In this document: one piece after another, positions 1 to 64,000 of the stretch
Numbering within the stretch: the first letter of the stretch is position 1
Layout: each line of letters starts with the position of its first letter
Assembly (NCBI RefSeq): GCF_009674625.1
Contig: NZ_WKJQ01000001.1
Span: forward strand, 1,612,001-1,676,000
DNA: 64,000 nt
Source of the DNA: Haloferax marinum
Lineage (GTDB): Archaea; Halobacteriota; Halobacteria; Halobacteriales; Haloferacaceae
Reading direction: 5' to 3'
Position numbers and translations under genes: made by a program
The notes under the pieces: generated by a model
The model's database searches: none
What the model was told of the DNA's origin: nothing
What the model saw: only the letters and a program-made list of their open reading frames with translations

Positions 1-96
1 GCGTGGAACCCGACACTTCCCGACCTCCAGTTCTCCCGGCGTGACGTGCCTGTACTCGTCGTCGCCTGTGTGCTGGTCGTCAGTGTCGCCGTGTGA
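1..96 (+). CDS. C-terminal end of a membrane protein (partial)
   Basis: An open frame enters from the left edge and stops at TGA 94-96. The 31 visible residues end in a very hydrophobic run rich in Val, Leu and Ala after an Arg-Arg-Asp turn, which looks like a last transmembrane helix with a very short tail outside it. The rest of the gene lies outside the window, so no family can be named. The high third-position G/C agrees with real coding sequence. Confidence 0.55.
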   Translation, partial: AWNPTLPDLQFSRRDVPVLVVACVLVVSVAV

Positions 97-190
97 GAAC
101 CAGACGGCAGTCCGTCGACGGCGACCAACTCGACGTCATACGGATGTGACGTGACGAATCGAGAATGTGAAAACTAGACGACAGTGGTAA

Positions 191-198
191 GATTTAAC
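191..198 (+). promoter_or_regulatory. TATA-like element of the Fe-S oxidoreductase gene
   Basis: The A/T-rich string gatttaac stands out in a G/C-rich background and its centre is about 27 nt before ATG 222. This is the expected spacing for a leaderless haloarchaeal transcript, and it supports ATG 222 over the in-frame TTG at 216. Confidence 0.5.
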
Positions 199-221
199 AC
201 CTGGTTCTCCGGTGATTGATT

Positions 222-2333
222 ATGGTATTTGCGGCGCAGGCGGAGGTCACTCGGGAGACCTTCTGGACTATTAGCCCGGTGGGTGAGGCCCTCTTTTACG
301 GCCTCGCCGCTATCGCGTCCCTCGTCTTTCTGTACGGGGTGTACGACCGCTTCGTGCGCTATGCACACGGCGGAGCCGACCCGTTCGACCGACTATCCGA
401 CCTCCCGAACCGGATAGTTCGCGCGACGAAGGTCGTCTTCACCAACGAGAACCAGTTCAAGCGCGACCGGTACGCCGGCGTGATGCACGGACTCATCATG
501 TGGGGCTTCCTGACGCTCCTCATCGGGACGACCATCCTCGCCATCGACATGGACATCTGGACGAAACTCCTCTCGCAGGAGTCGTTCTTCGTCGGCGACT
601 TCTACCTCTCGTACTCCTTCGTGATGGACTTCATGGGCCTCGCGTTCGTCGTCGGCGTCGGCATGGCGCTGTGGCGACGCTACGGCGTCCGTCACCCACG
701 TCTGTGGGGCAAACACACTGGCTTCGAAGACGCCGCGTTCGTCTGGACGCTCTTCTTACTCGGCGTCGGTGGCTACGTCCTCGAAGGCGTCCGCATCGTC
801 GGCACCGAGTTCCCCCCGTTCGAGACGGTAAGCTTCGTCGGCTACTTCGTGGCCGTCGTCTTCGACACCGCCGGAATGGGACAGGGCCTCGCCGAGACGC
901 TCTACTGGTTCGGTTGGTGGTCCCACGCCCTCCTCGCGCTGGCGTTCGTCGCCGCCGTTCCGTACGCCAAACCGCTCCACATGCTCACCTCGTTCGCCAA
1001 CATCGTCACCGCCGACGAGAAGGCCGGCAAGCGCCTCCCGAAGGTGCCCGCCGACGCGTCTCCCGACGAGATTGGCTACGTCTCCGAAGACGACTTCTCG
1101 TGGAAGGCGATGCTCGACTTCGACGCCTGTACGAAGTGTGGCCGCTGTTCCGACGCCTGTCCGGCGAAGGCATCCGGTCGCAACCTCGACCCGCGTGACG
1201 TCATCTTAGACCTGAAGACCTACCGCGATTCGATTGCCGACGGCGGCGAGTCTATCGACATCGTCGCCGACGGCGGCACCTCGGTCATCGCCAGCGAGTC
1301 GATGGAGTCGTGTATGGCCTGTATGGCCTGCATGGACGCCTGCCCGGTCGAAATCGAGCACCTGACGCACTTCACCCACATGAACCGCCGCCTCACCGAG
1401 ACGGGCCAGCAGCAAGAACCCGTCCAGGAGGCCATGATGAACATCTTCTCGAACGGGAACGCCTTCGGCGACCCACAGCGCAAGCGACCCGACTGGACCG
1501 ACGACCTCGACTTCGAGGTGCCGGACGCCCGCGACGAGTCCGTCGAGTATCTCTGGTACGTCGGCGACTACCCATCCTACGACGAGCGCAACCGCGCCGT
1601 CGCTCGTGCGATGGCCCGCATCTTCGAGGAAGCGGGCGTCTCCTACGGCATCCTCTACGAAGACGAACAGCACGACGGCAACGACGTGCGCCGCGTCGGC
1701 GAAGAGGGCCTCTTCGAGATGCTCGTCGAGGACAACGTGGCCGCGATGGCCGACTGCGACTTCGAGAAAATCGTCTGTACGGACCCCCACTCGTACAACA
1801 CGTTCAAAAACGAGTATCCGGAGATGGACGACTCGTTCGACTACCCCGTCTTCCACTACACGCAACTCGTGGAGGAACTCGTCGACGGCGGCCGACTCGG
1901 ACTCTCGGGGACTGAACTCTCCGCACAGACGGTCACCTACCACGACCCGTGCCATCTCGGCCGGTACAACGGTGAGTACGAAGCACCCCGCGAAGTCATC
2001 CGCGCAACTGGCGTCTCGCTAGCCGAAATGCCACGCAACCGCGACGAGTCCTTCTGTTGCGGTGGCGGCGGCGGTGGTCTCTGGTTAGACCAAGAAGAAG
2101 AGTCGAAGCCATCCGAAGAACGCCTGCGTGAGGCGCTCGAAGACACCACCGGCGGAGTCGAACGGTTCGTCGTCGCCTGTCCGATGTGTGCGACGATGTA
2201 CGAAGACGGCCGCAAGACCGGCGACTACGAAGACGACATCGACGTCGTCGATATCTCGGAACTCATCGTCGAAGCGCTCGACGAGAAGGCGGGCGCAGTT
2301 GGGTCGGAGACGACGCCTGCGTCGGCCGACTGA
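222..2333 (+). CDS. Membrane Fe-S oxidoreductase, probable ETF:menaquinone oxidoreductase (FadF/EtfD-like)
   Basis: A 703-residue protein. Residues about 1-260 hold five to six membrane helices of the nitrate-reductase-gamma type (b-heme domain). Two [4Fe-4S] motifs follow, the first CxxCxxCxxxCP starting at Cys303 and the second at Cys364. Two CCG (HdrD/GlpC-type) regions make up the C-terminal half. The second is complete (Cys577, Cys612-Cys613, Cys653 and Cys656), while the first has lost nearly all its cysteines. This layout is that of bacterial FadF/EtfD proteins, which pass electrons from electron-transfer flavoprotein to menaquinone during beta-oxidation. The acyl-CoA dehydrogenase at 4443-5606 and the ferredoxin at 3496-3864 fit that role. 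Electron donor and quinone partner are inferred. Confidence 0.8.
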   Translation: MVFAAQAEVTRETFWTISPVGEALFYGLAAIASLVFLYGVYDRFVRYAHGGADPFDRLSDLPNRIVRATKVVFTNENQFKRDRYAGVMHGLIMWGFLTLLIGTTILAIDMDIWTKLLSQESFFVGDFYLSYSFVMDFMGLAFVVGVGMALWRRYGVRHPRLWGKHTGFEDAAFVWTLFLLGVGGYVLEGVRIVGTEFPPFETVSFVGYFVAVVFDTAGMGQGLAETLYWFGWWSHALLALAFVAAVPYAKPLHMLTSFANIVTADEKAGKRLPKVPADASPDEIGYVSEDDFSWKAMLDFDACTKCGRCSDACPAKASGRNLDPRDVILDLKTYRDSIADGGESIDIVADGGTSVIASESMESCMACMACMDACPVEIEHLTHFTHMNRRLTETGQQQEPVQEAMMNIFSNGNAFGDPQRKRPDWTDDLDFEVPDARDESVEYLWYVGDYPSYDERNRAVARAMARIFEEAGVSYGILYEDEQHDGNDVRRVGEEGLFEMLVEDNVAAMADCDFEKIVCTDPHSYNTFKNEYPEMDDSFDYPVFHYTQLVEELVDGGRLGLSGTELSAQTVTYHDPCHLGRYNGEYEAPREVIRATGVSLAEMPRNRDESFCCGGGGGGLWLDQEEESKPSEERLREALEDTTGGVERFVVACPMCATMYEDGRKTGDYEDDIDVVDISELIVEALDEKAGAVGSETTPASAD

Positions 2334-2340
2334 ACAGTCT

Positions 2341-2350
2341 TCGTTTTTCC
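2341..2350 (+). terminator. T-tract after the Fe-S oxidoreductase gene
   Basis: A run of five T (tcgtttttcc) lies about 10 nt after the TGA at 2331-2333, with no stable hairpin before it. Archaeal transcription commonly stops at such U-runs. The next gene converges from the right. Confidence 0.35.
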
Positions 2351-2472
2351 GTTCGAACTCTCAATCTCCCGCAGCGGTCGCTCTCGGCAGTGCGGCGTGA
2401 GTCGTCGGCAGGGAAAAATACAGTTCAGGGCGGGACAGGGTCGAGTCGTCACCGAACCCGTCCAGCGGAGTG

Positions 2473-2925
2473 TTATTCGCGCTCGTACTCTTTCTTGAAG
2501 CCACGGAACTCGGTTCGGTGGGCTTCCTCGTCGGCGAGGAGCGTCACGGCGAGGTCCTCGGTGACGGGGTCGTTCGCTTCTTCGGCGGCGTCGATGAGCG
2601 CGCGATAGGTCTCGATTGCGCCCTCTTCGGCCGCGAGGACACCGTTGATGACCGACAGCACGTCCGTGCTATCTTCGGGTGGTTGCAGGTCGTGCTGGCG
2701 CGCTTCGAACGTCGCAGAGCCTGGTGGTTTCTCGTCGAGTTGCTTCAGTCGGTCACCGAGTTGTTGTGCGTGGGTGAGTTCCTCCTGGATGTCCGCTTTG
2801 AGCGACTCCTTTATCTCCTCGGCCCGGACGCCGTCGAGGACGATGGAGTTAGTCATGTAGTTCATTACCGTCTCGATTTCGTCCTGATAGGCGCGCTTCA
2901 ACAGCGCGGTTACGTCCTCAGACAT
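2473..2925 (-). CDS. Ferritin-like di-iron protein
   Basis: A 150-residue helical protein. The four expected di-iron ligand elements of a four-helix ferritin/rubrerythrin bundle are visible: a Glu in the first helix (QDEIET), an ExxH in the second (EELTHAQ), a Glu pair in the third (AEEGAIE) and a second ExxH in the fourth (ADEEAHR). It probably binds two irons, for iron storage or peroxide defence, but the exact subfamily (DPS, bacterioferritin-like or rubrerythrin-like) cannot be settled by eye. I chose MSEDVTALL as the start because the longer frame to 2991 adds a non-helical, uncharacteristic leader. It converges with the Fe-S oxidoreductase gene. Confidence 0.75.
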   Translation of the reverse strand: MSEDVTALLKRAYQDEIETVMNYMTNSIVLDGVRAEEIKESLKADIQEELTHAQQLGDRLKQLDEKPPGSATFEARQHDLQPPEDSTDVLSVINGVLAAEEGAIETYRALIDAAEEANDPVTEDLAVTLLADEEAHRTEFRGFKKEYERE

Positions 2926-3027
2926 AGCGGCCCAATATTGACGCTCGGACAACAAATAGCTGTTCGCCGGCGGGAGTTCGTCCGGTAACACGAGACAGAC
3001 CCCCAGCCAGCCCCACCGAACTGCAGT

Positions 3028-3402
3028 TCAGTCGTCGAATTCGACGAGTTCGACGACGTATCCGTCGGGGTCTTTGACGAACGCGGCGGTGGCGCTCGCC
3101 TCCTCGATGTACTGCGGCGGTTTCACCACGTCGGGGTGTTCGGCTTCGAGGAGTTCCTCGAAGACGCGGTCGACGTCGCTGACTTCGATAGCGACGTGGT
3201 CGATTCCCGACGGGTCGACCCGGTCGGCCGAGGTGGGGTCGTACTTCAGTTGCAGTTCCATGTCGGTGTCGTCGCTGCCGATGTAGACGTTCCGAACCCC
3301 ACCGAGTTCGAACTCGTTGGTCTTCTCGAGGCCGAGTTCGGCGTAGAAGTCGAGTGTCGAGTCGAGGTCCGAGACGACGAGTGCGGTGTGGATGAGACCC
3401 AT
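3028..3402 (-). CDS. VOC (glyoxalase/bleomycin-resistance) superfamily protein
   Basis: A 124-residue single VOC module pair. It starts with the typical IHTALVVSDLDSTLDFY strand-helix, has a second half beginning IDHVAIEVSDVDRVFEEL, and ends in the signature KDPDGYVVELVEF. Metal ligands expected for the glyoxalase fold are visible as His5, a Glu of the MELQL strand, His in IDHVAIEV and Glu in VELVEF. The substrate is unknown; lactoylglutathione lyase-like annotation would be only nominal because haloarchaea lack glutathione. It lies between the ferritin-like and ferredoxin genes on the same strand. Confidence 0.8.
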   Translation of the reverse strand: MGLIHTALVVSDLDSTLDFYAELGLEKTNEFELGGVRNVYIGSDDTDMELQLKYDPTSADRVDPSGIDHVAIEVSDVDRVFEELLEAEHPDVVKPPQYIEEASATAAFVKDPDGYVVELVEFDD

Positions 3403-3495
3403 ACTCGTCGCACGCGGCCGGGAGGGATAAAATCGGACCTCCGTGCCAGAATCGGTGCTACCGACGCAGGCCTGACGGGAAGCGTGAAAAGCGAC

Positions 3496-3891
<396 letters not shown>

Positions 3892-3954
3892 CTAAAACGT
3901 CCGCATCGGAGGTGGGAAAGTCGCGGACGGAAACGGGTTCGACGAGAGTGTCTC

Positions 3955-3974
3955 GGTGAGTGAGTGAGTGAGTG
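3955..3974. repeat. Short GTGA/GAGT tetranucleotide run
   Basis: Between the ferredoxin gene and the small gene at 4045 there are four to five perfect copies of the tetranucleotide gtga. No gene or hairpin was recognised in this 180-nt gap. Confidence 0.6.
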
Positions 3975-4044
3975 CACGCTGGACAGGAAGCCTTCGTCTC
4001 AGACGTGTAGCAAACCGGAAAATCGAACTGACGACGGCCGCTCT

Positions 4045-4335
4045 CTACACTCGTGCGGCCTCGATGTGGTCGAGGACGTGCGAGATGTGGTGTTGGTCTC
4101 GGGTCGGCGCGATACCTCGATACGCACGGAGAGAGTCTACGAGATAGTCGAGTTCAGCGCTGTCGAAGTCTTCGTCAGCCGCTTCGACCCGCGCGAGCAG
4201 GTCGGGGGCCGGGGTTGGGTCGTCGTCTGCGTCGACTGCCCGCTCGATGGCTTCGAGTAAGGCAGCGTGGACGACCCACGATTCTTCCCGTGAGAGGTCG
4301 AGCGCCGCTGGCCGGTCCTGTGCCGATGTCGTCAT
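4045..4335 (-). CDS. Small conserved haloarchaeal protein, unknown function
   Basis: A 96-residue acidic, mostly helical protein without cysteines, membrane segments or signal peptide. After a short disordered N-terminus it reads LDLSREESWVVHAALLEAIERAV, then a DD-rich linker and a second helical half ending HVLDHIEAARV. Codon and composition bias match real haloarchaeal genes and no competing frame is better. I do not recognise a characterised family; it resembles the many small haloarchaea-only DUF proteins. It is in line with the acyl-CoA dehydrogenase upstream, about 107 nt away. Confidence 0.6.
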   Translation of the reverse strand: MTTSAQDRPAALDLSREESWVVHAALLEAIERAVDADDDPTPAPDLLARVEAADEDFDSAELDYLVDSLRAYRGIAPTRDQHHISHVLDHIEAARV

Positions 4336-4442
4336 TGTCTGTCTCTACCCTACTCTACGGCCGTGGAACTATAAATGTATGCGTACTGTTGTCACGGGCC
4401 ACGCACGACTCCAAAAGCAGTGAGGTCGCTCGGTCTCGGGCG

Positions 4443-5606
4443 TTACTCGAACGCTTCGATTCCCGTCAGGTCGGCCCCCAAGACGAGCGTGTGGATGTCG
4501 TCGGTCCCCTCGTAGGTGTAGACAGTCTCGATGTTCTCCATGTGGCGCATCGGCGAGTAGTCGGTGGTGATACCGTTCCCACCGAGCACTTCGCGGGCGG
4601 TTCGCGTCACGTCGCGGGCGACGCGAACGTTGTGGCGCTTGGCCATCGAGACGTGCTGGTGGCGCAAGTCACCGCGTTCTTTGAGTTCCGCGAGGCGGTG
4701 GGCTTGCAGTTGCGCGTTCGTTATCTGGGTCGCCATCTCTGCGAACTTGCCCTGTTGGAGTTGGAACCGTGCGATTGGTCCGCCGAACTGCTCGCGGTCT
4801 TTGGCGTACTGGAGTGCGTCCTCGAACGCGTCGCGTGCCGCGCCGACGACACCCCACGAGATACCGAATCGGGCCTGTGTGAGACACGACAGCGGCCCTT
4901 TCATTCCCGTGACACCGGGAAGTACGTCGTCCTCGGGGACCCACACGTCGTCGAGGGCGATTTCGCCCGTCACCGACGCCCGCATCGAGAGTTTGTCCTC
5001 GATTTTGTTCGTCGTCACACCGTCGCGGTCCGTCTCGACGAGGAATCCCCGAACTGGCGACCCCTCAGCAGACCGATTGCGCGCCCAGACGACGGCCACG
5101 TCCGCGATGGGAGAGTTCGTAATCCACGTCTTCGACCCGTTGAGCACGTAGCCATCGGCGTCCTTCTCCGCGTACGTCTCCATCCCGGCAGGATTCGACC
5201 CGTGTTGTGGTTCGGTCAGTCCGAAACACCCGACTGCCTCACCGCTTCCGAGCGCCGGAAGCCAACGCTCTTTCTGCTCGTCTGAGCCGTAGGCGTGAAT
5301 CGGGTAGATGACGAGCGACCCCTGTACACTCGCCATCGACCGAAGTCCAGAGTCACCTGCTTCGAGTTCCTGCATCAACAGGCCGTAGGCACGCTCACCG
5401 AGTCCGGGGAGGCCGTACCCGTCGAGATTGGGTGCGTAGAAGCCGAGTTCGCCCATCTCGGAGATGAGTTCCGTCGGGAACGTCCCCTGCTCGAAATGGT
5501 CGCCGATGTCGGGCTTGACCTTCTCTTCGACGAACCGCCGGGCCTCGTCGCGAACGAGTTTCTCTTCGCCGGTCAGGTCCGCCTCCAGTCCTAGATAATC
5601 GAGCAT
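4443..5606 (-). CDS. Acyl-CoA dehydrogenase, glutaryl-CoA dehydrogenase-like
   Basis: A 387-residue flavoprotein of normal acyl-CoA dehydrogenase length. The helical N-terminal domain contains RSMASVQGSLV and the segment CFGLTEPQHGSNP of the FAD/substrate site. The C-terminal helical domain ends with TYEGTDDIHTLVLG, whose Glu is the catalytic base position of glutaryl-CoA dehydrogenases. The reaction would be FAD-linked alpha,beta-dehydrogenation of an acyl-CoA, with decarboxylation if the substrate is glutaryl-CoA. Electrons would go to ETF and then probably to the membrane Fe-S oxidoreductase at 222-2333. Family assignment is firm, substrate is inferred. Confidence 0.9.
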   Translation of the reverse strand: MLDYLGLEADLTGEEKLVRDEARRFVEEKVKPDIGDHFEQGTFPTELISEMGELGFYAPNLDGYGLPGLGERAYGLLMQELEAGDSGLRSMASVQGSLVIYPIHAYGSDEQKERWLPALGSGEAVGCFGLTEPQHGSNPAGMETYAEKDADGYVLNGSKTWITNSPIADVAVVWARNRSAEGSPVRGFLVETDRDGVTTNKIEDKLSMRASVTGEIALDDVWVPEDDVLPGVTGMKGPLSCLTQARFGISWGVVGAARDAFEDALQYAKDREQFGGPIARFQLQQGKFAEMATQITNAQLQAHRLAELKERGDLRHQHVSMAKRHNVRVARDVTRTAREVLGGNGITTDYSPMRHMENIETVYTYEGTDDIHTLVLGADLTGIEAFE

Positions 5607-5740
5607 GATAGTTCGTCGGTCTGGCGCGGTGAAAAACGATTCGCCAGCACTGGAAAACGGCCAAGAACGCTATCATCGCGCCGACGAACGACGGAGTCCC
5701 TCGATGGGCGAGACGCCGACAGACCCGTGGTGAGGCGGCG

Positions 5741-6454
5741 TTACGCCGCTCGTTCGACCGACTGCACGTGGGCGCGATTCACGTAGGCGACGAAGTTGTC
5801 GAACAGGCGTTTGGCTTCGCAGGCGGCGTCGTAGTTTTCGGGAGTGATGCCGTCGAGGACGTGCTGAATCTGCTCGTCGGGGAGGAACTCTTTCGAGCGC
5901 GCGATGGCTTCGGCCGTCGTCGTGTCGTACTCGGGGTGGAACTGAACGCCGAAGGCGTGAGTGCGACGGAACGCGTGGACGCCGTACTCGTTCTCTGCGA
6001 GGAGTTCCGCACCCGGTGGGAGGTCGGACACGACGTCGCCGTGAGACGTGAACACCGTGAACGTCCCGCCGACGCCAGCGAGCAAGTCGTCGGTGTCGTC
6101 GTCGGTGGTCCGCTGGATTTCGCTGTAGCCCAACTCGAAGTCGCCCATGTCTTCGACGGTACCGCCGAGCGCCTCGGCGACCACCTGATGGCCGAAACAG
6201 ACGCCGAGCAGCGGAATCTCTCGCTCGTCGGCCTCGGCGACGTACGAGACGAGGCTCTGTATCCACTCGTCGTCCCAGTAGACGGACGACGACGACCCCG
6301 TGACGACGATACCGTCGTAGTCGAAGTGGTCGGGCAGGGCTCCTTCGGTCACGTCGAACTCGACGAGGTCGGCGTCCAGTTCGCGTCTGAAGTTACGGCG
6401 CGTGTTCTCGTCACCGTGTGAGGCGTCCAAAAAGGCGAGTCGCGGTCGGCTCAT
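5741..6454 (-). CDS. Class I glutamine amidotransferase (GMP synthase-like)
   Basis: A 237-residue stand-alone glutaminase domain. The nucleophile elbow is PLLGVCFGHQVVAEALGG, the catalytic His and Glu lie in FGVQFHPEYD, and the oxyanion strand is GIVVTGSSSSVYWDD. No synthetase domain is attached, so it is either a free amidotransferase acting on an unknown acceptor or a peptidase-like relative. Start at MSRPRLAFLD was chosen because the upstream extension is Cys-rich and atypical. It lies downstream of the 26-bp tandem repeats, in the same direction as the hydrolase at 6626-7399. Confidence 0.85.
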   Translation of the reverse strand: MSRPRLAFLDASHGDENTRRNFRRELDADLVEFDVTEGALPDHFDYDGIVVTGSSSSVYWDDEWIQSLVSYVAEADEREIPLLGVCFGHQVVAEALGGTVEDMGDFELGYSEIQRTTDDDTDDLLAGVGGTFTVFTSHGDVVSDLPPGAELLAENEYGVHAFRRTHAFGVQFHPEYDTTTAEAIARSKEFLPDEQIQHVLDGITPENYDAACEAKRLFDNFVAYVNRAHVQSVERAA

Positions 6455-6507
6455 TGGAGTGAGACAGTAGGTACAACAGGAAAGAAGTTGCGCCCGAGAC
6501 GGCATCT

Positions 6508-6583
6508 GCCGCGGTTCGTGACAGGGGAGGAATGCCGCGGTTCGTGACAGGGGAGGAATGCCGCGGTTCGTGACAGGGGAGAA
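6508..6583. repeat. Three-copy 26-bp tandem repeat
   Basis: Two perfect 26-bp units (6508-6533 and 6534-6559) and a third truncated by two bases (6560-6583) fill half of the gap between the amidotransferase and hydrolase genes. Each unit begins gccgcggttcgtgacagggg. There is no dyad symmetry long enough for a hairpin and no open frame of note. It looks like a recent slippage minisatellite. Confidence 0.9.
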
Positions 6584-6625
6584 GACCCACCGAGATGTGC
6601 CAGAGACGAGGCGAGACGGGGACGG

Positions 6626-7399
6626 TCAGTCGTCGTCTGACTCCAACAACTCGACGAGCGCGTCGTTGACGAGACGCGACCGTTCGACGGTGACGAGATG
6701 TCGTGCGCCGGCGAACGACTCGAACCGCCCTCGCGGGAGGTCGTCGGCGAGTGCGCGACCGGCCTCCACCGGCCAGATCGGGTCGTCGTCACCGTGGACG
6801 ACGAGCGTCGGCACCGTCACCTCGTAGAGCGGGCCAGCGTCGTAGTCCTCGATAGCGGCGATTTGTGCCGCCCAGGCGTCGGGTGTGGCGTCTTCCATCC
6901 CTCGCCACTCGACGATTTGCTCGACGACGTCCGGTTGTTCCGTGCGGAACTCCGCCGAGAGTGCCGGCGTGAGCGACTCGCGGAGTTCGTCGGGGTTCGT
7001 CGGCGCGCCGTACAGCGGGTCAGGGTCGATAGCCGCACCCGACGCCGCAGTGCCGACGAGCGCGAGACTCCGAACGCGCGACGTCGTCCGGGCGGCCTCC
7101 AACCCGACCATCCCACCGAGCCCCAGGCCGACGACGTGTGCTTTTCGCACGCCTGCGTCCGAGAGGATGGCCTCCAAATCGGCGACGAGCGTCTCGACCG
7201 AGTACGGGCCGGGCGGTGCGTCGGAGCGTCCAGTTCCGCGGAGGTCGGTGACGAGCGTTTCGAACGGCCCCGTGACTGCGGCGTACTGCCATCCCCACTG
7301 CCACCCGCCGTATCCCGCGTCACCGACGAAGACCACCGTCTCGCCGTCGCCGTCAGTCTCGTAGTAGAGTTCGACACCGTCTCTCGTCACCGTGGACAT
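6626..7399 (-). CDS. Alpha/beta-hydrolase-fold protein lacking the nucleophile
   Basis: A 257-residue alpha/beta hydrolase. Recognisable parts are the first strands around GETVVFVGDAGYGGW, the segment TDLRGTGRSDAP, the nucleophile elbow AHVVGLGLGGMVGLEAA, the acid loop VVHGDDDPIWP and the terminal His in GARHLVTVE. The elbow should read GxSxGG, but the codon at 7121-7123 encodes Gly93, so the catalytic Ser is missing although the Asp and His positions remain. It may bind rather than hydrolyse a ligand, or use another mechanism. It follows the DUF gene at 7469 in the same direction. Confidence 0.85.
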   Translation of the reverse strand: MSTVTRDGVELYYETDGDGETVVFVGDAGYGGWQWGWQYAAVTGPFETLVTDLRGTGRSDAPPGPYSVETLVADLEAILSDAGVRKAHVVGLGLGGMVGLEAARTTSRVRSLALVGTAASGAAIDPDPLYGAPTNPDELRESLTPALSAEFRTEQPDVVEQIVEWRGMEDATPDAWAAQIAAIEDYDAGPLYEVTVPTLVVHGDDDPIWPVEAGRALADDLPRGRFESFAGARHLVTVERSRLVNDALVELLESDDD

Positions 7400-7468
7400 A
7401 GTCGCAGGTCGGCAGGCGACGAACTTAGGCGTGGCCGTCTGGCCGGGCGAACCGGTATCGGCGACCGC

Positions 7469-8050
7469 TCATCTGGTGAGGACGTCCCACTCGTCACCCT
7501 GACGCCGCGCGATCGCGTCGAACACCGACGAGAGCGTGTGTACTGTCTTGTCGTCTTGCGTCAGTGGGTCGAGAAAGAACACCCCGTAGCCGTCTACGTT
7601 GGCGACCCGTGTCGTCAACGTGTGGACGAACTTGAAGATCGGCCGTAATCCGGCGTACTGGAACAAGATAGTTAGTGAGTCGAAGACGACGATCGGTGTC
7701 GTCGGTTCGTCGTGCGGTTCGCCTTCGCTCTCCCACCGTGAGAGGTGCTTCGTCGCCTTCATCCCGAGTCCGGTCAAGTCAGCGGGCGACGTGACCTGGT
7801 CGACTTCGTCGGCACTCACCGCGTCGGAGTCGCGCGTTTCGGTCGTGATGACGGCGAGTTCGGCCGGTCGGACGCCGAGGCGGTTCTCCCAGTAGACGCG
7901 GTCACCGGTGCTTCGAGGTGTGAAATCGACCGCGAGGAGTCGTGGGTTCTGGACGCCCGAGAGACCGAACGGAGGTGAGTCGATATCACTGCAGAGAACC
8001 AGAACCGACCGGGCCGGCTCGTTTTCGGTCGCCATCACCTCCGAGTTCAT
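7469..8050 (-). CDS. Haloarchaeal RecA/KaiC-like regulatory DUF protein (DUF7504-type)
   Basis: A 193-residue soluble protein. The order of beta strands SVLVLCSDI, RLLAVDFTP, LAVITTE, PIVVFDSLTILFQY and GYGVFFLDPLTQDD resembles a RecA/KaiC-like Rossmann core with a Walker B-like strand, but no Walker A lysine motif is present. Such proteins are common in Halobacteria near signal-transduction genes. Start MNSEVMATE (8050) is favoured because a TATA-like string lies about 27 nt upstream; MATENE (8035) is possible. Function is unknown; the family name is from memory and should be treated as tentative. Confidence 0.6.
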   Translation of the reverse strand: MNSEVMATENEPARSVLVLCSDIDSPPFGLSGVQNPRLLAVDFTPRSTGDRVYWENRLGVRPAELAVITTETRDSDAVSADEVDQVTSPADLTGLGMKATKHLSRWESEGEPHDEPTTPIVVFDSLTILFQYAGLRPIFKFVHTLTTRVANVDGYGVFFLDPLTQDDKTVHTLSSVFDAIARRQGDEWDVLTR

Positions 8051-8218
8051 ACCTCTACGTTCGGTCGGTTTGACGCTTAGTTGTACGCATTGGTGTGATT
8101 CCGTGCTAAATCGCCTCGAAAATGCGTTTATCACCGTTTTAGTCGTCTTCGGACGAGTTCGTCACTCGGTCGAAGTTGTCTGTAAAAATCAGCTGTGAGA
8201 ACTAGACTGTGCGGTGAG

Positions 8219-10987
8219 TCAGGCGTTCAGGACGTTCTCGAGAACGTCGGACGCCTCGTCGAGGACGTCGTCGAGGACGTCGACGTTCGGACCGCCGCCC
8301 TGTGCGAAGTCGGCCGGGCCGCCGCCACCGCCGCCAACCTTCTGGGCGAGTTGACCGACGACCTGTCCGGCGTTGATACCGACGCCGTCCGGGACGCCGA
8401 CGACGAACTGAGCACTGCCACCGGCGGCAGAGCCGAGGACGGCGACCTTGCCTTCTTCGACGAGGGCGTTGGCCGTCGCGCGGAGTTCGTCCGCGTCACC
8501 GTCGAGTCGCTGGATGACGGCAGGTGTGCCGTCGATGTCGATTTCGTCGGCACCCGCGGCGGCACGCACCTCTGCGAGTTCCGTCTTGAGGCGGTCGATG
8601 GTCTTGCCTCGTTCTTTCCACTCGGTGAAGAAGCGCTCGGCCGTCTCGGGCACGTCTTCGGGGTTCACGTCGAGGACGTCGCCGGCCTCGTAGAGCGCGT
8701 CTTCGGTGCGCTGGGTCGCTTCGATGGCCGCGTCGCCAGCGGCGAACACGACGCGTTCGACGCCGTCTTGGACGGGTTCGGTGTTCAGCACCTTGATAGC
8801 GCCAATGTCGCCAGTCCGCTTGACGTGCGTCCCACCACAGGCCTGCACGTCGCTGCCGACGTGGATGAGTCGAATCTTCTCACCCGGCGGGATGCCGCCC
8901 TGGTAGAGGTCGAAGCCGTACTTGCTCTCGGCGTCGTTCCGGTCGGGCCACTCCTGTTTGACCGGGATGTTTCGCATCACGATTTCGTTGGCGACGCGCT
9001 CGATTTGCTTGACCTCCTCGCGGGTGATGCGCTCGTAGTGCGACACGTCGAGGCGCGAGCGGTCGACGCCTTTCGAGGCACCGGCCTGCCGGATGTGGTC
9101 ACCGAGGACCGTCCGGATGGCGTGCCCGATGACGTGTGTCGCCGTGTGGTGTCGCATGAGGCGGCGACGGCGCTCGACGTCGAGTTGACCGCGGACGAAC
9201 TCGCCCTTGCCGGGGTCGTCGTCGGTGCGGTGGAGCACGACGTCGCCTTCCATCTGGACGTCGGACACTTCGACCGTCGCGTCGTCCGTCGAGAGCGTCC
9301 CGTGGTCGGCGGGTTGGCCACCGCCTTCGGGGTAGAACATCGTCTGGTCTAAGACCACGTCGTAGCCCTCCTCGCGTTCGAATACGTCGAGGACGACGGC
9401 TTCGAACTCCGTGCGCTCTTGGTCGTCGTAGTAGAGTTTGTCCGTCGCGGGGAGGTCACCGAGGCGGTCGTCCTGTTCGGCAGTGACCGTCTCGGCGTCG
9501 ACCTGTTCGTGTCGGTCCGCGACGAGCGAGTAGAAGTCGTCGGGGATGTCGACCGTCGCGCCGCGTTCCTCGGCAATCTCCTGTACCATGTCGGGTTGGA
9601 TGCCGTGGGAGTCGTACAGTTCGATGAGTTCGTCTACCGGGATGGGGTCGCCTCTCTCGGCGTAGTCGTCGGCGAGTTGCTGGACCCGGCGAGAGCCACG
9701 TTCGAGCGTCTTGCGGTACTTGCGCTCTTCGCTGCGGACGATGTCGCGGATGGTGTCGCGGTTCTGGTAGTCCAGTCGCTCGGCCTGCATGTCCACGAGT
9801 TCGTCGAGCGGCGCGTCCACGCCGAGATTGTCGACGAGGCGCTTGGTGCGGCGAAGCACCATGCGGGCGAGATAGCCCGTCCCGACGTTCGAGGGGACGA
9901 TACCGTCACCGAACATGTACGCGAGCGTGCGACAGTGGTCGGCGATGGCGTAGATGTCCTCGAGCGGTCGAAGCAGGGCAGTGAGTTCGTCTTTGTCGAC
10001 GTCGAGTTCGCCGGCGACGTCGGCGCGGGCGGTCGCGAGGTCGTCGATTTCGTCGATGTCGAGGTGGCCCGAGAGCATCGCCGCGCGGTGGATGAGTGCT
10101 TCTTCCTCGTCGGAGTGCTCGATACCAGCGTTCTCCTTGAGGAAGTCTATCATATCGGGGTAGACGGCCTCGTACACCGTCGGCGTCCCCTGCGAGACCC
10201 ACGTCCATCGTTCGAGGCCGTAGCCCGTGTCCACGATGTACGTGTCCATCGGCGAGTAGTTGTTGCCGTCTTTGAGGTGGTACTCGCCGTCGGGGTCCTG
10301 CTTCATCGACATGAAGACGAGGGTGGCGAGTTCGGCACCACGGTAGAGCACCTCGAACGCGGGTCCGGCGTTGCCGCCACCGACCCACGGGTCTTCGATG
10401 TAGGTGATTTCGGAGATGTCGGCACCGAGCGATTCGAAGAACTCGTCGCAGAGACGGACGGTGTCGTCCTTCCAGTAGACTTCGCCCGAGTAGGCGTACT
10501 CGTCGCCAACTTCTTCGCGCGCGTTGAACGCGTGGTGGGCCATCATCTCGAACGCCATCGTGTGGCGGCCGGTCTTCCCGACGTTGTCGATGTCCTGCAT
10601 GCGGATACAGGGCTGAGAGATGGTCAGTGGGTTCGCCGGTGGCGGCGTCTCACCGGACGTGACGAGCGGTTGGAAGTCGTAGATAGACGCCTGCGTCAAG
10701 AGAACGTCGTCACGCCAGCGGTTCGCGGCGACCGGATACGGGTCGATGCGCTCGTGGCCCTGTTCTTCGAAGAACGAGAGGAACTTCTCTCGCATCTCTT
10801 CGAGAGTGTACTCCTCGTCGAATCCAGGGTTGTCGATGAACGTGTAGTCGTCCGCAGGGGGTTCGCCACACGTCTCTCGGTCGGGGTCTCGTGTCCAGAA
10901 GTGCACGCCCGTTACGGGACACTGCTTCCGGTAGAAGCCCTCCTCCTCGAAATATTCGAGGCGGTACTCCTCTTCGAGTTCACTCAT
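8219..10987 (-). CDS. alaS: Alanyl-tRNA synthetase
   Basis: A 922-residue archaeal-type AlaRS that charges tRNA-Ala. It begins with the archaeal N-terminal Cys-rich element ([20 protein letters not shown]), continues with the class II catalytic core ([33 protein letters not shown]), then the editing domain with the zinc ligands HHTATH and CGGTHV, and ends in a DHHA1 oligomerisation domain with a GGGGGGP loop near the C-terminus. The start at MSELEEEY is supported by a TATA-like gttttac about 27 nt upstream. It is transcribed away from tspO. Confidence 0.97.
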
Positions 10988-11009
10988 TGCCAAAGTCTGG
11001 TCTACCGTC

Positions 11010-11018
11010 GGGTAAAAC
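11010..11018 (-). promoter_or_regulatory. TATA-like element of alaS
   Basis: Read on the minus strand the site is gttttaccc, centred about 27 nt before the alaS ATG at 10987. Spacing fits a leaderless transcript. Confidence 0.4.
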
Positions 11019-11109
11019 AGTTCCGGGAGATAGCCGCAGACGCCCGATTCTGGGCAATACCACCGACGCCGGCCGTGTCGTTCATTTCCGTGCGTGCCGA
11101 GAGAGTAGT

Positions 11110-11595
11110 ATGGAACTCGCGTCTGTCCGTCGCCGACCTGCCGTCGAACTTCTCGCATGGGTCGTTCTCGCCCAACTCGCCGGGGCCGTCGGGAGTGTGT
11201 TCACCGTCACCGCCCTCGACTCGTGGTACGCGACACTCGTCCGACCGTGGTTCGCACCCCCGAACTGGGTGTTCGGACCGGTCTGGATTACACTCTTTAC
11301 GCTGATGGGCGTCGCTGCCTTCCTCGTCTCACGGAGTGGCCACCCCCGCAGTCGCCGTGCACTCGCCGTCTTCGGTGGCCACCTCGTCGTCAACGTCGCG
11401 TGGTCGTTCGCGTTCTTCGGCCTCCAGTCGCCGTCTGCAGGACTCGTCGTCATCGTCGTCCTCCTCGCGGCAATCCTCGCGACGATGCGCGAGTTCGCCA
11501 TCGTCGACCGACGCGCCGCCGCACTCCTCGTCCCGTATCTCCTGTGGGTGTCGTTCGCGACGGTGCTCAACTACGGGTTCTGGAGTCTCAACTGA
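11110..11595 (+). CDS. tspO: TspO/MBR family tryptophan-rich sensory protein
   Basis: A 161-residue integral membrane protein with five predicted helices, the TspO fold. Family marks are the Trp-rich segments [22 protein letters not shown] and [14 protein letters not shown], and the last helix [15 protein letters not shown]. Relatives bind tetrapyrroles and other hydrophobic ligands and affect stress responses in bacteria; the role in haloarchaea is not known. It is divergent from alaS with a gap of about 120 nt, and followed by the histidine kinase gene on the same strand. Confidence 0.92.
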
Positions 11596-11742
11596 CCGGC
11601 AGCGAAACCACGACCACGTCGCTCTCGTGAGTGGCCGATTACGGCGCACACGAACAGAGACGAACGACCATCGAACACGGACGGCCACGGTGCAGGTGGC
11701 TGGATTTTTCAGACCCTTGTCAGTCGAGAACATGCCGCAACG

Positions 11743-11749
11743 GTTATAT
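11743..11749 (+). promoter_or_regulatory. TATA box of the GAF-PAS histidine kinase gene
   Basis: The string gttatat lies 32-38 nt before GTG 11781, and an in-frame TAG at 11772 blocks any earlier start. Together they fix a GTG start with a leader of about 8-10 nt. Confidence 0.6.
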
Positions 11750-11780
11750 TTCCCGTATCCGTCGGGAGCGATAGAAACTC

Positions 11781-14099
11781 GTGTACGCGGCGGACCATAC
11801 CGTTGTTGTCGATGCGGACTTCGACTGCGACATCGACCTCGGACCAGAGGTTGCAATCGTATCGAGGAGCGACGGTTCGGTATCGAGGCCCCACGCTTGT
11901 GCCGTCGTCACCAACTCGAACAGCGCAGTTTCGGACCACGCACCGACGATTCTGTACACCGACGAAGCCCCGGAAGACGTCGCTTCTCCGGAGCGGTTCG
12001 ACGCCTACGTCGAGCGTGGTGACAGCGACGCCCTAGAGACACAGATTCGATGGATTCTCTCCCGCCGTTCCGACGATAGTGACGGCGCTGGCACAGAGCG
12101 TGAGCGACTCAAGCGACTCTACGAAGGGACGACGACGCTCATCACCGCAGCGACGGTCGACGAACTGTACGACCGCGCCATCGGACTGGCAGAACACATC
12201 CTCGAGTTCGACAACACCTCGTTCGTCGTCCACGAAGACGACGGGTTCTACGTCCGTGCGAACAACGAGGACCTGACCGGGTTCGGGCCGATTCCAACCG
12301 ACAGGGGCATTCTCGGTCAGACGTACCACTCACAGGAGTCGTACCTCGTCGACGACGTCCTGAACCACCCGGACGCGGCACCGGACGACCCAGCCTACCG
12401 GTCTGCGGTGAGCGTCCCGATGGGCGAGACGGGCGTCTTTCAGGCCATCTCGAACGAGAAAGACGCGTACGACGAGACGGACCTCCGACTGGCCGAACTC
12501 CTCGTTTCGTACGTTTCGGGGACGCGAGCACGTATCGAATCCGAAGCGGCGATGCGGCACAGTCGGGAGCAAATCGAGCGACTTCACCGGGGGGCGACCG
12601 AGTTGGCCGCGACGACGAGCCTCACCGAACTGTTCGAGCGAACCGTCGAGATTACCGACGATATCCTCGATTTCAATCTGAGTTACATCGGCGTCGTCGA
12701 GCACAGCTCGACGGGCAGTCAGGACTCACAGAGTTCTGCGAACTCTGACGATGTCGTCGTCGAAAGTGGTGAAATCGTCCCGACGGCTATCTCTTCTGAC
12801 GCTCCCGAAGACGGTGCAGAACGCGTCTCCATGGAAGACGGCGGCATCGCCGCGAAAACCTACCGGACGGGCGAGACGCACCTCGTCTCGGATATCGCCA
12901 GCGACGCGGATGCCAAACCGGTCAAGCGGACGTATCGCTCCGGGTTGAGCGTCCCAATCGACGACATCGCCGTCTTTCAGGCGGCGTCGTACGTCCCGAA
13001 CGCGTTCGACGAGAACGACGCCGAGTTGACCGAACTGCTCATGGCGCACGTCGCCGTCACCGCCGAGCGAATTCAGGCCGAGACGAACCTCCGAGACGAG
13101 CGTGACCGGTCGAGCGCCCTCTTCGAACACGTCTCCGACGCAGCAGTCGCCTACGACGTCGAAGACGGCGTCGTCACCGTCACCGACGTGAACCAGGCGT
13201 TCGAGGAGACGTTCGGCTACGATGCCGCAGACGTCGTCGGAACCGACCTCCTCGGCCGGGTGGGTCCCCCCGAAAGTGACGACAGCGACGCGGACGACGC
13301 GGACGACGACGCCCCCGAACTGCTCGTCGCGGCGGGCGAGAGTTACCGCGGTGAGGTCCGCCGTCGAACCGTCGACGAGGTTCGAGAGTTCATCTTGAAC
13401 GTCGTCCCACTCTCGCCGGGCGAAGAACGCGGGTCCGGATACGCCATCTACACGGACATCACCCAACGCAAGGCGCGCGAAGAGGAGTTAGAACGCCAGA
13501 ACGAGCGTCTCGAAGAGTTCGCAAACATCGTGAGCCACGACCTGCGAAATCCGCTCGGCGTCGCCCGTGGCAACCTCCAACTCGCCCGTGAGGTCGGTGG
13601 TGAAGAGCGCTTCGACACGGTCGAGAACGCACTCGACCAGATGGAGTCGCTCATCGACGACCTGCTCTCGCTCGCCCGACGCGGACAACTCGTCGACGAG
13701 ACGGCGCCCGTAGACCTCGGACTGGTCGCCAAACAGGCGTGGATGAACACCGAGACGGTCGACGCGACGTTGAACACGCCGGAGAACGTCGTCCTCGACG
13801 CGGACGAAGACAGACTCGGCGAGTTGCTCGCGAACCTGTTCCGCAATTCTATCGAACACGGTGGCGAAAGCGCCCACATCACTGTCGGCGGTATCGACGG
13901 CGGGTTCTACGTCGAAGACGACGGCCCCGGCATCGAACCGGAGCGCCGCGACGCAGTGTTCGACCCCGGTGAGACGACTGGTGACGACGGCATCGGCTAC
14001 GGACTCGCAATCGTGGAGTCTATCGCCGACGCACACGGGTGGTCGGTCCTGGTGACGTCGGGGTCGGCCGGCGGGGCGCGGTTCGAGTTCCGGGGCTGA
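11781..14099 (+). CDS. Multi-sensor histidine kinase (GAF-GAF-PAS-HisKA-HATPase)
   Basis: A 772-residue soluble kinase with GTG start. Residues about 1-100 form a degenerate receiver-like N-terminus, about 110-250 and 270-430 two GAF domains that share the motif TYRTG/QTYHSQES and end in helices of the type TARIESEAA, about 440-560 a PAS domain (ALFEHVSDAAVAYDV). The phospho-acceptor is His586 in NIVSHDLRNPLG, followed by an ATPase domain with N-box ELLANLFRNSIEHGG, EDDGPGIEP and GIGYGLAIVESI. It has no membrane segment, so it should sense a cytoplasmic signal. No response regulator is adjacent. The input signal is unknown. Confidence 0.92.
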   Translation: MYAADHTVVVDADFDCDIDLGPEVAIVSRSDGSVSRPHACAVVTNSNSAVSDHAPTILYTDEAPEDVASPERFDAYVERGDSDALETQIRWILSRRSDDSDGAGTERERLKRLYEGTTTLITAATVDELYDRAIGLAEHILEFDNTSFVVHEDDGFYVRANNEDLTGFGPIPTDRGILGQTYHSQESYLVDDVLNHPDAAPDDPAYRSAVSVPMGETGVFQAISNEKDAYDETDLRLAELLVSYVSGTRARIESEAAMRHSREQIERLHRGATELAATTSLTELFERTVEITDDILDFNLSYIGVVEHSSTGSQDSQSSANSDDVVVESGEIVPTAISSDAPEDGAERVSMEDGGIAAKTYRTGETHLVSDIASDADAKPVKRTYRSGLSVPIDDIAVFQAASYVPNAFDENDAELTELLMAHVAVTAERIQAETNLRDERDRSSALFEHVSDAAVAYDVEDGVVTVTDVNQAFEETFGYDAADVVGTDLLGRVGPPESDDSDADDADDDAPELLVAAGESYRGEVRRRTVDEVREFILNVVPLSPGEERGSGYAIYTDITQRKAREEELERQNERLEEFANIVSHDLRNPLGVARGNLQLAREVGGEERFDTVENALDQMESLIDDLLSLARRGQLVDETAPVDLGLVAKQAWMNTETVDATLNTPENVVLDADEDRLGELLANLFRNSIEHGGESAHITVGGIDGGFYVEDDGPGIEPERRDAVFDPGETTGDDGIGYGLAIVESIADAHGWSVLVTSGSAGGARFEFRG

Positions 14100-14129
14100 C
14101 GGCGTCGGGAAGTGAAAAGAGCAGTCGAG

Positions 14130-15113
14130 TTAGTTCTGCGAGAGTGCGAGCGACGCGAGGAGCGCTTCGAGTTGGACCTGTTCGTTCGCTCCTTCGGAGA
14201 TACGGTAGTCGGCCTCACCGATGCGCTCCATCAGGCGGACGGCCGTGCGCTCGTCCAAGTCGAAGTCCCAGACCGAGCGGTGGAGTTGGTCGATGATGTC
14301 GCCGCCGGCCATCCCGGTATCGACGATGAGCGTCTCTAACTTCTTGCGAGCGGTCGTGAACTCGCCGTCGATGGCCGCTCGAACCATCTCCTCGATATCC
14401 TCGGGGCGGGCAGTCGAGGTAATCATGTACACTGCCTCTTCGTCGACGACTTCGCCCGTCGTCGCGGCGGCCTGCAGAGAGTTGATGGCGCGGCGCATGT
14501 CGCCACCTGCGGCGTAGACGAGTGCGTCGAGGCCGTCTTCGGTGAGTTCGATACCCTCTGCGTCGGCGATGTCTCGCGTCTGGTCGGCGATTGCGGCGTC
14601 ACCGAGCGGCGAGAAACGGAAGACTGCACAGCGAGACTGAATCGGGTCGATAATCTTCGAGGAGTAGTTACACGAGAGGATAAAGCGCGTGTTGTCCGAG
14701 AACTGCTCCATGGTTCGGCGGAGGGCCGACTGCGCGTCGTTGGTCAGCGAGTCAGCCTCGTCTAAGAAGATGATACGGTAGTCGTGGCCGCCGAACGACG
14801 ACCGCGCGAAGTTCTTGATTCGGTCTCGAACCACGTCGATACCGCGTTGGTCCGACGCGTTGAGTTCGAGGAAGTTCCCGCGCCAGTCGTCGCCGTAGAT
14901 GGCACGTGCGATGGCCGTCGCGGAGGTGGTCTTCCCGACGCCCGCCGGTCCAGCGAACAACAGGTGCGGCAGGTCGTCGCGCTCGATGTAACTCCGCAGT
15001 CGCTCGACGATTTCTTCCTGCCCGTAGACGTCGTCGAGGGTCTGCGGTCGGTACTTCTCGATCCAGATTTCGCGACCCGTCGGGGTGTCGCCCGACTCCG
15101 CGGCCTCGCTCAT
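14130..15113 (-). CDS. rfcA: Replication factor C small subunit A
   Basis: A 327-residue AAA+ clamp-loader subunit that loads PCNA at primer junctions. Visible are the RFC box near the N-terminus ([19 protein letters not shown]), Walker [10 protein letters not shown], Walker [10 protein letters not shown], sensor 1 [11 protein letters not shown] and the SRC motif [10 protein letters not shown] with the arginine finger, then the helical collar domain. MSEAAESGD is the preferred start; MDMSEAAE two codons upstream is an alternative. It is divergent from the SAMP2-like gene. The partner PCNA (35845-36588) and a second small subunit (56859-57884) are also in the window. Confidence 0.96.
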
Positions 15114-15222
15114 ATCCATGTCACAGATGGCCGCGCACATAAAGCGTCCGAGACGGGAGCGTCGAAGCGTCCGAGACGGCCGAAGCCGACGGACTGAAAT
15201 CCACCGCCACCCACGCCCGAAC

Positions 15223-15429
15223 ATGGACGTAACCGTCGAAGTCGTCGGCGAGGAGACCCACGAGGTCACCGTCGGAGACGATGGCACCTACGCGGACCTC
15301 GTGAAGGCAGTCGACCTCAGTCCGCACGAAGTCTCCGTCCTCGTCGATGGCACCCCCGTCCCCGAAGACCAACCGGTCGAGGTAGACCGGGTGAAGGTGC
15401 TCCGTCTCATCAAGGGCGGCCGAAGCTGA
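15223..15429 (+). CDS. samp2: SAMP2-like ubiquitin-fold protein with residues beyond the diglycine
   Basis: A 68-residue beta-grasp protein very similar to Haloferax SAMP2, the archaeal ubiquitin-like modifier that also donates sulfur for tRNA wobble-uridine thiolation. The core has [34 protein letters not shown] and ends [10 protein letters not shown] at residues 65-66. Here the GG is followed by Arg-Ser before the TGA at 15427. SAMP2 as I recall it ends exactly at GG, because the UbaA E1 enzyme adenylates the terminal glycine. The codon after GG is CGA, one transition away from the stop TGA. Either processing removes RS or the protein cannot be activated. Divergent from rfcA, as in Haloferax. 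Confidence 0.88.
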
Positions 15430-15499
15430 CGGCCTGATGTCGAGAGACGGGTGCGTGCCGTCTTTCGGTGTTGGGTGACGAAGTCGCACTGCCGGGGGA

Positions 15500-15509
15500 C
15501 GGTTATACC
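15500..15509 (+). promoter_or_regulatory. TATA box of the peroxiredoxin-like gene
   Basis: The string cggttatacc is centred about 27 nt before GTG 15532, which indicates a leaderless transcript starting at the GTG rather than at an upstream in-frame codon. Confidence 0.55.
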
Positions 15510-15531
15510 CGACGTTCCCGACTTCCAGAAC

Positions 15532-16023
15532 GTGCCTGCCACAGCTCACTCCCTCGACTTCGAACTGCCCAACGTCGCCGCCGGCCCCGAGACGGTCTCA
15601 CCGGCGTCCCTCGACGCCGACTTCTTGCTACTGTTGCTCCAGCGCGACTACTACTGTAAGGTCTGTCGCCGACAGGTACAGTCGGTGAAACGCCGCTACG
15701 ACGAGTTCGAAGCACGAGACACGACGGTCGTCTCTGTCCTTCCCGACCCGCCGGAACGCGCCCAAAAGTGGCAACAGAGCTACGACCTTCCGTTTCCGCT
15801 CCTCGCCGACCCCGGTGCCGAAGTTGGCGACGAGTTCGACCAACCGACGCGCTTCGGTGCCCTCGGTAAACTCCACGACATGGTCGGTCGGATGCCCGAA
15901 GCAGTCCTGGTCGACCTCCGAGACGACGACCCAGACGTGGTCTACACCCACCGCGGGTCGAGTCCAGGAGACCGCCCCGAACTCGACGACCTGCTGAAGC
16001 GCATCGACAAACTCGCCGCCTGA
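15532..16023 (+). CDS. Peroxiredoxin/AhpC-TSA-like thioredoxin-fold protein
   Basis: A 163-residue protein from GTG. It shows the redoxin fold: FELPNVAAG at the start, then a helix carrying a redox CxxC (YYCKVCRRQ, Cys42 and Cys45), the strand TTVVSVLPDPPERAQKWQQ and the segment LPFPLLADPGAEVGDEF, and the cis-Pro-like MPEAVLVDL. The CxxC sits where the peroxidatic Cys of AhpC/TSA proteins is found, so a thiol-disulfide or peroxide-reducing role is likely. Substrate unknown. It lies 100 nt after the SAMP2-like gene on the same strand but has its own promoter. Confidence 0.8.
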   Translation: MPATAHSLDFELPNVAAGPETVSPASLDADFLLLLLQRDYYCKVCRRQVQSVKRRYDEFEARDTTVVSVLPDPPERAQKWQQSYDLPFPLLADPGAEVGDEFDQPTRFGALGKLHDMVGRMPEAVLVDLRDDDPDVVYTHRGSSPGDRPELDDLLKRIDKLAA

Positions 16024-16072
16024 GCAGGCGATTCGCGTCCTCACGACGACTCACCGAGCGCCAGCGGACAGC

Positions 16073-16202
16073 TATCACTCCTTCTGACAACCATCACTCC
16101 TTCTGACAACCACCGCTCCGCTGGACGACCACCGCTCCGCTGGACGACCACCGCTCCGCTGGACGACCACCGCTCCGCTGGACGACCACCGCTCCGCCGG
16201 AC
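16073..16202. repeat. Tandem array of 19-bp units (seven copies)
   Basis: Two related units (16073-16091 and 16092-16110) are followed by four identical copies of caccgctccgctggacgac (16111-16186) and a partial seventh unit to about 16202. All share a 19-bp period. The array occupies most of the gap between the peroxiredoxin-like and GNAT genes and ends 30 nt before the GNAT start. There are no spacers of the CRISPR type and 19 bp is not a multiple of three. Confidence 0.95.
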
Positions 16203-16231
16203 CTTTCTCCTCTCGCCACCGACCGCCGACG

Positions 16232-16633
16232 ATGAGTGACGTCGCCGTCCGCAACGGAGGCCCAGACGAGTTAGTCGCAGTCATGCGCGTCCTCGACGCT
16301 GGACTCCTCGAGATGGCGGCCAGCGAGGTCCGAGACCGACTCGAAACGGGCGACTGTCTCGTCGCCGACGCGTCCGGTCGAGTGGTCGGCGTCCTCGTCC
16401 TCGACGGCGACTACGTCGAAGCAGTGGCCGTCTCACAGAGTCGGCGGGGTCGCGGCATCGGAACCACCCTCGTCGAGACGGCACTCGACCGGCAGGGACG
16501 CCTCGTCGCCGAGTTCGACGCCGGTGTCCGCCCGTTCTACGAATCACTCGGGTTCGCTATCGAACCCGCCGACGATGGACGGCCCGACGGTCGACTCCGT
16601 GGTATCCTCGACCGGAGCCATGATCCAAGTTAA
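16232..16633 (+). CDS. GNAT-family N-acetyltransferase
   Basis: A 133-residue acetyl-CoA-dependent acetyltransferase domain. The pyrophosphate-binding motif A is VEAVAVSQSRRGRGIGTTLVETAL (Q/RxxGxG/A visible as RRGRGIG), followed by the usual terminal strand with FYESLGFAI. The acceptor substrate cannot be predicted. The upstream region is the 19-bp repeat array. Confidence 0.88.
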   Translation: MSDVAVRNGGPDELVAVMRVLDAGLLEMAASEVRDRLETGDCLVADASGRVVGVLVLDGDYVEAVAVSQSRRGRGIGTTLVETALDRQGRLVAEFDAGVRPFYESLGFAIEPADDGRPDGRLRGILDRSHDPS

Positions 16634-16684
16634 CAACCGACATCCGTATATCGTCCGAGCGGGTATGATAAGAGGGCCGAAGCC

Positions 16685-17068
16685 ATGGCAAACCGAGAAC
16701 GAAGTGAGCGAATACTCACGGATTGGAATCGCGTGTTCGACGCGCTCGCGGACCCGTCACGCCGCTACGTCCTCGAATATCTTCACGACAGAAGCGACCC
16801 GGTGCCGGTGTGGGACCTGGCTATCGCACTCGCAGTTCGGACGACCGACCGAGCGCCGAACCAGATTGATATCCAGGTGGTCGAACAAGCAGAGGCCGGA
16901 ATCGTCCACGTCCACATTCCGAAACTCGAAGCGGCCAACCTCGTCGAGTCGAACGGCGGGGAACTCTCACTGACCGACCACGCACAGACGCTGCCACTGT
17001 TTACACCTGCGTATCGCGGAATCGTCCCGCCTGCGGCGAGTGAAGAGTTCGACGACTGGGAGCCTTAG
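16685..17068 (+). CDS. Winged-helix DNA-binding protein (haloarchaeal DUF7344-type)
   Basis: A 127-residue protein with a winged-helix fold: FDALADPSRRYVLEYLHDRSDPVPVWDLAIALA forms the first helices, VHVHIPKLEAANLVESN the recognition helix and wing. No ligand-binding cysteines. Such proteins are numerous in Halobacteria and presumed transcription regulators. It converges with the phosphohexomutase gene, the two stop codons overlapping by 4 nt. Family number from memory. Confidence 0.75.
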   Translation: MANRERSERILTDWNRVFDALADPSRRYVLEYLHDRSDPVPVWDLAIALAVRTTDRAPNQIDIQVVEQAEAGIVHVHIPKLEAANLVESNGGELSLTDHAQTLPLFTPAYRGIVPPAASEEFDDWEP

Positions 17069-18438
17069 ACGAGGGGTTCGACGAGTTCGCGTCCCGCCTC
17101 GAGGAGTGCAGAGACCGCGTCTTCGCTCCCTGCTTCGGCGTAGACACGCATCTTCGGTTCCGTCCCCGACGGACGGACGAGAAGCCACGACCCGTCGTCC
17201 AAGAGTAGTTTGAACCCGTCGAGCGTGACGACTTTGGCGATGTCACGGCCGGCGACCGTCTCCGGCAGTTCGTCGTCGAGTTCGTCGATGACGCGCGCTT
17301 TTTCCGCGTCCGGGCAGTCGATGCTTATCTTGTCGGCGACGATTTCGCCGTACTCGTCTTCGATACGGTCGAGGCGAGAGTCGAAGTCTTCCTCTGCGGC
17401 GGCGGCCGCCGCGAGCAGACCCATCAGCACGCCGTCTTTCTCGCGGACGTGGCCGCGGATGGAGAATCCACCAGACTCCTCGCCACCCATGAGCGCTTCG
17501 TGTTCGCGCATCGCGTCTGCGACCCACTTGAACCCGACCGCCGTCTCGTAGACTTCCTCACCGTGTGCCTCGGCGATTCGGTCGATGAGGAACGTCGTCG
17601 AGACGGTTCGGATGGCCGGCCCGGAGTCCGATTCGAGCAGGTAGTCGTAGACGGCGGCGAAAAAGAGGTTCTCGTCGAGGACGCCTCGCTCGGGCGTGGC
17701 GATTGCGAGTCGGTCGGCGTCGCCGTCGTTCGCGACACCGAGGTCGGCACCGATATCGATGAGTGCCTCGGCGAGTTCTTCGAGGTTCTCGGGAGAGGGT
17801 TCCGGTGGGTTGCCGCCGAAGTCGGGGTCGCGGTTACAGCGGAGTCGGACGACGTCCGCGCCGGCGGACTCTAAGAGGGCGTCGGTGACGCCGCGTCCAC
17901 TCCCGTGCATCGCGTCGTACGCGACTGTCAGGCCCGAGAGGTCGCCACCGACGAGTTCGAGGGCGTGGTCTGCGTGGGGCGAGACGACGTCGACGCGTTC
18001 GACAGTCCCGTGTTCGGACTCCGGGAGGAGGTCGGGTTCGGCGAGGTACGTGGCGACGGCGTCGGTCACTTCCGGGAGTGCAGGCGCACCGTCGGAGGGG
18101 ATGAACTTCACGCCGTTATACTCCGGCGGATTGTGCGACGCAGTGACCATGAGCGCACCCGAGAGGCCGCGGTCCGCGATAGCGTATGCGACGAGTGGCG
18201 TCGGGCAGTCACGTTCCGGCAGGAGGACGTCGAATCCGTTGCCCGCAACGACTTCCGCGAGCGACTCGGCGAATCCGGGCGACGTTTCGCGGGCGTCGTA
18301 GCCGACGAAGACGGGGTCGGTGTAGCCCTCTTCGCGGAGATAGTCGGCGACTGCCTGTCCGACGATTCGAACACGCTCGTCGGTGAACGTGTCCAGGGTG
18401 GCGCGCCACCCGTCGGTCCCAAAGGAGATTTCGTCCAT
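17065..18438 (-). CDS. Phosphoglucomutase/phosphomannomutase family protein
   Basis: A 457-residue alpha-D-phosphohexomutase. All four family loops are present: phosphoserine loop MVTASHNPPEYNG with Ser101, metal-binding loop DGDADR, sugar-binding loop GGEESGGFS and phosphate-binding loop RPSGTEPKMR. It interconverts hexose 1- and 6-phosphates (glucose, mannose or glucosamine), supplying nucleotide sugars for glycosylation and envelope polymers. Substrate preference is not clear from the sequence. Confidence 0.93.
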   Translation of the reverse strand: MDEISFGTDGWRATLDTFTDERVRIVGQAVADYLREEGYTDPVFVGYDARETSPGFAESLAEVVAGNGFDVLLPERDCPTPLVAYAIADRGLSGALMVTASHNPPEYNGVKFIPSDGAPALPEVTDAVATYLAEPDLLPESEHGTVERVDVVSPHADHALELVGGDLSGLTVAYDAMHGSGRGVTDALLESAGADVVRLRCNRDPDFGGNPPEPSPENLEELAEALIDIGADLGVANDGDADRLAIATPERGVLDENLFFAAVYDYLLESDSGPAIRTVSTTFLIDRIAEAHGEEVYETAVGFKWVADAMREHEALMGGEESGGFSIRGHVREKDGVLMGLLAAAAAAEEDFDSRLDRIEDEYGEIVADKISIDCPDAEKARVIDELDDELPETVAGRDIAKVVTLDGFKLLLDDGSWLLVRPSGTEPKMRVYAEAGSEDAVSALLEAGRELVEPLV

Positions 18439-18515
18439 ACGCGCACGTCGGCACGATGCGCCAAAAAACTACGTTACGACCCGACATATACCGTCATCAC
18501 AGTCGGCCAGCGGCG

Positions 18516-18755
18516 TCACAACTCGACCAGTGACAGTTTCTGCTCTCGTCTGAGCTGTTTGATTTCGTACTCGCGAGACATCGCTTTCGACTTCGAGTCG
18601 TACTCCTCGACGTGGACGAGTTCGACGGGCGTCCGCCCGCGCGTATACTTTGCGCCGTCGCCAGCGTTGTGTTCTGCGACACGTCGCTCGACGTCGGTCG
18701 TGTATCCAGTGTACAGCGACCCGTCGGTACACTGGAGGACGTAGACGAAGTGCAC
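18516..18755 (-). CDS. GIY-YIG domain endonuclease-like protein
   Basis: A 79-residue single-domain protein starting at GTG 18755. The GIY-YIG core reads FVYVLQCTDGSLYTGYT, with ERRVAEHN and the conserved Arg/Glu helices RTPVELVHVEEYDSKSKAMSREYEIKQL following. These are the UvrC-like/YhbQ class, presumed to cut DNA structures. A 50-nt stem-loop at 18750-18807 begins at its start codon. Confidence 0.85.
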   Translation of the reverse strand: MHFVYVLQCTDGSLYTGYTTDVERRVAEHNAGDGAKYTRGRTPVELVHVEEYDSKSKAMSREYEIKQLRREQKLSLVEL

Positions 18756-18807
18756 GAGAGAATGGTTCAGGGGCGAGGGTATGAACCCTGCGCCCGGCCC
18801 CGTGCAC
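18750..18807. other. Nested stem-loop next to the GIY-YIG start
   Basis: An outer pair GTGCACG (18750-18756) and CGTGCAC (18801-18807) encloses a hairpin in which gggcg-agggt pairs with accct-cgccc across an ATGA loop and one bulged G (about 18771-18795). The outer left arm overlaps the GTG start of the GIY-YIG gene. It is not a tRNA: there is no anticodon arm or D-arm. It could be a transcript leader structure or a protein-binding site. Confidence 0.6.
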
Positions 18808-18849
18808 GTGGTGTTGGCTTCGCGTGGTGGTCTTTGTTCGCTTCAGTGG

Positions 18850-18999
18850 TCATACAGTGCGGGCACGCTGTCGAGCGACCTCCGCGATTCCCGCGTTTGC
18901 CGAGCAGTTCGGACAAGCGAGAACTTGGCCGTGTTTGTCGGCAAAGACGCGCGCGAAGCGCTCTGAGACGTGTGACCCGCAGTGGTCACATACTGGCAT
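18850..18999 (-). CDS. Small zinc-ribbon protein (DUF7563-type)
   Basis: A 49-residue protein with CxxC at each end (PVCDHCGSHVSERFARVF and LACPNCSANAG), a single zinc ribbon, highly basic C-terminus (ARQRARTV). Haloarchaea encode several such tiny zinc proteins of unknown role. The start MPVCDHCG was chosen over a longer frame. It was found between the GIY-YIG gene and larB on the same strand. Family number from memory. Confidence 0.7.
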   Translation of the reverse strand: MPVCDHCGSHVSERFARVFADKHGQVLACPNCSANAGIAEVARQRARTV

Positions 19000-19187
19000 C
19001 GTTAGTGTATCCGGCAGCCACCAAGCCGGTACGTGGTACACCGTACCGTACACATATGAGGGCTTCGCGCGTGTGCGCGTGAGCGCTCTTTCGTGCACTT
19101 CCGTAGCGAGAAGGTGGCCGTTCGTCGACTAACTCAGAGAGTCGAACGCGGGTGTGTGCGAAACGAACGGCAGAATCGGACGAGTAA

Positions 19188-19946
19188 CTACGATTCGTTG
19201 CGGGCGTCGGACACTGCACGGGCGACCAACCCGGCCTGTGCCCCGGCGATGTAGCCAGCGTCGATGTTCACCACCGAGAGGACGGTACACGACTGAACCA
19301 TCCCGAGAAGTGCCGCCTCGCCGTCGCCGCCGTGGCCGTATCCGGTAGAGACGGGTAATCCAATCACGGGCGTATCGACCAGTCCGGCGACGACGGTGGG
19401 CAACGCACCCTCTCGGCCGGCGGCGACGACGAGTACGTCTACCTCGCGGAGCAGGTCGAGATGGTCGAGGACGCGCCCGAGGTGGGCGACGCCGACGTCT
19501 TCGACTCGTTCGACTGTCACGCCCATCTCGCGGAGGACGACGGCCGCTTCGCCAGCGGCCTCGGCGTCTGAGGTCCCGCCAGTGACGATACCAACGGTCG
19601 CGTCGATATCCGGACGCTCGAACGACGAGTCGAACGCGACGACGGTCTTCGCTCGGGCGTCACGGTCGATGGTACAGTCTGGGAGTGCATGGGAGACTGC
19701 TTCGGCGTGGGCGGCGCTGGCACGTGTGACGAGCGCCCGGCCGCTGGTTTCGACTGCTGCAACAGCGATTGTCGCAGTCTCCTCGGGAGTCTTTCCCTCC
19801 GCGAGGATGGCTTCCGGGACGCCACGCCGCGTCTCTCGGGCGGCGTCGAACCGTCCAGCACCGGTTGTCGCGTATCCCGCGAGTTGTGCTTCGGCCTCCG
19901 CGGGCGAGAGCGACCCGTCCGCGACGGCTTCCAGGATGTCGCGCAT
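19188..19946 (-). CDS. larB: Pyridinium-3,5-biscarboxylic acid mononucleotide synthase LarB
   Basis: A 252-residue protein. The N-terminus MRDILEAVADGSLSPAEAEAQL is followed by a helical segment (AILAEGKTPEETATIA) and a PurE/AIR-carboxylase-like C-terminal half (VGIVTGGTSDAEAAGEAAVVL, VDVLVVAAGREGALPTVVAGL, PVSTGYG). LarB carboxylates and hydrolyses nicotinic acid adenine dinucleotide in the first step of nickel-pincer nucleotide synthesis. LarE, the sulfur-insertion enzyme, is encoded at 26956. LarC and LarA are not in the window. Confidence 0.93.
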   Translation of the reverse strand: MRDILEAVADGSLSPAEAEAQLAGYATTGAGRFDAARETRRGVPEAILAEGKTPEETATIAVAAVETSGRALVTRASAAHAEAVSHALPDCTIDRDARAKTVVAFDSSFERPDIDATVGIVTGGTSDAEAAGEAAVVLREMGVTVERVEDVGVAHLGRVLDHLDLLREVDVLVVAAGREGALPTVVAGLVDTPVIGLPVSTGYGHGGDGEAALLGMVQSCTVLSVVNIDAGYIAGAQAGLVARAVSDARNES

Positions 19947-20097
19947 ATGGCCGCACGTACGCCTGAGGCGTACTCATACCCGTCGTTCTCCCCTCGCGGG
20001 GAGAAAACATATATAAGGGGAGATTCTTCCTCCCAAATTCGTCGTTAGAGAAGCGCCAAAACCCCCAAATACGGCGTTATTAACGTCCCATATAGGA

Positions 20098-20106
20098 ACA
20101 TTTATG
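20098..20106 (+). promoter_or_regulatory. TATA-like element of the histone-fold gene
   Basis: The string acatttatg is centred about 31 nt before ATG 20133. The whole 185-nt gap from 19947 is unusually A/T-rich compared with its surroundings, with further A/T strings (gttattaac, catatagg) that could be additional promoter elements. Confidence 0.45.
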
Positions 20107-20132
20107 TAGGGAGAATCGGTAGGATATTTTGT

Positions 20133-20300
20133 ATGGCAGACCTCATTGTCAAGGCAGCCGTCAAAGAAGCGCTCAAGGACAAAAACGTAGCCTCGGACTT
20201 CTACGACGCTCTCGACGAGGAAGTCTACGAGATCCTCGAAGACGCTGCACGCCGTGCGGAAGAGAACGACCGGAAGACGGTCCAGCCCCGCGACCTGTAA
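20133..20300 (+). CDS. Single histone-fold protein (DUF1931-type)
   Basis: A 55-residue protein: MADLIVKAAVKEALKDKNV, then DFYDALDEEVYEILEDAARRAEENDR and the terminal KTVQPRDL. The helix-loop-helix pattern and the RKTVQPRDL end resemble a histone fold of the DUF1931/CBF type, here shortened to about one fold. Acidic residues dominate and few Lys/Arg could contact DNA. A T-rich stretch (tttcttttatt, 20317-20327) follows as a likely terminator. Confidence 0.7.
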   Translation: MADLIVKAAVKEALKDKNVASDFYDALDEEVYEILEDAARRAEENDRKTVQPRDL

Positions 20301-20316
20301 ATCGGTCTAGAACTAC

Positions 20317-20328
20317 TTTCTTTTATTG
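20317..20328 (+). terminator. T-rich terminator after the histone-fold gene
   Basis: The string actttcttttat lies about 16-28 nt after the TAA at 20298-20300, without a convincing hairpin. It is compatible with intrinsic archaeal U-tract termination. Confidence 0.35.
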
Positions 20329-20417
20329 CAGACCGCAGAGCGGAAGCGCTCGGCAGCGGTGACGTGATACCCAGAAAAACGACGTCCGAGAGCGACGCGT
20401 CGGGGGACAGACGGCGG

Positions 20418-21104
20418 TCAGCAGTCGAGGACGTCCACGCCGTCTTCGGTGCCGACGTAGACAACATCCGCGAGACCGACGAAGATGCCGTGTTCGACGA
20501 CACCAGGGAGTGCCGACAGCGACGCTGCCAGTGCGGCGGGGTCGTCGATGGGTCCGAAGTCGCAGTCGAGGACGAGATTTCCGTTGTCGGTGACGACAGG
20601 GCCGTCTTTTCGCTCGGCACGGCGAAGTTCCGGGTCGCCGCCGAGGTCTGAGACGGCGGCCGCGACGGTCGTTCGAGCGGCGGGGAGCACTTCGACCGGA
20701 ACTGGGTGTGAGAGCACGTCTGCCACCTTCGACGGGTCTGCGACGACGAGGAACCGGTCTGCGAAGGCGTCGACGACTTTCTCGCGGGCGTGGGCCGCGC
20801 CGCCACCTTTCACGAGTGCGTCGCCGGCGACCTGGTCGGCACCGTCGATAGCGAGGTCTACGGCGTCGATTTCGTCGAGGTCGGCGAGCGGGATACCGCA
20901 CTCACGGGCGAGTTCGCGCGACGCGAACGAGGTTGGGACGCCGCGAACGTCCATCCCGTCGGCGACGAGGTCGCCGATAGCCCGGATGGCGAACGCCGTC
21001 GTACTCCCGGTTCCGAGGCCGACGACCATCCCGTCTTCGACCGCTTCGACCGCCGTCTCCGCGGCACGACGCTTCTGTTCGTCGGTTCCGCCGGTAGTCT
21101 TCAT
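20418..21104 (-). CDS. rpiA: Ribose-5-phosphate isomerase A
   Basis: A 228-residue RpiA. Family segments visible are MVVGLGTGSTTAFAIRAIG near the N-terminus, DLAIDGADQV, and ALVKGGGAAHAREKVVD. The enzyme interconverts ribulose 5-phosphate and ribose 5-phosphate, supplying ribose for nucleotides. Start at MKTTGGTDEQ was preferred to an upstream in-frame Met because the rest is atypical. It lies about 70 nt downstream of the Orc1/Cdc6 gene on the same strand. Confidence 0.94.
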   Translation of the reverse strand: MKTTGGTDEQKRRAAETAVEAVEDGMVVGLGTGSTTAFAIRAIGDLVADGMDVRGVPTSFASRELARECGIPLADLDEIDAVDLAIDGADQVAGDALVKGGGAAHAREKVVDAFADRFLVVADPSKVADVLSHPVPVEVLPAARTTVAAAVSDLGGDPELRRAERKDGPVVTDNGNLVLDCDFGPIDDPAALAASLSALPGVVEHGIFVGLADVVYVGTEDGVDVLDC

Positions 21105-21174
21105 GTCTGTGGCGACTCGGCCAGCGAGTAAAAATTGACCTGAAACGAGGCGGTGGGCGCGCTGTGAGTCCCGC

Positions 21175-22299
21175 TCAGAGACGGTCCAAGACGGCGTCGG
21201 CGTCGTAGGCCAGCGAGATGGCACGCGTTCGGCCGCGGCCTTCGATTTCGGTGTAGCGCGCCTCGATGACGCCGAGTTGGTCGAGTTTGTTCACGAGTTC
21301 GGAGTAGCGAGTGTAGCCCAGTCCGGTCTCTTCGTTGAACGCCTCGAACACCGCGCCAGCGCGTTCGCCGTCGAACTCGGCGACGACCCGGACGAGTTCG
21401 CGTTCTGGGTCCGACAGGCCGCGGAGACACCGCGAGAGGTGGACGTACTTCGACTTGTCGTACGAGGCTTCGACGTCCTCCATATCGACGGTTCGCGAGG
21501 CACGCATCTCGGCGTGGAGTCCGGCACGACGGAGGAGGTCGATACCGACCCGTAGGTCCCCGCTGTCGGCGGTGAGTTCCGCCACCCGGTCGAGTTCCGG
21601 GTCACCGACGACGTTGTCGTGGAACCCGCGTTTGCTCCGCCCGCGAAGGATGTCGACGATTTCGTTCACGTCGTAGCGGGGGAAGAACACCTCCTCGGGA
21701 CGGAAGACGCTCTGGACGCGGCTATCGAGTTCGTCGATGACGTCGAGCGAGAGGTCCGACGAGATGATGATGACGCCGATTCGCGCCCCGGTGTGCGCCT
21801 CGTGGGCGCGGAGGAGCGAGTAGAGCGTGTCGGACGCCTCGTTCTCGTAGAACAGGTAGTTGACGTCGTCGAGTGCGACGACGAGCACTTCGTCGTCTTC
21901 GACGAGGCGGTCGGTTATCTGTCCAAAGAGTTTCTTGAACGAGATGCCCGACGACGGGGGTTCGTACTCGAAGATGTGTTCGAAGACGCGCGAGAACACT
22001 GCGTAGCGGGTCGAATCGACCTGACAGTTTACGCGGACGGTCCGAACGCCCGACTGCGTGCCCAACTCGCCGAAGAGTTTCTGGACGGCAGTCGTCTTGC
22101 CCGTGCCGGGTGGACCACGAACCATGGTGTTCAGGGGGCGAGAGCCGCGAACTGCCGGGCGAAGCGCGTACTTCAGACTCCGGAGTTGACTCTCACGGTG
22201 GTCGAACGTCTCCGGGACGTGGTCAATCTCGAAGACGTGTTCGTCGCGGAACACCGTCTCGTCCCACGACAGCATCCCCTCTTCGGGGTCCTCCCTCAT
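21175..22299 (-). CDS. Orc1/Cdc6 family replication initiator paralogue
   Basis: A 374-residue AAA+ protein with Walker A GPPGTGKTT, Walker B LVVALDDVNYLF, sensor and lid segments (VIIISSDLSLDVIDELDSRV), followed by a C-terminal winged helix (GLGYTRYSELVNKLDQLGVI). These proteins bind origin repeats or act as regulators. Haloarchaea encode many paralogues. The gene is not accompanied by a repeat-rich A/T-rich origin; only 120 nt separate it from the next gene. Start MREDPEEGM was chosen to drop a basic upstream extension. Confidence 0.93.
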   Translation of the reverse strand: MREDPEEGMLSWDETVFRDEHVFEIDHVPETFDHRESQLRSLKYALRPAVRGSRPLNTMVRGPPGTGKTTAVQKLFGELGTQSGVRTVRVNCQVDSTRYAVFSRVFEHIFEYEPPSSGISFKKLFGQITDRLVEDDEVLVVALDDVNYLFYENEASDTLYSLLRAHEAHTGARIGVIIISSDLSLDVIDELDSRVQSVFRPEEVFFPRYDVNEIVDILRGRSKRGFHDNVVGDPELDRVAELTADSGDLRVGIDLLRRAGLHAEMRASRTVDMEDVEASYDKSKYVHLSRCLRGLSDPERELVRVVAEFDGERAGAVFEAFNEETGLGYTRYSELVNKLDQLGVIEARYTEIEGRGRTRAISLAYDADAVLDRL

Positions 22300-22391
22300 C
22301 GAATAGAGTACCACGCGCGGGGGACTTAATCGTTTACCGGCTATCGTCCGACGTGAGTCGGACTGGACAAGGTCCACTCACCGACCACAAA

Positions 22392-22399
22392 GTTAAAAA
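22392..22399 (+). promoter_or_regulatory. TATA-like element of the gene at 22420
   Basis: The string gttaaaaa is centred about 25 nt before ATG 22420 and lies in an A/T-rich patch between divergent genes. Confidence 0.45.
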
Positions 22400-22419
22400 A
22401 ACTACACGAAAGGAGTCGT

Positions 22420-22827
22420 ATGGCAACTCGACTACAACTCGTCGCGCTCCTCGTCTCACTCGCCCTCGTCGGCGGCGGTATCCTGAGTTTCGGATTCGTC
22501 GCTGACCGCGACTACACTTACCGATTCGACGGCGAGGTGACAGAGACACCGGAGTCGGTGCCGCCGCTGTACAGCGAGTTGTCCGAGTCCGAGCGAGGAT
22601 ACGTGGACCGCGCGCTCGCAGGCGAAGTCCTCCGGTTCGAAGAGAGTCCTGGACGCCTTCCGCAACTCGTCGAACGCGACGGTTCGTACTACGCGTTCGA
22701 CTACGCGGCGCACAACGACTACACTGACCCCGCGACGCTGGTGCCGCTGGGTTCGATTCTCGTCGGACTGGTCGCCCTCGTCGCCACGATTCGGTGGGAG
22801 GTGACGAGTCGGTACGTCACCTACTGA
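22420..22827 (+). CDS. Two-helix membrane protein with extracytoplasmic domain (DUF7979-like)
   Basis: A 135-residue protein with an N-terminal membrane helix (VALLVSLALVGGGILSFGFV), a soluble middle of about 75 residues rich in Tyr, Glu and Asp, and a C-terminal helix (ILVGLVALVATI). The soluble part, with ESERGYVDRALAGEVLRFEE and QLVERDGSYYAFDY, resembles the middle of the protein at 45117. Function unknown. The last bases overlap the end of the convergent gene at 22817. Confidence 0.65.
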   Translation: MATRLQLVALLVSLALVGGGILSFGFVADRDYTYRFDGEVTETPESVPPLYSELSESERGYVDRALAGEVLRFEESPGRLPQLVERDGSYYAFDYAAHNDYTDPATLVPLGSILVGLVALVATIRWEVTSRYVTY

Positions 22828-23080
22828 GTTGGTAAATCTGGTACCCCGCGATGAGTGCGACGAGGAAACCAACTCCCCCGACGCCGAGGGCGAGCGGGTT
22901 GGTCCCGCCGGACGCGAGTTCCCCCAGCGCGGGGAAGACGAACCCGAGGAGCGTGATTCCGAGGGCGAAGATGAGAAACAACAGATACACCGCCGTCCCC
23001 AACACGTCCCAGATTGCGTTCTTCGTGGCTCGGTACGTGAGTTCGTACTGTTCTTCGGAAGAGAGCGAGTCGGAGGGCAT
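22817..23080 (-). CDS. Small two-to-three-helix membrane protein
   Basis: An 87-residue protein: a short polar N-terminus (MPSDSLSSEEQYELTYRAT) followed by two long hydrophobic helices (VYLLFLIFALGITLLGFVFP and LALGVGGVGFLVALIAGYQIY). No family recognised. MPSDSLSS was taken as the start since the frame beyond it is unlike haloarchaeal protein. Its 3' end overlaps the gene at 22420 by 11 nt. Confidence 0.6.
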   Translation of the reverse strand: MPSDSLSSEEQYELTYRATKNAIWDVLGTAVYLLFLIFALGITLLGFVFPALGELASGGTNPLALGVGGVGFLVALIAGYQIYQLSR

Positions 23081-23487
23081 GGGACGAAATTGTCGGCGAG
23101 ATATTATAAATGAAGGTACAAAATAGCGATCGGGTCCCACAACTGAAGCCGCGGTTCGTCCGTGAACAGCCGGACCGAAGCCCAGTATCCAGTCCGAACA
23201 GACAATCAACCCTTCTGTAGCGATAATCTCTGCTTAATTGGACGGTCGAACGAGTAACTTTTCGTCAGTCCATCGATAGGACACCATATTCCTCTCGAGA
23301 CGAGACGCGCTTCACGAGACGCCGCACAGGAACGTCAACACCGGGGGACACGACCCAGACGCGACATCTCAGAAGGTGAGCGTGATGCCTCGCAGAGAAG
23401 AACCAGGAGTTCATCGAAGATGACCAACGCAGTACACGCTCACCATGCAGTCGCCCAGCCACAGAGTCTGAACGATGGGGTCTGCCG
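23081..23487. other. 407-nt gap without a recognised gene
   Basis: The stretch between the small membrane protein and the permease is A/T-richer at its left end (for instance attataaatgaaggtacaaaat at 23100-23120, probably promoter elements). A minus frame at 23265-23501 has poor codon bias and no family marks. I see no hairpin, repeat or RNA gene in it. A 5' leader for the permease or a decayed gene are both possible. Confidence 0.5.
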
Positions 23488-24711
23488 ATGACGCTCGTCA
23501 TCTCGATAGTGGTCGTCGTGACGCTCCTCGCACTGTCCGCGATACTGTATTCGAGCAGGGTCCAGAAATCAGAAGTCTATCAGGCGACTGTCGTCCCACT
23601 CGCCAACATCATGGACATCGGGTTCGTCGCGATGACGCCGATTATCGTGTTCATCATCGGACTCGAGTCGCCCCTCATCATGCTCGGGCTCTGTGCGCTC
23701 GGGTACACGATGGGGTGGGTCATGCGGTACAACATCCGGAAGTACGAACCGATAGCCGGCGGAAAGGGCGCGCTACACAACGTCGCGCGCCTCGGGCAGG
23801 CTTCCCTACTCGTCGCGTCGCTCGTGAACGTCGCCTACTACTTGCAGCTAATGGGTGCAGTCATCATCATACTCATCGCGGTGCCGCTGGGCGTGAACCT
23901 CGACCCCGGCGTCTCACGAGGGTCAGGACTCGCGGTTCTCTCACTCGTCGCCCTCGGGTTGATCGGTTTCTCCAGAGGGCTGGACCAACTCAACAAACTG
24001 GGCGAAAAGACGACTGCGTTCAACCTCGCGGCCATCACGGCAATCATCGTCGGATTCCTCGCGTACAACATCGACGCTGTGCTGGCAGGGGCCTGGGCAC
24101 TCCCCAATTACGACCCACCAGTGGGCTCAGAAGAGCTCCGGAAGATTCTCGGCCTCTTCGCCATCGTCCAGGGGTTCGAAGCGTCTCGGTACATCGGTTC
24201 GCAGTACAGTGCTGACCTCCGTATCAGGACGATGCGAATCGCACAAATCATCGCCACGATTGCCTTCGTCCTCTTCCCATTCGCCGCCCTCCTCCTCTTT
24301 GCGGATTACCGCCCAGATTCGGCCGACCCAATCTCGGTCGTCCTCATCGCGACAGTGGCGAGCCCTATCCTTCCGTGGCTCATCTTGCTCTTAGCGGTCG
24401 GGAGTCAAGCGTCGGCGGCAGTCAACGCAATCTCCTCACGCTCTGCGGTCCTGCTCGAACTCACCGAAGGAGGTGTCGAGCAGCGCTTCACGTATCCCAT
24501 CCTCGCTATCGGAGCCATCGCCGTCGTTCTCGTCACCGACGTGCTCTCGGCCGTCGCGATTGCCTCGCGGGTGTTCGCGGCGTTCTTTGCCATTCAGTGT
24601 GTCATCGCGCTCGTCATGGCCTCGCGCAACAACCAGTGGACGCGGTTCGTGGGCATCGGGCTGGTCGGTCTGGCGATGCTGACCATCGCTCTCTTCGGGA
24701 TACCGAGCTGA
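23488..24711 (+). CDS. Polytopic membrane permease-like protein, unknown substrate
   Basis: A 407-residue protein with about eleven hydrophobic segments and short loops. The organisation of paired small-residue helices and the length are those of LeuT-fold (APC/SSS-type) secondary transporters, but I cannot assign a subfamily. A short charged loop after helix three (NIRKYEPIAGGKGALHNVARLGQ) and an Asp in the middle (YNIDAVLAGAW) are the most polar regions. No transporter partner or regulator is next to it. It is followed by a strong two-hairpin terminator region. Confidence 0.6.
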   Translation: MTLVISIVVVVTLLALSAILYSSRVQKSEVYQATVVPLANIMDIGFVAMTPIIVFIIGLESPLIMLGLCALGYTMGWVMRYNIRKYEPIAGGKGALHNVARLGQASLLVASLVNVAYYLQLMGAVIIILIAVPLGVNLDPGVSRGSGLAVLSLVALGLIGFSRGLDQLNKLGEKTTAFNLAAITAIIVGFLAYNIDAVLAGAWALPNYDPPVGSEELRKILGLFAIVQGFEASRYIGSQYSADLRIRTMRIAQIIATIAFVLFPFAALLLFADYRPDSADPISVVLIATVASPILPWLILLLAVGSQASAAVNAISSRSAVLLELTEGGVEQRFTYPILAIGAIAVVLVTDVLSAVAIASRVFAAFFAIQCVIALVMASRNNQWTRFVGIGLVGLAMLTIALFGIPS

Positions 24712-24729
24712 GCTGAACCCCGAGTCGAA

Positions 24730-24770
24730 CCGCGAGCGAGGCCAACGGCCGAGGCTCGCGGGTATTTTTT
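24730..24770 (+). terminator. Hairpin with T6 tract after the permease gene
   Basis: CCGCGAGC (24730-24737) pairs with GCTCGCGG (24754-24761) around an inner GGCC-aac-GGCC stem, and six T follow at 24765-24770. It is 19 nt after the permease stop, and resembles a bacterial-type intrinsic terminator. Confidence 0.7.
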
Positions 24771-24778
24771 CCTCCAGG

Positions 24779-24824
24779 TTTTTGTGGTGAGCGGGTCGCC
24801 AGAGGCGACCCCGAACCACAAAAA
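24779..24824. terminator. Symmetric bidirectional terminator hairpin
   Basis: TTTTTGTGGT (24779-24788) pairs with ACCACAAAAA (24815-24824), and an inner GGGTCGCC (24793-24800) pairs with GGCGACCC (24804-24811). The A and T tracts make it active in both directions, between the convergent permease and MutS-like genes (stop at 24831). Confidence 0.7.
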
Positions 24825-24830
24825 GTGGGT

Positions 24831-26822
24831 TTAGAACTTCTCCAGCAACCGTCTGTAGAAACTCGTCTCGTTCTCGCCGGCCAACTTCTCCACAATCAAC
24901 TCCGGTGTCGAACGCGCCAGGTGGTCCTTCACGGGTGACCGATTGACGACGAGTTCGCCGTCTTCGAGGCCGACCGCTTCGATACCGTCGACGGCGACGG
25001 AGACCGCTGCGGCCTCACGAATCCCACCCGCCAGGTGTGAGACGAACACCGCCGCCGCACCCTGGTCTGCGAGTTCTTCGAGGATGCCGGCGATGATTTT
25101 GGCCGACGCACCCGGTTCGGTGATGCTCTCTAACTCGTCGACGAGGACGAGTCGGTCGGCGGCCCCGTCGGTGAGTGCGGCGAAATCGCGGAGTGTGCTC
25201 TCGAACGCTCCGGCATCGAGGGTACCCTGTGACTTGGCGTAGTAGTGGAGTTCGGAAAAGCGCGAGAGACGGAGTGATTCGGCCGGGACAGGCAGACCCA
25301 TGTGTGCGAGGACGACGACGAGTGCCACGAGGTCCAGCGTCGACGTCTTCCCACCGCTGTTCACACCCGAGAGGAGCGTGACGCCCGAGACTTCGTAATC
25401 GACGGGGTCTACGTCTTCGAACTCCACGTCGAGGAGCGGCGACCGGCCCCCCTCGATTGCGAACGACCCCGTGCCGTCGTCGCCGGCAGCACCAGTGAAC
25501 TCGGGGAAGACGCAGTCGAAGTCGCGAGCGAACCGCGAGATTGCGAGGCGAACGTCCAGTTCGAGGGCGTCGCGGACGAGCGTCTCGACTGGGTCGCGAA
25601 GGTCACCGAGGTCAGCTGCGAGGTCGGCTTTGAGTTTCGCGGCGCGGCGGTCGCGAGCGACTTTCAGTTCGGTTCGTAATCGCCCGACTGCGTCTTCGTC
25701 GTGGGCGAGCGGGAACGACGGGTTGTCGGGGAAGATGCGTTCTGTGAGGTCCGCTTCGCCAGGGTGGAGCGAGAGAGAGTCGACGAAGTGGTCGCGGGCG
25801 GCCGCGAGTGCCTCGTCGAACTCGTCTTCGAGTTCCCGCGAGAGCAGCGAATCGACGCGCGCACCCTGTTCGACCAGCGAGAGGAAGTCGGTCCCCTCGA
25901 TAGTGACGTCGCGTTCGCGAATGACGTCCCGAAGGTGGTCGTTTGCGACCGATTCGGCCGTCGAGACGGCCGTGTCGATGTCGTCGACGGCGGCGGTGAG
26001 TCGCGTGAGTTCGTCGTCACCGACGACGGTTCCGTCGTCGTCCAGTCGCGAGAGTGCGTCTCGGAGCGCAGAGACGTCGCACGGTGGGTCGATACCCGCC
26101 ACCTCGTGGACGTCGGCGGCAGCCAACAGCGCCTCACGGTTCTCAGCGAAGAACGCGAGCAGGCGCTCGGGGACGACCTCGTCCGTCCGCTCTGCGGCGT
26201 CAGGAAGCACTCGAACGTCGCCGTCGACGTCGATACCGGCGAACGACTCGTCGAGGACGACGACAGTCGAGTAGGAACGAGCGAGTTCGCCGATGCCGCG
26301 CGCGTCTTCGACGACTTCGATAGAGAGTTCGGGGAACGCCTCTTTGGCCGCCGCGTAGCGCTCGGCGTCGGTGGTGGCGATACAGCGCTCGCGGACGCGA
26401 CGCGGCTTGGGGTCGGACAACGGTTCGACACCGGAGAGCGCCGCAAGCACGTCCGGGTCGGGGTCGAGGTCCGTCGCGTCGGCGGCGAACTCGTGGACCT
26501 CCTCGATTCGAGACGCCGACCCGGTGGGAAAGAGCGTCTCCATGCGCTTTTCGGCGTACGTCGTGACGGTTCGTGCCTGCAAGAGGCCGAGCGCGTCGCG
26601 GTAAATCTCCGAGGCGCGGTCCGTAGCGAGGAACCCGCCGGTGTCGTCGTGGTCGCGTCGAATTGCCCCACGAGCGATTGCCGCGGCCCGCCCTTCCGTG
26701 AGACCCGGCGCTCGTGCGAGTGCTGCCACGTCACCCTCTCTGAGCGCTCGCTCGGCGTCGTCGAGTTCTGCGAGTGCGGCCGCCGTCTTCGCGCCGACAC
26801 CGGGGATGGTCTCGAACTCCAT
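24831..26822 (-). CDS. MutS-like ATPase with N-terminal helix-hairpin-helix
   Basis: A 663-residue protein. The N-terminus has a helix-hairpin-helix (IPGVGAKTAAALAELDDAE) and the C-terminal third is a MutS ATPase domain: Walker A SGVNSGGKTST, DRLVLVDELESITEPGASAK (Walker B and signature) and FVSHLAGGI. The N-terminal mismatch-recognition (Phe-X-Glu) domain of MutS1 is not seen, so a MutS2/MutS5-like role in recombination or repair is likelier than mismatch correction. MEFETIPGV was chosen as start; MCARMEFE is four codons longer. It is divergent from larE. Confidence 0.85.
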   Translation of the reverse strand: MEFETIPGVGAKTAAALAELDDAERALREGDVAALARAPGLTEGRAAAIARGAIRRDHDDTGGFLATDRASEIYRDALGLLQARTVTTYAEKRMETLFPTGSASRIEEVHEFAADATDLDPDPDVLAALSGVEPLSDPKPRRVRERCIATTDAERYAAAKEAFPELSIEVVEDARGIGELARSYSTVVVLDESFAGIDVDGDVRVLPDAAERTDEVVPERLLAFFAENREALLAAADVHEVAGIDPPCDVSALRDALSRLDDDGTVVGDDELTRLTAAVDDIDTAVSTAESVANDHLRDVIRERDVTIEGTDFLSLVEQGARVDSLLSRELEDEFDEALAAARDHFVDSLSLHPGEADLTERIFPDNPSFPLAHDEDAVGRLRTELKVARDRRAAKLKADLAADLGDLRDPVETLVRDALELDVRLAISRFARDFDCVFPEFTGAAGDDGTGSFAIEGGRSPLLDVEFEDVDPVDYEVSGVTLLSGVNSGGKTSTLDLVALVVVLAHMGLPVPAESLRLSRFSELHYYAKSQGTLDAGAFESTLRDFAALTDGAADRLVLVDELESITEPGASAKIIAGILEELADQGAAAVFVSHLAGGIREAAAVSVAVDGIEAVGLEDGELVVNRSPVKDHLARSTPELIVEKLAGENETSFYRRLLEKF

Positions 26823-26955
26823 TCGGGCGCACATATCGCGGCATAGGACAAAAAGTCGCGGGTGCCAAACCCGCTGCCGACAGGCACATTTCCTCGTTCG
26901 CGGTCGTTCACGCCGGGGACGAGGGGCTTTTGACCGTCCACCGGGAAGGGAGGCC

Positions 26956-27837
26956 ATGAGCGAGCGAGACGCCGCGTCGAAGGCACGAGCGGCACGCGAG
27001 GCACTCGCAGAGCGCGAGAGTGTCCTCGTCGCCTTCTCCGGCGGCGTAGACTCCAGTGTGGTCGCTGCACTCGCCTCCGACGCCCTCGGAGACGACGCGG
27101 TCGCCTGCACGGCAAAGAGCGAGACGCTCCCCGAAGCGGAGCTAGAAGACGCCAGACGCGTGGCCGAAGAAATCGGAATCCGACACATCGTCGTCGAGTT
27201 CTCCGAACTCGACAATCCGGACTTCGTGGTGAACGGCGACGACCGGTGTTACCACTGCCGGACGATGCGACTCGGCCGGATGTACGATGCTGCCCGCGAG
27301 CGCGGTATCGAGACGGTCTGTGACGGGACGAACGCCTCTGACCCCGGCGAGGGTCACCGCCCCGGCCTCCGCGCAGTCGAGGAGTTAGAGGTCATCTCAC
27401 CGCTTCTCGCACACGACATCACGAAAGACGAAGTGCGCGAAATCGCAGACGAGTACGGTCTCTCGGTCGCCGACAAACCGTCGATGGCGTGTCTCTCCTC
27501 GCGGATTCCGACGGGCCTCGAAGTCACAGAAGAACGACTCTCTCGCGTCGAGCAAGCCGAGACCATCCTCCGGACGTGGGGCTTCGAACAGTTCCGCGTC
27601 CGCGACCACGACGGCCTCGCTCGCATCGAAGTCGCACCCGACGAGTTAGAGCGCGCACTCGACCCTGATTTCGTCCGTGCTGCTCGTGACCACCTGAAAG
27701 ACGTCGGCTTCGACCACGTCACACTCGACTTACATGGCTACCGAACCGGGAGCGTCAGTCCTGCTGCTGACGACGACACGGACGACGAGATGCTCGTCGA
27801 CGACGTGTTCGCACAGGACTACCCGATGCGAAAATAG
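26956..27837 (+). CDS. larE: ATP-dependent sulfur transferase LarE
   Basis: A 293-residue PP-loop ATPase with VAFSGGVDSSVV, catalysing sulfur insertion into the nickel-pincer nucleotide precursor. Three cysteines, Cys98 and Cys101 (DDRCYHCRT) and Cys179 (SMACLSSRIPTG), match the three-Cys group of LarE that is thought to bind a [4Fe-4S] cluster and recycle the sulfur, in contrast to the one-Cys sacrificial enzyme. ATG 26956 with the preceding aaggga fits. The companion larB is 7 kb away on the other strand. Confidence 0.92.
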   Translation: MSERDAASKARAAREALAERESVLVAFSGGVDSSVVAALASDALGDDAVACTAKSETLPEAELEDARRVAEEIGIRHIVVEFSELDNPDFVVNGDDRCYHCRTMRLGRMYDAARERGIETVCDGTNASDPGEGHRPGLRAVEELEVISPLLAHDITKDEVREIADEYGLSVADKPSMACLSSRIPTGLEVTEERLSRVEQAETILRTWGFEQFRVRDHDGLARIEVAPDELERALDPDFVRAARDHLKDVGFDHVTLDLHGYRTGSVSPAADDDTDDEMLVDDVFAQDYPMRK

Positions 27838-27939
27838 CCGGGTCGCGTTCTTCCGAGTCGACTCTCGTCTCTCTTTTTGTCTCTCCTGGGACGGAGCAGT
27901 CGCTCCGTGCGGTCGATACCGACGACGGAGTACGCAGAA

Positions 27940-28578
27940 CTACGCCGTGAGGAACTCCGTCACGTTCTCTGTGACGATGTGGACGAGCGGGTCGTCGGCG
28001 TCGTCGCTCAACTCGACTTCGAGTTCGCAGAGACTTCCGTATTCGAGCGGTTGTGAGAGCATCGTCTCGATGATGTCGAGGCCTTTCAACTCACCGAGGA
28101 CGAGTCGAATCGGTGTTCCGTGGGTGACGACCAAGACAGTCTCGTCTGGGGCCATCGAGGCCACGAGGCCTTCTTCCGCCGTGAAGACGCGTCGCCGCAC
28201 TTCGACGAGGCTCTCGCCACTCGGTGGTCGCTCGCGCGCTGCCGGCGTGCCGACCGACGAGAGGAAATACTGTGGGTACTGGTCGGAGAGCGCGTCGAAT
28301 TTGAACCCTTGGAGTGACCCGACGTCGCGTTCACGCCACGAGGGGTCGAGGACCGATTCGAGGTCGAGTTCGCGTGCAATCGGGCGGGCCGTCTCTTGGG
28401 CGCGTTCGATATCCGATGTCACGATGCGGTCGACATCGTACGATTGTTCGACGTAGTGTGCAAGCGCCGCTGCTTGCTTTCGGCCACGGTCATCGAGCGA
28501 AACAGGTGCCCAGCCCTGCACACGCCCTTCGTGGCTCCACGTCGTCTCGCCGTGACGGGCGAGAAGGAGGGTTGCCAT
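27940..28578 (-). CDS. Histidine phosphatase family protein
   Basis: A 212-residue phosphoglycerate-mutase-like phosphatase. The phospho-His motif is LLLARHGETTWS, an Arg occurs in the motif ERDVGSLQGF and the second catalytic His is in VLVVTHGTPIRLV. Substrate unknown; candidates include phosphosugars or small-molecule phosphates. The gene is convergent with larE; a T5 tract (27875-27879) lies in the 100-nt gap. Confidence 0.9.
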   Translation of the reverse strand: MATLLLARHGETTWSHEGRVQGWAPVSLDDRGRKQAAALAHYVEQSYDVDRIVTSDIERAQETARPIARELDLESVLDPSWRERDVGSLQGFKFDALSDQYPQYFLSSVGTPAARERPPSGESLVEVRRRVFTAEEGLVASMAPDETVLVVTHGTPIRLVLGELKGLDIIETMLSQPLEYGSLCELEVELSDDADDPLVHIVTENVTEFLTA

Positions 28579-28666
28579 ACGCCTGGTTTATTCTCACCAG
28601 CAATGAACGTTCCGCGAGGGAGCACCGCGCGCGAGGTTCACGGTTACTCGTCGCCAACCAGTACGT

Positions 28667-29137
28667 ATGACACGTGAACTGACGACGAGTATCGAAATCG
28701 ACGCGCCACCGGAGCGAGTGTGGGACGTACTCGTCGATTTCGACCACTACGACGACTGGAACCCCTTCATGCGAATCGTCGGGCGGGCGAACGAAGGTGC
28801 GACACTCGTCGTTCGTCTCATGCCACCCGGTACGAGAGAGTCCGTCTTCGAACCGGACGTGACGCGGTGTGAGAGATATCGGGAGTTCGGGTGGCTCGGA
28901 CACCTCGTCGTTCCGGGACTGTTCGACGGCGAACATCGGTTCCGCCTCGAACCGCTCGACGGCGGGACGCGAACTCGGTTCGAACACAGAGAGACGTTTT
29001 CGGGTATTCTCGCGGGCATCACCCTGCGGTTCATCGGTGACCAGACGAAGGCAGGGTTCGAAGCGATGAACGAGGCGTTGAAGGGTCGCGTCGAGAGCCT
29101 CGTCGCAGCGGAGCGGCGAGAATCTGCGGAGTTGTAA
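28667..29137 (+). CDS. SRPBCC (START/Bet v1-like) family protein
   Basis: A 156-residue single domain: TSIEIDAPPERVWDVLVDFDHYDDWNPFMR at the N-terminus, FRLEPLDGGTRTRFEHRETF in the middle and a long C-terminal helix GFEAMNEALKGRVESLVAAE. This is a polyketide-cyclase/SRPBCC fold that binds hydrophobic ligands. Ligand unknown. It is divergent from the histidine phosphatase gene. Confidence 0.9.
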   Translation: MTRELTTSIEIDAPPERVWDVLVDFDHYDDWNPFMRIVGRANEGATLVVRLMPPGTRESVFEPDVTRCERYREFGWLGHLVVPGLFDGEHRFRLEPLDGGTRTRFEHRETFSGILAGITLRFIGDQTKAGFEAMNEALKGRVESLVAAERRESAEL

Positions 29138-29235
29138 CAGAGCGTCTCGTCACCAACCGCGTTCAGTGACACACCAGTTGGTGGGGTGAGGCGATTCCGG
29201 CGAAAACCAACCGTCGATAGCTGTGAGACTGTGTC

Positions 29236-30663
29236 TCAGTTCCCAGTCCACCGCAACACGGCGAGGGTCCCCTCGAAGAGGACGATCATCGTCGCCGCGA
29301 TGATGATGGGTGCCATCCCCGTCGGGTCGGGACTGACGAGGAACGCCAGACCGAGGAACGCGCCCCAAAAGAGCAGGCGTCGGTCCTCGAGCCACACCCG
29401 TGTGACGAGTTTCATCATGATGGCCAACTCGACGAACAGTGGAATCTGGAAGACGATGGCCATGTAACCCATCAGGATGAGGATGAGGTTGAACGTCTCT
29501 TTGAGGCCGAACGCGATGACTGCCGTCCCTTCGGTGTAGGACGTGAAGTACGCGAAGATGGCCGGCAAGACCACGAAGTGCGCGAAGATGACGCCGATGA
29601 CCGCGAGGACGAGACTCGTCGGCACCGCCGCGAGGTAGTACTTGCGCTCTTTCGGGTAGAGGCCGGGTCGCATGAACAGGTACGTCTGGTAGACGAACAC
29701 CGGCAGACCGATGACCGTCCCTGCGAGACCTGCGACTTTGAGTTTCGTCAGGATGAGTTCGAGCGGGCCGTAGAGACGCGGCCGGCGGTCTGCCATCGAA
29801 TCGGCCGCCGGAATGTGGGTGTTCCAGAGGAAGTTGATGACGTCGGTTGCGCTGGGGAGCCCCGTGTCAACGTACGCGTTGAGGATGTCGGCACCGGGGA
29901 AGAGGACGAGTGTGACGAGTCCGGCGACACCGAGGACGATTGCCAACCGACGAATCATCTCCTCGATGTGGTCGGTCAGCGGCATCTCCTGGTCGGTTTC
30001 GGGAGCGCTGCCGGCGATACCGCTGCCGAGAATGCCGTCGTCATCGTCGTCCACAGCGGTACTGGTGTCGTAGGGGTCAGGCGGACCGCTTAGGACGTCG
30101 TCGGATTCGTCGTCGGTGGCTTTGTCGGATTCGTCGTCTTCGTCGTCTGCAGTTTCGTCTTCGTCGGCGGCGTCCGCGTCGGCGGCTTCGTCGTCACCGT
30201 CGTCGGATTCAGTCTCGTCTTCTCCCTCGTCGTCGAGTTCTGAATCGACTGGGAAGAGACCGTCACCGGGTTCGCCGACGACGAGGGTATCGGACTCGTC
30301 GTCGTCAGCGGCGTCCGCGTCGGCGTCTGGTTCGTCGCTCGCAGACTCGTCAGTGATGTCGTCGTCCTCCTCTGAGTCGTCTGACTCGTCAGTGACTGAC
30401 TCCTCGGGCGGCGTCACGCGGCCGTAAACGGGTTCGAACTCGTCCGGTTGGTCGTCGCTGTCGTCGGAGTCGTCTGCGGCCGTACCGGCGTCGTCGCCGG
30501 ATTCGTCCGTCGACTCGTCGCCGCCGTCGGAGTCGTTTGCGGCCGAATCGACGTCGTCACCGGATTCGTCACCGCGCGAGACCGAGTCGGTGTCAACCAC
30601 GTCGTCAGAGACGTTCGTCTCTTCGTCTGTTGATGACTCCGTGTCGCGCTCCTCGTCCGCCAT
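29236..30663 (-). CDS. tatC: Twin-arginine translocase subunit TatC (TatCo type)
   Basis: A 475-residue protein. Residues 1 to about 225 are almost only Asp, Glu, Ser and Ala, without membrane segments; the rest is a six-helix TatC: MPLTDHIEEMIRRLAIVLG, SMADRRPRLYGPLELILTKLKVAGLAGTVIGLPVFVYQTYLF MRPGLYPKERKY (split here for length), and FIVSPDPTGMAPIIIAATMIVLFE. Haloarchaea export most proteins by the Tat system, so this gene is essential in well-studied species. It is divergent from tatCt with a 130-nt shared promoter region. Confidence 0.9.
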   Translation of the reverse strand: MADEERDTESSTDEETNVSDDVVDTDSVSRGDESGDDVDSAANDSDGGDESTDESGDDAGTAADDSDDSDDQPDEFEPVYGRVTPPEESVTDESDDSEEDDDITDESASDEPDADADAADDDESDTLVVGEPGDGLFPVDSELDDEGEDETESDDGDDEAADADAADEDETADDEDDESDKATDDESDDVLSGPPDPYDTSTAVDDDDDGILGSGIAGSAPETDQEMPLTDHIEEMIRRLAIVLGVAGLVTLVLFPGADILNAYVDTGLPSATDVINFLWNTHIPAADSMADRRPRLYGPLELILTKLKVAGLAGTVIGLPVFVYQTYLFMRPGLYPKERKYYLAAVPTSLVLAVIGVIFAHFVVLPAIFAYFTSYTEGTAVIAFGLKETFNLILILMGYMAIVFQIPLFVELAIMMKLVTRVWLEDRRLLFWGAFLGLAFLVSPDPTGMAPIIIAATMIVLFEGTLAVLRWTGN

Positions 30664-30687
30664 TCAGATGACTTACGCTTCCGGCCA

Positions 30688-30695
30688 GTTATAGG
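30688..30695 (-). promoter_or_regulatory. TATA-like element of tatCo
   Basis: On the minus strand the string is cctataac, centred 28 nt before the ATG at 30661-30663, matching leaderless spacing. Confidence 0.5.
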
Positions 30696-30793
30696 TCTTT
30701 TCGCATCGTCTCGCGAGCCCCCCGTACCCTCCCCGAAAATACAGAAGCGGTGAAAAAGATTGATAACCGCCAGACTGCTTTCCCAGCATACGT

Positions 30794-32944
30794 ATGTCCA
30801 GCGCCCTCGACGAGGACACTCAACAGACACTCGCTGCCGGCCGCGAAACCGCCGGTGCGATGCTCCGAGCGGCGCAGAAAGACCTCCAGAAGGTCTTCAT
30901 CGTCTTCCTCATCGGGTTCTTGGGGACCTTTTACGCCCTCAGACTCTACGTCTGGGACTTCTTCAAAGGTATCACGAGAGCCCAGATGGACGCCGCCACG
31001 GAGGGCGTCCTCGAAATCATCGCACAGACACCGTTCGACGTCATCCTCCTGCAGGCGAAAATCGGGCTCGTCGTGGGTATCCTCATGGCGCTCCCGCCGT
31101 TCATCTACTTCGCGAGAGACGCGCTGAAAGAGCGCAACGCGTGGCCACAGTCACCTGTCGCCCCGTGGAAACTCCTCCTCATCGGACTCACGATGGTCGT
31201 GTTGTTCGTGCTCGGCGTCGCCTACGGCTACTTCGTGTTCTTCCCGTTTACCTTCGCGTTCCTCGCGAAGAACGCCTTCTCTGCGGGCTTTACGCCGACC
31301 TACTCCATCGTGAAGTGGGCGCAGTTCATCTTCCTGCTCACGCTCTCGTTCGGTCTCGCGAGTCAACTCCCGCTCGCGATGACCGGCCTGTCGTACGCTG
31401 AAATCGTCCCGTACGAACTCTTCCGCGACAAGTGGCGCCACGCCGTCGTCGGCATCTTCGCGTTCGGTGCGCTCTTCACGCCGCCGGACCCGTTCACGCA
31501 GATTATGTGGGCGGTGCCGGTCATCTCGCTGTACGCGTTCAGCCTCTATCTCGCCAAAGTGGTCGTCACGGCCAAGCGGGGGAGCGAGAAGATGGACGTC
31601 AAGTCCACCGCGACGGCCCACTGGAACGTTCTCGCAGGTATCGGCGTCGTCGGTGGTCTCCTCGTCTACGCCTTCTACGAGTACAGCGGTATCCAACTCG
31701 CAAACGCCGGTCTCGGCGCCATCGGGAGCGACTACGCGTTCCTCGCTCCGGAGTCGCAGCTCGTTCTCGGTGCGTTCGTCGTCTCGGGTGCCCTCGTTGG
31801 CCTGCTCGGCGGCGTCGCGTACTTCGTCTACCGCGACATCGAACGCCTCGAACGCACAGAAGTCGGCGTCGGAGAACCCTCGAAACTCGACATTGGGGCG
31901 CTCAGCGCAAGCGGTGTCCGCGCTGCCCCACCGGAAGCGTTCGCTGAACTCGACGAAGACCAGGCGATGGGCCTCGCGTCCGCCGCCATCGACGACGGAG
32001 ACACCGAGAAGGCACAGGCAATTCTCGACCGTTTCGACGAAGCACAGGGAGGGGAGGCCGCGGAAGAGGCGGCCGACGCACCGTCCGAAATCGAAGACAG
32101 GACGACCCGTGCCGGCGGCGTGTTCTTCGACGAACTCACAGGCGGAGAGACGGACGAAGACGACATCGGCGGCTACTACAAGGATATCGCGTTCATCGTG
32201 GACTCGCTCACCTCGCGGGCGTTCTGGCTCGTTGGCTGGTTCATGTTCGTCCTCGCGACGACCTTCGGCTGGCTCTACACCGGCGGTATCCGCGACGTCT
32301 ACGAGGACTTCCTCCGTCGCCTGCCCGACGTGGTGACGCCCGAAGAAGTGCTGAACGTCGTCGCCCTCCACCCGATGGAGGCGCTCATCTTCGAGGTGAA
32401 GTTCTCGACCATCCTGGCCGTCCTCGCGACGCTCCCACTCCTCGCGTTCTTCGCGTGGCCCGCGCTCCGCGACCGAAGCATCGTCCGACAGCGTCGTCGG
32501 ACCGTCTTCCTGTGGACTGGCGCGCTCGCCGGTGGACTCCTCGGTGGGTTCGCACTCGGATACAGTTACGTCGCACCTGGCGTCATCACCTTCCTCGTCG
32601 AGGACGCCATCGCGGCGGAGATGATTATCGCCTACCGCATCACCAACTTCTTCTGGCTCATCTTCTTCACGACGGCCGGAATCGGCCTCCTCGCGGACGT
32701 GCCCATCCTGATGGTGCTTCTCAACACGGCGGGTGTCACCTACGACACGATGCGGGGTCGCTGGCGCGAAGTGACGGTACTCATCCTCGCCCTCTCGGCT
32801 ATCTTCACGCCCGCGAGCATCACGACGATGTTCATGGTGACGATTCCGCTGATGGCCGCCTACGGCGTCGGCCTCGGTATCCTGTTCGTGATAACGTTCG
32901 GTGGCCGGCGGAACCTCGCCCCCGCGCGCGGAACTGCCGAGTGA
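30794..32944 (+). CDS. tatC: Tandem TatC fusion, twin-arginine translocase (TatCt type)
   Basis: A 716-residue protein made of two TatC domains, a haloarchaea-specific arrangement. The first is at about residues 25-255 (FIGFLGTFYALRLYVW ... ALPPFIYFARDALK ... GLASQLPLAMTGLSYAEIVPYELFRDKWRHAVVG, GALFTPPDPFTQIMWAVP), followed by two extra helices and an acidic soluble linker at about 360-470. The second, with FWLVGWFMFVLATTFGW ... FDPMEALIFEVK-like segment, is at about 475-716 and ends in ALSAIFTPASITTMFMVTIPLMAAYG. Expected 14 helices. It works with TatCo and TatA in folded-protein export. Confidence 0.93.
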   Translation: MSSALDEDTQQTLAAGRETAGAMLRAAQKDLQKVFIVFLIGFLGTFYALRLYVWDFFKGITRAQMDAATEGVLEIIAQTPFDVILLQAKIGLVVGILMALPPFIYFARDALKERNAWPQSPVAPWKLLLIGLTMVVLFVLGVAYGYFVFFPFTFAFLAKNAFSAGFTPTYSIVKWAQFIFLLTLSFGLASQLPLAMTGLSYAEIVPYELFRDKWRHAVVGIFAFGALFTPPDPFTQIMWAVPVISLYAFSLYLAKVVVTAKRGSEKMDVKSTATAHWNVLAGIGVVGGLLVYAFYEYSGIQLANAGLGAIGSDYAFLAPESQLVLGAFVVSGALVGLLGGVAYFVYRDIERLERTEVGVGEPSKLDIGALSASGVRAAPPEAFAELDEDQAMGLASAAIDDGDTEKAQAILDRFDEAQGGEAAEEAADAPSEIEDRTTRAGGVFFDELTGGETDEDDIGGYYKDIAFIVDSLTSRAFWLVGWFMFVLATTFGWLYTGGIRDVYEDFLRRLPDVVTPEEVLNVVALHPMEALIFEVKFSTILAVLATLPLLAFFAWPALRDRSIVRQRRRTVFLWTGALAGGLLGGFALGYSYVAPGVITFLVEDAIAAEMIIAYRITNFFWLIFFTTAGIGLLADVPILMVLLNTAGVTYDTMRGRWREVTVLILALSAIFTPASITTMFMVTIPLMAAYGVGLGILFVITFGGRRNLAPARGTAE

Positions 32945-33008
32945 CCACGTACCGAGGGAGTAACCACGTACTGAGACCACGTTTCCGGACTCACCGTCGA
33001 CGTTTCGC

Positions 33009-33025
33009 TTCAACAGACTGTTGAA
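33009..33025. promoter_or_regulatory. 17-bp palindrome, candidate operator
   Basis: TTCAACAG and CTGTTGAA form a perfect eight-base inverted repeat around a single A. It lies 34-50 nt before the ribbon-helix-helix ATG at 33059, just upstream of the TATA region, and is not followed by a T-tract, so an operator is likelier than a terminator for tatCt, whose stop is 65 nt before it. Confidence 0.55.
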
Positions 33026-33058
33026 AAGGCGTAAGTATTCTCGTGATAATCGCCGAGT

Positions 33059-33235
33059 ATGGCTAAAATTAGCGTCGAGATTCCCGACGAACTGCTCGCC
33101 GACCTGGACGAGCACGTCGGTGACGACAAGAAATTCGTGAACCGGAGCGACGCTGTCCGGTCTTCTATCCGGAAGACACTGGACATCCTCGACGAAATCG
33201 ACAAACGGCACAACCGACTGGACGACGATGAGTGA
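33059..33235 (+). CDS. Ribbon-helix-helix (CopG-type) transcription regulator
   Basis: A 58-residue protein. The beta strand MAKISVEIPDELLADLDEHV and the following helices FVNRSDAVRSSIRKTLDIL fit an RHH domain of the MetJ/Arc type; the end is charged. Such proteins bind palindromes as dimers of dimers. The stop overlaps the start of the transporter gene (ATGAGTGA, 33228-33235), so the two are translationally coupled. The nearby palindrome at 33009-33025 may be its own site. Confidence 0.85.
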   Translation: MAKISVEIPDELLADLDEHVGDDKKFVNRSDAVRSSIRKTLDILDEIDKRHNRLDDDE

Positions 33236-33947
33236 GGGGCCATCGAACGTCGGCCAAGTCGCCCTCGTCGGGCTATTCGTCACGGCACTGACGACGGCGC
33301 AGTTGACTGCCTCGAAACTGCTGGCGATTCCGCTCCCGTCTGCCATCGGTGAACTCCCACTCGTCGGTGCGACGATTATCCTCCCTGGCGCGGCGCTGGC
33401 GTACGCACTCACCTTCTTCGCGTCCGACTGTTACTCAGAACTCTACGGCCGACGGCCGGCACAGGTGATGGTCAACGTCGGGTTCGCGATGAACTTCGTC
33501 CTCCTCGGGCTGGTCTGGAGCACCATCGCAGCACCTGCGGCAAACCCCGAATTCGCCGGAGAGTTCGCAAACGTCCTCGCCTCGGGGACGAACATCGTCG
33601 CCGGCAGTCTGCTCGCGTATCTCGTGAGTCAAAACTGGGACGTCATCGTCTTCCACGGCATCCGCGACCTGACCGACGGCGCGTTCCTCTGGCTTCGAAA
33701 CATCGTCTCGACGGCGACGAGTCAGGCCATCGACACGGTCATCTTCGTCGGCGTCGCGTTCTACGTCGCGCCGACCGTTCTCGGCATCGGACAGGCGCTC
33801 CCACGAAACGTCCTCGTCGGACTCATCGTCGGGCAGTATCTGCTGAAACTCCTCATCGCGATCGTCGACACGCCGTTCGTCTACGCCGTCGTCGCACTCC
33901 TCGGCGACGAGTCCACCTCGTCGGACGATGGGTGGGTCGCCGACTGA
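33228..33947 (+). CDS. VUT family queuosine/preQ-type precursor transporter (YhhQ-like)
   Basis: A 239-residue six-helix membrane protein. Family segments are LTASKLLAIPLPS, LTFFASDCYSELYGRRPAQVMVNVGF, VSQNWDVIVFHGIRDLT and AIDTVIFVGVAFYV. The family takes up queuine or preQ0/preQ1 bases; in archaea the end product is archaeosine at tRNA position 15. Substrate is inferred from family. It overlaps the RHH regulator gene by 8 nt. Confidence 0.85.
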   Translation: MSEGPSNVGQVALVGLFVTALTTAQLTASKLLAIPLPSAIGELPLVGATIILPGAALAYALTFFASDCYSELYGRRPAQVMVNVGFAMNFVLLGLVWSTIAAPAANPEFAGEFANVLASGTNIVAGSLLAYLVSQNWDVIVFHGIRDLTDGAFLWLRNIVSTATSQAIDTVIFVGVAFYVAPTVLGIGQALPRNVLVGLIVGQYLLKLLIAIVDTPFVYAVVALLGDESTSSDDGWVAD

Positions 33948-33999
33948 GCGCCCGATTCGTCGCTCGCCTTATCTCTTTCGGTAACATATCACACAGTGT

Positions 34000-34176
34000 A
34001 TGCTCGACGAGCGCCGCGTCCGCCTCACCGAACGGGACGCGATGGAGATGGGAATACGGTGTCCGAACTGTGCCACGTACACGTCGTTCGGTGACATCCT
34101 CGCGACGGGGCAGTGTCGTGGCGGGTGGAAAGGATGTCACACCGAACTGAGCCTCGACCTCGTGATAGGAGACTAA
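34000..34176 (+). CDS. Small zinc-finger protein
   Basis: A 58-residue protein from ATG 34000. Four candidate ligands, CPNC and CRGGWKGCH (two Cys plus His), form a zinc ribbon: MGIRCPNCATYTSFGDILATG followed by QCRGGWKGCHTELSLDLVIGD. A TATA-like ccttatctc lies 28 nt upstream (33966-33974). Function unknown; similar mini-proteins are typical of haloarchaea. Confidence 0.75.
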   Translation: MLDERRVRLTERDAMEMGIRCPNCATYTSFGDILATGQCRGGWKGCHTELSLDLVIGD

Positions 34177-34284
34177 CCGCAGGTCACGTCCGGTCGGCTA
34201 TGGATGGACAACAGCGAGCGAAGCGACCGGTGAACCTGTCTTACTGTCGCGACCGTGCCCCGCGAGAACGGAAGAAAAACGTGC

Positions 34285-35058
34285 TCAGTCGTCGAGCGGT
34301 TCGGCGAACGCGAACCGCGGCTTCACGTCGGTGATGCGAACGCGCGGCGTGTCTCCTTCTTCCACACCGGAGACGAAGACGGTGAAGTCCTCTACTTTGG
34401 CGATACCGTCGCCTTCACTGCCGACGTCGATGATTTCGACGTCGAGTTCGTCGCCCTTGCGGACCGGTGCAGTGAGGAAGTGCTTGCCGACGAGATACTG
34501 CTCGGACGAACTGTCACGGGAGGCCTGTGGCCGAATCGACCGGACGTACTGGAACTCTGTTTCCATGTCGGCGCGGAAGTCCGCGAGGTCCTGCCCGTCG
34601 AACACCTTCACCGCGAAGTCGCCGCCAGTCGCGAGGAGTTCCTGTGCGACTTCGAACGCCTGTCGAGCGAGGTAGACCGAGCGAGCGTGGTCCAGCGAGT
34701 ACTCGCCGGTCATGTTCGGTGCCATGTCGGAGACGACGGCGTCGGCACCGCGTTCGCCGACGATGGCTTTCAGTTCGTCTTTCGTCTCGTCTTCGGTCAT
34801 GTCGCCGCGGATGGTCTCGACGTTGTGCAGGTCGAGGCCACGGATTCGCTGGAGGTCCACACCGACGACTTTGCCGTTGGCTTTGACCCGTTCGGAGGCG
34901 ACCTGTAGCCACCCGCCGGGGGCGGCACCGAGGTCGACGACCGTGTTACCGGGGCCGAACAACCCGACTTCCTCGTCGAGTTGTTTGAGTTTGTAGGCCG
35001 AGCGGGCGCGATAGCCCTCCTGTTTGGCCTTGTTGTAGTAGTGGTCTTTTCGTGCCAT
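34285..35058 (-). CDS. rlmE: 23S rRNA (uridine-2'-O-)-methyltransferase with TRAM domain
   Basis: A 257-residue FtsJ-family methyltransferase. Motif I is TVVDLGAAPGGWLQVA, the K-D-K-E tetrad is seen around VVSDMAPNMTGEY and DFAVKVFDGQD. Residues about 195-257 form a TRAM RNA-binding domain (KGDELDVEIIDVGSEGDGIAKVEDF), a typical archaeal addition. It methylates 23S rRNA, using SAM. It is not in an operon with its neighbours. Confidence 0.94.
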   Translation of the reverse strand: MARKDHYYNKAKQEGYRARSAYKLKQLDEEVGLFGPGNTVVDLGAAPGGWLQVASERVKANGKVVGVDLQRIRGLDLHNVETIRGDMTEDETKDELKAIVGERGADAVVSDMAPNMTGEYSLDHARSVYLARQAFEVAQELLATGGDFAVKVFDGQDLADFRADMETEFQYVRSIRPQASRDSSSEQYLVGKHFLTAPVRKGDELDVEIIDVGSEGDGIAKVEDFTVFVSGVEEGDTPRVRITDVKPRFAFAEPLDD

Positions 35059-35153
35059 GGTTCGTTGCGGGTCAGTAGCGTATCAGGCCGTATACCGCCT
35101 TCGGCTTTGGTTTCCGGCCGTGCGAACGGTGAGTACACACGGTCAGCAGGCGC

Positions 35154-35585
35154 TCACGCCTCACCGACGAGTTCGTCGAACAGCGCGGCGACGCGGCCTT
35201 CGATATCGTCTCGAATCGCCCGAACCTCGTCGAGTGGCCGTCCGTCGGGGTCGTCGAGGTCCCAGTCGCGGGCGTCACCGCGCCACGTCATGGGGCAGAT
35301 ACCCTCCGCCGAACAACCCATCGTGACGACGATATCCACGTCCATAATCTCGTCGTGGCCGATTGCGCGGGGCGTCTCGTCTGCGAGGGCGAACCCCTTC
35401 TCACCCATCACCTCGACCACTTCGTCGTGGACGTGGTCGGCGGGGTCGGTGCCGCCGGTGACGACGTCGATTCGGTCGCTCACGTCGCGTTCGTCACGCT
35501 CGCGCCGAGCGAAGGCCGTCGCCATCTGACTCCGGCCGGCGTTCTGGACACAGACGAAGGCGACACGAGTCGGGTTTTTCGTCAT
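35154..35585 (-). CDS. arsC: Arsenate reductase / low-molecular-weight phosphatase-like protein
   Basis: A 143-residue protein with the LMW-PTPase loop FVCVQNAGRSQMA (Cys12, Arg18) and a second cysteine pair in VVTMGCSAEGICPM, the triple-Cys arrangement of thioredoxin-linked arsenate reductases. It reduces arsenate to arsenite. Divergent from pcn. A TATA-like element (ctcatatgtc on the minus strand) is about 27 nt upstream of its ATG at 35585. No ars operon genes are adjacent. Confidence 0.85.
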   Translation of the reverse strand: MTKNPTRVAFVCVQNAGRSQMATAFARRERDERDVSDRIDVVTGGTDPADHVHDEVVEVMGEKGFALADETPRAIGHDEIMDVDIVVTMGCSAEGICPMTWRGDARDWDLDDPDGRPLDEVRAIRDDIEGRVAALFDELVGEA

Positions 35586-35712
35586 GTATGAGTGGTTGAC
35601 CAATCAGACATATGAGTGCGTCGAAGCCGGATACTGCTGTTTTCGGCAGTTTGGCTATTTTTCATGGGTTGCCAATGGTACTCGTGGTGAGACGTCAGGA
35701 GACGACAGACCG

Positions 35713-35752
35713 TTCGGGTGGTGTCGTGATTCTTCGGGTGGTGTCACGACTC
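35713..35752. repeat. Two tandem 20-bp direct repeats upstream of pcn
   Basis: Units ttcgggtggtgtcgtgattc (35713-35732) and ttcgggtggtgtcacgactc (35733-35752) differ at three positions. They end about 60 nt before the pcn TATA box. Confidence 0.8.
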
Positions 35753-35810
35753 ACAGGCTACGCACGCGAGAGGGCGCGCGGGAACATCATATGGCTAGTC
35801 CAAATCAGGA

Positions 35811-35820
35811 GTATTTTTAA
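35811..35820 (+). promoter_or_regulatory. TATA box of pcn
   Basis: The string gtatttttaa is centred about 29 nt before ATG 35845, the clearest core promoter in the window. Confidence 0.6.
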
Positions 35821-35844
35821 GACCGCTGTCGTACGAATGCGCAT

Positions 35845-36588
35845 ATGTTCAAGGCCATCGTGAGTGCCGCGACGCTCCGGGACGCCCTCGACTCAGTGAG
35901 CGTCCTTGTCGACGAGTGTAAGATTCGACTCAACGAGGAGGACCTCTCGATCCGCGCTGTCGACCCCGCGAACGTCGGCATGGTGGACCTCACGCTCGAC
36001 GCTGCAGCGTTCGAATCCTACGAGGCAGACGGCGGTGTCATCGGTGTCAACCTCTCCCGACTCGAAGAAGTCGCCGGCATGGCAGGGGCAGGCGACCTCA
36101 TCCACCTCACACTCGACGAGGAGACGCGCAAACTCAACATCCGCATCGACGGACTCTCGTACACGCTCGCGCTCATCGACCCTGACTCGATTCGCCAGGA
36201 ACCGGACATTCCGGACCTCGACCTCCCGGCGAACATCGTCCTCGAAGGAACGCACCTCGACCGCGGTATCAAGGCGGCCGACATGGTTTCGGACCACATC
36301 CGTCTCCGCGTCGCCAGCGCCGAAGAGACGTTCCACATCGAAGCAGAAGGCGACACCGACGACGTGGACCTCTCGCTGCCCCCGTCTGACCTCATCAGCA
36401 TCGAGGCCGGCGACGCAGACTCGCTGTTCTCGCTCGACTACCTCAAGGACATGAACAAGGCGATTCCGTCCGACGCCGAGGTCACCGTCGAACTCGGAGA
36501 GGAGTTCCCTGTCAAGCTTCACTACCAGATTGCAGAGGGCATGGGCACCATCACGTACATGCTCGCCCCGCGCATCCAGAGCGACTAA
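35845..36588 (+). CDS. pcn: DNA polymerase sliding clamp (PCNA)
   Basis: A 247-residue PCNA with two similar halves. Family features: [38 protein letters not shown], the interdomain connector region [21 protein letters not shown] and the C-terminal LAPRIQSD. It forms a homotrimer and is loaded by RFC; two RFC small subunits are in this window. The promoter is very clear, and an odd tandem repeat lies upstream. Confidence 0.97.
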
Positions 36589-36720
36589 CGAGACGTCCCA
36601 GCGGCGTCACACACTCCTTCGATTTCGAGACCTGCGAGCGGTTGCTCTCTGAGGGTTCGCTCGGTCTGAGTCGAAATCTCTCGTCACGTAATCGCCCGCA
36701 GAGCGGCGAGAATCCCCCGC

Positions 36721-38409
36721 TCAGTTCGCTCCTGGGTCCCCGTCCAACAGACACCAGTGCGGCAGTCGAATCGTCGCCGTCGTCCCATCGTCGACGTGGA
36801 ACGTCAGTTGGCCGCCGAGTGCGTCCACGGTCCATCGGACCGCCCACAGTCCGAGCCCACTCCCGTGTTTGAGCGGTGACTCACCGCCCTCTTCGACGAC
36901 TGTCCGTTCGTAATCGGGGACACCGGGGCCGTCGTCGCTGACGCTGACGAGCAGGTCTGTGTCTGCCTCGCGGACCGTGACGCGAACCGTCGTGTCGTCG
37001 TCACCGTGTTCGAAGGCGTTCTCGACGAGTTCGCGGACGAGGAGTTTGGCCGCCGGTTCGCTGCCAGCGACGACCAGTGAGTCGGGAGTATCGACGGTGA
37101 CTGTTCCGGCGTCGAACTCGTCGGCGACGTTCTGAACGCACGTTCGAACCGTCTCAGAGACGTCGAACTGCCCGCCGGCGTCGATGCCGGCCATCACGCG
37201 TTCGACCGACCGTGCCTTCTCTCCGAGTGAGAGCAGGTCGTTCGACCGACTTCGGATGGTCTCTGTGATATCGCGGTCGTCCGCTGGGAGGCGGTCAGAG
37301 ACCATGTCGGCGTAGCCGATGACCACGGTCATGTCGTTTCGGAGGTTGTGCCGAAGGACGCGGTTCAACACCTCTAACCGTTGGCGCCGCCGGACGCGAC
37401 CGGTCACGTCCGACACACTCACCGTCCAACCGAGTCGGCGCTCGTGTTGGTCTGTGACCGGTGAAATCGTGATTTCGTACGTTCGGCGACGGCGGTCGAC
37501 GGTCACGTCCACGAACTGACGTTCGTCGTCGATATCGACGCCCGGAAGGACCGTCGAGAGCGGGTCGAACAACACCGACCCGATGTCGAAGTCGAGAAGC
37601 GACCGCGCAGCGGCGTTGGCGTCGACGATGCGGTTCTCGCGGTCGATGACGAGGATACCGACTGCCACGTCGTCGATGGCGGCCCGCCTGCCCAGTCGCC
37701 CCGTCGCCGGCGAGAGGCCGAACAGTTGGAACCGATAGAGTGCGTAGCCGAACGTGACACCCGTCACCGAGAGGGCGATGGGCGTGAAGTTCACCATGGG
37801 AAGCGGGCCGAGTCCGAAGGTGTGTGTGACGTGGGCGACTGTCGGCGCAATCGACCCGATGGCGAGTGCGACGGCCTGCTCGCGGTAGCGAGAGAGGCGC
37901 TCCATGAGCATGCCGACGATGAGAACGATACCGGTGCCGATGATGACGTATCCGTAGACTGCGTGGACGTAGTACCAGAGATTCGGTTCGAACTGAACCG
38001 TCGCCGCACCGAAGACCGGAACGACCTGGTAGTTCGACCAGACGAGTCCGTGAACCGGGTTCGTCACGAGTGCGACGGCAGTGACTGCGGGAAACAAGAA
38101 CAGTCCGACGACGAGGCGACGTGAGGCGAGTTCACCGCGCCCGGTGTACGCCAGCGAGAAGGCGAGCCACGCCGGTGCGATGATTCCCTGTGCGATTTCG
38201 ATAGGGAGTTGATACCAGACTCGAAGACTCGGGTCGAACGTCACGAGCGCGGACGCGTACGACCCCGCCCACAACGTCGCAGCGAACAGCAGAACCGACA
38301 GCCACCTCGACCCCGGTTCGGTCCCCTCGTACCACGCCACGATTCCGATAGATCCGGAGACCGCGGCCGCAATGACGCAGAGGACGACGAGGGGTGAGAC
38401 CGAAAGCAC
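36721..38409 (-). CDS. Membrane histidine kinase with seven-helix N-terminus and PAS
   Basis: A 562-residue protein. Seven hydrophobic segments fill about the first 225 residues, similar to the histidine-kinase 7TM sensor module (SGSIGIVAWYEGTEPGSRW, AWLAFSLAYTGRGELASRR, FGYALYRFQLFGLSPATGR). A PAS domain (IDDVAVGILVIDRENRIVDANAAARSLL) follows, then the phospho-acceptor His354 in LNRVLRHNLRNDMTVV and an ATPase domain (ELVENAFEHG, DDGPGVPDYE, GSGLGLWAVRW). The ligand is not known. No response regulator is adjacent. Confidence 0.9.
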   Translation of the reverse strand: MLSVSPLVVLCVIAAAVSGSIGIVAWYEGTEPGSRWLSVLLFAATLWAGSYASALVTFDPSLRVWYQLPIEIAQGIIAPAWLAFSLAYTGRGELASRRLVVGLFLFPAVTAVALVTNPVHGLVWSNYQVVPVFGAATVQFEPNLWYYVHAVYGYVIIGTGIVLIVGMLMERLSRYREQAVALAIGSIAPTVAHVTHTFGLGPLPMVNFTPIALSVTGVTFGYALYRFQLFGLSPATGRLGRRAAIDDVAVGILVIDRENRIVDANAAARSLLDFDIGSVLFDPLSTVLPGVDIDDERQFVDVTVDRRRRTYEITISPVTDQHERRLGWTVSVSDVTGRVRRRQRLEVLNRVLRHNLRNDMTVVIGYADMVSDRLPADDRDITETIRSRSNDLLSLGEKARSVERVMAGIDAGGQFDVSETVRTCVQNVADEFDAGTVTVDTPDSLVVAGSEPAAKLLVRELVENAFEHGDDDTTVRVTVREADTDLLVSVSDDGPGVPDYERTVVEEGGESPLKHGSGLGLWAVRWTVDALGGQLTFHVDDGTTATIRLPHWCLLDGDPGAN

Positions 38410-38464
38410 GGGTATGACTCTGCGTGTGCCGGCCTAACGTTTACGGGACTAGACGCTCAGATGG

Positions 38465-39829
38465 TCACTCGACGGCCGTCCGGGGTCGTCGCGCGAGCGA
38501 CGCGAGGATGTAGACGACGGGGACGATGAGGATGGCCCCGACGACGAACGGCGACCAGTAGGTGAGGACGTAGAGTGCGGCCATCGAAGGCGGGCCAATC
38601 GTCCGCCCGAGACTCCCTGCCCCCTGCGTGACGCCGAACGCGTTCCCTTGCATGTCTGCGGACGCAGACGTGGAGACGAGGGTCGAAAGCGAGACGTTCA
38701 GCATCCCGTTTCCGAACGACAACAGCGCCCCGACCAACAGGAGTGCGAGGAGTTCGGGCGTGAACCACGCCGGCCCGCCGACGTCCGGGAGAAACTGCCC
38801 GATGTCGGGTGAGAAGGGCAAGAGAGCGAGCGAGAGCATGAGGCCGAACGCGCCCACGACGGCGAGTATCCGCTCGGAGTAGCGCCGCGCGAGCTGTCCG
38901 ACGACGACGCCCTGATTCAGCGTTCCGAGGAGGCCGATGTACGTCAGAAACAGCGCCGTCTCCGTCTCGCCGTAGCCGTAGATGTCCGCCGCGAAGGGGA
39001 TGAACATGACCTGTACCCCCGAGAACGCCACCGAGACGACGAAAAAGGAGACGACGAGGCCTCGGAGGTTGTCGTCGCCCAGCGCGTCGCGGAACTGCGT
39101 CACGAGTGACGTCGTAGACCCCCCGGCGGGTGCGCGTTGTCTGTCGGGTTCGCGGAGGAAGACGAACGCGAACAGGAGACTGACGAGACTCAGCGCGGCG
39201 GCGGTGAAACTCGGCAGCGAAAAACGCGTCGCTGGAACGAAGGCGGGGAACACGTCGCGGGCGGCGGTGACGACTGGGTCTGACGCCATGAGGCCGCCGA
39301 TTGCCGGCCCGAAGATGAACCCGAGACTGAACGACGCACCGATGAGTCCGAGCGCACCGGCGCGGCGCTCCGGCGGCGTGATGTCTGCGATGTACGCCTG
39401 TGCAGTGGCGATGTTCCCGCCCATCGCACCCGCGAGCATTCGAGACGTAAACAGCGTCGCCACCGCGAGGGCAGTCCCGAACAGTACGTCGATTTCGCCC
39501 GCGAGGCCGAAGACGGTCCACGCGAGGACGCTCCCGACGAGCGAGAGCATGATGACGGGACGCCGGCCACGCTGGTCGGAGATTCGACCCAGAATCGGTG
39601 CGAAGAGGAACTGCATAATCGAGTACGACGCCGCCAGAAACCCGATGAACACGTCGCTGACGCCGAAACTCCGGACGTAGAACGGGAGAATCGGGATGAC
39701 GACGCCGAACCCGAGCAGGTCGATGAAGACGATGGCGATGACGACTGCCAGCGCACGTCTGGCGCCACTGTCCGCCGAATCCGACGGTGGAGACGCCGCA
39801 GAAGCAGTGGCCGACTCGGGTGTACTCAC
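38465..39829 (-). CDS. MFS transporter, drug-efflux-like (TetA group)
   Basis: A 454-residue twelve-helix transporter. The MFS signature between helices 2 and 3 is LGRISDQRGRRPVIMLS, and helix 5 holds GASFSLGFIFGPAIGGL, the antiporter motif C. Likely a proton-coupled exporter of unknown substrate. The gene is minus-strand, with the 26-bp repeats upstream separating it from the gene at 39976. Confidence 0.85.
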   Translation of the reverse strand: MSTPESATASAASPPSDSADSGARRALAVVIAIVFIDLLGFGVVIPILPFYVRSFGVSDVFIGFLAASYSIMQFLFAPILGRISDQRGRRPVIMLSLVGSVLAWTVFGLAGEIDVLFGTALAVATLFTSRMLAGAMGGNIATAQAYIADITPPERRAGALGLIGASFSLGFIFGPAIGGLMASDPVVTAARDVFPAFVPATRFSLPSFTAAALSLVSLLFAFVFLREPDRQRAPAGGSTTSLVTQFRDALGDDNLRGLVVSFFVVSVAFSGVQVMFIPFAADIYGYGETETALFLTYIGLLGTLNQGVVVGQLARRYSERILAVVGAFGLMLSLALLPFSPDIGQFLPDVGGPAWFTPELLALLLVGALLSFGNGMLNVSLSTLVSTSASADMQGNAFGVTQGAGSLGRTIGPPSMAALYVLTYWSPFVVGAILIVPVVYILASLARRPRTAVE

Positions 39830-39899
39830 GACTCACCAGACGTGCGACAAATCCGTAACCATTGCGCCCAGGGAGTGGTCGGACACCTCGCTGAGGAAG

Positions 39900-39977
39900 A
39901 AAAGCGACGTCGAACGAGGGCAGACAGGTGCGACGTCCGACGAAGGCAGGTAGGTGCGACGTCCGACGAAGGCAGTC
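39900..39977. repeat. Three-unit 26-bp tandem repeat
   Basis: Units 39926-39951 and 39952-39977 (each beginning aggtgcgacgtccgacgaag) are nearly identical; a diverged unit with the same period precedes them at 39900-39925. The last unit runs into the stop codon of the gene at 39976. Confidence 0.85.
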
Positions 39978-40569
39978 AGGCCCGATAGCGGTCGATGATG
40001 CGCTTCGCCGAGGTGGCTTTCTCTTTCCACCCGTAGCCTGCCTCGTAGACGTGGCGTTTCTTCTCGACGAGTTCCGCCGGCGTCGCCTCTTCGAACCCGC
40101 CGCGGTCCCACGTTCCCGTCTCGCGAAGCCAGTTCACCACGTTCTCGCGGGTCTCGGGCCACGAGAGGCCGACCATCTCGTACCACGCAATCATGGCGAA
40201 GACGGCGTTGTCGTGACACCCAGGGACGCTGCCGTACGTAAACAGCGTCCGCATCGGTTCGTGTGTCGGTTCGGACACTTCTTCTCTGAACTCTTCTGCG
40301 GTGAGCAGGCGGAGGACGCCCGACTTGGCCTCCGAAATCCGGTCGTCGCGCTTGAGTCGAGAGAGCGCGGACTGCTGGAGTGCACCCCACTCGCCCGGTG
40401 CCTCACGGCGAAGCGTCTCTTCGTCACACGGCCCGCCAGTGAGGACGGAGACGATATCGACGTAGGCGCGTTCGACGTCGACCCACGGCGTTCCCTCGAA
40501 CTGACAGTCGGCGTCGTGGAGACTCGTCGTCGCGCGACAATCCGGGCACGGATAGTCGAAATGCGGCAC
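39976..40569 (-). CDS. Conserved haloarchaeal zinc-binding protein, unknown function
   Basis: A 197-residue protein with N-terminal HFDYPCPDCRATT plus HDADC, a probable zinc knuckle, then helical segments (VERAYVDIVSVLTGG, LSRLKRDDRISEAKSGVLRLLTAEEFREEV) resembling a winged helix, and a charged C-terminus. It is divergent from priL, with starts about 125 nt apart, which may point to a replication-related role, but nothing in the sequence proves that. Confidence 0.65.
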   Translation of the reverse strand: MPHFDYPCPDCRATTSLHDADCQFEGTPWVDVERAYVDIVSVLTGGPCDEETLRREAPGEWGALQQSALSRLKRDDRISEAKSGVLRLLTAEEFREEVSEPTHEPMRTLFTYGSVPGCHDNAVFAMIAWYEMVGLSWPETRENVVNWLRETGTWDRGGFEEATPAELVEKKRHVYEAGYGWKEKATSAKRIIDRYRA

Positions 40570-40694
40570 GTGAGAGGGTGAGGACGCGGTCGGTAATAGG
40601 TGGTGTGATGCGTCGCTGGAGCGCGACCGCAGCGACGGGTGGGGCCACCGGGGAATTCGTCGCGTTTATCGGGTATCACCCGGAACGTGGCGGT

Positions 40695-41798
40695 ATGCGG
40701 ATGCGCCCGCTCCACGCACGATACCCGTTCTTCGCCGCCGCGAGAGACGCGGTTGAATCGGCAGACGTGGCTATCGCGACGCTCGTCGCCGAGGACGCCC
40801 CAGCGGTCGAGCGTGGGGTCGAGCGCGTCGAACGCGCCCTCATGGAGGGCACCGTCGAAGCCGAGTCGCCCTACTCGTGGGACACCGAGTCCGAACTCCT
40901 GTCGTACCCCATCTCTCGCATCATCGTCTCGCTCGTCGAGACGCCTGCGGCAGTCGACAAGTACGCCCGCGCCGAGGCAGACACGGCCTACGAACGCATG
41001 CTCGCGGACTTCGACGCCGGCGACGACGACGTCAACAGCGACGCCCGCGCGACGCTCGACGACTTCCTCCGAGAGTTCGACCTCGTCGGCGAGGTTCGAG
41101 CAGAACCGGCCGACAACAGACGTCGCGGCCCGTCACATTACTGGGTCGACGTCGGCCCGTACCTCACCTACTCAGACCCCGACTGGGGCGACCACTGGCG
41201 ACTCGTCAATCGCGCGCTCGTCGATGGCGCGGTTCGTGTCGCCCGTGAGGAACTCTACGAACTACTCAGAGAGGCGACCCGACGCCGTGTCGCCGACGGC
41301 CTGCCGTTTTCGGTCCGCGGAAGCGACGCTGGCGACCAACTCGCGTCGGCACTCCAACCGCACGTCGAGCGCCTCCGAAATCTGCTCTCGGACCGCGGCG
41401 CAGTCAACGTCGTCTACACCGACTCGGTCGACCCCGACCACTTCCCACCGTGTATCAGCGCTCTCTTGACGCAGGCACAGGCGGGCGAGGACCTGTCGAC
41501 CGAGGCGGCGTTCACGCTCGCGGCGTTCCTCGTCGGCGTCGGCCTCGACCCCGAAGAAGTCGGTGGTGTCGTCGGAGAGACGCACGCAGAGGCACTGAAG
41601 ACGCGCGCGACGATTCTCGCGGACTCCAGCGGGTCGCAGTACGCGCCGCCGACCTGCGAGACGATGCAGGCGTACGACCTCTGTGTGAACCGCGACGACC
41701 GATGCGACACGATTTCTCACCCGCTCATCTACTACGAGACGGCCACGAAGGACGCCGCCGCCAGCGACGCCGACGCGGCGACCGGCGAAGCCAACTGA
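40695..41798 (+). CDS. priL: DNA primase large subunit
   Basis: A 367-residue archaeal PriL. Family marks are the N-terminal MRMRPLHARYPFFAAARDAV, the central IRPDS-free helical domain, and four cysteines near the C-terminus: one in HFPPCISAL and three in APPTCETMQAYDLCVNRDDRCDTI, the expected [4Fe-4S] ligands. Together with PriS it synthesises RNA primers. Start ATG 40695 was chosen; a longer frame to 40578 has no support. Confidence 0.93.
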   Translation: MRMRPLHARYPFFAAARDAVESADVAIATLVAEDAPAVERGVERVERALMEGTVEAESPYSWDTESELLSYPISRIIVSLVETPAAVDKYARAEADTAYERMLADFDAGDDDVNSDARATLDDFLREFDLVGEVRAEPADNRRRGPSHYWVDVGPYLTYSDPDWGDHWRLVNRALVDGAVRVAREELYELLREATRRRVADGLPFSVRGSDAGDQLASALQPHVERLRNLLSDRGAVNVVYTDSVDPDHFPPCISALLTQAQAGEDLSTEAAFTLAAFLVGVGLDPEEVGGVVGETHAEALKTRATILADSSGSQYAPPTCETMQAYDLCVNRDDRCDTISHPLIYYETATKDAAASDADAATGEAN

Positions 41799-41883
41799 GA
41801 GCGAGCGCTGTCGCTCTGTGGCGACTGGGTCGCGACGGCGCACGCCGGTGAAACCGTCACCGAGCGCGTCGCCGAGAAGTAGT

Positions 41884-42087
41884 TCAGGACGAACGAGAGA
41901 GCCAGACGCCGATTCCTGCCATCACGAGCACGAACGCCGTGATAGCACCCACGAGTGCGAGGCCGCCCGTAGCGGCCAGTCCACCTTGGTTGAAGGTCGC
42001 ACCGATGCCGACGATGAGGGCGATAAACACCCCGACCGCGACCATGGAGACGACGATCTTCCGACGCATCTCCGCTTCGATAGCCAT
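41884..42087 (-). CDS. Two-helix small membrane protein (DUF7472-like)
   Basis: A 67-residue protein: a charged N-terminus MAIEAEMRRKIVV, one helix SMVAVGVFIALIVGIGATFN, a short Gly-rich loop and a second helix ALVGAITAFVLVMAGIGVWL. Function unknown. Located downstream of priL, convergent with it; family number from memory. Confidence 0.6.
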   Translation of the reverse strand: MAIEAEMRRKIVVSMVAVGVFIALIVGIGATFNQGGLAATGGLALVGAITAFVLVMAGIGVWLSRSS

Positions 42088-42211
42088 GCGACGACGTATC
42101 CGCGGCCATTCTAAAAGGTCTTCGATGGGTCGATGACCGACGAGAGCCACTCACACGGTCGATTTCCCCACAGAACGAGGGTTTAGGTCGCTTCGGCGCC
42201 TATTTTCACCG

Positions 42212-42952
42212 ATGGAAGGCCCCCAGTCGCCGCACGGCGCGGGGGACATCCACCGCACCACCATGACGCACATCGCACACACACCCGCGTCGACTCGCCG
42301 CCCGGTGCGCCGCAAGACCACACTCCCCGCCGATGGGTTGACAGGCCGCGCACGTCGCGCTCGAGTCGAACCGATGGCCGTCCGTCCGCTTCGTGACGGT
42401 CGGTACGTCGTCGAGACGGAGGGCGGTACCTACGTCGTCGACGTCGAAGCCCGGAGCTGTACCTGCCCAGACAACGCCATCCGGCACGCTCGCTGCAAGC
42501 ACCTCCGCCGCGTCGCGATCGAGATTACGACCGGCCTGGTTCCGCCGCCGGGTCGCCGACGCGCCACCTGCGCTGTCTGTGGGGACGACACGTTCGTCCC
42601 GATGGACGCTCGCGGCCCACAACTCTGCCGCGAACACGAACACCACCCTGGTGACCTCGTCCACGACAGAGAGTCCGGAAGCCTGCTCGTCGTCACGCGC
42701 GCACTCCACGCTCGCGCCGACGAGACACCGACGGAGACGGGGAAACTCGTCTCCGAGTACGAGAGCAATCTGGAGTACGGCGACCACGAACCGGTCTTCG
42801 AGGCCGTCTACCTCGGGTCGCTCCCGGTCGACGTCGGCCTCTCGGACCTCGGCGGGTTGCAGGCGTACCGCTTCCCGTCTTCACGTCTCAGTCGCGTCGA
42901 ACAGGGGTTCGTCGGGCCGCGCTCGCTCGGTGAGCGTCTCGCTCGCGCCTGA
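42212..42952 (+). CDS. SWIM zinc-finger protein
   Basis: A 246-residue protein. The SWIM motif CxCxnCxH is CTCPDNAIRHARCKH in the middle, preceded by a strand DGRYVVETEGGTYVVDVEA, and a second Cys cluster (CAVCGDDTFVPMDARGPQLC) follows. Haloarchaeal SWIM proteins accompany recombination and repair genes; the neighbouring hjc and priL agree. Start at 42212 is the longest; 42263 (MTHIAHTP) is possible because the first 17 residues are unconserved-looking. Confidence 0.8.
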   Translation: MEGPQSPHGAGDIHRTTMTHIAHTPASTRRPVRRKTTLPADGLTGRARRARVEPMAVRPLRDGRYVVETEGGTYVVDVEARSCTCPDNAIRHARCKHLRRVAIEITTGLVPPPGRRRATCAVCGDDTFVPMDARGPQLCREHEHHPGDLVHDRESGSLLVVTRALHARADETPTETGKLVSEYESNLEYGDHEPVFEAVYLGSLPVDVGLSDLGGLQAYRFPSSRLSRVEQGFVGPRSLGERLARA

Positions 42953-42981
42953 GTCGAACGCGAAAACAGTCGTTCAGTCGT

Positions 42982-43410
42982 TCAGTCGTCCGCGTCGCCG
43001 AGTCGCGTCTGTTTCGGCCCGCCGACGAACGAGTCGAAATGTTCGCCCTCCGCCAGCGCCGTCTCTTTTTTCACGCGGTAGTTCCCGCCGTCGGTCACGT
43101 AGAGGTCGCCGGGGTGGAAGAAGTACCAGTCCTCGCGGTCGAATCGGACCGCAATACGCGCTTTCGCGCCGAAGTTCTGTGAGAAGTAGATGAGCGCTTC
43201 GACCTCTTCGCCGTCGAGATAGATTGGCCGCCCGCTGGACGCTTTGGCCTCGATGGCGTAGAACACCTCACCGTTGCCCGCAAGTACGTCTGGGAGTTCG
43301 CGCGTCGTCGCGCTTCCCGACGCAGGGGCACGCATCACCGCGAACCCGGCCTCGTCGAGGGCGTTGACGAGTTCGCGTTCGCGTCGGTCGCCCTTTCTGT
43401 TCGAAGACAT
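42982..43410 (-). CDS. hjc: Holliday junction resolvase Hjc
   Basis: A 142-residue archaeal resolvase. The nuclease core has [28 protein letters not shown], the metal-binding ELPDVLAGN and [11 protein letters not shown], and a following beta strand. It cleaves four-way junctions during recombination. The start MSSNRKGD was chosen. It is divergent from the histidine kinase at 43533 and transcribed opposite to the SWIM gene. Confidence 0.93.
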
Positions 43411-43517
43411 GCTCGTGAGTCGGCCGTGGGCGTTCATAAATGGGACGACCACAGACGACGTGGTCGGTCTGGCGAGTGACCTAGCAGTCACCAAAAGGAT
43501 AAGGGAGGTATCAAAAC

Positions 43518-43528
43518 AACAGGAGGTT
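43518..43528 (+). promoter_or_regulatory. Shine-Dalgarno-like sequence for the kinase gene
   Basis: The purine-rich acaggaggttc ends 5 nt before ATG 43533. A canonical Shine-Dalgarno is uncommon among the leaderless genes of this window and supports this start. Confidence 0.5.
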
Positions 43529-43532
43529 CGAG

Positions 43533-45068
43533 ATGAATCGTCCGAGGGGGCACGAAATCAAGTACGGCGGGTTCGTGGTCGCAGCTATCGGCTTCGTCGC
43601 GACACGATACACGGTCTTAGAGTCGATAGACGCCACCACCACGCTCGGTGAGTTTCTCCTCGGACAGGCGACGTTCCTCGCGTTGGGCCTCGGGTTGACC
43701 GTCTTCGGTATCGGGTTGTCCGTGAGTTCCTACGACGAGTCGTTCGTCAACACCATCGCCACGTGGAGTCTCCTCGGTACCGTCTCGATGGTTCTCGTAC
43801 TGGGGTTGACGTTCGTCGGTATCGGCGACGCCGCGATGGTCGGCACGGCCACGCAGTCGGTGCTCGTCGCCAACGTCCTCATCGGCGGGTCCATCGGCGG
43901 CGTGCTCACCGGCTTTCGCGCCGCGTTGAACAGCCAAAACCGCCGTGAACTGTCGAAACAAGCAGACCGGTTGACCGTCCTCAACCGTATCCTCCGACAC
44001 GAAGTGCTGAACAAGGTGAACGTCATCCGGGGATACGCAGACCTCGGTGCCGAACAGACGGCCGCAGGGACGTCGAGTCTGCAGGTCATCCAGCGAAACG
44101 CCGACCGAATCGACGACTCCATCACCGAACTCCGTGCCATCGTCGGACCGGTCGGTGAACGTCCCGTCTCGACCGACGTGCTGTCGGCCCTGCGAGCAGC
44201 AGTCGACGACGTTTCGGCAGACTATCCCAGTGCGACGATTACACTCGATGTCGACGCCCCGGACGACGTTCGCGCGCTGGCCGACGCCCACGTCGACACC
44301 GCGCTCCGACATCTGTTGGACAACGCAGTCGTCCACGCCGAACGCGACGACCCGAGCGTCTCGGTGGCCGTCTCGACGACGCCAGACAGCGTCGAAATCG
44401 CTATCGAAGACGAAGGGCCAGGTATCCCCGACGACGTCGCGGCCGTCCTCGAAGAACGGAACCTCCCCGAGTACGACGACCCGACGAACGGATTCGGCCT
44501 CACACTCGTTCGCCTCCTCATCGTCGACAAATACGGCGGCGGTGTCGACGTCGAGACGACCGGCGAGGGGTCTGTCGTGGGTGTCGAACTCGCCCGACCG
44601 AACACCAACAGTCTCGCTGCCGCAAGTGAGTACGGCGTCCCGCCGTGGATTCTCGGCGTCACCGCCATCGCAGGCGTCGTCGCTGGCGTCGTGATGGGTC
44701 TCGTCTCGCAGGAACTCACAGGGTCACTGGCAATCATCGGTGCACTGTACGGCGTCATGAACGGCGGTGTCGGATGGATACTCCACCTGTTCCACAGTCT
44801 CGTCTTCGGCGTCCTCTTTGCCGTCGCCGTGACCCGTCGCAACCCGTGGAACGTCCTCCGTCGCCCACTCGCGATGACCGTGGTAGGCACGGGCTACGGC
44901 CTGTTCCTCTGGTTCTTCGCCAGTGGATTCGTCATGCCGCTTTGGCTTCGCGCGGTCGGTATCCCCGCCTCTGTTCCCTCGCTGTCGGCGCCGATTTTCG
45001 TCTCTCACGCGGTGTGGGGAATGGTGTTCGGGTCTGTGTTCGCCGTCTGCGTGAGTCGCCGCCGCTAA
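43533..45068 (+). CDS. Histidine kinase with membrane domains on both sides of the kinase core
   Basis: A 511-residue protein. Four helices lie in about residues 10-130, then the dimerisation/phospho-acceptor region with His156 in [22 protein letters not shown], and an ATPase domain ([41 protein letters not shown]) to about 355. A linker [12 protein letters not shown] leads to a second membrane part of about five helices ([17 protein letters not shown], ... [19 protein letters not shown]) to the end. Kinases with a C-terminal membrane domain are unusual. No receiver domain is present. Confidence 0.85.
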
Positions 45069-45087
45069 GACCTGTCTGCCAACAAAC

Positions 45088-45094
45088 CTTTAGA
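45088..45094 (+). promoter_or_regulatory. TATA-like element of the gene at 45117
   Basis: The string ctttaga centred about 26 nt before ATG 45117 supports this Met rather than the in-frame ATG at 45105. Confidence 0.45.
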
Positions 45095-45116
45095 CTCCTC
45101 TCGAATGGTCGAACGT

Positions 45117-45836
45117 ATGAACCGCCAGAACTGGCGAGGGTTCGTCTGCCTCGTCGTCGGGGTCGCACTTCTGGCGAACCCGCTGTACCTCTATCCCGAC
45201 AACGTCTCCTCCGAGACAGCGGTGACGTTCGAGGGGAAGCAAATCGACGAGATACCTCACCACGGACAACTCGAACTAGACCTCCGCTACGGAAACCTCC
45301 AAACGGAGATTCGCTGGTGTCCGGGGAACGGCCGCGAGTGTGCGATTGCCGAGGCACTCGCCAGCGGACAGACGCTCCGATACGAGATTCCGTCACATCG
45401 CGAACCCGGAGACTACGACGAACCGTTCCCTGCGGACTACGACTACATCCGCCTCGGCGAAGGAGCGGGCGGATACTACCGCCCCACGCAAACGGTCGAA
45501 GACGAGTCGGTGGTCCTCTCACTCGAACAGGTCGACGAGGAGACGGTGATGCAGGCCGCCGCCGAGGAGTACCACAGCGACCGACCCCTCCACGCGGCCG
45601 TCGAAAACGGCACCACCACCGTCGTCGAAGACGAGGTGTACTGGGACGGAGCGATACTCGTCGAACGGAACGGGAACTACTACGTCGTTCGCGCAGTCGA
45701 AAAAGAGCGCTATCCGACAGGCTGGGGATGGAAAGCGCCACCATCAATCGCCATCGAAGCGATGCGACTCGCGGCGTGGATTGGCGGCGTCGCCCTCATT
45801 TGGCGCGCAGGCGAGTGGACCGAACGCGGTCGCTGA
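45117..45836 (+). CDS. Two-helix membrane protein with extracytoplasmic domain (DUF7979-like)
   Basis: A 239-residue protein with an N-terminal helix (GFVCLVVGVALLANPLYLY), an exported-looking domain of about 170 residues that contains ELDLRYGNLQTEIRW, CPGNGREC (a possible disulfide) and LFVERNGNYYVVRAVEKE-like strands, and a C-terminal helix (AWIGGVALIWRAGEW). Overall layout matches the shorter protein at 22420. Function unknown. Confidence 0.65.
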   Translation: MNRQNWRGFVCLVVGVALLANPLYLYPDNVSSETAVTFEGKQIDEIPHHGQLELDLRYGNLQTEIRWCPGNGRECAIAEALASGQTLRYEIPSHREPGDYDEPFPADYDYIRLGEGAGGYYRPTQTVEDESVVLSLEQVDEETVMQAAAEEYHSDRPLHAAVENGTTTVVEDEVYWDGAILVERNGNYYVVRAVEKERYPTGWGWKAPPSIAIEAMRLAAWIGGVALIWRAGEWTERGR

Positions 45837-45875
45837 CGGCGTGAAAAGAAGAAGCCGAGAGTCGCGGTGGGTCGA

Positions 45876-47162
45876 TTACGTCCCGTGGGCCCAGCTGCCC
45901 ATGTACTCGCGCTGTTCGTCGGTCAGCGAGTCGAACTCGATGCCTTCTGCTTCGAGTTTGATTTCGGCGACTTCGCGGTCGAGTTCGTCCGGCACCTCGT
46001 GGACGCCGGCGTCGTAGGCGTCGCCGTTCTCGACGATTTCGCGGACGACGACGGCCTGGACACCGAACGACTGGTCCATCACTTCGACCGGGTGGCCGAG
46101 TGCGATGGGCGACGCGAGGTTGACGAGGCGACCCTCTGCGAGGACGTTCAGACGGCGGCCGTCTTCCATCTCGTAGGCGTCGACACCGTCGCGGGCCTCG
46201 TACTCGTCGACGGCGAGGTCCGAGAGCGCGTCGAGGTCGATTTCGATGTCGAAGTGGCCGGCGTTGGCGAGGAGGACGCCGTCTTTCATGTTCTCGAAGT
46301 CTTCACGGGTGATGACGTCGCGGTTGCCGGTGGTCGTGATGAACACGTCGCCGACCTTCGCGGCCTCTTCCATCGGCATCACGTCGTAGCCTTCCATGTG
46401 GGCCTCGAGGGCACGACGCGGGTCGACTTCGGTGACGATGACGTCCGCGTTCTGGCCGGCGGCCTTCTTGGCGACACCCTTGCCACAGTAGCCGTAGCCA
46501 CCGACGACGACGTTCTTACCGGCGTACGAGAGGTTGGTCGTCATCGCGATGGTCGCCAGCGACGACTCGCCCGTTCCGTGGACGTTGTCGAAGAGCGTCT
46601 TCATCGGCGTGTCGTTGACGGCGAAGACGGGGTAGTTCAGTTCGCCGTCGGCGTCCATCGCGCGCAGGCGGTGGACACCGGTCGTCGTCTCTTCTGCGCC
46701 GCCGAGGATGGTGTCGATGAGTTCGGGGTACTCCTCGTGGATGGTGAACACCATGTCCATGCCGTCGTCGACGGTGATGGTCGGTTCGTGGGCGACGACT
46801 GCGTCGATAGCCGCGTAGTAGTCGTCGTCACCGACGCCGCGGACGGCGTACGAGGTGATGTTGTCGTTCGCGTCGAGCGCGGCAGAGACGTCGTCGTGGG
46901 TCGAAAGCGGGTTACAGCCAGTGATGGCGACTTCCGCACCACCGAGGGCGAGCAGTTCGACGAGGTTCGCCGTCTTCGCCTCGACGTGCATGGCCATCCC
47001 GATGACCTCACCGTCGAACGGTTTGTCGGCTTCGAACTGGTCACGCAGTTCCTGCAGGATGGGCATGTGCTGGAGCGCCCAGTCCATCTTGCGGCGTCCC
47101 TCTTTTCGGGCCGCCTCGACGTCGTCGAGGTGCTCCGAAACGGGAGCGTAGTGTTCGCTCAT
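45876..47162 (-). CDS. ahcY: Adenosylhomocysteinase
   Basis: A 428-residue SAH hydrolase. It begins MSEHYAPVSEHLDDVEAARK, has the substrate segment VHRLRAMDADGELNYPVFAVND and the NAD-binding loop VVGGYGYCGKGVAKKAAG, followed by DPRRALEAHMEGYDVMPMEEAA. It splits S-adenosylhomocysteine into homocysteine and adenosine, removing the product inhibitor of methyltransferases. Divergent from the wHTH gene, which itself abuts the amidohydrolase gene; these three form a SAH/adenosine salvage locus. Confidence 0.96.
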   Translation of the reverse strand: MSEHYAPVSEHLDDVEAARKEGRRKMDWALQHMPILQELRDQFEADKPFDGEVIGMAMHVEAKTANLVELLALGGAEVAITGCNPLSTHDDVSAALDANDNITSYAVRGVGDDDYYAAIDAVVAHEPTITVDDGMDMVFTIHEEYPELIDTILGGAEETTTGVHRLRAMDADGELNYPVFAVNDTPMKTLFDNVHGTGESSLATIAMTTNLSYAGKNVVVGGYGYCGKGVAKKAAGQNADVIVTEVDPRRALEAHMEGYDVMPMEEAAKVGDVFITTTGNRDVITREDFENMKDGVLLANAGHFDIEIDLDALSDLAVDEYEARDGVDAYEMEDGRRLNVLAEGRLVNLASPIALGHPVEVMDQSFGVQAVVVREIVENGDAYDAGVHEVPDELDREVAEIKLEAEGIEFDSLTDEQREYMGSWAHGT

Positions 47163-47225
47163 GGACGCAGGTTCGCACAGGGGTCCGAAAACCTTACCGA
47201 AGAAGGATACAGCACGTTCGCCCGA

Positions 47226-47233
47226 ATATACAA
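47226..47233 (+). promoter_or_regulatory. TATA-like element of the wHTH gene
   Basis: The string aatatacaa sits too close to GTG 47234 to serve it but is 34-41 nt upstream of ATG 47267. This argues for the shorter start with a leader of about 10 nt. Confidence 0.45.
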
Positions 47234-47234
47234 G

Positions 47235-47254
47235 TGTCAACGGACCGATTGACA
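47235..47254. promoter_or_regulatory. Inverted repeat TGTCAA-N8-TTGACA, candidate operator
   Basis: TGTCAA (47235-47240) and TTGACA (47249-47254) form a perfect six-base dyad between the TATA-like element and the start of the wHTH gene, across the expected transcription start. It is in the divergent region shared with ahcY, so it could regulate one or both. Confidence 0.5.
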
Positions 47255-47266
47255 TGGAGAGGTGCG

Positions 47267-47608
47267 ATGCTCGCGTTAGACAACGGCACCACGATAGCCG
47301 AACAAGAGCTGTTCGCCCTGATGAGCGCACCGGCAGTCCCCGACTTGTTGCGCGTAGCGGACGAACCGTTGACAGTGAAAGAGTTGAGCAGTCGTGCTGA
47401 AGTCCCGCTCTCGACCGCCTACCGAGAGGTCAAACGCCTCCACGAGGCAGCACTCCTAGAAAAGTCGATTATGGTCGACCACAGCGACGGCCGACACGTC
47501 GCCCAGTACCGACGGACGTTCGAGACGATGGCCGTCCACGTTACCGACGACGGGCTTCACATCGAACTTAGCGACACCACAGAGACGGGGGAGAGTCCGA
47601 GCGACTAG
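47267..47608 (+). CDS. Winged-helix transcription regulator (ArsR/MarR-like)
   Basis: A 113-residue winged helix: MLALDNGTTIAEQELFALMSAP, then LLRVADEPLTVKELSSRAEVPLSTAYREVKRLHEAALLEKS (helix-turn-helix and wing) and a beta-rich end RRTFETMAVHVTDDGLHIEL. No cysteine metal site. Its position between ahcY (divergent) and the amidohydrolase (convergent, stops overlapping by 4 nt) suggests control of SAH/adenosine metabolism. A longer GTG start at 47234 exists but the TATA position argues against it. Confidence 0.8.
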   Translation: MLALDNGTTIAEQELFALMSAPAVPDLLRVADEPLTVKELSSRAEVPLSTAYREVKRLHEAALLEKSIMVDHSDGRHVAQYRRTFETMAVHVTDDGLHIELSDTTETGESPSD

Positions 47609-48897
47609 ACGCGTTCGTAGAGTGCGGCGGCAGTCTCACGAGCGCGGTCCACGACGGCCGATTCGTCGAGCGTCAACACGTCGCGGTCACGCATCAGTAT
47701 CTGACCATCACAGACAGTGTGTCGAACGTCGGACCCGCGCGCAGCGTAGACGAGGTGGCTCACGAGGTTGTTCGCCGGAGTGAGGTGGGGTGCGTCGAGG
47801 TCGACGACGGCGATGTCGGCGACGCCGCCGACTTCGAGCGCACCACCGGGGAGACCGATTGCGTCTGCGGACCCTGCAGTCGCCATCTGGACCACGTCCG
47901 GTGCAGCGACAGCGCTGGCGTCGTCGGACGCGAGTTTGCCGAGCATCGCCGCGTCGCGCATCTCGTCGAACATGTCGAGGTCGTTGTTCGAGGCGGCACC
48001 GTCCGTTCCCAGTCCGACGGTCACACCGGCGTCGAGCATCTGCTGGACCGGAGCCATGCCGGAGGCGAGTTTCATGTTCGACGCCGGGCAGTGGACGACG
48101 CCGGTCCCTGCGTCTGCGAGCAGTTCGATTTCCTCGTCGTCGACGTGGACGCCGTGCGCGAGGAAGTCGTCGGCAGTCAGCATACCGAGGTCCTGCGCGT
48201 AGGCGAGTGGTCGCTCGTCGCGTTCGTCGACGATGGGGTCGACCTCGTTCGTCGTCTCGTTGGCGTGGTAGTGAACCGGAATGTCGTCGGCGTGAGCCTC
48301 GGCGGTGACCTCTCGGAGGTACTCCTCGCCGACCGTCGTCAGGGAGTGCGGCATGACGGCAGTTCGGATTCGTCCGTCGACAGCACCGTCGAACTCGCGA
48401 GCGATAGCGAGACTCTCGTCGATATCGGCCCACGCGTCTTCGTCGTCTTTTCCGATGGTGACCGCACCGTGGCCGACACGAGCACGGAGTCCAGCCTCGT
48501 CGATGGCCTCGACGACGTCGGGGACGTGGAAGTACATGTCCGCGAAGGTCGTGGTCCCGGATTTGATCATCTCGACGAGACCGAGTTCGGCCCCGACGCG
48601 AACGTCTTCGGGCGTGAGCGCGGCCTCGGTCGGCCAGATGTCCTCACGGAGCCACGCGTCGAGTTGCTTGTCGTCGGCGTGGCCACGGAGGAGCGTCATC
48701 GAGACGTGACAGTGCGCGTTGACCAGTCCGGGCATGACGAGACAGCCCTCTGCGTCGAGCGTCTCGTCCGCGTCGGCGTCGATATCGGCGGCGATGTCGA
48801 GAATCGTCCCCTCGTCGCGGTCGACGAGGACGTCCGCCTCCTCGGTGGTTCCGTCGGGACGGAGCACCTGTCCGCCCGTGATTCGGAGCGTGTCCAT
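47605..48897 (-). CDS. 5'-deoxyadenosine/MTA/SAH deaminase-type amidohydrolase
   Basis: A 430-residue metal-dependent hydrolase of the MTA/SAH deaminase (DadD) group. Metal ligands appear in GLVNAHCHVSMTLLRG, PVHYHANET, FLAHGVHVDDEEI and GLGTDGAASNNDLDM. It deaminates nucleosides such as 5'-deoxyadenosine, methylthioadenosine or SAH to the inosyl forms, which fits the neighbouring ahcY. Substrate among these is uncertain. Confidence 0.9.
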   Translation of the reverse strand: MDTLRITGGQVLRPDGTTEEADVLVDRDEGTILDIAADIDADADETLDAEGCLVMPGLVNAHCHVSMTLLRGHADDKQLDAWLREDIWPTEAALTPEDVRVGAELGLVEMIKSGTTTFADMYFHVPDVVEAIDEAGLRARVGHGAVTIGKDDEDAWADIDESLAIAREFDGAVDGRIRTAVMPHSLTTVGEEYLREVTAEAHADDIPVHYHANETTNEVDPIVDERDERPLAYAQDLGMLTADDFLAHGVHVDDEEIELLADAGTGVVHCPASNMKLASGMAPVQQMLDAGVTVGLGTDGAASNNDLDMFDEMRDAAMLGKLASDDASAVAAPDVVQMATAGSADAIGLPGGALEVGGVADIAVVDLDAPHLTPANNLVSHLVYAARGSDVRHTVCDGQILMRDRDVLTLDESAVVDRARETAAALYERV

Positions 48898-49024
48898 GCC
48901 CAGGATTCAGTTCGGGGGTGTCGTGAATCCACCGTCTCGTACCGCACTGGGAGTCGAAGCGACCGATTCTCGAGATTCGAGAACCAGTGAGTCCCTTAGG
49001 TGTTGAAATCCGTTAGAGAGGCCC

Positions 49025-49375
49025 ATGGAGCCCCTGTTACGACTCGCGCTCGTTCCGGGGCACGTCCAAGCGGCGAACGACCCGGTCGTCACCGCTATCG
49101 TCGCCCTCACGGGAATCACGTCGGTGGCGCTGGCCGCACTCGGTGTCGCGGTGTTCTACCGCCGTCAGACGCGGTCACATCTGCTCATCGCGCTGGCGCT
49201 CCTCGCGTTCGCGTCGCGAGCGGGTGTCGCCGCGCTGTCGTTCAGTGACCTGCTCTCGACGTTCGACCACCACGTCTTCGAGCACGTCTTAGACCTCGTG
49301 ATGGCCGGTCTCGTCCTCTCGGCTATCTACTACGCCCGGACAATCGAGCGCGAGACAGGGGTAAACGAACCATGA
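49025..49375 (+). CDS. Three-helix membrane protein coupled to a wHTH gene
   Basis: A 116-residue protein with three hydrophobic helices (VTAIVALTGITSVALAALGVAVFY, LLIALALLAFASRAGVAALSF, HVLDLVMAGLVLSAIYYAR). The 3' end overlaps the winged-helix gene at 49372 by ATGA (4 nt), so the pair is translationally coupled. Together they resemble a haloarchaeal membrane-sensor/transcription-factor pair; no ligand is known. Confidence 0.7.
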   Translation: MEPLLRLALVPGHVQAANDPVVTAIVALTGITSVALAALGVAVFYRRQTRSHLLIALALLAFASRAGVAALSFSDLLSTFDHHVFEHVLDLVMAGLVLSAIYYARTIERETGVNEP

Positions 49376-49884
49376 GCGAGACACGAATCCGCGTCGCAGA
49401 CCACATCAAGCACAATCCGGGAGTCCACTTCAACGAGCTCGTGCGCGCGCTCGACCTCGCACCCGGCCAAGTACAACACCACATCCGCAAACTCCTCTCT
49501 GAGGAGACGGTTCGCAGAACCGAGTTCTACGGGCGCACCCACTACTACCCCCCTGAGTTCGACGACTGGGAGCGCGGTGCGCTCGCGCTCGTCCGTCGTG
49601 AGACCTCCCGCGACATCTTAGGCTATCTGCTGGAACACGGCGAGGCCCGGCCCGACGACGTCGCCGACGCCATCGGCGTCGCCCGGAGTACGCTGGAGTG
49701 GCACCTCGACCACCTCACCGAACGCGACGTCGTCCGGAAAGAACGCGACCTGCACAACCGCGTCACGCTCGTGCTCACGCACCCGACCCGGACGGCGACA
49801 CTTCTCAACGACGTCTCGCCATCGCTTCCCGACCGGTTCGTCGACCGGTTCGACCGCCTCATCGACACGCTCGTCGAAGGCTAA
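49372..49884 (+). CDS. Two-domain winged-helix transcription regulator
   Basis: A 170-residue protein with two winged helices in tandem: the first, VADHIKHNPGVHFNELVRALDLAPGQVQHHIRKLL, and the second, ILGYLLEHGEARPDDVADAIGVARSTLEWHLDHLTERDVVRKE. No ligand-binding domain. It overlaps the small membrane protein gene and is about 70 nt upstream of hisG on the same strand. Confidence 0.85.
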   Translation: MSETRIRVADHIKHNPGVHFNELVRALDLAPGQVQHHIRKLLSEETVRRTEFYGRTHYYPPEFDDWERGALALVRRETSRDILGYLLEHGEARPDDVADAIGVARSTLEWHLDHLTERDVVRKERDLHNRVTLVLTHPTRTATLLNDVSPSLPDRFVDRFDRLIDTLVEG

Positions 49885-49953
49885 CCGGGCCGTCGATTCT
49901 CGGTCGTGGCGACCGGGCGAAAGCCAATTAGCCCCTGAGTGTGAGATGCGGGT

Positions 49954-50799
49954 ATGCGAATCGCCGTGCCCAACAAGGGCCGTCTGCACGAACCGACGAT
50001 AGACCTCTTGGAACGTGCGGGTCTGCATCTCGACAACGGTGCCGAGCGGAAACTCTACGCCGGCACCGTCGACCCCGACGTAACTGTTCTGTTCGCTCGC
50101 GCCGCCGACATCCCCGAATACGTCCGCGACGGGGCCGCCGAAGTCGGCATCACCGGCCTCGACCAGGTCCGCGAGTCCGGTCACGAACTCGAAGACCTCC
50201 TCGACTTAGAGTACGGCAAGTGCCGACTCGTCCTCGCCGCACCCGAAGACGGCGACATCGACTCGGTCGAAGACGTCGCCGGAAAGGTCGTCGCCACCGA
50301 GTTCCCACACATCGCGCGAACCTACTTCGAGGAGCGAGATATCGACGCAGAAGTCGTCGAAGTCACCGGTGCGACGGAACTCACACCCCACGTCGAGATG
50401 GCCGACGCCATCATCGACATCACCTCCACGGGGACGACGCTCCGCGTCAACCGACTCGCCGTGGTCGACGAGGTGCTCTCGTCGTCGGTTCGGTTGTTCG
50501 CCCGACCCGACGTCGTCGACGACCCGAAGGTCCAACAACTGGTCATGGCGCTCGAATCCGTCCGCTCTGCAGAGGGCAAGCGCTACCTGATGATGAACGC
50601 CCCCCGCGAGAAACTCGACGAGGTACGAGAGGTCATCCCAGGTCTCGGCGGGCCAACCGTGATGGACGTCGCCGGCGACGACACCGTCGCAGTCCACGCC
50701 GTCGTCAACGAACGCGACGTGTTCGAAGTCGTCAGCGACCTCAAGAACGTCGGCGCGAGCGGTATCCTCGTCACCGAAATCGAGCGGTTAGTCGAATAA
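49954..50799 (+). CDS. hisG: ATP phosphoribosyltransferase (long form)
   Basis: A 281-residue long-form HisG catalysing the first step of histidine synthesis from ATP and PRPP. Start [14 protein letters not shown] and the motif [18 protein letters not shown] (PRPP loop) are typical. The C-terminal about 75 residues form the ACT-like histidine-feedback domain ([28 protein letters not shown]), so feedback inhibition by histidine is likely. No other his genes are near. Confidence 0.95.
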
Positions 50800-50810
50800 C
50801 GGCCACGTCC

Positions 50811-50876
50811 GCTTCTGTCACCGTCTTCTCTCGCTTCTGTCACCGTCTTCTCTCGCTTCTGTCGCCGCTTTCTCAC
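50811..50876. repeat. Three-unit 22-bp tandem repeat between convergent genes
   Basis: Two perfect units of gcttctgtcaccgtcttctc followed by tc (50811-50832 and 50833-50854) and a diverged third (50855-50876) follow hisG and reach into the last codon of the convergent CPBP gene (stop at 50873). Confidence 0.85.
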
Positions 50877-51814
50877 TGCCACCAGCGTAGCTCCGGGACC
50901 GTCACCTCGGGGTCGAAGCGGACTTCTCCGTACCGGAAGCGGACGTACAACGCGATACAGACCATCCCGAGAAGCATGGCACCGACGCCGAGCAGTCCCG
51001 CTTCCGGGCCGAACGGCCCCCCAGTGACCAGGTCTGGACCCTGTTCTGTCGTCTCGACCAGTGACGTGCCGAAGTCGAGACCACTCACGGCGAATCCGTA
51101 GACGCCGCCCTGAACGAAGTTCCACGAGATGTGGATGCCGACGGGGATGGCGAGGTCACCCGTGAGGACGTAGCCTAATCCGAGCATGACACCGGCGAGG
51201 GTGATGCTGAGCGTACTGGCGACGCTCGCGTTCGGATTCGTGAGGTGGGCGATACCGAAAATCGCCGACGAGAGCAGGAGGCCGACGACGATTGCCGTCG
51301 AGACGTCGAACCGCCATCGCATCCCCTCGGCGATGTCCGTGAGGACGACACCCCGCAAGAGGAGTTCTTCGGCGATACCGACCGAGACGAAGAACGAGAG
51401 CAACGCCGCCGCACCGACGAGCCGGTCGATACCGAACCCGACCGCGTCGATGGCAATCCAACCGACACTCACGCCGACGGCGAAGATAGCGGACATCAAC
51501 GCACCACCGAGAACGAGTCCGAACACGAAGTCGACGCCCCACGCACGGTCGATGCCGAATCCGAGGTCGGCGACCGTCCTGCGGTCGACGTACCGTGCCG
51601 CGACGAACCCGCCGATTCCGGTCGCACCTGCCAGAACGACCGAGACGAAGAGATTGACGAGCGCACTCGACCCGAGTACGTCGCTGAAGGCGGTCCCGAT
51701 TCCGACACCGATGACGAGCGAGACGGCGACGACGACGACGACTGTCGCGATGAGTCTAAACGGCGCACGAAGACGACGTTCGGCGTCGTTCCAGACGAGT
51801 CGGCGGAGAGACAC
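50873..51814 (-). CDS. CPBP-family intramembrane protease
   Basis: A 313-residue polytopic protein with the Abi/CPBP motifs: SVGIAEELLLRGVVL (EExxxR), GIAHLTNPNAS (second ligand) and PVGIHISWNFVQGG (third). The family cleaves or processes membrane proteins; in archaea the substrates are unknown. C-terminal half holds an extra helix and a short tail that ends in ELRWWQ. Confidence 0.88.
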   Translation of the reverse strand: MSLRRLVWNDAERRLRAPFRLIATVVVVVAVSLVIGVGIGTAFSDVLGSSALVNLFVSVVLAGATGIGGFVAARYVDRRTVADLGFGIDRAWGVDFVFGLVLGGALMSAIFAVGVSVGWIAIDAVGFGIDRLVGAAALLSFFVSVGIAEELLLRGVVLTDIAEGMRWRFDVSTAIVVGLLLSSAIFGIAHLTNPNASVASTLSITLAGVMLGLGYVLTGDLAIPVGIHISWNFVQGGVYGFAVSGLDFGTSLVETTEQGPDLVTGGPFGPEAGLLGVGAMLLGMVCIALYVRFRYGEVRFDPEVTVPELRWWQ

Positions 51815-51871
51815 GTCTGCCGGTTCGCCGTCATCGGTTAAGAAGGTACGCCGACACGCAGTCGGGTCGGG

Positions 51872-52252
51872 TCAGACCGGTGCGCTCGACAGGAGGACGA
51901 GCAACCCGAACACGATGGTGCCGAGGATGATGGTGACGACGAAGTGGATGAGCACGATGTACGCCGAGAGACGGGTCGCCTGTCCGTAGAGATATCTCAC
52001 GAGGACGAAGTCGAGGACGACCGCGAGCAGCAGCGCGAGAAACGAGTTCCACCCGAACGTCGTGAAGACGACGGCGATTGCCGCCGGAACCGGGCCGACG
52101 GCGAACGCTTTCTTGACTTCGACGTCACCGAGCACGTTTCGAGCGGCGATGTGCGCGGTGAGAGAGAGAAACAGCGCGAACAACGCGAACGTTCCGGCGA
52201 CGGCGGTGACCGGCGCGCCGGAAGCGGCCGTCTGCAAGGTGAGCGCGTCCAT
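51872..52252 (-). CDS. Four-helix membrane protein (DUF7473-like)
   Basis: A 126-residue protein with hydrophobic helices VAGTFALFALFLSLTAHIAARN, AIAVVFTTFGWNSFLALLLAVVLDFVLVRYLY and AYIVLIHFVVTIILGTIVFGLLVLL. Found between the CPBP gene and tbp on the same strand. No function known; the family number is a guess from memory. Confidence 0.65.
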   Translation of the reverse strand: MDALTLQTAASGAPVTAVAGTFALFALFLSLTAHIAARNVLGDVEVKKAFAVGPVPAAIAVVFTTFGWNSFLALLLAVVLDFVLVRYLYGQATRLSAYIVLIHFVVTIILGTIVFGLLVLLSSAPV

Positions 52253-52301
52253 AGCGGCACGTCGAACGCGACTAACTTAGATTCGGTCGATTCGTCACGA
52301 G

Positions 52302-52871
52302 TCAGAGCGACCCTTGGAGGAGTCCGAGTTCAGAGAGACGCGTCATGATAACCTCGACGGCGGCCTCGGCGTCCGCCGGTTTCTTCCCGCCCGTGATGAC
52401 GAGTTTGCCCGACCCGAAGAGGAGCGCCACCACACTCGGTTCGTCGAGACGGTAGACGAGACCTGGGAACTGCTCAGGTTCGTACTCGATGTTTTCGAGG
52501 CCGAGGCCGATGGCGATCGCGTTGAGGTTCAGGTTCTCGCCTAAGTCGGCACTCGTGACGATGTTCTGGACGGTAATCTCGGGGTCTTCGTCGACCGGAA
52601 TCTGAAGTTCGCGAAGTTTGTCGAAGACGATGCCGAGACTCTCGTGGACGTCGTCGGTGGACTTTGCACCAGTACAGACGATCTTCCCCGAACGAAAGAT
52701 GAGCGCCGCAGATTTCGGATTCTGTGTCCGATAGACGAGTCCCGGAAACTGTTCCGGGTCGTAGTCGGCGCCTTCGAGGTCCATGGCCACACTCTGGAGG
52801 TCGAGTTCTTGGCCGATTCCCGTGGAGGCGACGACGTTTTCGATGTTGATGGTGTCCTTGGGGTCGGTCAT
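52302..52871 (-). CDS. tbp: TATA-binding protein
   Basis: A 189-residue archaeal TBP with two direct repeats: [39 protein letters not shown] and, about 90 residues later, [41 protein letters not shown], each followed by the [11 protein letters not shown] / [11 protein letters not shown] segment. It binds the TATA box in transcription initiation. Haloferax species have several TBPs. The gene's own leader is A/T-rich (ttaaggtttaaaaag, 52890-52910). Confidence 0.95.
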
Positions 52872-52897
52872 GCAACACTTTAAGGCACGTATTTAAG

Positions 52898-52908
52898 GTT
52901 TAAAAAGA
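52898..52908 (-). promoter_or_regulatory. TATA-like element of tbp
   Basis: On the minus strand the sequence reads ctttttaaacc, centred about 30 nt before the ATG at 52869-52871. A second A/T string (cttaaatac) lies between it and the start. Confidence 0.45.
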
Positions 52909-52929
52909 TTGGTACAATATATTGATAAT

Positions 52930-53241
52930 TTACACACGCTGACGTATTATCTGGACATTTCGGGCCGTGACGACGGTTCCGAGGAGCGTTAGCGCAGTTG
53001 GGACGACGAGACGGGCGAACCCCGGTCTGAGCGACCAGTAGGCGGCGACGAAGAGCGCGACAGAGACGAGTTTCAAGACGGCGAACGACCCCGGCCCAGG
53101 GTCGCCACCGGAGAGGAACCGGACGATTGGGTTCCCCTCCTGGATGCCTGCCATCCGGAGTCCGACGATGGTGGTCACGTAGTCGCCGACACCGTACGCG
53201 AGTGCCGCCGAACTCCAGAGGATGGCGTCGAGAGGGGCCAT
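52930..53241 (-). CDS. Two-to-three-helix membrane protein (DUF5658-like)
   Basis: A 103-residue protein: AILWSSAALAYGVGDYVTTIVGLRMAG, a conserved-looking loop IQEGNPIVRFLSGGDPGPGSFAVLKLVSVALFVAAYWSL and a last helix VVPTALTLLGTVVTARN. The Asp-Tyr and EGNP motifs recall DUF5658 membrane proteins; function unknown. Confidence 0.65.
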   Translation of the reverse strand: MAPLDAILWSSAALAYGVGDYVTTIVGLRMAGIQEGNPIVRFLSGGDPGPGSFAVLKLVSVALFVAAYWSLRPGFARLVVPTALTLLGTVVTARNVQIIRQRV

Positions 53242-53397
53242 AGGGGTGGATTCGGACCATCCATTATAAATCTCGTCGTCGGCCGACCGTCACGTTTAGG
53301 TGACGATTTATGGCACAGTCACTCCGTTCGACCCGTCGTCGCGGCGTCTTCGACCGGGGACCGACACCCTCATTTTTCCACCGCGTTAGGTCCGAGC

Positions 53398-54363
53398 GTG
53401 TACGGATTGGAACTCGCCGGCGAGGAAGACGCGTTCGCGGCCCGTGAGGCCGCCGCCGCGGCGACGGCAGTCGACGTCGTCGCCCCCGGACTCGCCACCG
53501 CCCGCGGCGTCGATACCGAGCGAGCGAGACAGCTCGCGTACACCCGTCGCGTCGTCGAACTCGTCGGAAGCTGTGACCCCGACGTCGAGGCCGCTCGCGC
53601 ACTCGTCGAAGCGGCCAGCATCGACCGCGACGGGACCGTCGCCGTCCGCGCCCGCGACGTCCGCGCTCTGACGGGTATCAGTACGACCGACACCGAACGC
53701 CGTGTCGGGTCCGCACTGGTCGACCGCGGATTCGACGTGGACTTAGACGACCCGGACCACGAACTCCGCGTCTACTTCTCCGACGACACCTGTCTCGTCG
53801 GCTGGACTGTCGCCGAGAGCGTCCGCGACTTCTCGGAGCGCAAACCCACCGACCGCCCCTTCTTCCAACCGGGGAGCATGGCCCCCGTAGACGCCCGCGC
53901 CTTCGTCAACATGGCCGGCGCGGAACCCGGTGCGCGGATTCTGGACCCGATGTGCGGTACCGGCGGCGTGTTGCTCGAAGCCGGATTAGTCGGTGCCGAC
54001 GTCGTCGGCGTCGACGCACAGGCGAAGATGGCCCGTGGTGCGAAGGTGAATTTAGACCACTACGTCGGCGACGGCCACGTGATTCGCGGCGACGCGACTG
54101 CGCTCCCGCTCAAAGACGACTCGATAGACGGCGTGGTGTTCGACGCGCCGTACGGTCGGCAGTCGAAGATTGCCCGACACTCGCTTGCCGACTTGGTCGG
54201 TGGGGCGCTCGCAGAGGTTCACCGCGTCGCACCCCAGTGTGTGATGGTCGCCGATAGGTCGTGGGTCGACGAGGCCGAAGACGCGGGGTGGGACGTCGAA
54301 CAAGTGTTCGAGCGGCGGGTGCATCGGTCGCTGGTTCGGTACGTACATATTCTGCGTCGATGA
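53398..54363 (+). CDS. trmG10: tRNA (guanine10-N2)-dimethyltransferase
   Basis: A 321-residue protein starting at GTG 53398. The N-terminal half is a THUMP-type RNA-binding domain, the C-terminal half a Rossmann methyltransferase with ILDPMCGTGGVLLEA (motif I), VVGVDAQAKMARGAKVNL and catalytic motif FDAPYGRQS (D/NPPY variant). It forms N2,N2-dimethylguanosine at position 10 of tRNAs. Confidence on reaction is from family. Confidence 0.92.
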   Translation: MYGLELAGEEDAFAAREAAAAATAVDVVAPGLATARGVDTERARQLAYTRRVVELVGSCDPDVEAARALVEAASIDRDGTVAVRARDVRALTGISTTDTERRVGSALVDRGFDVDLDDPDHELRVYFSDDTCLVGWTVAESVRDFSERKPTDRPFFQPGSMAPVDARAFVNMAGAEPGARILDPMCGTGGVLLEAGLVGADVVGVDAQAKMARGAKVNLDHYVGDGHVIRGDATALPLKDDSIDGVVFDAPYGRQSKIARHSLADLVGGALAEVHRVAPQCVMVADRSWVDEAEDAGWDVEQVFERRVHRSLVRYVHILRR

Positions 54364-54383
54364 ACCCGGTGGGCCGATAGCAG

Positions 54384-54812
54384 TCAGAGACTCGGTGAAC
54401 CGACACGTTTTCCGCGCCGATACAGGTAGTACGACAGCAACGGAACCGAGACGACGTAGAAGAGAGCAAACAGTGTCCCGGCGATGTGGACGAATCCAGC
54501 ACCGACCCAGAACCACGTCGGTTGCCACGACGCAAACGATTCCCGTACGGTAAACACGTCGAGGGCGAGGAACACCACGACGAAGAGGCCAACGAGGAGG
54601 TTGATACCGTCGATGAGAAAGAGGACTGCGAAGAAACTGAGCACGGCCTCTCCAGACCCAGATTCGATGGCGGGCATGATTCCAGCGACGGCCGACACCG
54701 CGACGACGCTGAGGAATACCGGAATTGGGAACACGGCGACACCGTACCACCACGGGAATGGACGCTGTGGGGACCGAGACACTGAGTTCGAATCGGAAGA
54801 CGTGGAGGACAC
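54384..54812 (-). CDS. Membrane protein, unknown function
   Basis: A 142-residue protein from GTG 54812 (TATA-like caacttaacacc about 27 nt upstream supports it). After a 20-residue Ser-rich N-terminus it has four hydrophobic helices (VAVFPIPVFLSVVAVSAVAGI, AVLSFFAVLFLIDGINLLVGLFVVVFLALDVF, FWVGAGFVHIAGTLFALFYVVSVPLL) and a basic tail RRGKRVGSPSL. No family recognised. Confidence 0.7.
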   Translation of the reverse strand: MSSTSSDSNSVSRSPQRPFPWWYGVAVFPIPVFLSVVAVSAVAGIMPAIESGSGEAVLSFFAVLFLIDGINLLVGLFVVVFLALDVFTVRESFASWQPTWFWVGAGFVHIAGTLFALFYVVSVPLLSYYLYRRGKRVGSPSL

Positions 54813-55245
54813 GCTGTATCCGACGTACCTGTGGTGTTAAGTTGTTGTCATTGCGCTGAGAAGCATTCGATGCGCACCACTCCTCACAGGCCAACACCGT
54901 CTCGCCCGCCCGAGTCGGGTCATCCTTCTCGACGACCACAGTCTCCAAACTGGACCTCCCCGGTAGCAACTCGTCCGCACTCAGCAGTCACGGTGTCTCA
55001 GTCCCGGTATATCCGTCGCCGAGCGCAGTCGCTCAGCGTGTTAGAACGACGGGGTAGGTCAGCCAGCGGAACCCGTCGTGGAAACCACGAGGGTCGAAAG
55101 GGGCCGCCTGACCGTGCCGTCAATTGGTCTCTCTGCCGTCGCTATAAGAGACCTGCGGAACTGCAGTTTGACACGTGGTGAGTCCACTCGCGTCGCGACG
55201 GTCCAGTTCGGCACAGCAAAAACGAGGGTTCGGAAGGGACGTCAG
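54813..55245. other. 433-nt gap with a broken asd copy and no other gene
   Basis: The left part holds the promoter of the minus gene and a 100-nt relic of the decarboxylase gene (described separately). Between 54990 and 55245 I find a TATA-like ctataag (55142), a short hairpin (tcgtgg-aaa-ccacga, about 55075-55091) and no convincing frame. A small RNA cannot be excluded. Confidence 0.5.
54888..54985 (-). pseudogene. Truncated 3' relic of an archaetidylserine decarboxylase gene
   Basis: On the minus strand the segment encodes a stretch parallel to the last 33 residues of the decarboxylase at 56256-56858, for example ADELLPGRSSLETVVVEKDD followed by PTRAGETVLA against the intact ADVLLPEEFSSEDVIVEKGE and SVRAGETVLA. 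The stop is lost and no upstream part is recognisable. The intact gene lies 1.4 kb away on the same strand. Confidence 0.75.
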
Positions 55246-55515
55246 TCAGGTCGATGCGGTGTCACAGGTCCACCCAGGGTCCCGACCGGTACGAGCGATG
55301 AGGTCGGAGCGACACGCCGGACAGTAGTCGGGGACGTCAGACTCGTTCTGTGGGACGTACACCCCGCCACCGCACTCCACACACGCATCAGCAACGATGG
55401 TCGCGCAGTCCGCACAGACGTTGAAGTCGTCGACTGTGAGGTCGCGCAGCACTTCGAGTTGTTTGTCCAAGATGTACTCGTCGATTAGCGACTGACAGCG
55501 TTGGCACGGCTTCAT
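55246..55515 (-). CDS. Small multi-zinc-ribbon protein (DUF7571-like)
   Basis: An 89-residue protein with several Cys pairs: MKPCQRCQSLIDEY, NVCADCATIVADACVECGGG and PDYCPACRSDLIARTGR, probably two zinc ribbons. MKPCQRCQ was chosen as start over the longer frame. Function unknown; the family number is from memory. Confidence 0.7.
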   Translation of the reverse strand: MKPCQRCQSLIDEYILDKQLEVLRDLTVDDFNVCADCATIVADACVECGGGVYVPQNESDVPDYCPACRSDLIARTGRDPGWTCDTAST

Positions 55516-55692
55516 AGCGATACAGCATGGCCGATGATACCATGGCACATATAGTTATCCCTGTGAGATTCTCGGCGTCGTCGACGTGTGGCTGAACGGA
55601 GTTCGTCGTCTGTCGCAAGACCAGGTTCGAAACTGTCGCGTCGAGTTCGAACAGGTGGCGGCGTCGTCTCGGACGCGACTAGCGTCCCTCCC

Positions 55693-56181
55693 CTACTCCA
55701 GCACGTACCGGTTTTCCCGATAGGAGTCGCCACCGATGGTCGTCTGTGCCTCGTCGACGAACTCGAATCCGAACTGTTCGTAGAAGGTGATTCCCGGTTC
55801 GTTCTCGGCGAGAACCATCGCGTTGAGTCGTTCGACGCCGTCGCTGGAGAGGTCTGCACGGATTCGTTCGAGCAACTCGGACCCGACGCCCTGTCGTCGG
55901 TGGTCGGGGTGGACGTACAGACGGAGGATGTAGCCCTCGTGTTCGTCGCTGCTCCACGTCGCGTGGGCGAATCCGACGACCGAGTCGTCGTGGTCTGCGA
56001 CGAGGAGGAGCGACCGGGCCGGGACGAGCGCATCCACAATCTGTTCGCGTGCATACCAGTCTTCGACACCCGCGTCGATGGTTTCACGTGTCAGAATCTC
56101 GGGGTAGTCAGTCTCCCACGACCGTTTTGCCACCAGTCGAATCGCGTCGATATCGTCCTCGGTGGCCGCGCGTATCGTCAT
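55693..56181 (-). CDS. GNAT-family N-acetyltransferase
   Basis: A 162-residue GNAT: MTIRAATEDDIDAIRLVAKRSW, VVGFAHATWSSDEHEGYILRLYVHPDHRRQGVGSELLERI (motif A with RRQGVGS) and NAMVLAENEPGITFYEQFGFEFVDEA. The substrate is unknown; RimI/RimJ-like or small-molecule acceptors are possible. Start at MTIRAATE is conserved in this fold. Confidence 0.9.
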   Translation of the reverse strand: MTIRAATEDDIDAIRLVAKRSWETDYPEILTRETIDAGVEDWYAREQIVDALVPARSLLLVADHDDSVVGFAHATWSSDEHEGYILRLYVHPDHRRQGVGSELLERIRADLSSDGVERLNAMVLAENEPGITFYEQFGFEFVDEAQTTIGGDSYRENRYVLE

Positions 56182-56255
56182 GTCAACAAGTACCACGCGT
56201 GCACCGATATTCCTTCCCCTCGGTGACCGTCCCCTCGCCGGCCGGATTGGCCAGA

Positions 56256-56858
56256 CTACCGCTTCGCCAACACCGTCTCGCCCGCCCGTACCGACTCGCC
56301 TTTCTCTACGATTACGTCCTCGGAACTGAACTCTTCGGGCAACAACACGTCCGCCCGAGAGCCAAAGTCGATGTGACCAATCTTGTCGCCGCGTTCGAGG
56401 TGGTCTCCAGTCGCAACGTAGGGGTGGATTCGCCGGGCGAACGCGCCCGCAATCTGGGACACTTCGTACTCACCGTCGTCAGATTCGACCACGATATCGA
56501 CCCGCTCGTTGTTGTCCGAATCCTTCGAGAACGCCGGTTTGTGCGCGCCGGGTCGGTGGGTCACAGTTCGAACTCGGCCCGAGACGGGAGCGCGGTTGAC
56601 GTGGACGTCGGTGACGTTCATGAACACGCCGACGCGGACGCGGCCGTCTTCGGCACGAATCACGGAGACGTGGCCGTCGGCGGGTGAGATGACGCCAGGT
56701 TCGTCGGGGGGAGCGCGTTCTGGGTCGCGGAAGAACCACAGGACGAACACGCCGAATCCGAGGAGGACGGCACCTATTGGGGGGAAGACGAACGCGGCGA
56801 CTGCTGCGCCGAGGAATGCGGGGACGGCGAACCGTCGATAGCCGGGTGCGAACTTCAT
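56256..56858 (-). CDS. asd: Archaetidylserine decarboxylase (pyruvoyl type)
   Basis: A 200-residue short-type phosphatidylserine-decarboxylase homologue. Two N-terminal helices (AVPAFLGAAVAAFVFPPIGAVLLGFGVFVLWF) are followed by FRDPERAPPDEPGVISPADGHVS, MNVTDVHVNRAPVSG and the processing site IDFGSRADVLLP, where cleavage before Ser makes the pyruvoyl group. It makes archaetidylethanolamine from archaetidylserine. In Haloferax the gene sits next to rfcC, as here; the genes touch at 56858/56859. Confidence 0.92.
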   Translation of the reverse strand: MKFAPGYRRFAVPAFLGAAVAAFVFPPIGAVLLGFGVFVLWFFRDPERAPPDEPGVISPADGHVSVIRAEDGRVRVGVFMNVTDVHVNRAPVSGRVRTVTHRPGAHKPAFSKDSDNNERVDIVVESDDGEYEVSQIAGAFARRIHPYVATGDHLERGDKIGHIDFGSRADVLLPEEFSSEDVIVEKGESVRAGETVLAKR

Positions 56859-57884
56859 TCAGGCCTCGCCGCGGACTTCGGCACCCCAACTCGTCAGGAG
56901 GTGCGTGAGGTGCAGTCGGTCGTCGATACCGATCGAGATATCCAAATCGACCTCTCCGGCGAGTTCGTGGAGGCGCGCGAGTTCGCCGTCTGCGAACCGT
57001 TCGGGAGTGGCGTCGGCGACGCGGAGGATGTCACGAAGAAGTTCGTCGCCTTCGTACCCCTCGTCGTCGAGCAGGGTGGTCAGTGTCTTGCGCGCGTCTT
57101 TGATGTCGCCGTCGCGAGCGTTGATGAGGAGCGTCTTGAGTTCGTCGTCGAAGCCGACGTCGCCGAGGGCGGCGTGGACGGTCGACATCGTGACTTCGTC
57201 CGCCTCGGTCGCCGTCCGCTGGGCCGAGAGGATGGCCTTGCGGATGTTTCCGTTCGAGGCGTCCACGAGGAACTTGAGGCCACTCTGGTCGTATTCGACC
57301 GCCTCGGCGTCGAGGATGTTCGCGACGAGGACTTCGAGGTCGTCGTCCTCGGGCGCTGGCATCGGGACGGGGAAACACCGCGAGCGAATCGGTGGGATGA
57401 GCTTCGAGGGTTGTCGCGTGGTGATGACGAACTGCGTCGTTCGGTGGTGTTGTTCCATCACGCGACGGAGGGCTTGCTGGAAGTCCTCGCGAATCGCCTC
57501 GGCGTTGTCGAGGACGATGGTCTTGTACTCGCCCGACATCGGGGCGTAACTGGCCGACTCCTTGAGCACGCGATTTATCATGTCGCGTTTCGCCATCCGG
57601 CTCCGGCCGTCGAGGAACTGCTCGAAGCGCGGGTCCTGTCGAATCTGCTTTTTCGTCCGGTTGAAGAAGTCCGCGACGTTGAGTTCGATGAGGTCGTTCT
57701 CCGGGTCGGCGTGTGCTTCCGCTGCGAGGGCACGGACAGCAGCGGTCTTGCCGACGCCCGGCGGCCCCTGCACCACGAGGTTCATCGGTTCGTCCACGGC
57801 GCGGCGAAGGCGCTCGCGGACCTCCTGTTGCGGGAGGTCGTCGAGTGTCGGCGCGTGCGTTTCGGTCCACAGCGGCGCGTCCAT
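56859..57884 (-). CDS. rfcC: Replication factor C small subunit (second type)
   Basis: A 341-residue AAA+ protein with Walker A GPPGVGKTAAV, SRC motif PIRSRCFPVPMP, and a helical collar domain. Its Walker B reads KTIVLDNAEAI, so the conserved catalytic Glu is replaced by Asn; an Asp-Asn-Ala-Glu in place of Asp-Glu-Ala-Asp. It may thus be a mainly structural subunit of the clamp loader beside RfcA. MDAPLWTET is the preferred start, since upstream frame is unlike RFC. Confidence 0.92.
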   Translation of the reverse strand: MDAPLWTETHAPTLDDLPQQEVRERLRRAVDEPMNLVVQGPPGVGKTAAVRALAAEAHADPENDLIELNVADFFNRTKKQIRQDPRFEQFLDGRSRMAKRDMINRVLKESASYAPMSGEYKTIVLDNAEAIREDFQQALRRVMEQHHRTTQFVITTRQPSKLIPPIRSRCFPVPMPAPEDDDLEVLVANILDAEAVEYDQSGLKFLVDASNGNIRKAILSAQRTATEADEVTMSTVHAALGDVGFDDELKTLLINARDGDIKDARKTLTTLLDDEGYEGDELLRDILRVADATPERFADGELARLHELAGEVDLDISIGIDDRLHLTHLLTSWGAEVRGEA

Positions 57885-57991
57885 TGGTCTGCGGTAGCAG
57901 ACGGTCGGGTAAGAATCGGTCGGTCCGTCGGAACCGCGACAGACACCGACGATTCGACGCACGTTTAGCCCCGCCGCTATCAGTAGTAGCC

Positions 57992-58924
57992 ATGTCCATG
58001 CGTGCGACCTTCCTCGGGACCGGCGGGGCCGTCCCCACCACGGCGCGAGCGCCGAGCGCGTTCCTCGTAAACCGTGATGGCGAGCGCCTGCTGTTCGATT
58101 GCGGGGAGGGAACCCAGCGACAGATGATGCGATTCGGCACCGGGTTCGGCATCAACCACCTGTTCGTCACGCACCTCCACGGCGACCACATCCTCGGCAT
58201 CCCCGGCCTGATTCAGACGCTCGACTTCAACGAGCGCGAAGACCCACTCGCAATCCACGGGCCGCCGGGAAGCAAGCGACACCTTCGCCGACTCGTCCAC
58301 GCCGGGGGCTACCAACCAGGGTTCCACGTCACGTTCCACGAAGTCGCTCCCGACACCGTCGCCTACAGTGCCGACGACTACGAGGTTCGAGCCTTCGAGA
58401 CAGAACACCGAACCTCGTCTATCGGCTACGCACTCGTCGAAGACGACAGACCCGGCCGATTCGACCGCGAGAAAGCCGAAGAACTCGGTGTCCCCGTTGG
58501 GCCCGCGTTCGGCCGTCTCCACAACGGCGAAGATATCGAACTCGACGACGGAACGGTCGTCCGCTCCGAACAGGTCGTCGGCGACCCCCGTCCCGGTCGG
58601 AAAGTCGTCTACACCGGCGACACGCGCCCGCTCGATTCGACCGTCGAAATCGCCCAGGACGCCGACTTGCTCGTCCACGACGCGACGTTCACCGACGAGG
58701 AAGCAGACCGTGCGAAATCGACCGCTCACTCGACTGCTCGTGAGGCGGCACGCGTCGCCCGCGACGCCGACGTCCGGAAGTTCGCACTGACACACGTCTC
58801 GGCGCGCTACGCGACCAACCCGAATCCACTGCTCGAACAGGCACGCGAAGTGTTCCACGGCGACGTGTTCGTCGCAGAAGACGGCCAGAAAGTCGTGGTT
58901 CCGTTCACCGAGACAGCGGAGTAA
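57992..58924 (+). CDS. rnz: tRNase Z (RNase Z)
   Basis: A 310-residue metallo-beta-lactamase. Motif 2 is FVTHLHGDHILGIPGL, further ligands in KVVYTGDTRPLD and LVHDATFTDEEADRAKSTAHST, with the C-terminal FALTHVSARYA. It cuts pre-tRNA at the 3' end. A TATA-like cgtttagc lies about 27 nt before ATG 57992. It is divergent from rfcC and convergent with none; PhzF follows on the same strand. Confidence 0.95.
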   Translation: MSMRATFLGTGGAVPTTARAPSAFLVNRDGERLLFDCGEGTQRQMMRFGTGFGINHLFVTHLHGDHILGIPGLIQTLDFNEREDPLAIHGPPGSKRHLRRLVHAGGYQPGFHVTFHEVAPDTVAYSADDYEVRAFETEHRTSSIGYALVEDDRPGRFDREKAEELGVPVGPAFGRLHNGEDIELDDGTVVRSEQVVGDPRPGRKVVYTGDTRPLDSTVEIAQDADLLVHDATFTDEEADRAKSTAHSTAREAARVARDADVRKFALTHVSARYATNPNPLLEQAREVFHGDVFVAEDGQKVVVPFTETAE

Positions 58925-58982
58925 GGTTCCACTGGCGGCCGGATGGAATCCGACGATAGAGAGAGTTCGCTGGCATACACGC

Positions 58983-58991
58983 TTTTTTCAC
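58983..58991 (+). promoter_or_regulatory. TATA-like element of the PhzF gene
   Basis: The string ttttttcac is centred about 27 nt before GTG 59012, supporting that start. Confidence 0.4.
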
Positions 58992-59011
58992 CCCCATTCG
59001 AATCACTCGGC

Positions 59012-59917
59012 GTGCCAACCAACGCCTTCCACATCGTGGACGTGTTCGCGACGGCGAAGTACGCCGGCAATCAACTCGCCGTCTTCGAAGACGCCCATTC
59101 GCTCACAGACGACCAGATGGCCGCGCTCGCGAAGGAGATGAACTACTCCGAGACGACGTTCGTCGAAGGGGGAAATCCGGACGACGGCTTCGACGTTCGC
59201 ATCTTCACACCTGGTGGAGAGATTCCGTTCGCCGGCCACCCCACGCTCGGAACCGCCGCCGTCCTTCGCGAGCACTTCGTCGCCGGCGACAACATCACGC
59301 TGAACCTCGGTGTGGGACCGATTCCAGTCGAAGTGCGCCACGACGGCGCCGAGGAGGACAGCGCCGGTGCAGAGAACGGTGGTGAGGAGTACTGGATGAC
59401 GCAGAACGCACCCGAGTTCGGACCCGAACTCGCCCACGAGAGACTGGCCGAGGTACTCTCACTCGACGTGTCCGACCTCGACACCGACTGGCCGGTACAG
59501 GTCGTCTCGACTGGCCTCCCTGCGGTGATGATTCCGCTCCGTGACCGGGACGCACTCGGTCGATGCGAAGTCGACCCGAAAGCGTATCGGGCCTTCGTGG
59601 ACGAGGTCGGCGTCGACAACCTCTTTCCGTTCTGTCCGGACCCCCGTGACGACACGAACGACCTCGCGGCGCGAATGTTCGCCCCCGGCCACGGCGTCCC
59701 CGAAGACCCGGCGACGGGGAGCGCAAACGGGAACTTCGCCGGCTATCTCGCTCGGCACCGCTACTTCGGAGACTCCGAAATCGACGTGACCGTCGAACAG
59801 GGCTACGAGATGGGTCGGCCCTCGCATCTCTTTCTCGAAGCCAGCGACGACGGCGACGAGGTTGCCATCCGCGTCGGCGGCCGGGTGGAGTTCGTCGCGG
59901 AAGGGAATCTCGTCTGA
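59012..59917 (+). CDS. PhzF-family isomerase
   Basis: A 301-residue protein from GTG 59012 (VPTNAFHIVDVFATAKYAGN). Family marks: GNQLAVFEDA, GGEIPFAGHPTLGTAAVL, LPAVMIPLRDRD and MFAPGHGVPEDPATGSANGNFAGYLA. PhzF-like proteins isomerise a diverse range of substrates, often unknown. The longer ATG start at 58943 adds 23 residues without family similarity. Confidence 0.92.
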   Translation: MPTNAFHIVDVFATAKYAGNQLAVFEDAHSLTDDQMAALAKEMNYSETTFVEGGNPDDGFDVRIFTPGGEIPFAGHPTLGTAAVLREHFVAGDNITLNLGVGPIPVEVRHDGAEEDSAGAENGGEEYWMTQNAPEFGPELAHERLAEVLSLDVSDLDTDWPVQVVSTGLPAVMIPLRDRDALGRCEVDPKAYRAFVDEVGVDNLFPFCPDPRDDTNDLAARMFAPGHGVPEDPATGSANGNFAGYLARHRYFGDSEIDVTVEQGYEMGRPSHLFLEASDDGDEVAIRVGGRVEFVAEGNLV

Positions 59918-59957
59918 GTCAGAAGGGAATCTCGTCTAAATCAGAACCGGCGGAACC

Positions 59958-60302
59958 TCAGTTCCGGTGGTCGTCACAGACCGGGTTTCGGCCGTCGTCG
60001 AGAAGCACGACGGGAACCCCGACGACGACCCACTCGCGGACGTAGTGGCGGACCGTCGTCGCGGGTGCGGTGCATTCGACACAGGTCGCAGCACCGTCCG
60101 ACGGCGACGATTCGAGTATCCGCGTTCGCGGTCCGATTGCCGTCCGTGGATACGCCGGTGTTTTGAGTAAGAGATAGCCGAGACTGGCGGCGACGCCGAG
60201 CGCGACGAGTGGGAGGACGAATCGCCCAGCACTCGTCCGTGCGAGTGCGCCGATGACGACCAGGAGAACGGCGACGACGACGAGTTCGCGACTGAGTCGC
60301 AT
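59958..60302 (-). CDS. Membrane protein with C-terminal Cys/His site, coupled to SPFH gene
   Basis: A 114-residue protein with two helices (VVVAVLLVVIGALARTSAGRFVLPLVALGVAASLGYLLL), then a soluble part with CVEC and, at the end, CDDHRN, which could bind zinc. Its start codon overlaps the stop of the SPFH gene by one base (catca), so translational coupling is expected. It may be an NfeD-like or accessory partner of the SPFH protein, but it lacks the NfeD OB fold signature. Confidence 0.65.
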   Translation of the reverse strand: MRLSRELVVVAVLLVVIGALARTSAGRFVLPLVALGVAASLGYLLLKTPAYPRTAIGPRTRILESSPSDGAATCVECTAPATTVRHYVREWVVVGVPVVLLDDGRNPVCDDHRN

Positions 60303-61261
60303 CAGGTCGAACTGGTGGAGTTTTGGGAGTCACTCGACGACGAAGACGACGAAGACGACGAAGACGAACTCGACTCGTCGCTATCGAGCGAGCGCACGAA
60401 CTGCGGATAGCCGTCTCCACCGACTGGGATGTACACCGTATCTGTCTCGTCTAGCTTCTCGATGTACTTCTGGGCGAGCACCTCGTCGGAGAGTGACTCC
60501 GAGACGATACGGTTTGCGTCTGCTTCACCCTGTGCTTCGATTCGCTTGCGCTCTGCTTCGAGTTCTTCGACGGCGAGTTCGTCTTGTTTCTGTTGCCGAC
60601 GTTGCTCGGTAATCTCCTTCTGTTCGACTGCCTGTGCGTACTCGTTCGGAAGTTCGACGTTGCGAATCTGGACGGCTTCGAGGATGAGACCGGCCTCTGC
60701 GAACTCCGCGCCGAGTTCTCGCTCGGCGGCGGCCTTCAGCTGGGTCTGGCCTTCACCGGTGTAGATGACCGTGACGGGAAGGCGACCGGCCTCGGTCCGA
60801 AGGACAGAGCGAATCGAAGGCCGGATGAGACGTTCTTCGGCAGCGCCGACCGTCCGGTAGTTCTGGTAGAATTTGACTGCCTGCGCGGCATCGACGCGGT
60901 AGCGGACGGTCACGTCGATGTCGGTTCGGAGACCATCTTGTGTGAGGACAGTGATGGCGTCGTCACCCTGTCGTTGGCCCTCGCTCGACGCCGACGACAT
61001 CGTGTACGACTGGGGGCGAACCGAGAGGGAGACGGTCGACTGCGAGACGGGGTTGATGAAGTGCGCACCGGGGTCGAACACCGTGCCGGTCGTCGCACCC
61101 CACTTCTTGACCACTTTCACGTTCCCTTCTTCGACGGGTTCCCACGCGAGGAGACCTGCGATGGGTGCAGCGACGAGGAGGAGAGCAATACCTGCAACGA
61201 GGACGATTCGCGTCAGTGACCGAGGGGTCACAGACGGTGGGTCGGGAATATCAGCGCTCAC
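60302..61261 (-). CDS. SPFH/prohibitin-family membrane protein (HflC-like)
   Basis: A 319-residue protein with one N-terminal membrane helix (IVLVAGIALLLVAAPIAGLLAW), then an SPFH domain (NVKVVKKWGATTGTVFDPGAHFINPV, RTDIDVTVRYRVDAAQAVKFYQNY) and a long coiled helix (EQKEITEQRRQQKQDELAVEELEAERKR). The tail holds 14 consecutive Ser encoded by a TCG/TCT triplet repeat. Family members form large membrane rings that interact with proteases or microdomains. Confidence 0.88.
   Translation of the reverse strand: MSADIPDPPSVTPRSLTRIVLVAGIALLLVAAPIAGLLAWEPVEEGNVKVVKKWGATTGTVFDPGAHFINPVSQSTVSLSVRPQSYTMSSASSEGQRQGDDAITVLTQDGLRTDIDVTVRYRVDAAQAVKFYQNYRTVGAAEERLIRPSIRSVLRTEAGRLPVTVIYTGEGQTQLKAAAERELGAEFAEAGLILEAVQIRNVELPNEYAQAVEQKEITEQRRQQKQDELAVEELEAERKRIEAQGEADANRIVSESLSDEVLAQKYIEKLDETDTVYIPVGGDGYPQFVRSLDSDESSSSSSSSSSSSSSDSQNSTSST
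60332..60373 (-). repeat. Ser-coding trinucleotide run in the SPFH gene
   Basis: Fourteen Ser codons in a row, mainly TCG and TCT in a repeating TCT-TCG-TCG pattern, flanked by AGT. The length of such microsatellites is likely to vary by slippage in steps of three. Confidence 0.8.
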
Positions 61262-61370
61262 GACCAGAAGTCACACCATACTGATTTGTTTGTTGTGTGT
61301 CACGGTCGGTCACAACTCGTCGGGTGAGTCACACTCTGGACACCCGCGAACTGACACCCCTCGGCGTGGA

Positions 61371-61380
61371 GTATATATTC
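61371..61380 (+). promoter_or_regulatory. TATA box of the DUF460 gene
   Basis: gtatatattc is centred 27 nt before GTG 61402; this fixes the shorter start. Confidence 0.6.
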
Positions 61381-61401
61381 GGTGCGTCCCTAGTCGCCGG
61401 C

Positions 61402-63402
61402 GTGAACGACCGGACGAGCGCGCTCGACTCGGTCGTCTTCGGCGTCGACATCCAGAGCGGCGACGTGCGGGGCGACGCCCCGTCGTACGCACTGGTCGTC
61501 GTCGACACCCGAGACACCGCGTCAGACGAGGTCCGAATCGAACGAGACGTCGTCTCCTTCCGCAAGTTACGTCGCCTCATCGAGCGCGACGAACCTGCAA
61601 TCGTCGCGACGGACAACATGTACGAACTCGCGACTGACAAAGACGACTTAGTTCGTTTCCTTCGATGGCTTCCCCACGGGACCCGACTGGTACAGGTCAC
61701 GGGGGCCGAACGTCCCGAACCCCTCTCTCGAGTCGCGTCGCGACACGGCGTCCCCTACGGGAAAGACCCGATGAAAGAAGCGGAGGCGGCCGCCAGACTC
61801 GCCCTCGCGAACGTCGGCTACGAGGTCGTCGCCTTCGAGAACACGACCACGGTCAAAGTCTCTCGCGGGCGCTCGACTGGCAAAGGCGGATGGAGCCAAG
61901 ACCGCTACACGCGGCGCATCCACGGCTCTGTGAAACAGCAGTCCCGCGAGGTCGAGTCTGCGCTCAAAGAGGCGAATCTCGAATTCGAGCGCGACGTGAC
62001 CGAAAAGTACGGTGGCTACTCGCAGGCGCTGTTCACCGTCGAAGGCCGACCACAGGACATCCCCGTCTCGACCCACCGCTCGGGCGACACCCGCATCGAA
62101 ATCGAGCGGGAGCGCCGCGATGGCGTCGAGTTCGAACCGCTCGTCAAGCGTCGCGACCGAGTCATCGTCGGCATCGACCCCGGAACGACCACCGCCGTCG
62201 CAGTCGTGGGACTGGACGGCCGCGTCCTCGATATCCACTCCACTCGAACCGCCGACACCCCGACGATTATCGAATGGCTCATCGAGCGCGGCCGACCGAC
62301 GCTCGTCGCCGCCGACGTGAACCCCATGCCCGAGACCGTCGAGAAGTTCCGCCGGAGTTTCGACGCCGCCGGGTGGGCACCGCCGAGCGACATCCCGGTC
62401 GACGAAAAGCTCCACCGCACCCGCGACGTGAACTACGAGAACGACCACGAGCGCGACGCACTCGCCGCCGCGCTATTTGCGTTCGACGACCACGAAGACC
62501 AGTTCGAACGCATCTCGCGGAAAGTCCCCGCCGACGTGGACCGCGAGGAAGTCATCGCACGCGTCCTCACGAGCGAGGAGTCCGTGGAGGCCGTCCTCCG
62601 TGAGATGAACGACGACGACGCGAGCGGTGGCGACGACACCGAGCGTGAGCAACAGGAACAACCGGAACTCTCCCCCGAACAGCGACAGATTCGCAACCTG
62701 AAGTCACGCGTCGAGCGACTGGAATCTCACGTCGAAGACCTCAACGAGACGCTCGACGAGAAGAACGAGACCATCGAGGAGTACAAGAAAGAACTCTCTG
62801 ACGCCCGTCGCGAAGAGCGTCGTGAGGCACGCGAGCGCCGGGAGGTCAACCGCCTCGAACGCGAAAACGGGCGATTAGAGCGGACGGTCGAGTCACTCGA
62901 AGCCGAGAAAGACGAACTCGCAGAGAAACTCGACCGCCTCAAGTCGCTGTGGAAACTCGACCACTCGAACTTCGACGACGTGAACACCGAGGGCAACCTC
63001 GCACCCGTGAAAATCGTCGAGCAGTTCACGAACGGTGCGCTCGACCACACCGTCGAAGAGTACGGCATCGCTGCCGGCGACGTGGTCTACCTCCGTGACG
63101 CGAGTGGGGCGGGGCGAACGACGGCAGAACGACTCGCCGCGTTCGACCCACGAGCAGTCATTCGGTCTGGCAATCTCTCGGAAGTCGCAGACGAAGTGCT
63201 CTTCGAGGCCGAAGTGCCGGTCGCACCCGCCGACGACGTGACCATCCAAGAGATAGACGAACTCGCCGTCGCCCGCAAAGATGAGATTGCTGCTGCAATC
63301 GATGCGTGGGAAGAACGCGCCGAAGAACGCCGCAAGGAGAAACAGAAGTCGATGGTCGACCAGATTATCTCGGAGCATCGGGCCGAGAACAGACGACAGT
63401 AG
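61402..63402 (+). CDS. DUF460-family RNase H-fold protein with coiled coil
   Basis: A 666-residue protein. The N-terminal about 240 residues form a first domain (VFGVDIQSGDVRG, AIVATDNMYELATDKDDLVRFLRWLP). From residue 254 an RNase H/RuvC-like module has VIVGIDPGTTTAVAVV with Asp259, LVAADVNPMPE and HERDALAAALFA with Asp352. Residues about 425-515 are a long charged coiled coil, and a C-terminal domain follows. Acidic catalytic positions are kept, so a nuclease role is possible. The family is archaeal and largely uncharacterised. Confidence 0.85.
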   Translation: MNDRTSALDSVVFGVDIQSGDVRGDAPSYALVVVDTRDTASDEVRIERDVVSFRKLRRLIERDEPAIVATDNMYELATDKDDLVRFLRWLPHGTRLVQVTGAERPEPLSRVASRHGVPYGKDPMKEAEAAARLALANVGYEVVAFENTTTVKVSRGRSTGKGGWSQDRYTRRIHGSVKQQSREVESALKEANLEFERDVTEKYGGYSQALFTVEGRPQDIPVSTHRSGDTRIEIERERRDGVEFEPLVKRRDRVIVGIDPGTTTAVAVVGLDGRVLDIHSTRTADTPTIIEWLIERGRPTLVAADVNPMPETVEKFRRSFDAAGWAPPSDIPVDEKLHRTRDVNYENDHERDALAAALFAFDDHEDQFERISRKVPADVDREEVIARVLTSEESVEAVLREMNDDDASGGDDTEREQQEQPELSPEQRQIRNLKSRVERLESHVEDLNETLDEKNETIEEYKKELSDARREERREARERREVNRLERENGRLERTVESLEAEKDELAEKLDRLKSLWKLDHSNFDDVNTEGNLAPVKIVEQFTNGALDHTVEEYGIAAGDVVYLRDASGAGRTTAERLAAFDPRAVIRSGNLSEVADEVLFEAEVPVAPADDVTIQEIDELAVARKDEIAAAIDAWEERAEERRKEKQKSMVDQIISEHRAENRRQ

Positions 63403-63411
63403 ATTCCATTC

Positions 63412-63723
63412 TTAGCTCGCCACGTCGTCGCCACCCGTCAACCCACCGACGACGAAATAAATCGCCGCTCCAACGAGCGGGACGAAAAAGGCGAGCGCCG
63501 CCCAGAACGTCGCGTTCCGCCCTTTGAACGTCGCGTCCTTGTGAACTCGATAGGGCAGGTAGATGTGAAAGACGAGGAAGTAGACGGCGAACCCGAGGAT
63601 GTACGGGAGGAGGTCACCACCGCGCACCGACGCCCACATGACTGCCAAGAGGCCGAAGACAGTGAGCATGAGCGCGGCGAAGATGACAACCGGCGCGCGC
63701 GTTCGAGTACCTTGGTCGGACAT
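63412..63723 (-). CDS. Small three-helix membrane protein (PLDc_N-like)
   Basis: A 103-residue protein. Helices VVIFAALMLTVFGLLAVMWASV, LLPYILGFAVYFLVFHIYLPYRV and ATFWAALAFFVPLVGAAIYFVVGGL are separated by short charged loops. The pattern ending in FFVPLVGAAIYF resembles the phospholipase D-nuclease N-terminal (PLDc_N) mini-domain, which is often found alone. ATG 63723 is taken rather than GTG 63726. Its end lies 10 nt from the convergent DUF460 stop. Confidence 0.7.
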   Translation of the reverse strand: MSDQGTRTRAPVVIFAALMLTVFGLLAVMWASVRGGDLLPYILGFAVYFLVFHIYLPYRVHKDATFKGRNATFWAALAFFVPLVGAAIYFVVGGLTGGDDVAS

Positions 63724-63813
63724 CACCCGGAGTTAGAACCGGGAGGTGTTGTCGGTTTCGCCAGCGAGCGGCGTTCCAGAAGTCATATCCCACATCCCCG
63801 ACACCGAACACGT

Positions 63814-64000
63814 ATGGACGCATACGACCTGATCACTCGGAACGCCTCCGAAGTGGTCACGGAGGACGAAGTGCGCGCGCTGGCCGACGACCCCGAGGGC
63901 AAGCGAGCGTACGTGGGCTACGAGCCTTCTGGTGTCCTCCACATCGGTCACATGCTCACCGCCAACAAGCTCATCGACCTCCAAGACGCGGGCTTCGAGG
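63814..64000 (+). CDS. tyrS: Tyrosyl-tRNA synthetase (5' part)
   Basis: The gene runs off the right edge. The visible 62 residues start MDAYDLITRNASEVVTEDE and contain AYVGYEPSGVLHIGHMLTANKLIDLQ, the HIGH signature of an archaeal class I TyrRS. The rest is outside the window. Confidence 0.92.
   Translation, partial: MDAYDLITRNASEVVTEDEVRALADDPEGKRAYVGYEPSGVLHIGHMLTANKLIDLQDAGFE

Follow-up and report, generated by a model that had tools for sequence, protein, structure and literature searches.

Precursor processing in eukaryotes falls mainly to deubiquitinase classes other than JAMM; in bacteria, QbsE with QbsD provides a case in which a C-terminal tail is removed after Gly-Gly. The precursors of eukaryotic ubiquitin, SUMO and Fubi are likewise described as losing their tails or fused proteins after Gly-Gly, and the same source states that homologs of the non-JAMM deubiquitinases were not found in archaea (PMC6043591). 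CsJAMM is reported to cleave the SAMP precursors of C. subterraneum (Caldiarchaeum), a distant archaeal lineage whose JAMM-cut precursors we liken to haloarchaeal SAMPs by description, not by sequence (PMC6043591). HvJAMM1 is reported to cut a linear SAMP1-MoaE fusion in vitro precisely after Gly; in vivo, cleavage of SAMP1-MoaE needed jamm1 and was not detected when GG had been deleted (PMC4443979). According to Hepowit et al. 2012, as cited in PMC8832034, the GG of SAMP1 is not needed for HvJAMM1 to cut linear fusions. DRJAMM is described as cleaving a natural Deinococcus MoaD-MoaE fusion (PMC8832034), and JAMM2 has been proposed to recycle SAMP2 in proteasomal turnover (PMC4895103).

In the Deinococcus system and in the engineered SAMP1-MoaE system, a Ubl domain is freed after Gly from a linear fusion (PMC8832034, PMC4443979). 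The partner there is MoaE, whereas the haloarchaeal partners described below are a redoxin, a GNAT acetyltransferase and, beside SAMP1, a GG-ending protein; unlike the MoaE fusions, haloarchaea also have very short tails. The protein from which our analysis starts, SAMP2 of Haloferax marinum, belongs to the same family as H. volcanii SAMP2 (HVO_0202; PDB 2l32, 2lji, 4hrs) and matches it over residues 1-66; the two PDB sequences that it matches are both SAMP2 (2l32/2lji and 4hrs). The H. volcanii protein is described with a -KGG C-terminal tail (PMC10470531), and the H. marinum protein adds two residues past GG.

The samp2 gene of Haloferax marinum

The gene lies in a window of 64,000 nucleotides, by which we mean the whole stretch of DNA analysed (Table 1). 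Pfam assigns the product to SAMP2 (PF21965, 107.9 bits against a cut-off of 27) with a model that spans residues 1-63 only and does not require a terminal Gly-Gly; the KGG motif closes the modifier domain (residues 64-66). The encoded protein does not stop at the Gly-Gly: codons 65-69 read GGC GGC CGA AGC TGA and the terminus is LRLIKGG-Arg-Ser-stop, which confirms the report, in a first-pass annotation of this DNA, of Arg-Ser after the diglycine. The suggestion that SAMP2 is encoded in a pro-form is likewise supported, in that residues follow the reactive GG as in a pro-ubiquitin-like precursor, and they do so in 79 other loci among the 236 SAMP2 loci considered below. The gene does not encode a natural Ubl fusion: the TGA at 15427 parts samp2 from the downstream protein.

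Table 1. Features of the samp2 locus, in window coordinates
Feature	Coordinates	Strand	Basis or remark
Replication factor C small subunit (rfcS), divergent neighbour, tree marker	14130..15119	-	Pfam
samp2, 68 aa, encoded C-terminus KGG-Arg-Ser	15223..15429	+	Sequence, translation, Pfam
Gly-Gly, reactive end of mature SAMP2	15415..15420	+	Sequence, translation
Pro-tail codons CGA AGC (Arg-Ser)	15421..15426	+	Sequence; CGA at 15421-15423
TGA, sole in-frame stop from samp2 through the whole downstream redoxin frame	15427..15429	+	
AhpC/TSA-type redoxin, downstream	15532..16023	+	Pfam; start codon chosen in this analysis
GNAT acetyltransferase, downstream	16232..16633	+	Pfam

The two genes downstream, for a redoxin and a GNAT protein, belong to the families that are fused to SAMP2 elsewhere, and one TGA alone stands between samp2 and the redoxin frame. 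A small DUF7344 protein is encoded downstream of the GNAT gene (16685-17068).

We found no second SAMP2 gene in the H. marinum genome, the two extra rows of the search being non-significant, and so have no support for the idea of a further copy taking over its work. The genome also holds SAMP1-like and SAMP3-like genes that are tailless, ending directly in GG, and JAMM1- and JAMM2-type proteases, each with an intact metal motif; the names SAMP3, JAMM1 and JAMM2 follow what we take to be the corresponding H. volcanii proteins. The JAMM1-type protease scores 67.9 bits with PF14464, has an intact HxH-x7-SxxD motif and matches PDB entries named JAMM1; among 30 JAMM1 loci, the metal motif was present in 29. 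A third ThiS-family match in the genome (L100, C1:1239284-1239388) ends in FMYCV, without GG.

Tails and fusions among haloarchaeal SAMPs

Continuation past GG proved to be common: it occurs in 80 of 236 haloarchaeal SAMP2 loci distinct in sequence, the other 156 ending in GG-stop (L002, L003 and L098-L103 had been set aside before counting as not SAMP2). Sixty-seven of the tails are of 2-25 residues and 13 run in frame into a downstream protein. By length, there are 23 loci with 2 residues, 7 with 3, 5 with 4, 4 with 5, 7 with 6, 6 with 9, 3 with 10, 6 with 11 and 3 with 16, one locus each with 17, 21 and 25, and 13 with more than 150; one-residue tails came to light in later rows (one SAMP2, L375, and eight SAMP1). 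Random loss of the stop would let translation run to the next in-frame stop, mostly more than 11 residues away, and the observed tails are shorter than this predicts: 61 of 80 have at most 11 residues, against 10 of the 156 tailless genes had their stop been read through (Fisher p 8e-29, on rows that are not phylogenetically independent). Random stop loss with read-through was ruled out on this ground.

Directly past GG the 80 tails, which are again not phylogenetically independent, begin with Ser in 32 cases, Ala in 20, Arg in 14, Thr in 6, Asn, Glu and Gly in 2 each, and Asp and Gln in 1 each. Among the SAMP2 rows read later, L377, L384 and L432 have Cys or Val at this position, and SAMP1 tails can begin with Cys, Val, His or Trp. 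Pro directly after GG was found neither in the 80 tails nor in any later tail that was read; it is the first codon past the stop in 30 of the 156 tailless genes. Tail codons are weakly coding-like (GC3 0.87, against 0.76 after the stop), a difference on which we do not rely.

In Halorubrum (genus g2), all 30 of the genomes read, among 49 that match, have a tail; in the remaining 19 there is no stop in the match, which reaches one residue past GG. In each matching Halorubrum genome we found one SAMP2 only. Four Halorubrum tails, of 11 to 25 residues, consist of short repeats, for example ATDGDA (L236, L239, L243, L245), and look as if they had grown by repeat slippage. In genus g3, three genomes (G028, G313, G316) gave no SAMP2 match, despite JAMM1 and JAMM2 being found in them; ten other g3 genomes do have SAMP2.

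The 13 long tails belong to nine Halorussus loci, one metagenome genome (L040, in which the redoxin part is apparently frameshifted), one locus of genus g18 and two Halorubrum loci; stop-free fusions were found in these 13 of 236 loci and in further loci of the wider genome reading. Ten fusions, including three of SAMP1, were scanned with Pfam as representatives. The SAMP2 frame continues into a redoxin of AhpC/TSA type in Halorussus and genera g4, g18 and g20, and into a GNAT protein in two Halorubrum and genus g13 (L225:1039-1701, L226:994-1701, L379:1492-2199). Five Halorussus SAMP2-redoxin fusions retain GG, and their identical columns number 59 of 65 in SAMP2, 11 of 23 in the linker and 89 of 162 in the redoxin. 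An AlphaFold model of a Halorussus fusion, built with five sequences, reached a mean pLDDT of 51.9 and was not used. Yeast offers a possible analogy for the fused redoxin, in that Urm1 is conjugated there to the peroxiredoxin Ahp1 (PMC7016264). Peroxiredoxins are reported beside Ubl genes in Thermococcales, and GNAT genes next to ThiS-type genes in Halobacteria (PMC2948915).

We also observed in-frame fusions of SAMP1, in four loci (L323:1501-2103, L458:214-876, L461:259-876, L464:601-1140). The partner itself ends in QKAMRAGG, giving two GG-ending units per polypeptide, and Pfam sees only the SAMP1 part (L323, L458 and L464 were scanned). By context and ending, with no profile match, the partner looks like arCOG06308, the GG-ending TBP-like haloarchaeal family that Makarova and Koonin describe beside MoaD-like genes (PMC2948915). 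A similar protein is encoded by a separate gene directly after SAMP1 in the H. marinum genome (L098).

Co-occurrence with JAMM1 and the maturation of tailed SAMPs

A search with a single query and an E-value limit of 0.001 detected JAMM1 in 287 of the 382 genomes of the class, the other 95 being negative (the 382 are taken to be handles G000-G381, and the 75 unmatched genomes are counted by that assumption). Direct reading of the SAMP2 state, which covered 237 of these genomes, showed a tail in 74 of 160 with JAMM1 and in 0 of 77 without it (Fisher 1.4e-16). The pattern had first been seen on 143 genomes with JAMM1 (65 tailed) and 49 without (0 tailed); in the genomes read after it was noticed, the counts were 9 of 17 and 0 of 28. 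When states inferred from search rows are included, the figures become 108 of 231 and 0 of 92, by a rule that agreed with read rows in 67 of 67 and 139 of 139 cases, two tailed rows being unscored. Five loci that fell below the score limit from small indels were judged by eye: G268 and G366 (without JAMM1) and G322 (with JAMM1) are tailless, G091 and G035 (both with JAMM1) tailed. One genome without JAMM1, G315, gave no SAMP2 match. JAMM1 does not require a tail, as 86 of the 160 genomes that have it show none.

SAMP1 follows the same pattern, with tails in 32 of 70 genomes with JAMM1 (the 30 best matches and 40 chosen from other genera) and in 0 of 30 without it (the best 30 of 76 matching genomes, 17 of the 30 being close SAMP1 homologs, from a search that left out 15 JAMM1-negative genomes of genus g29).

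Bearing in mind that tails occurred only with JAMM1 in the genomes checked, which suggests that they are trimmed to maturity as in ubiquitin, we hypothesize the following process. The SAMP2 of this Haloferax would be translated as a pro-protein; JAMM1, a zinc JAMM/MPN+ protease, would cut off Arg-Ser after GG; and UbaA could then adenylate the exposed glycine, for use in protein conjugation and in the thiolation of tRNA. Such processing would also serve the tails of 1-25 residues and the whole-protein SAMP1 and SAMP2 fusions of other haloarchaea. Lineages that keep JAMM1 could tolerate or use a tail; those without it presumably could not, because an unprocessed SAMP would be inactive. Maturation of pro-SAMPs by JAMM1 is the best explanation of the tails, and we think it probable; the cleavage, the identity of the enzyme in vivo and the inactivity of the uncut form are what we infer. 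In its favour we also count the published cuts made by HvJAMM1, CsJAMM and DRJAMM, the absence of Pro directly past GG, and the conservation of GG and of the SAMP2 columns in the Halorussus fusions. The earlier suggestion of a JAMM-type desampylase as the maturing peptidase thus holds as far as the candidate goes, JAMM1 being the best one by co-occurrence, and stays conditional as to the cleavage.

JAMM2 or a general carboxypeptidase might trim the tail instead, JAMM1 merely co-occurring, which we regard as unlikely. H. marinum does encode a JAMM2-type protease whose motif is intact, the gene is near-universal, and exopeptidases could trim tails of one or two residues. That near-universality also ruled out JAMM2 as the gene correlating with tails: it is found in 381 of 382 genomes, including those where tails are absent, and the exception (G362, 85% complete) has JAMM1 and a tailed SAMP2. 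Furthermore, recombinant JAMM2 from E. coli is described as not functional (PMC4895103), and a carboxypeptidase would hardly free a SAMP2 that is fused to a folded redoxin or GNAT protein.

About as unlikely is the possibility that tails and JAMM1 go together through lineage alone, with tails drifting neutrally in some families. Both traits are clustered by lineage, and the genomes that lack JAMM1 gather in few families, f3 foremost. A partial tree of rfcS (93 rows, of which 91 have both traits) needs at least 10 changes of tail state and at least 5 of JAMM1; an independent-pair test of the two traits on it was non-significant, the 4-5 supported pairs being too few. Against this stands the comparison of genera, in which tails occur in 20 of 44 with JAMM1 and 0 of 20 without it (two mixed genera are untailed) and the association persists within families (Cochran-Mantel-Haenszel test stratified by family, one-sided p = 4e-4). 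SAMP1 shows the association separately, and the tail lengths are not random. Shared ancestry as an explanation is lessened by these results, not removed.

More doubtful still is a tail that is never removed, with tailed SAMP2 either inactive or working as it is and SAMP1 and SAMP3 covering the cell's needs. Such a division of labour could draw on the tailless SAMP1-like and SAMP3-like genes of the H. marinum genome. It leaves the correlation with JAMM1 unexplained, however, and SAMP1 is tailed too in 10 of the 18 JAMM1-positive genomes with tailed SAMP2 in which it was read; H. marinum and each matching Halorubrum, moreover, yielded a single SAMP2. The SAMP2 core is under purifying selection in the tailed Haloferax and fused Halorussus sets: its pN/pS is 0.13 in the four tailed Haloferax, against 0.19 in eight of the eleven tailless Haloferax, and 0.11 in eight fused Halorussus. 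A higher value, 0.43 in 12 Halorubrum, counts against maturation by JAMM1 as the best explanation.

Precursor forms of SAMPs as such are already published for Caldiarchaeum (PMC6043591); with these and the 80 tailed haloarchaeal loci, the first-pass annotation's claim of a first pro-form SAMP does not hold. In the openly searchable full-text literature, which includes few subscription papers and no supplements, we came across no account of tails on haloarchaeal SAMPs, of SAMP2 fused to a redoxin or a GNAT protein, or of a correlation between JAMM1 and tails; what is accessible of the haloarchaeal SAMP literature treats SAMPs as GG-ending. The JAMM1-tail pattern suggests a physiological role for JAMM1. 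We lean towards the broader view that haloarchaea regularly mature pro-SAMPs in a step that depends on JAMM1, with tails and polyproteins common, and that this is a main physiological role of JAMM1 as distinct from the near-universal JAMM2. If so, SAMP2-redoxin, SAMP2-GNAT and the fusion of SAMP1 with a GG-ending protein would parallel the pro-ubiquitin and the ubiquitin fusions of eukaryotes; and if pro-SAMPs and natural fusions are made by many haloarchaea, and only with JAMM1, precursor processing, a step associated with eukaryotes, would be a working layer of the archaeal system.

Age of the tail in Haloferax

Four of 15 Haloferax genomes have a tailed SAMP2: the tail is RS in H. marinum and RD, RA and RA in its sister species (codons CGC GAC, CGC GCC and CGT GCC), so that the first residue is Arg in all four, in differing codons. 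A comparison with close relatives, as had been proposed, gives a divided answer, three sister Haloferax being tailed as well and the other eleven having GG-stop. The four tailed genomes form one clade on the rfcS tree. An earlier tree (support 96/95) had outgroups that were all tailed and is silent on the ancestral state. The clade is still recovered (98/95) in a repeat tree of 28 rows that includes every related locus L104-L118 having rfcS. Since 8 of its 13 non-Haloferax rows are tailed and at least 6 changes of tail state are needed, Haloferax may either have gained the tail or have regained it.

Because the tailed Haloferax form one clade and all begin the tail with Arg, the tail is, judged from these sequences, older than this strain, and a fresh TGA-to-CGA change in it is not a likely history; a single T-to-C stop loss peculiar to this copy, as first supposed, finds no support. 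An error of sequencing or assembly at 15421 can be dismissed as practically excluded, the sister genomes having tails of the same length in other codons.
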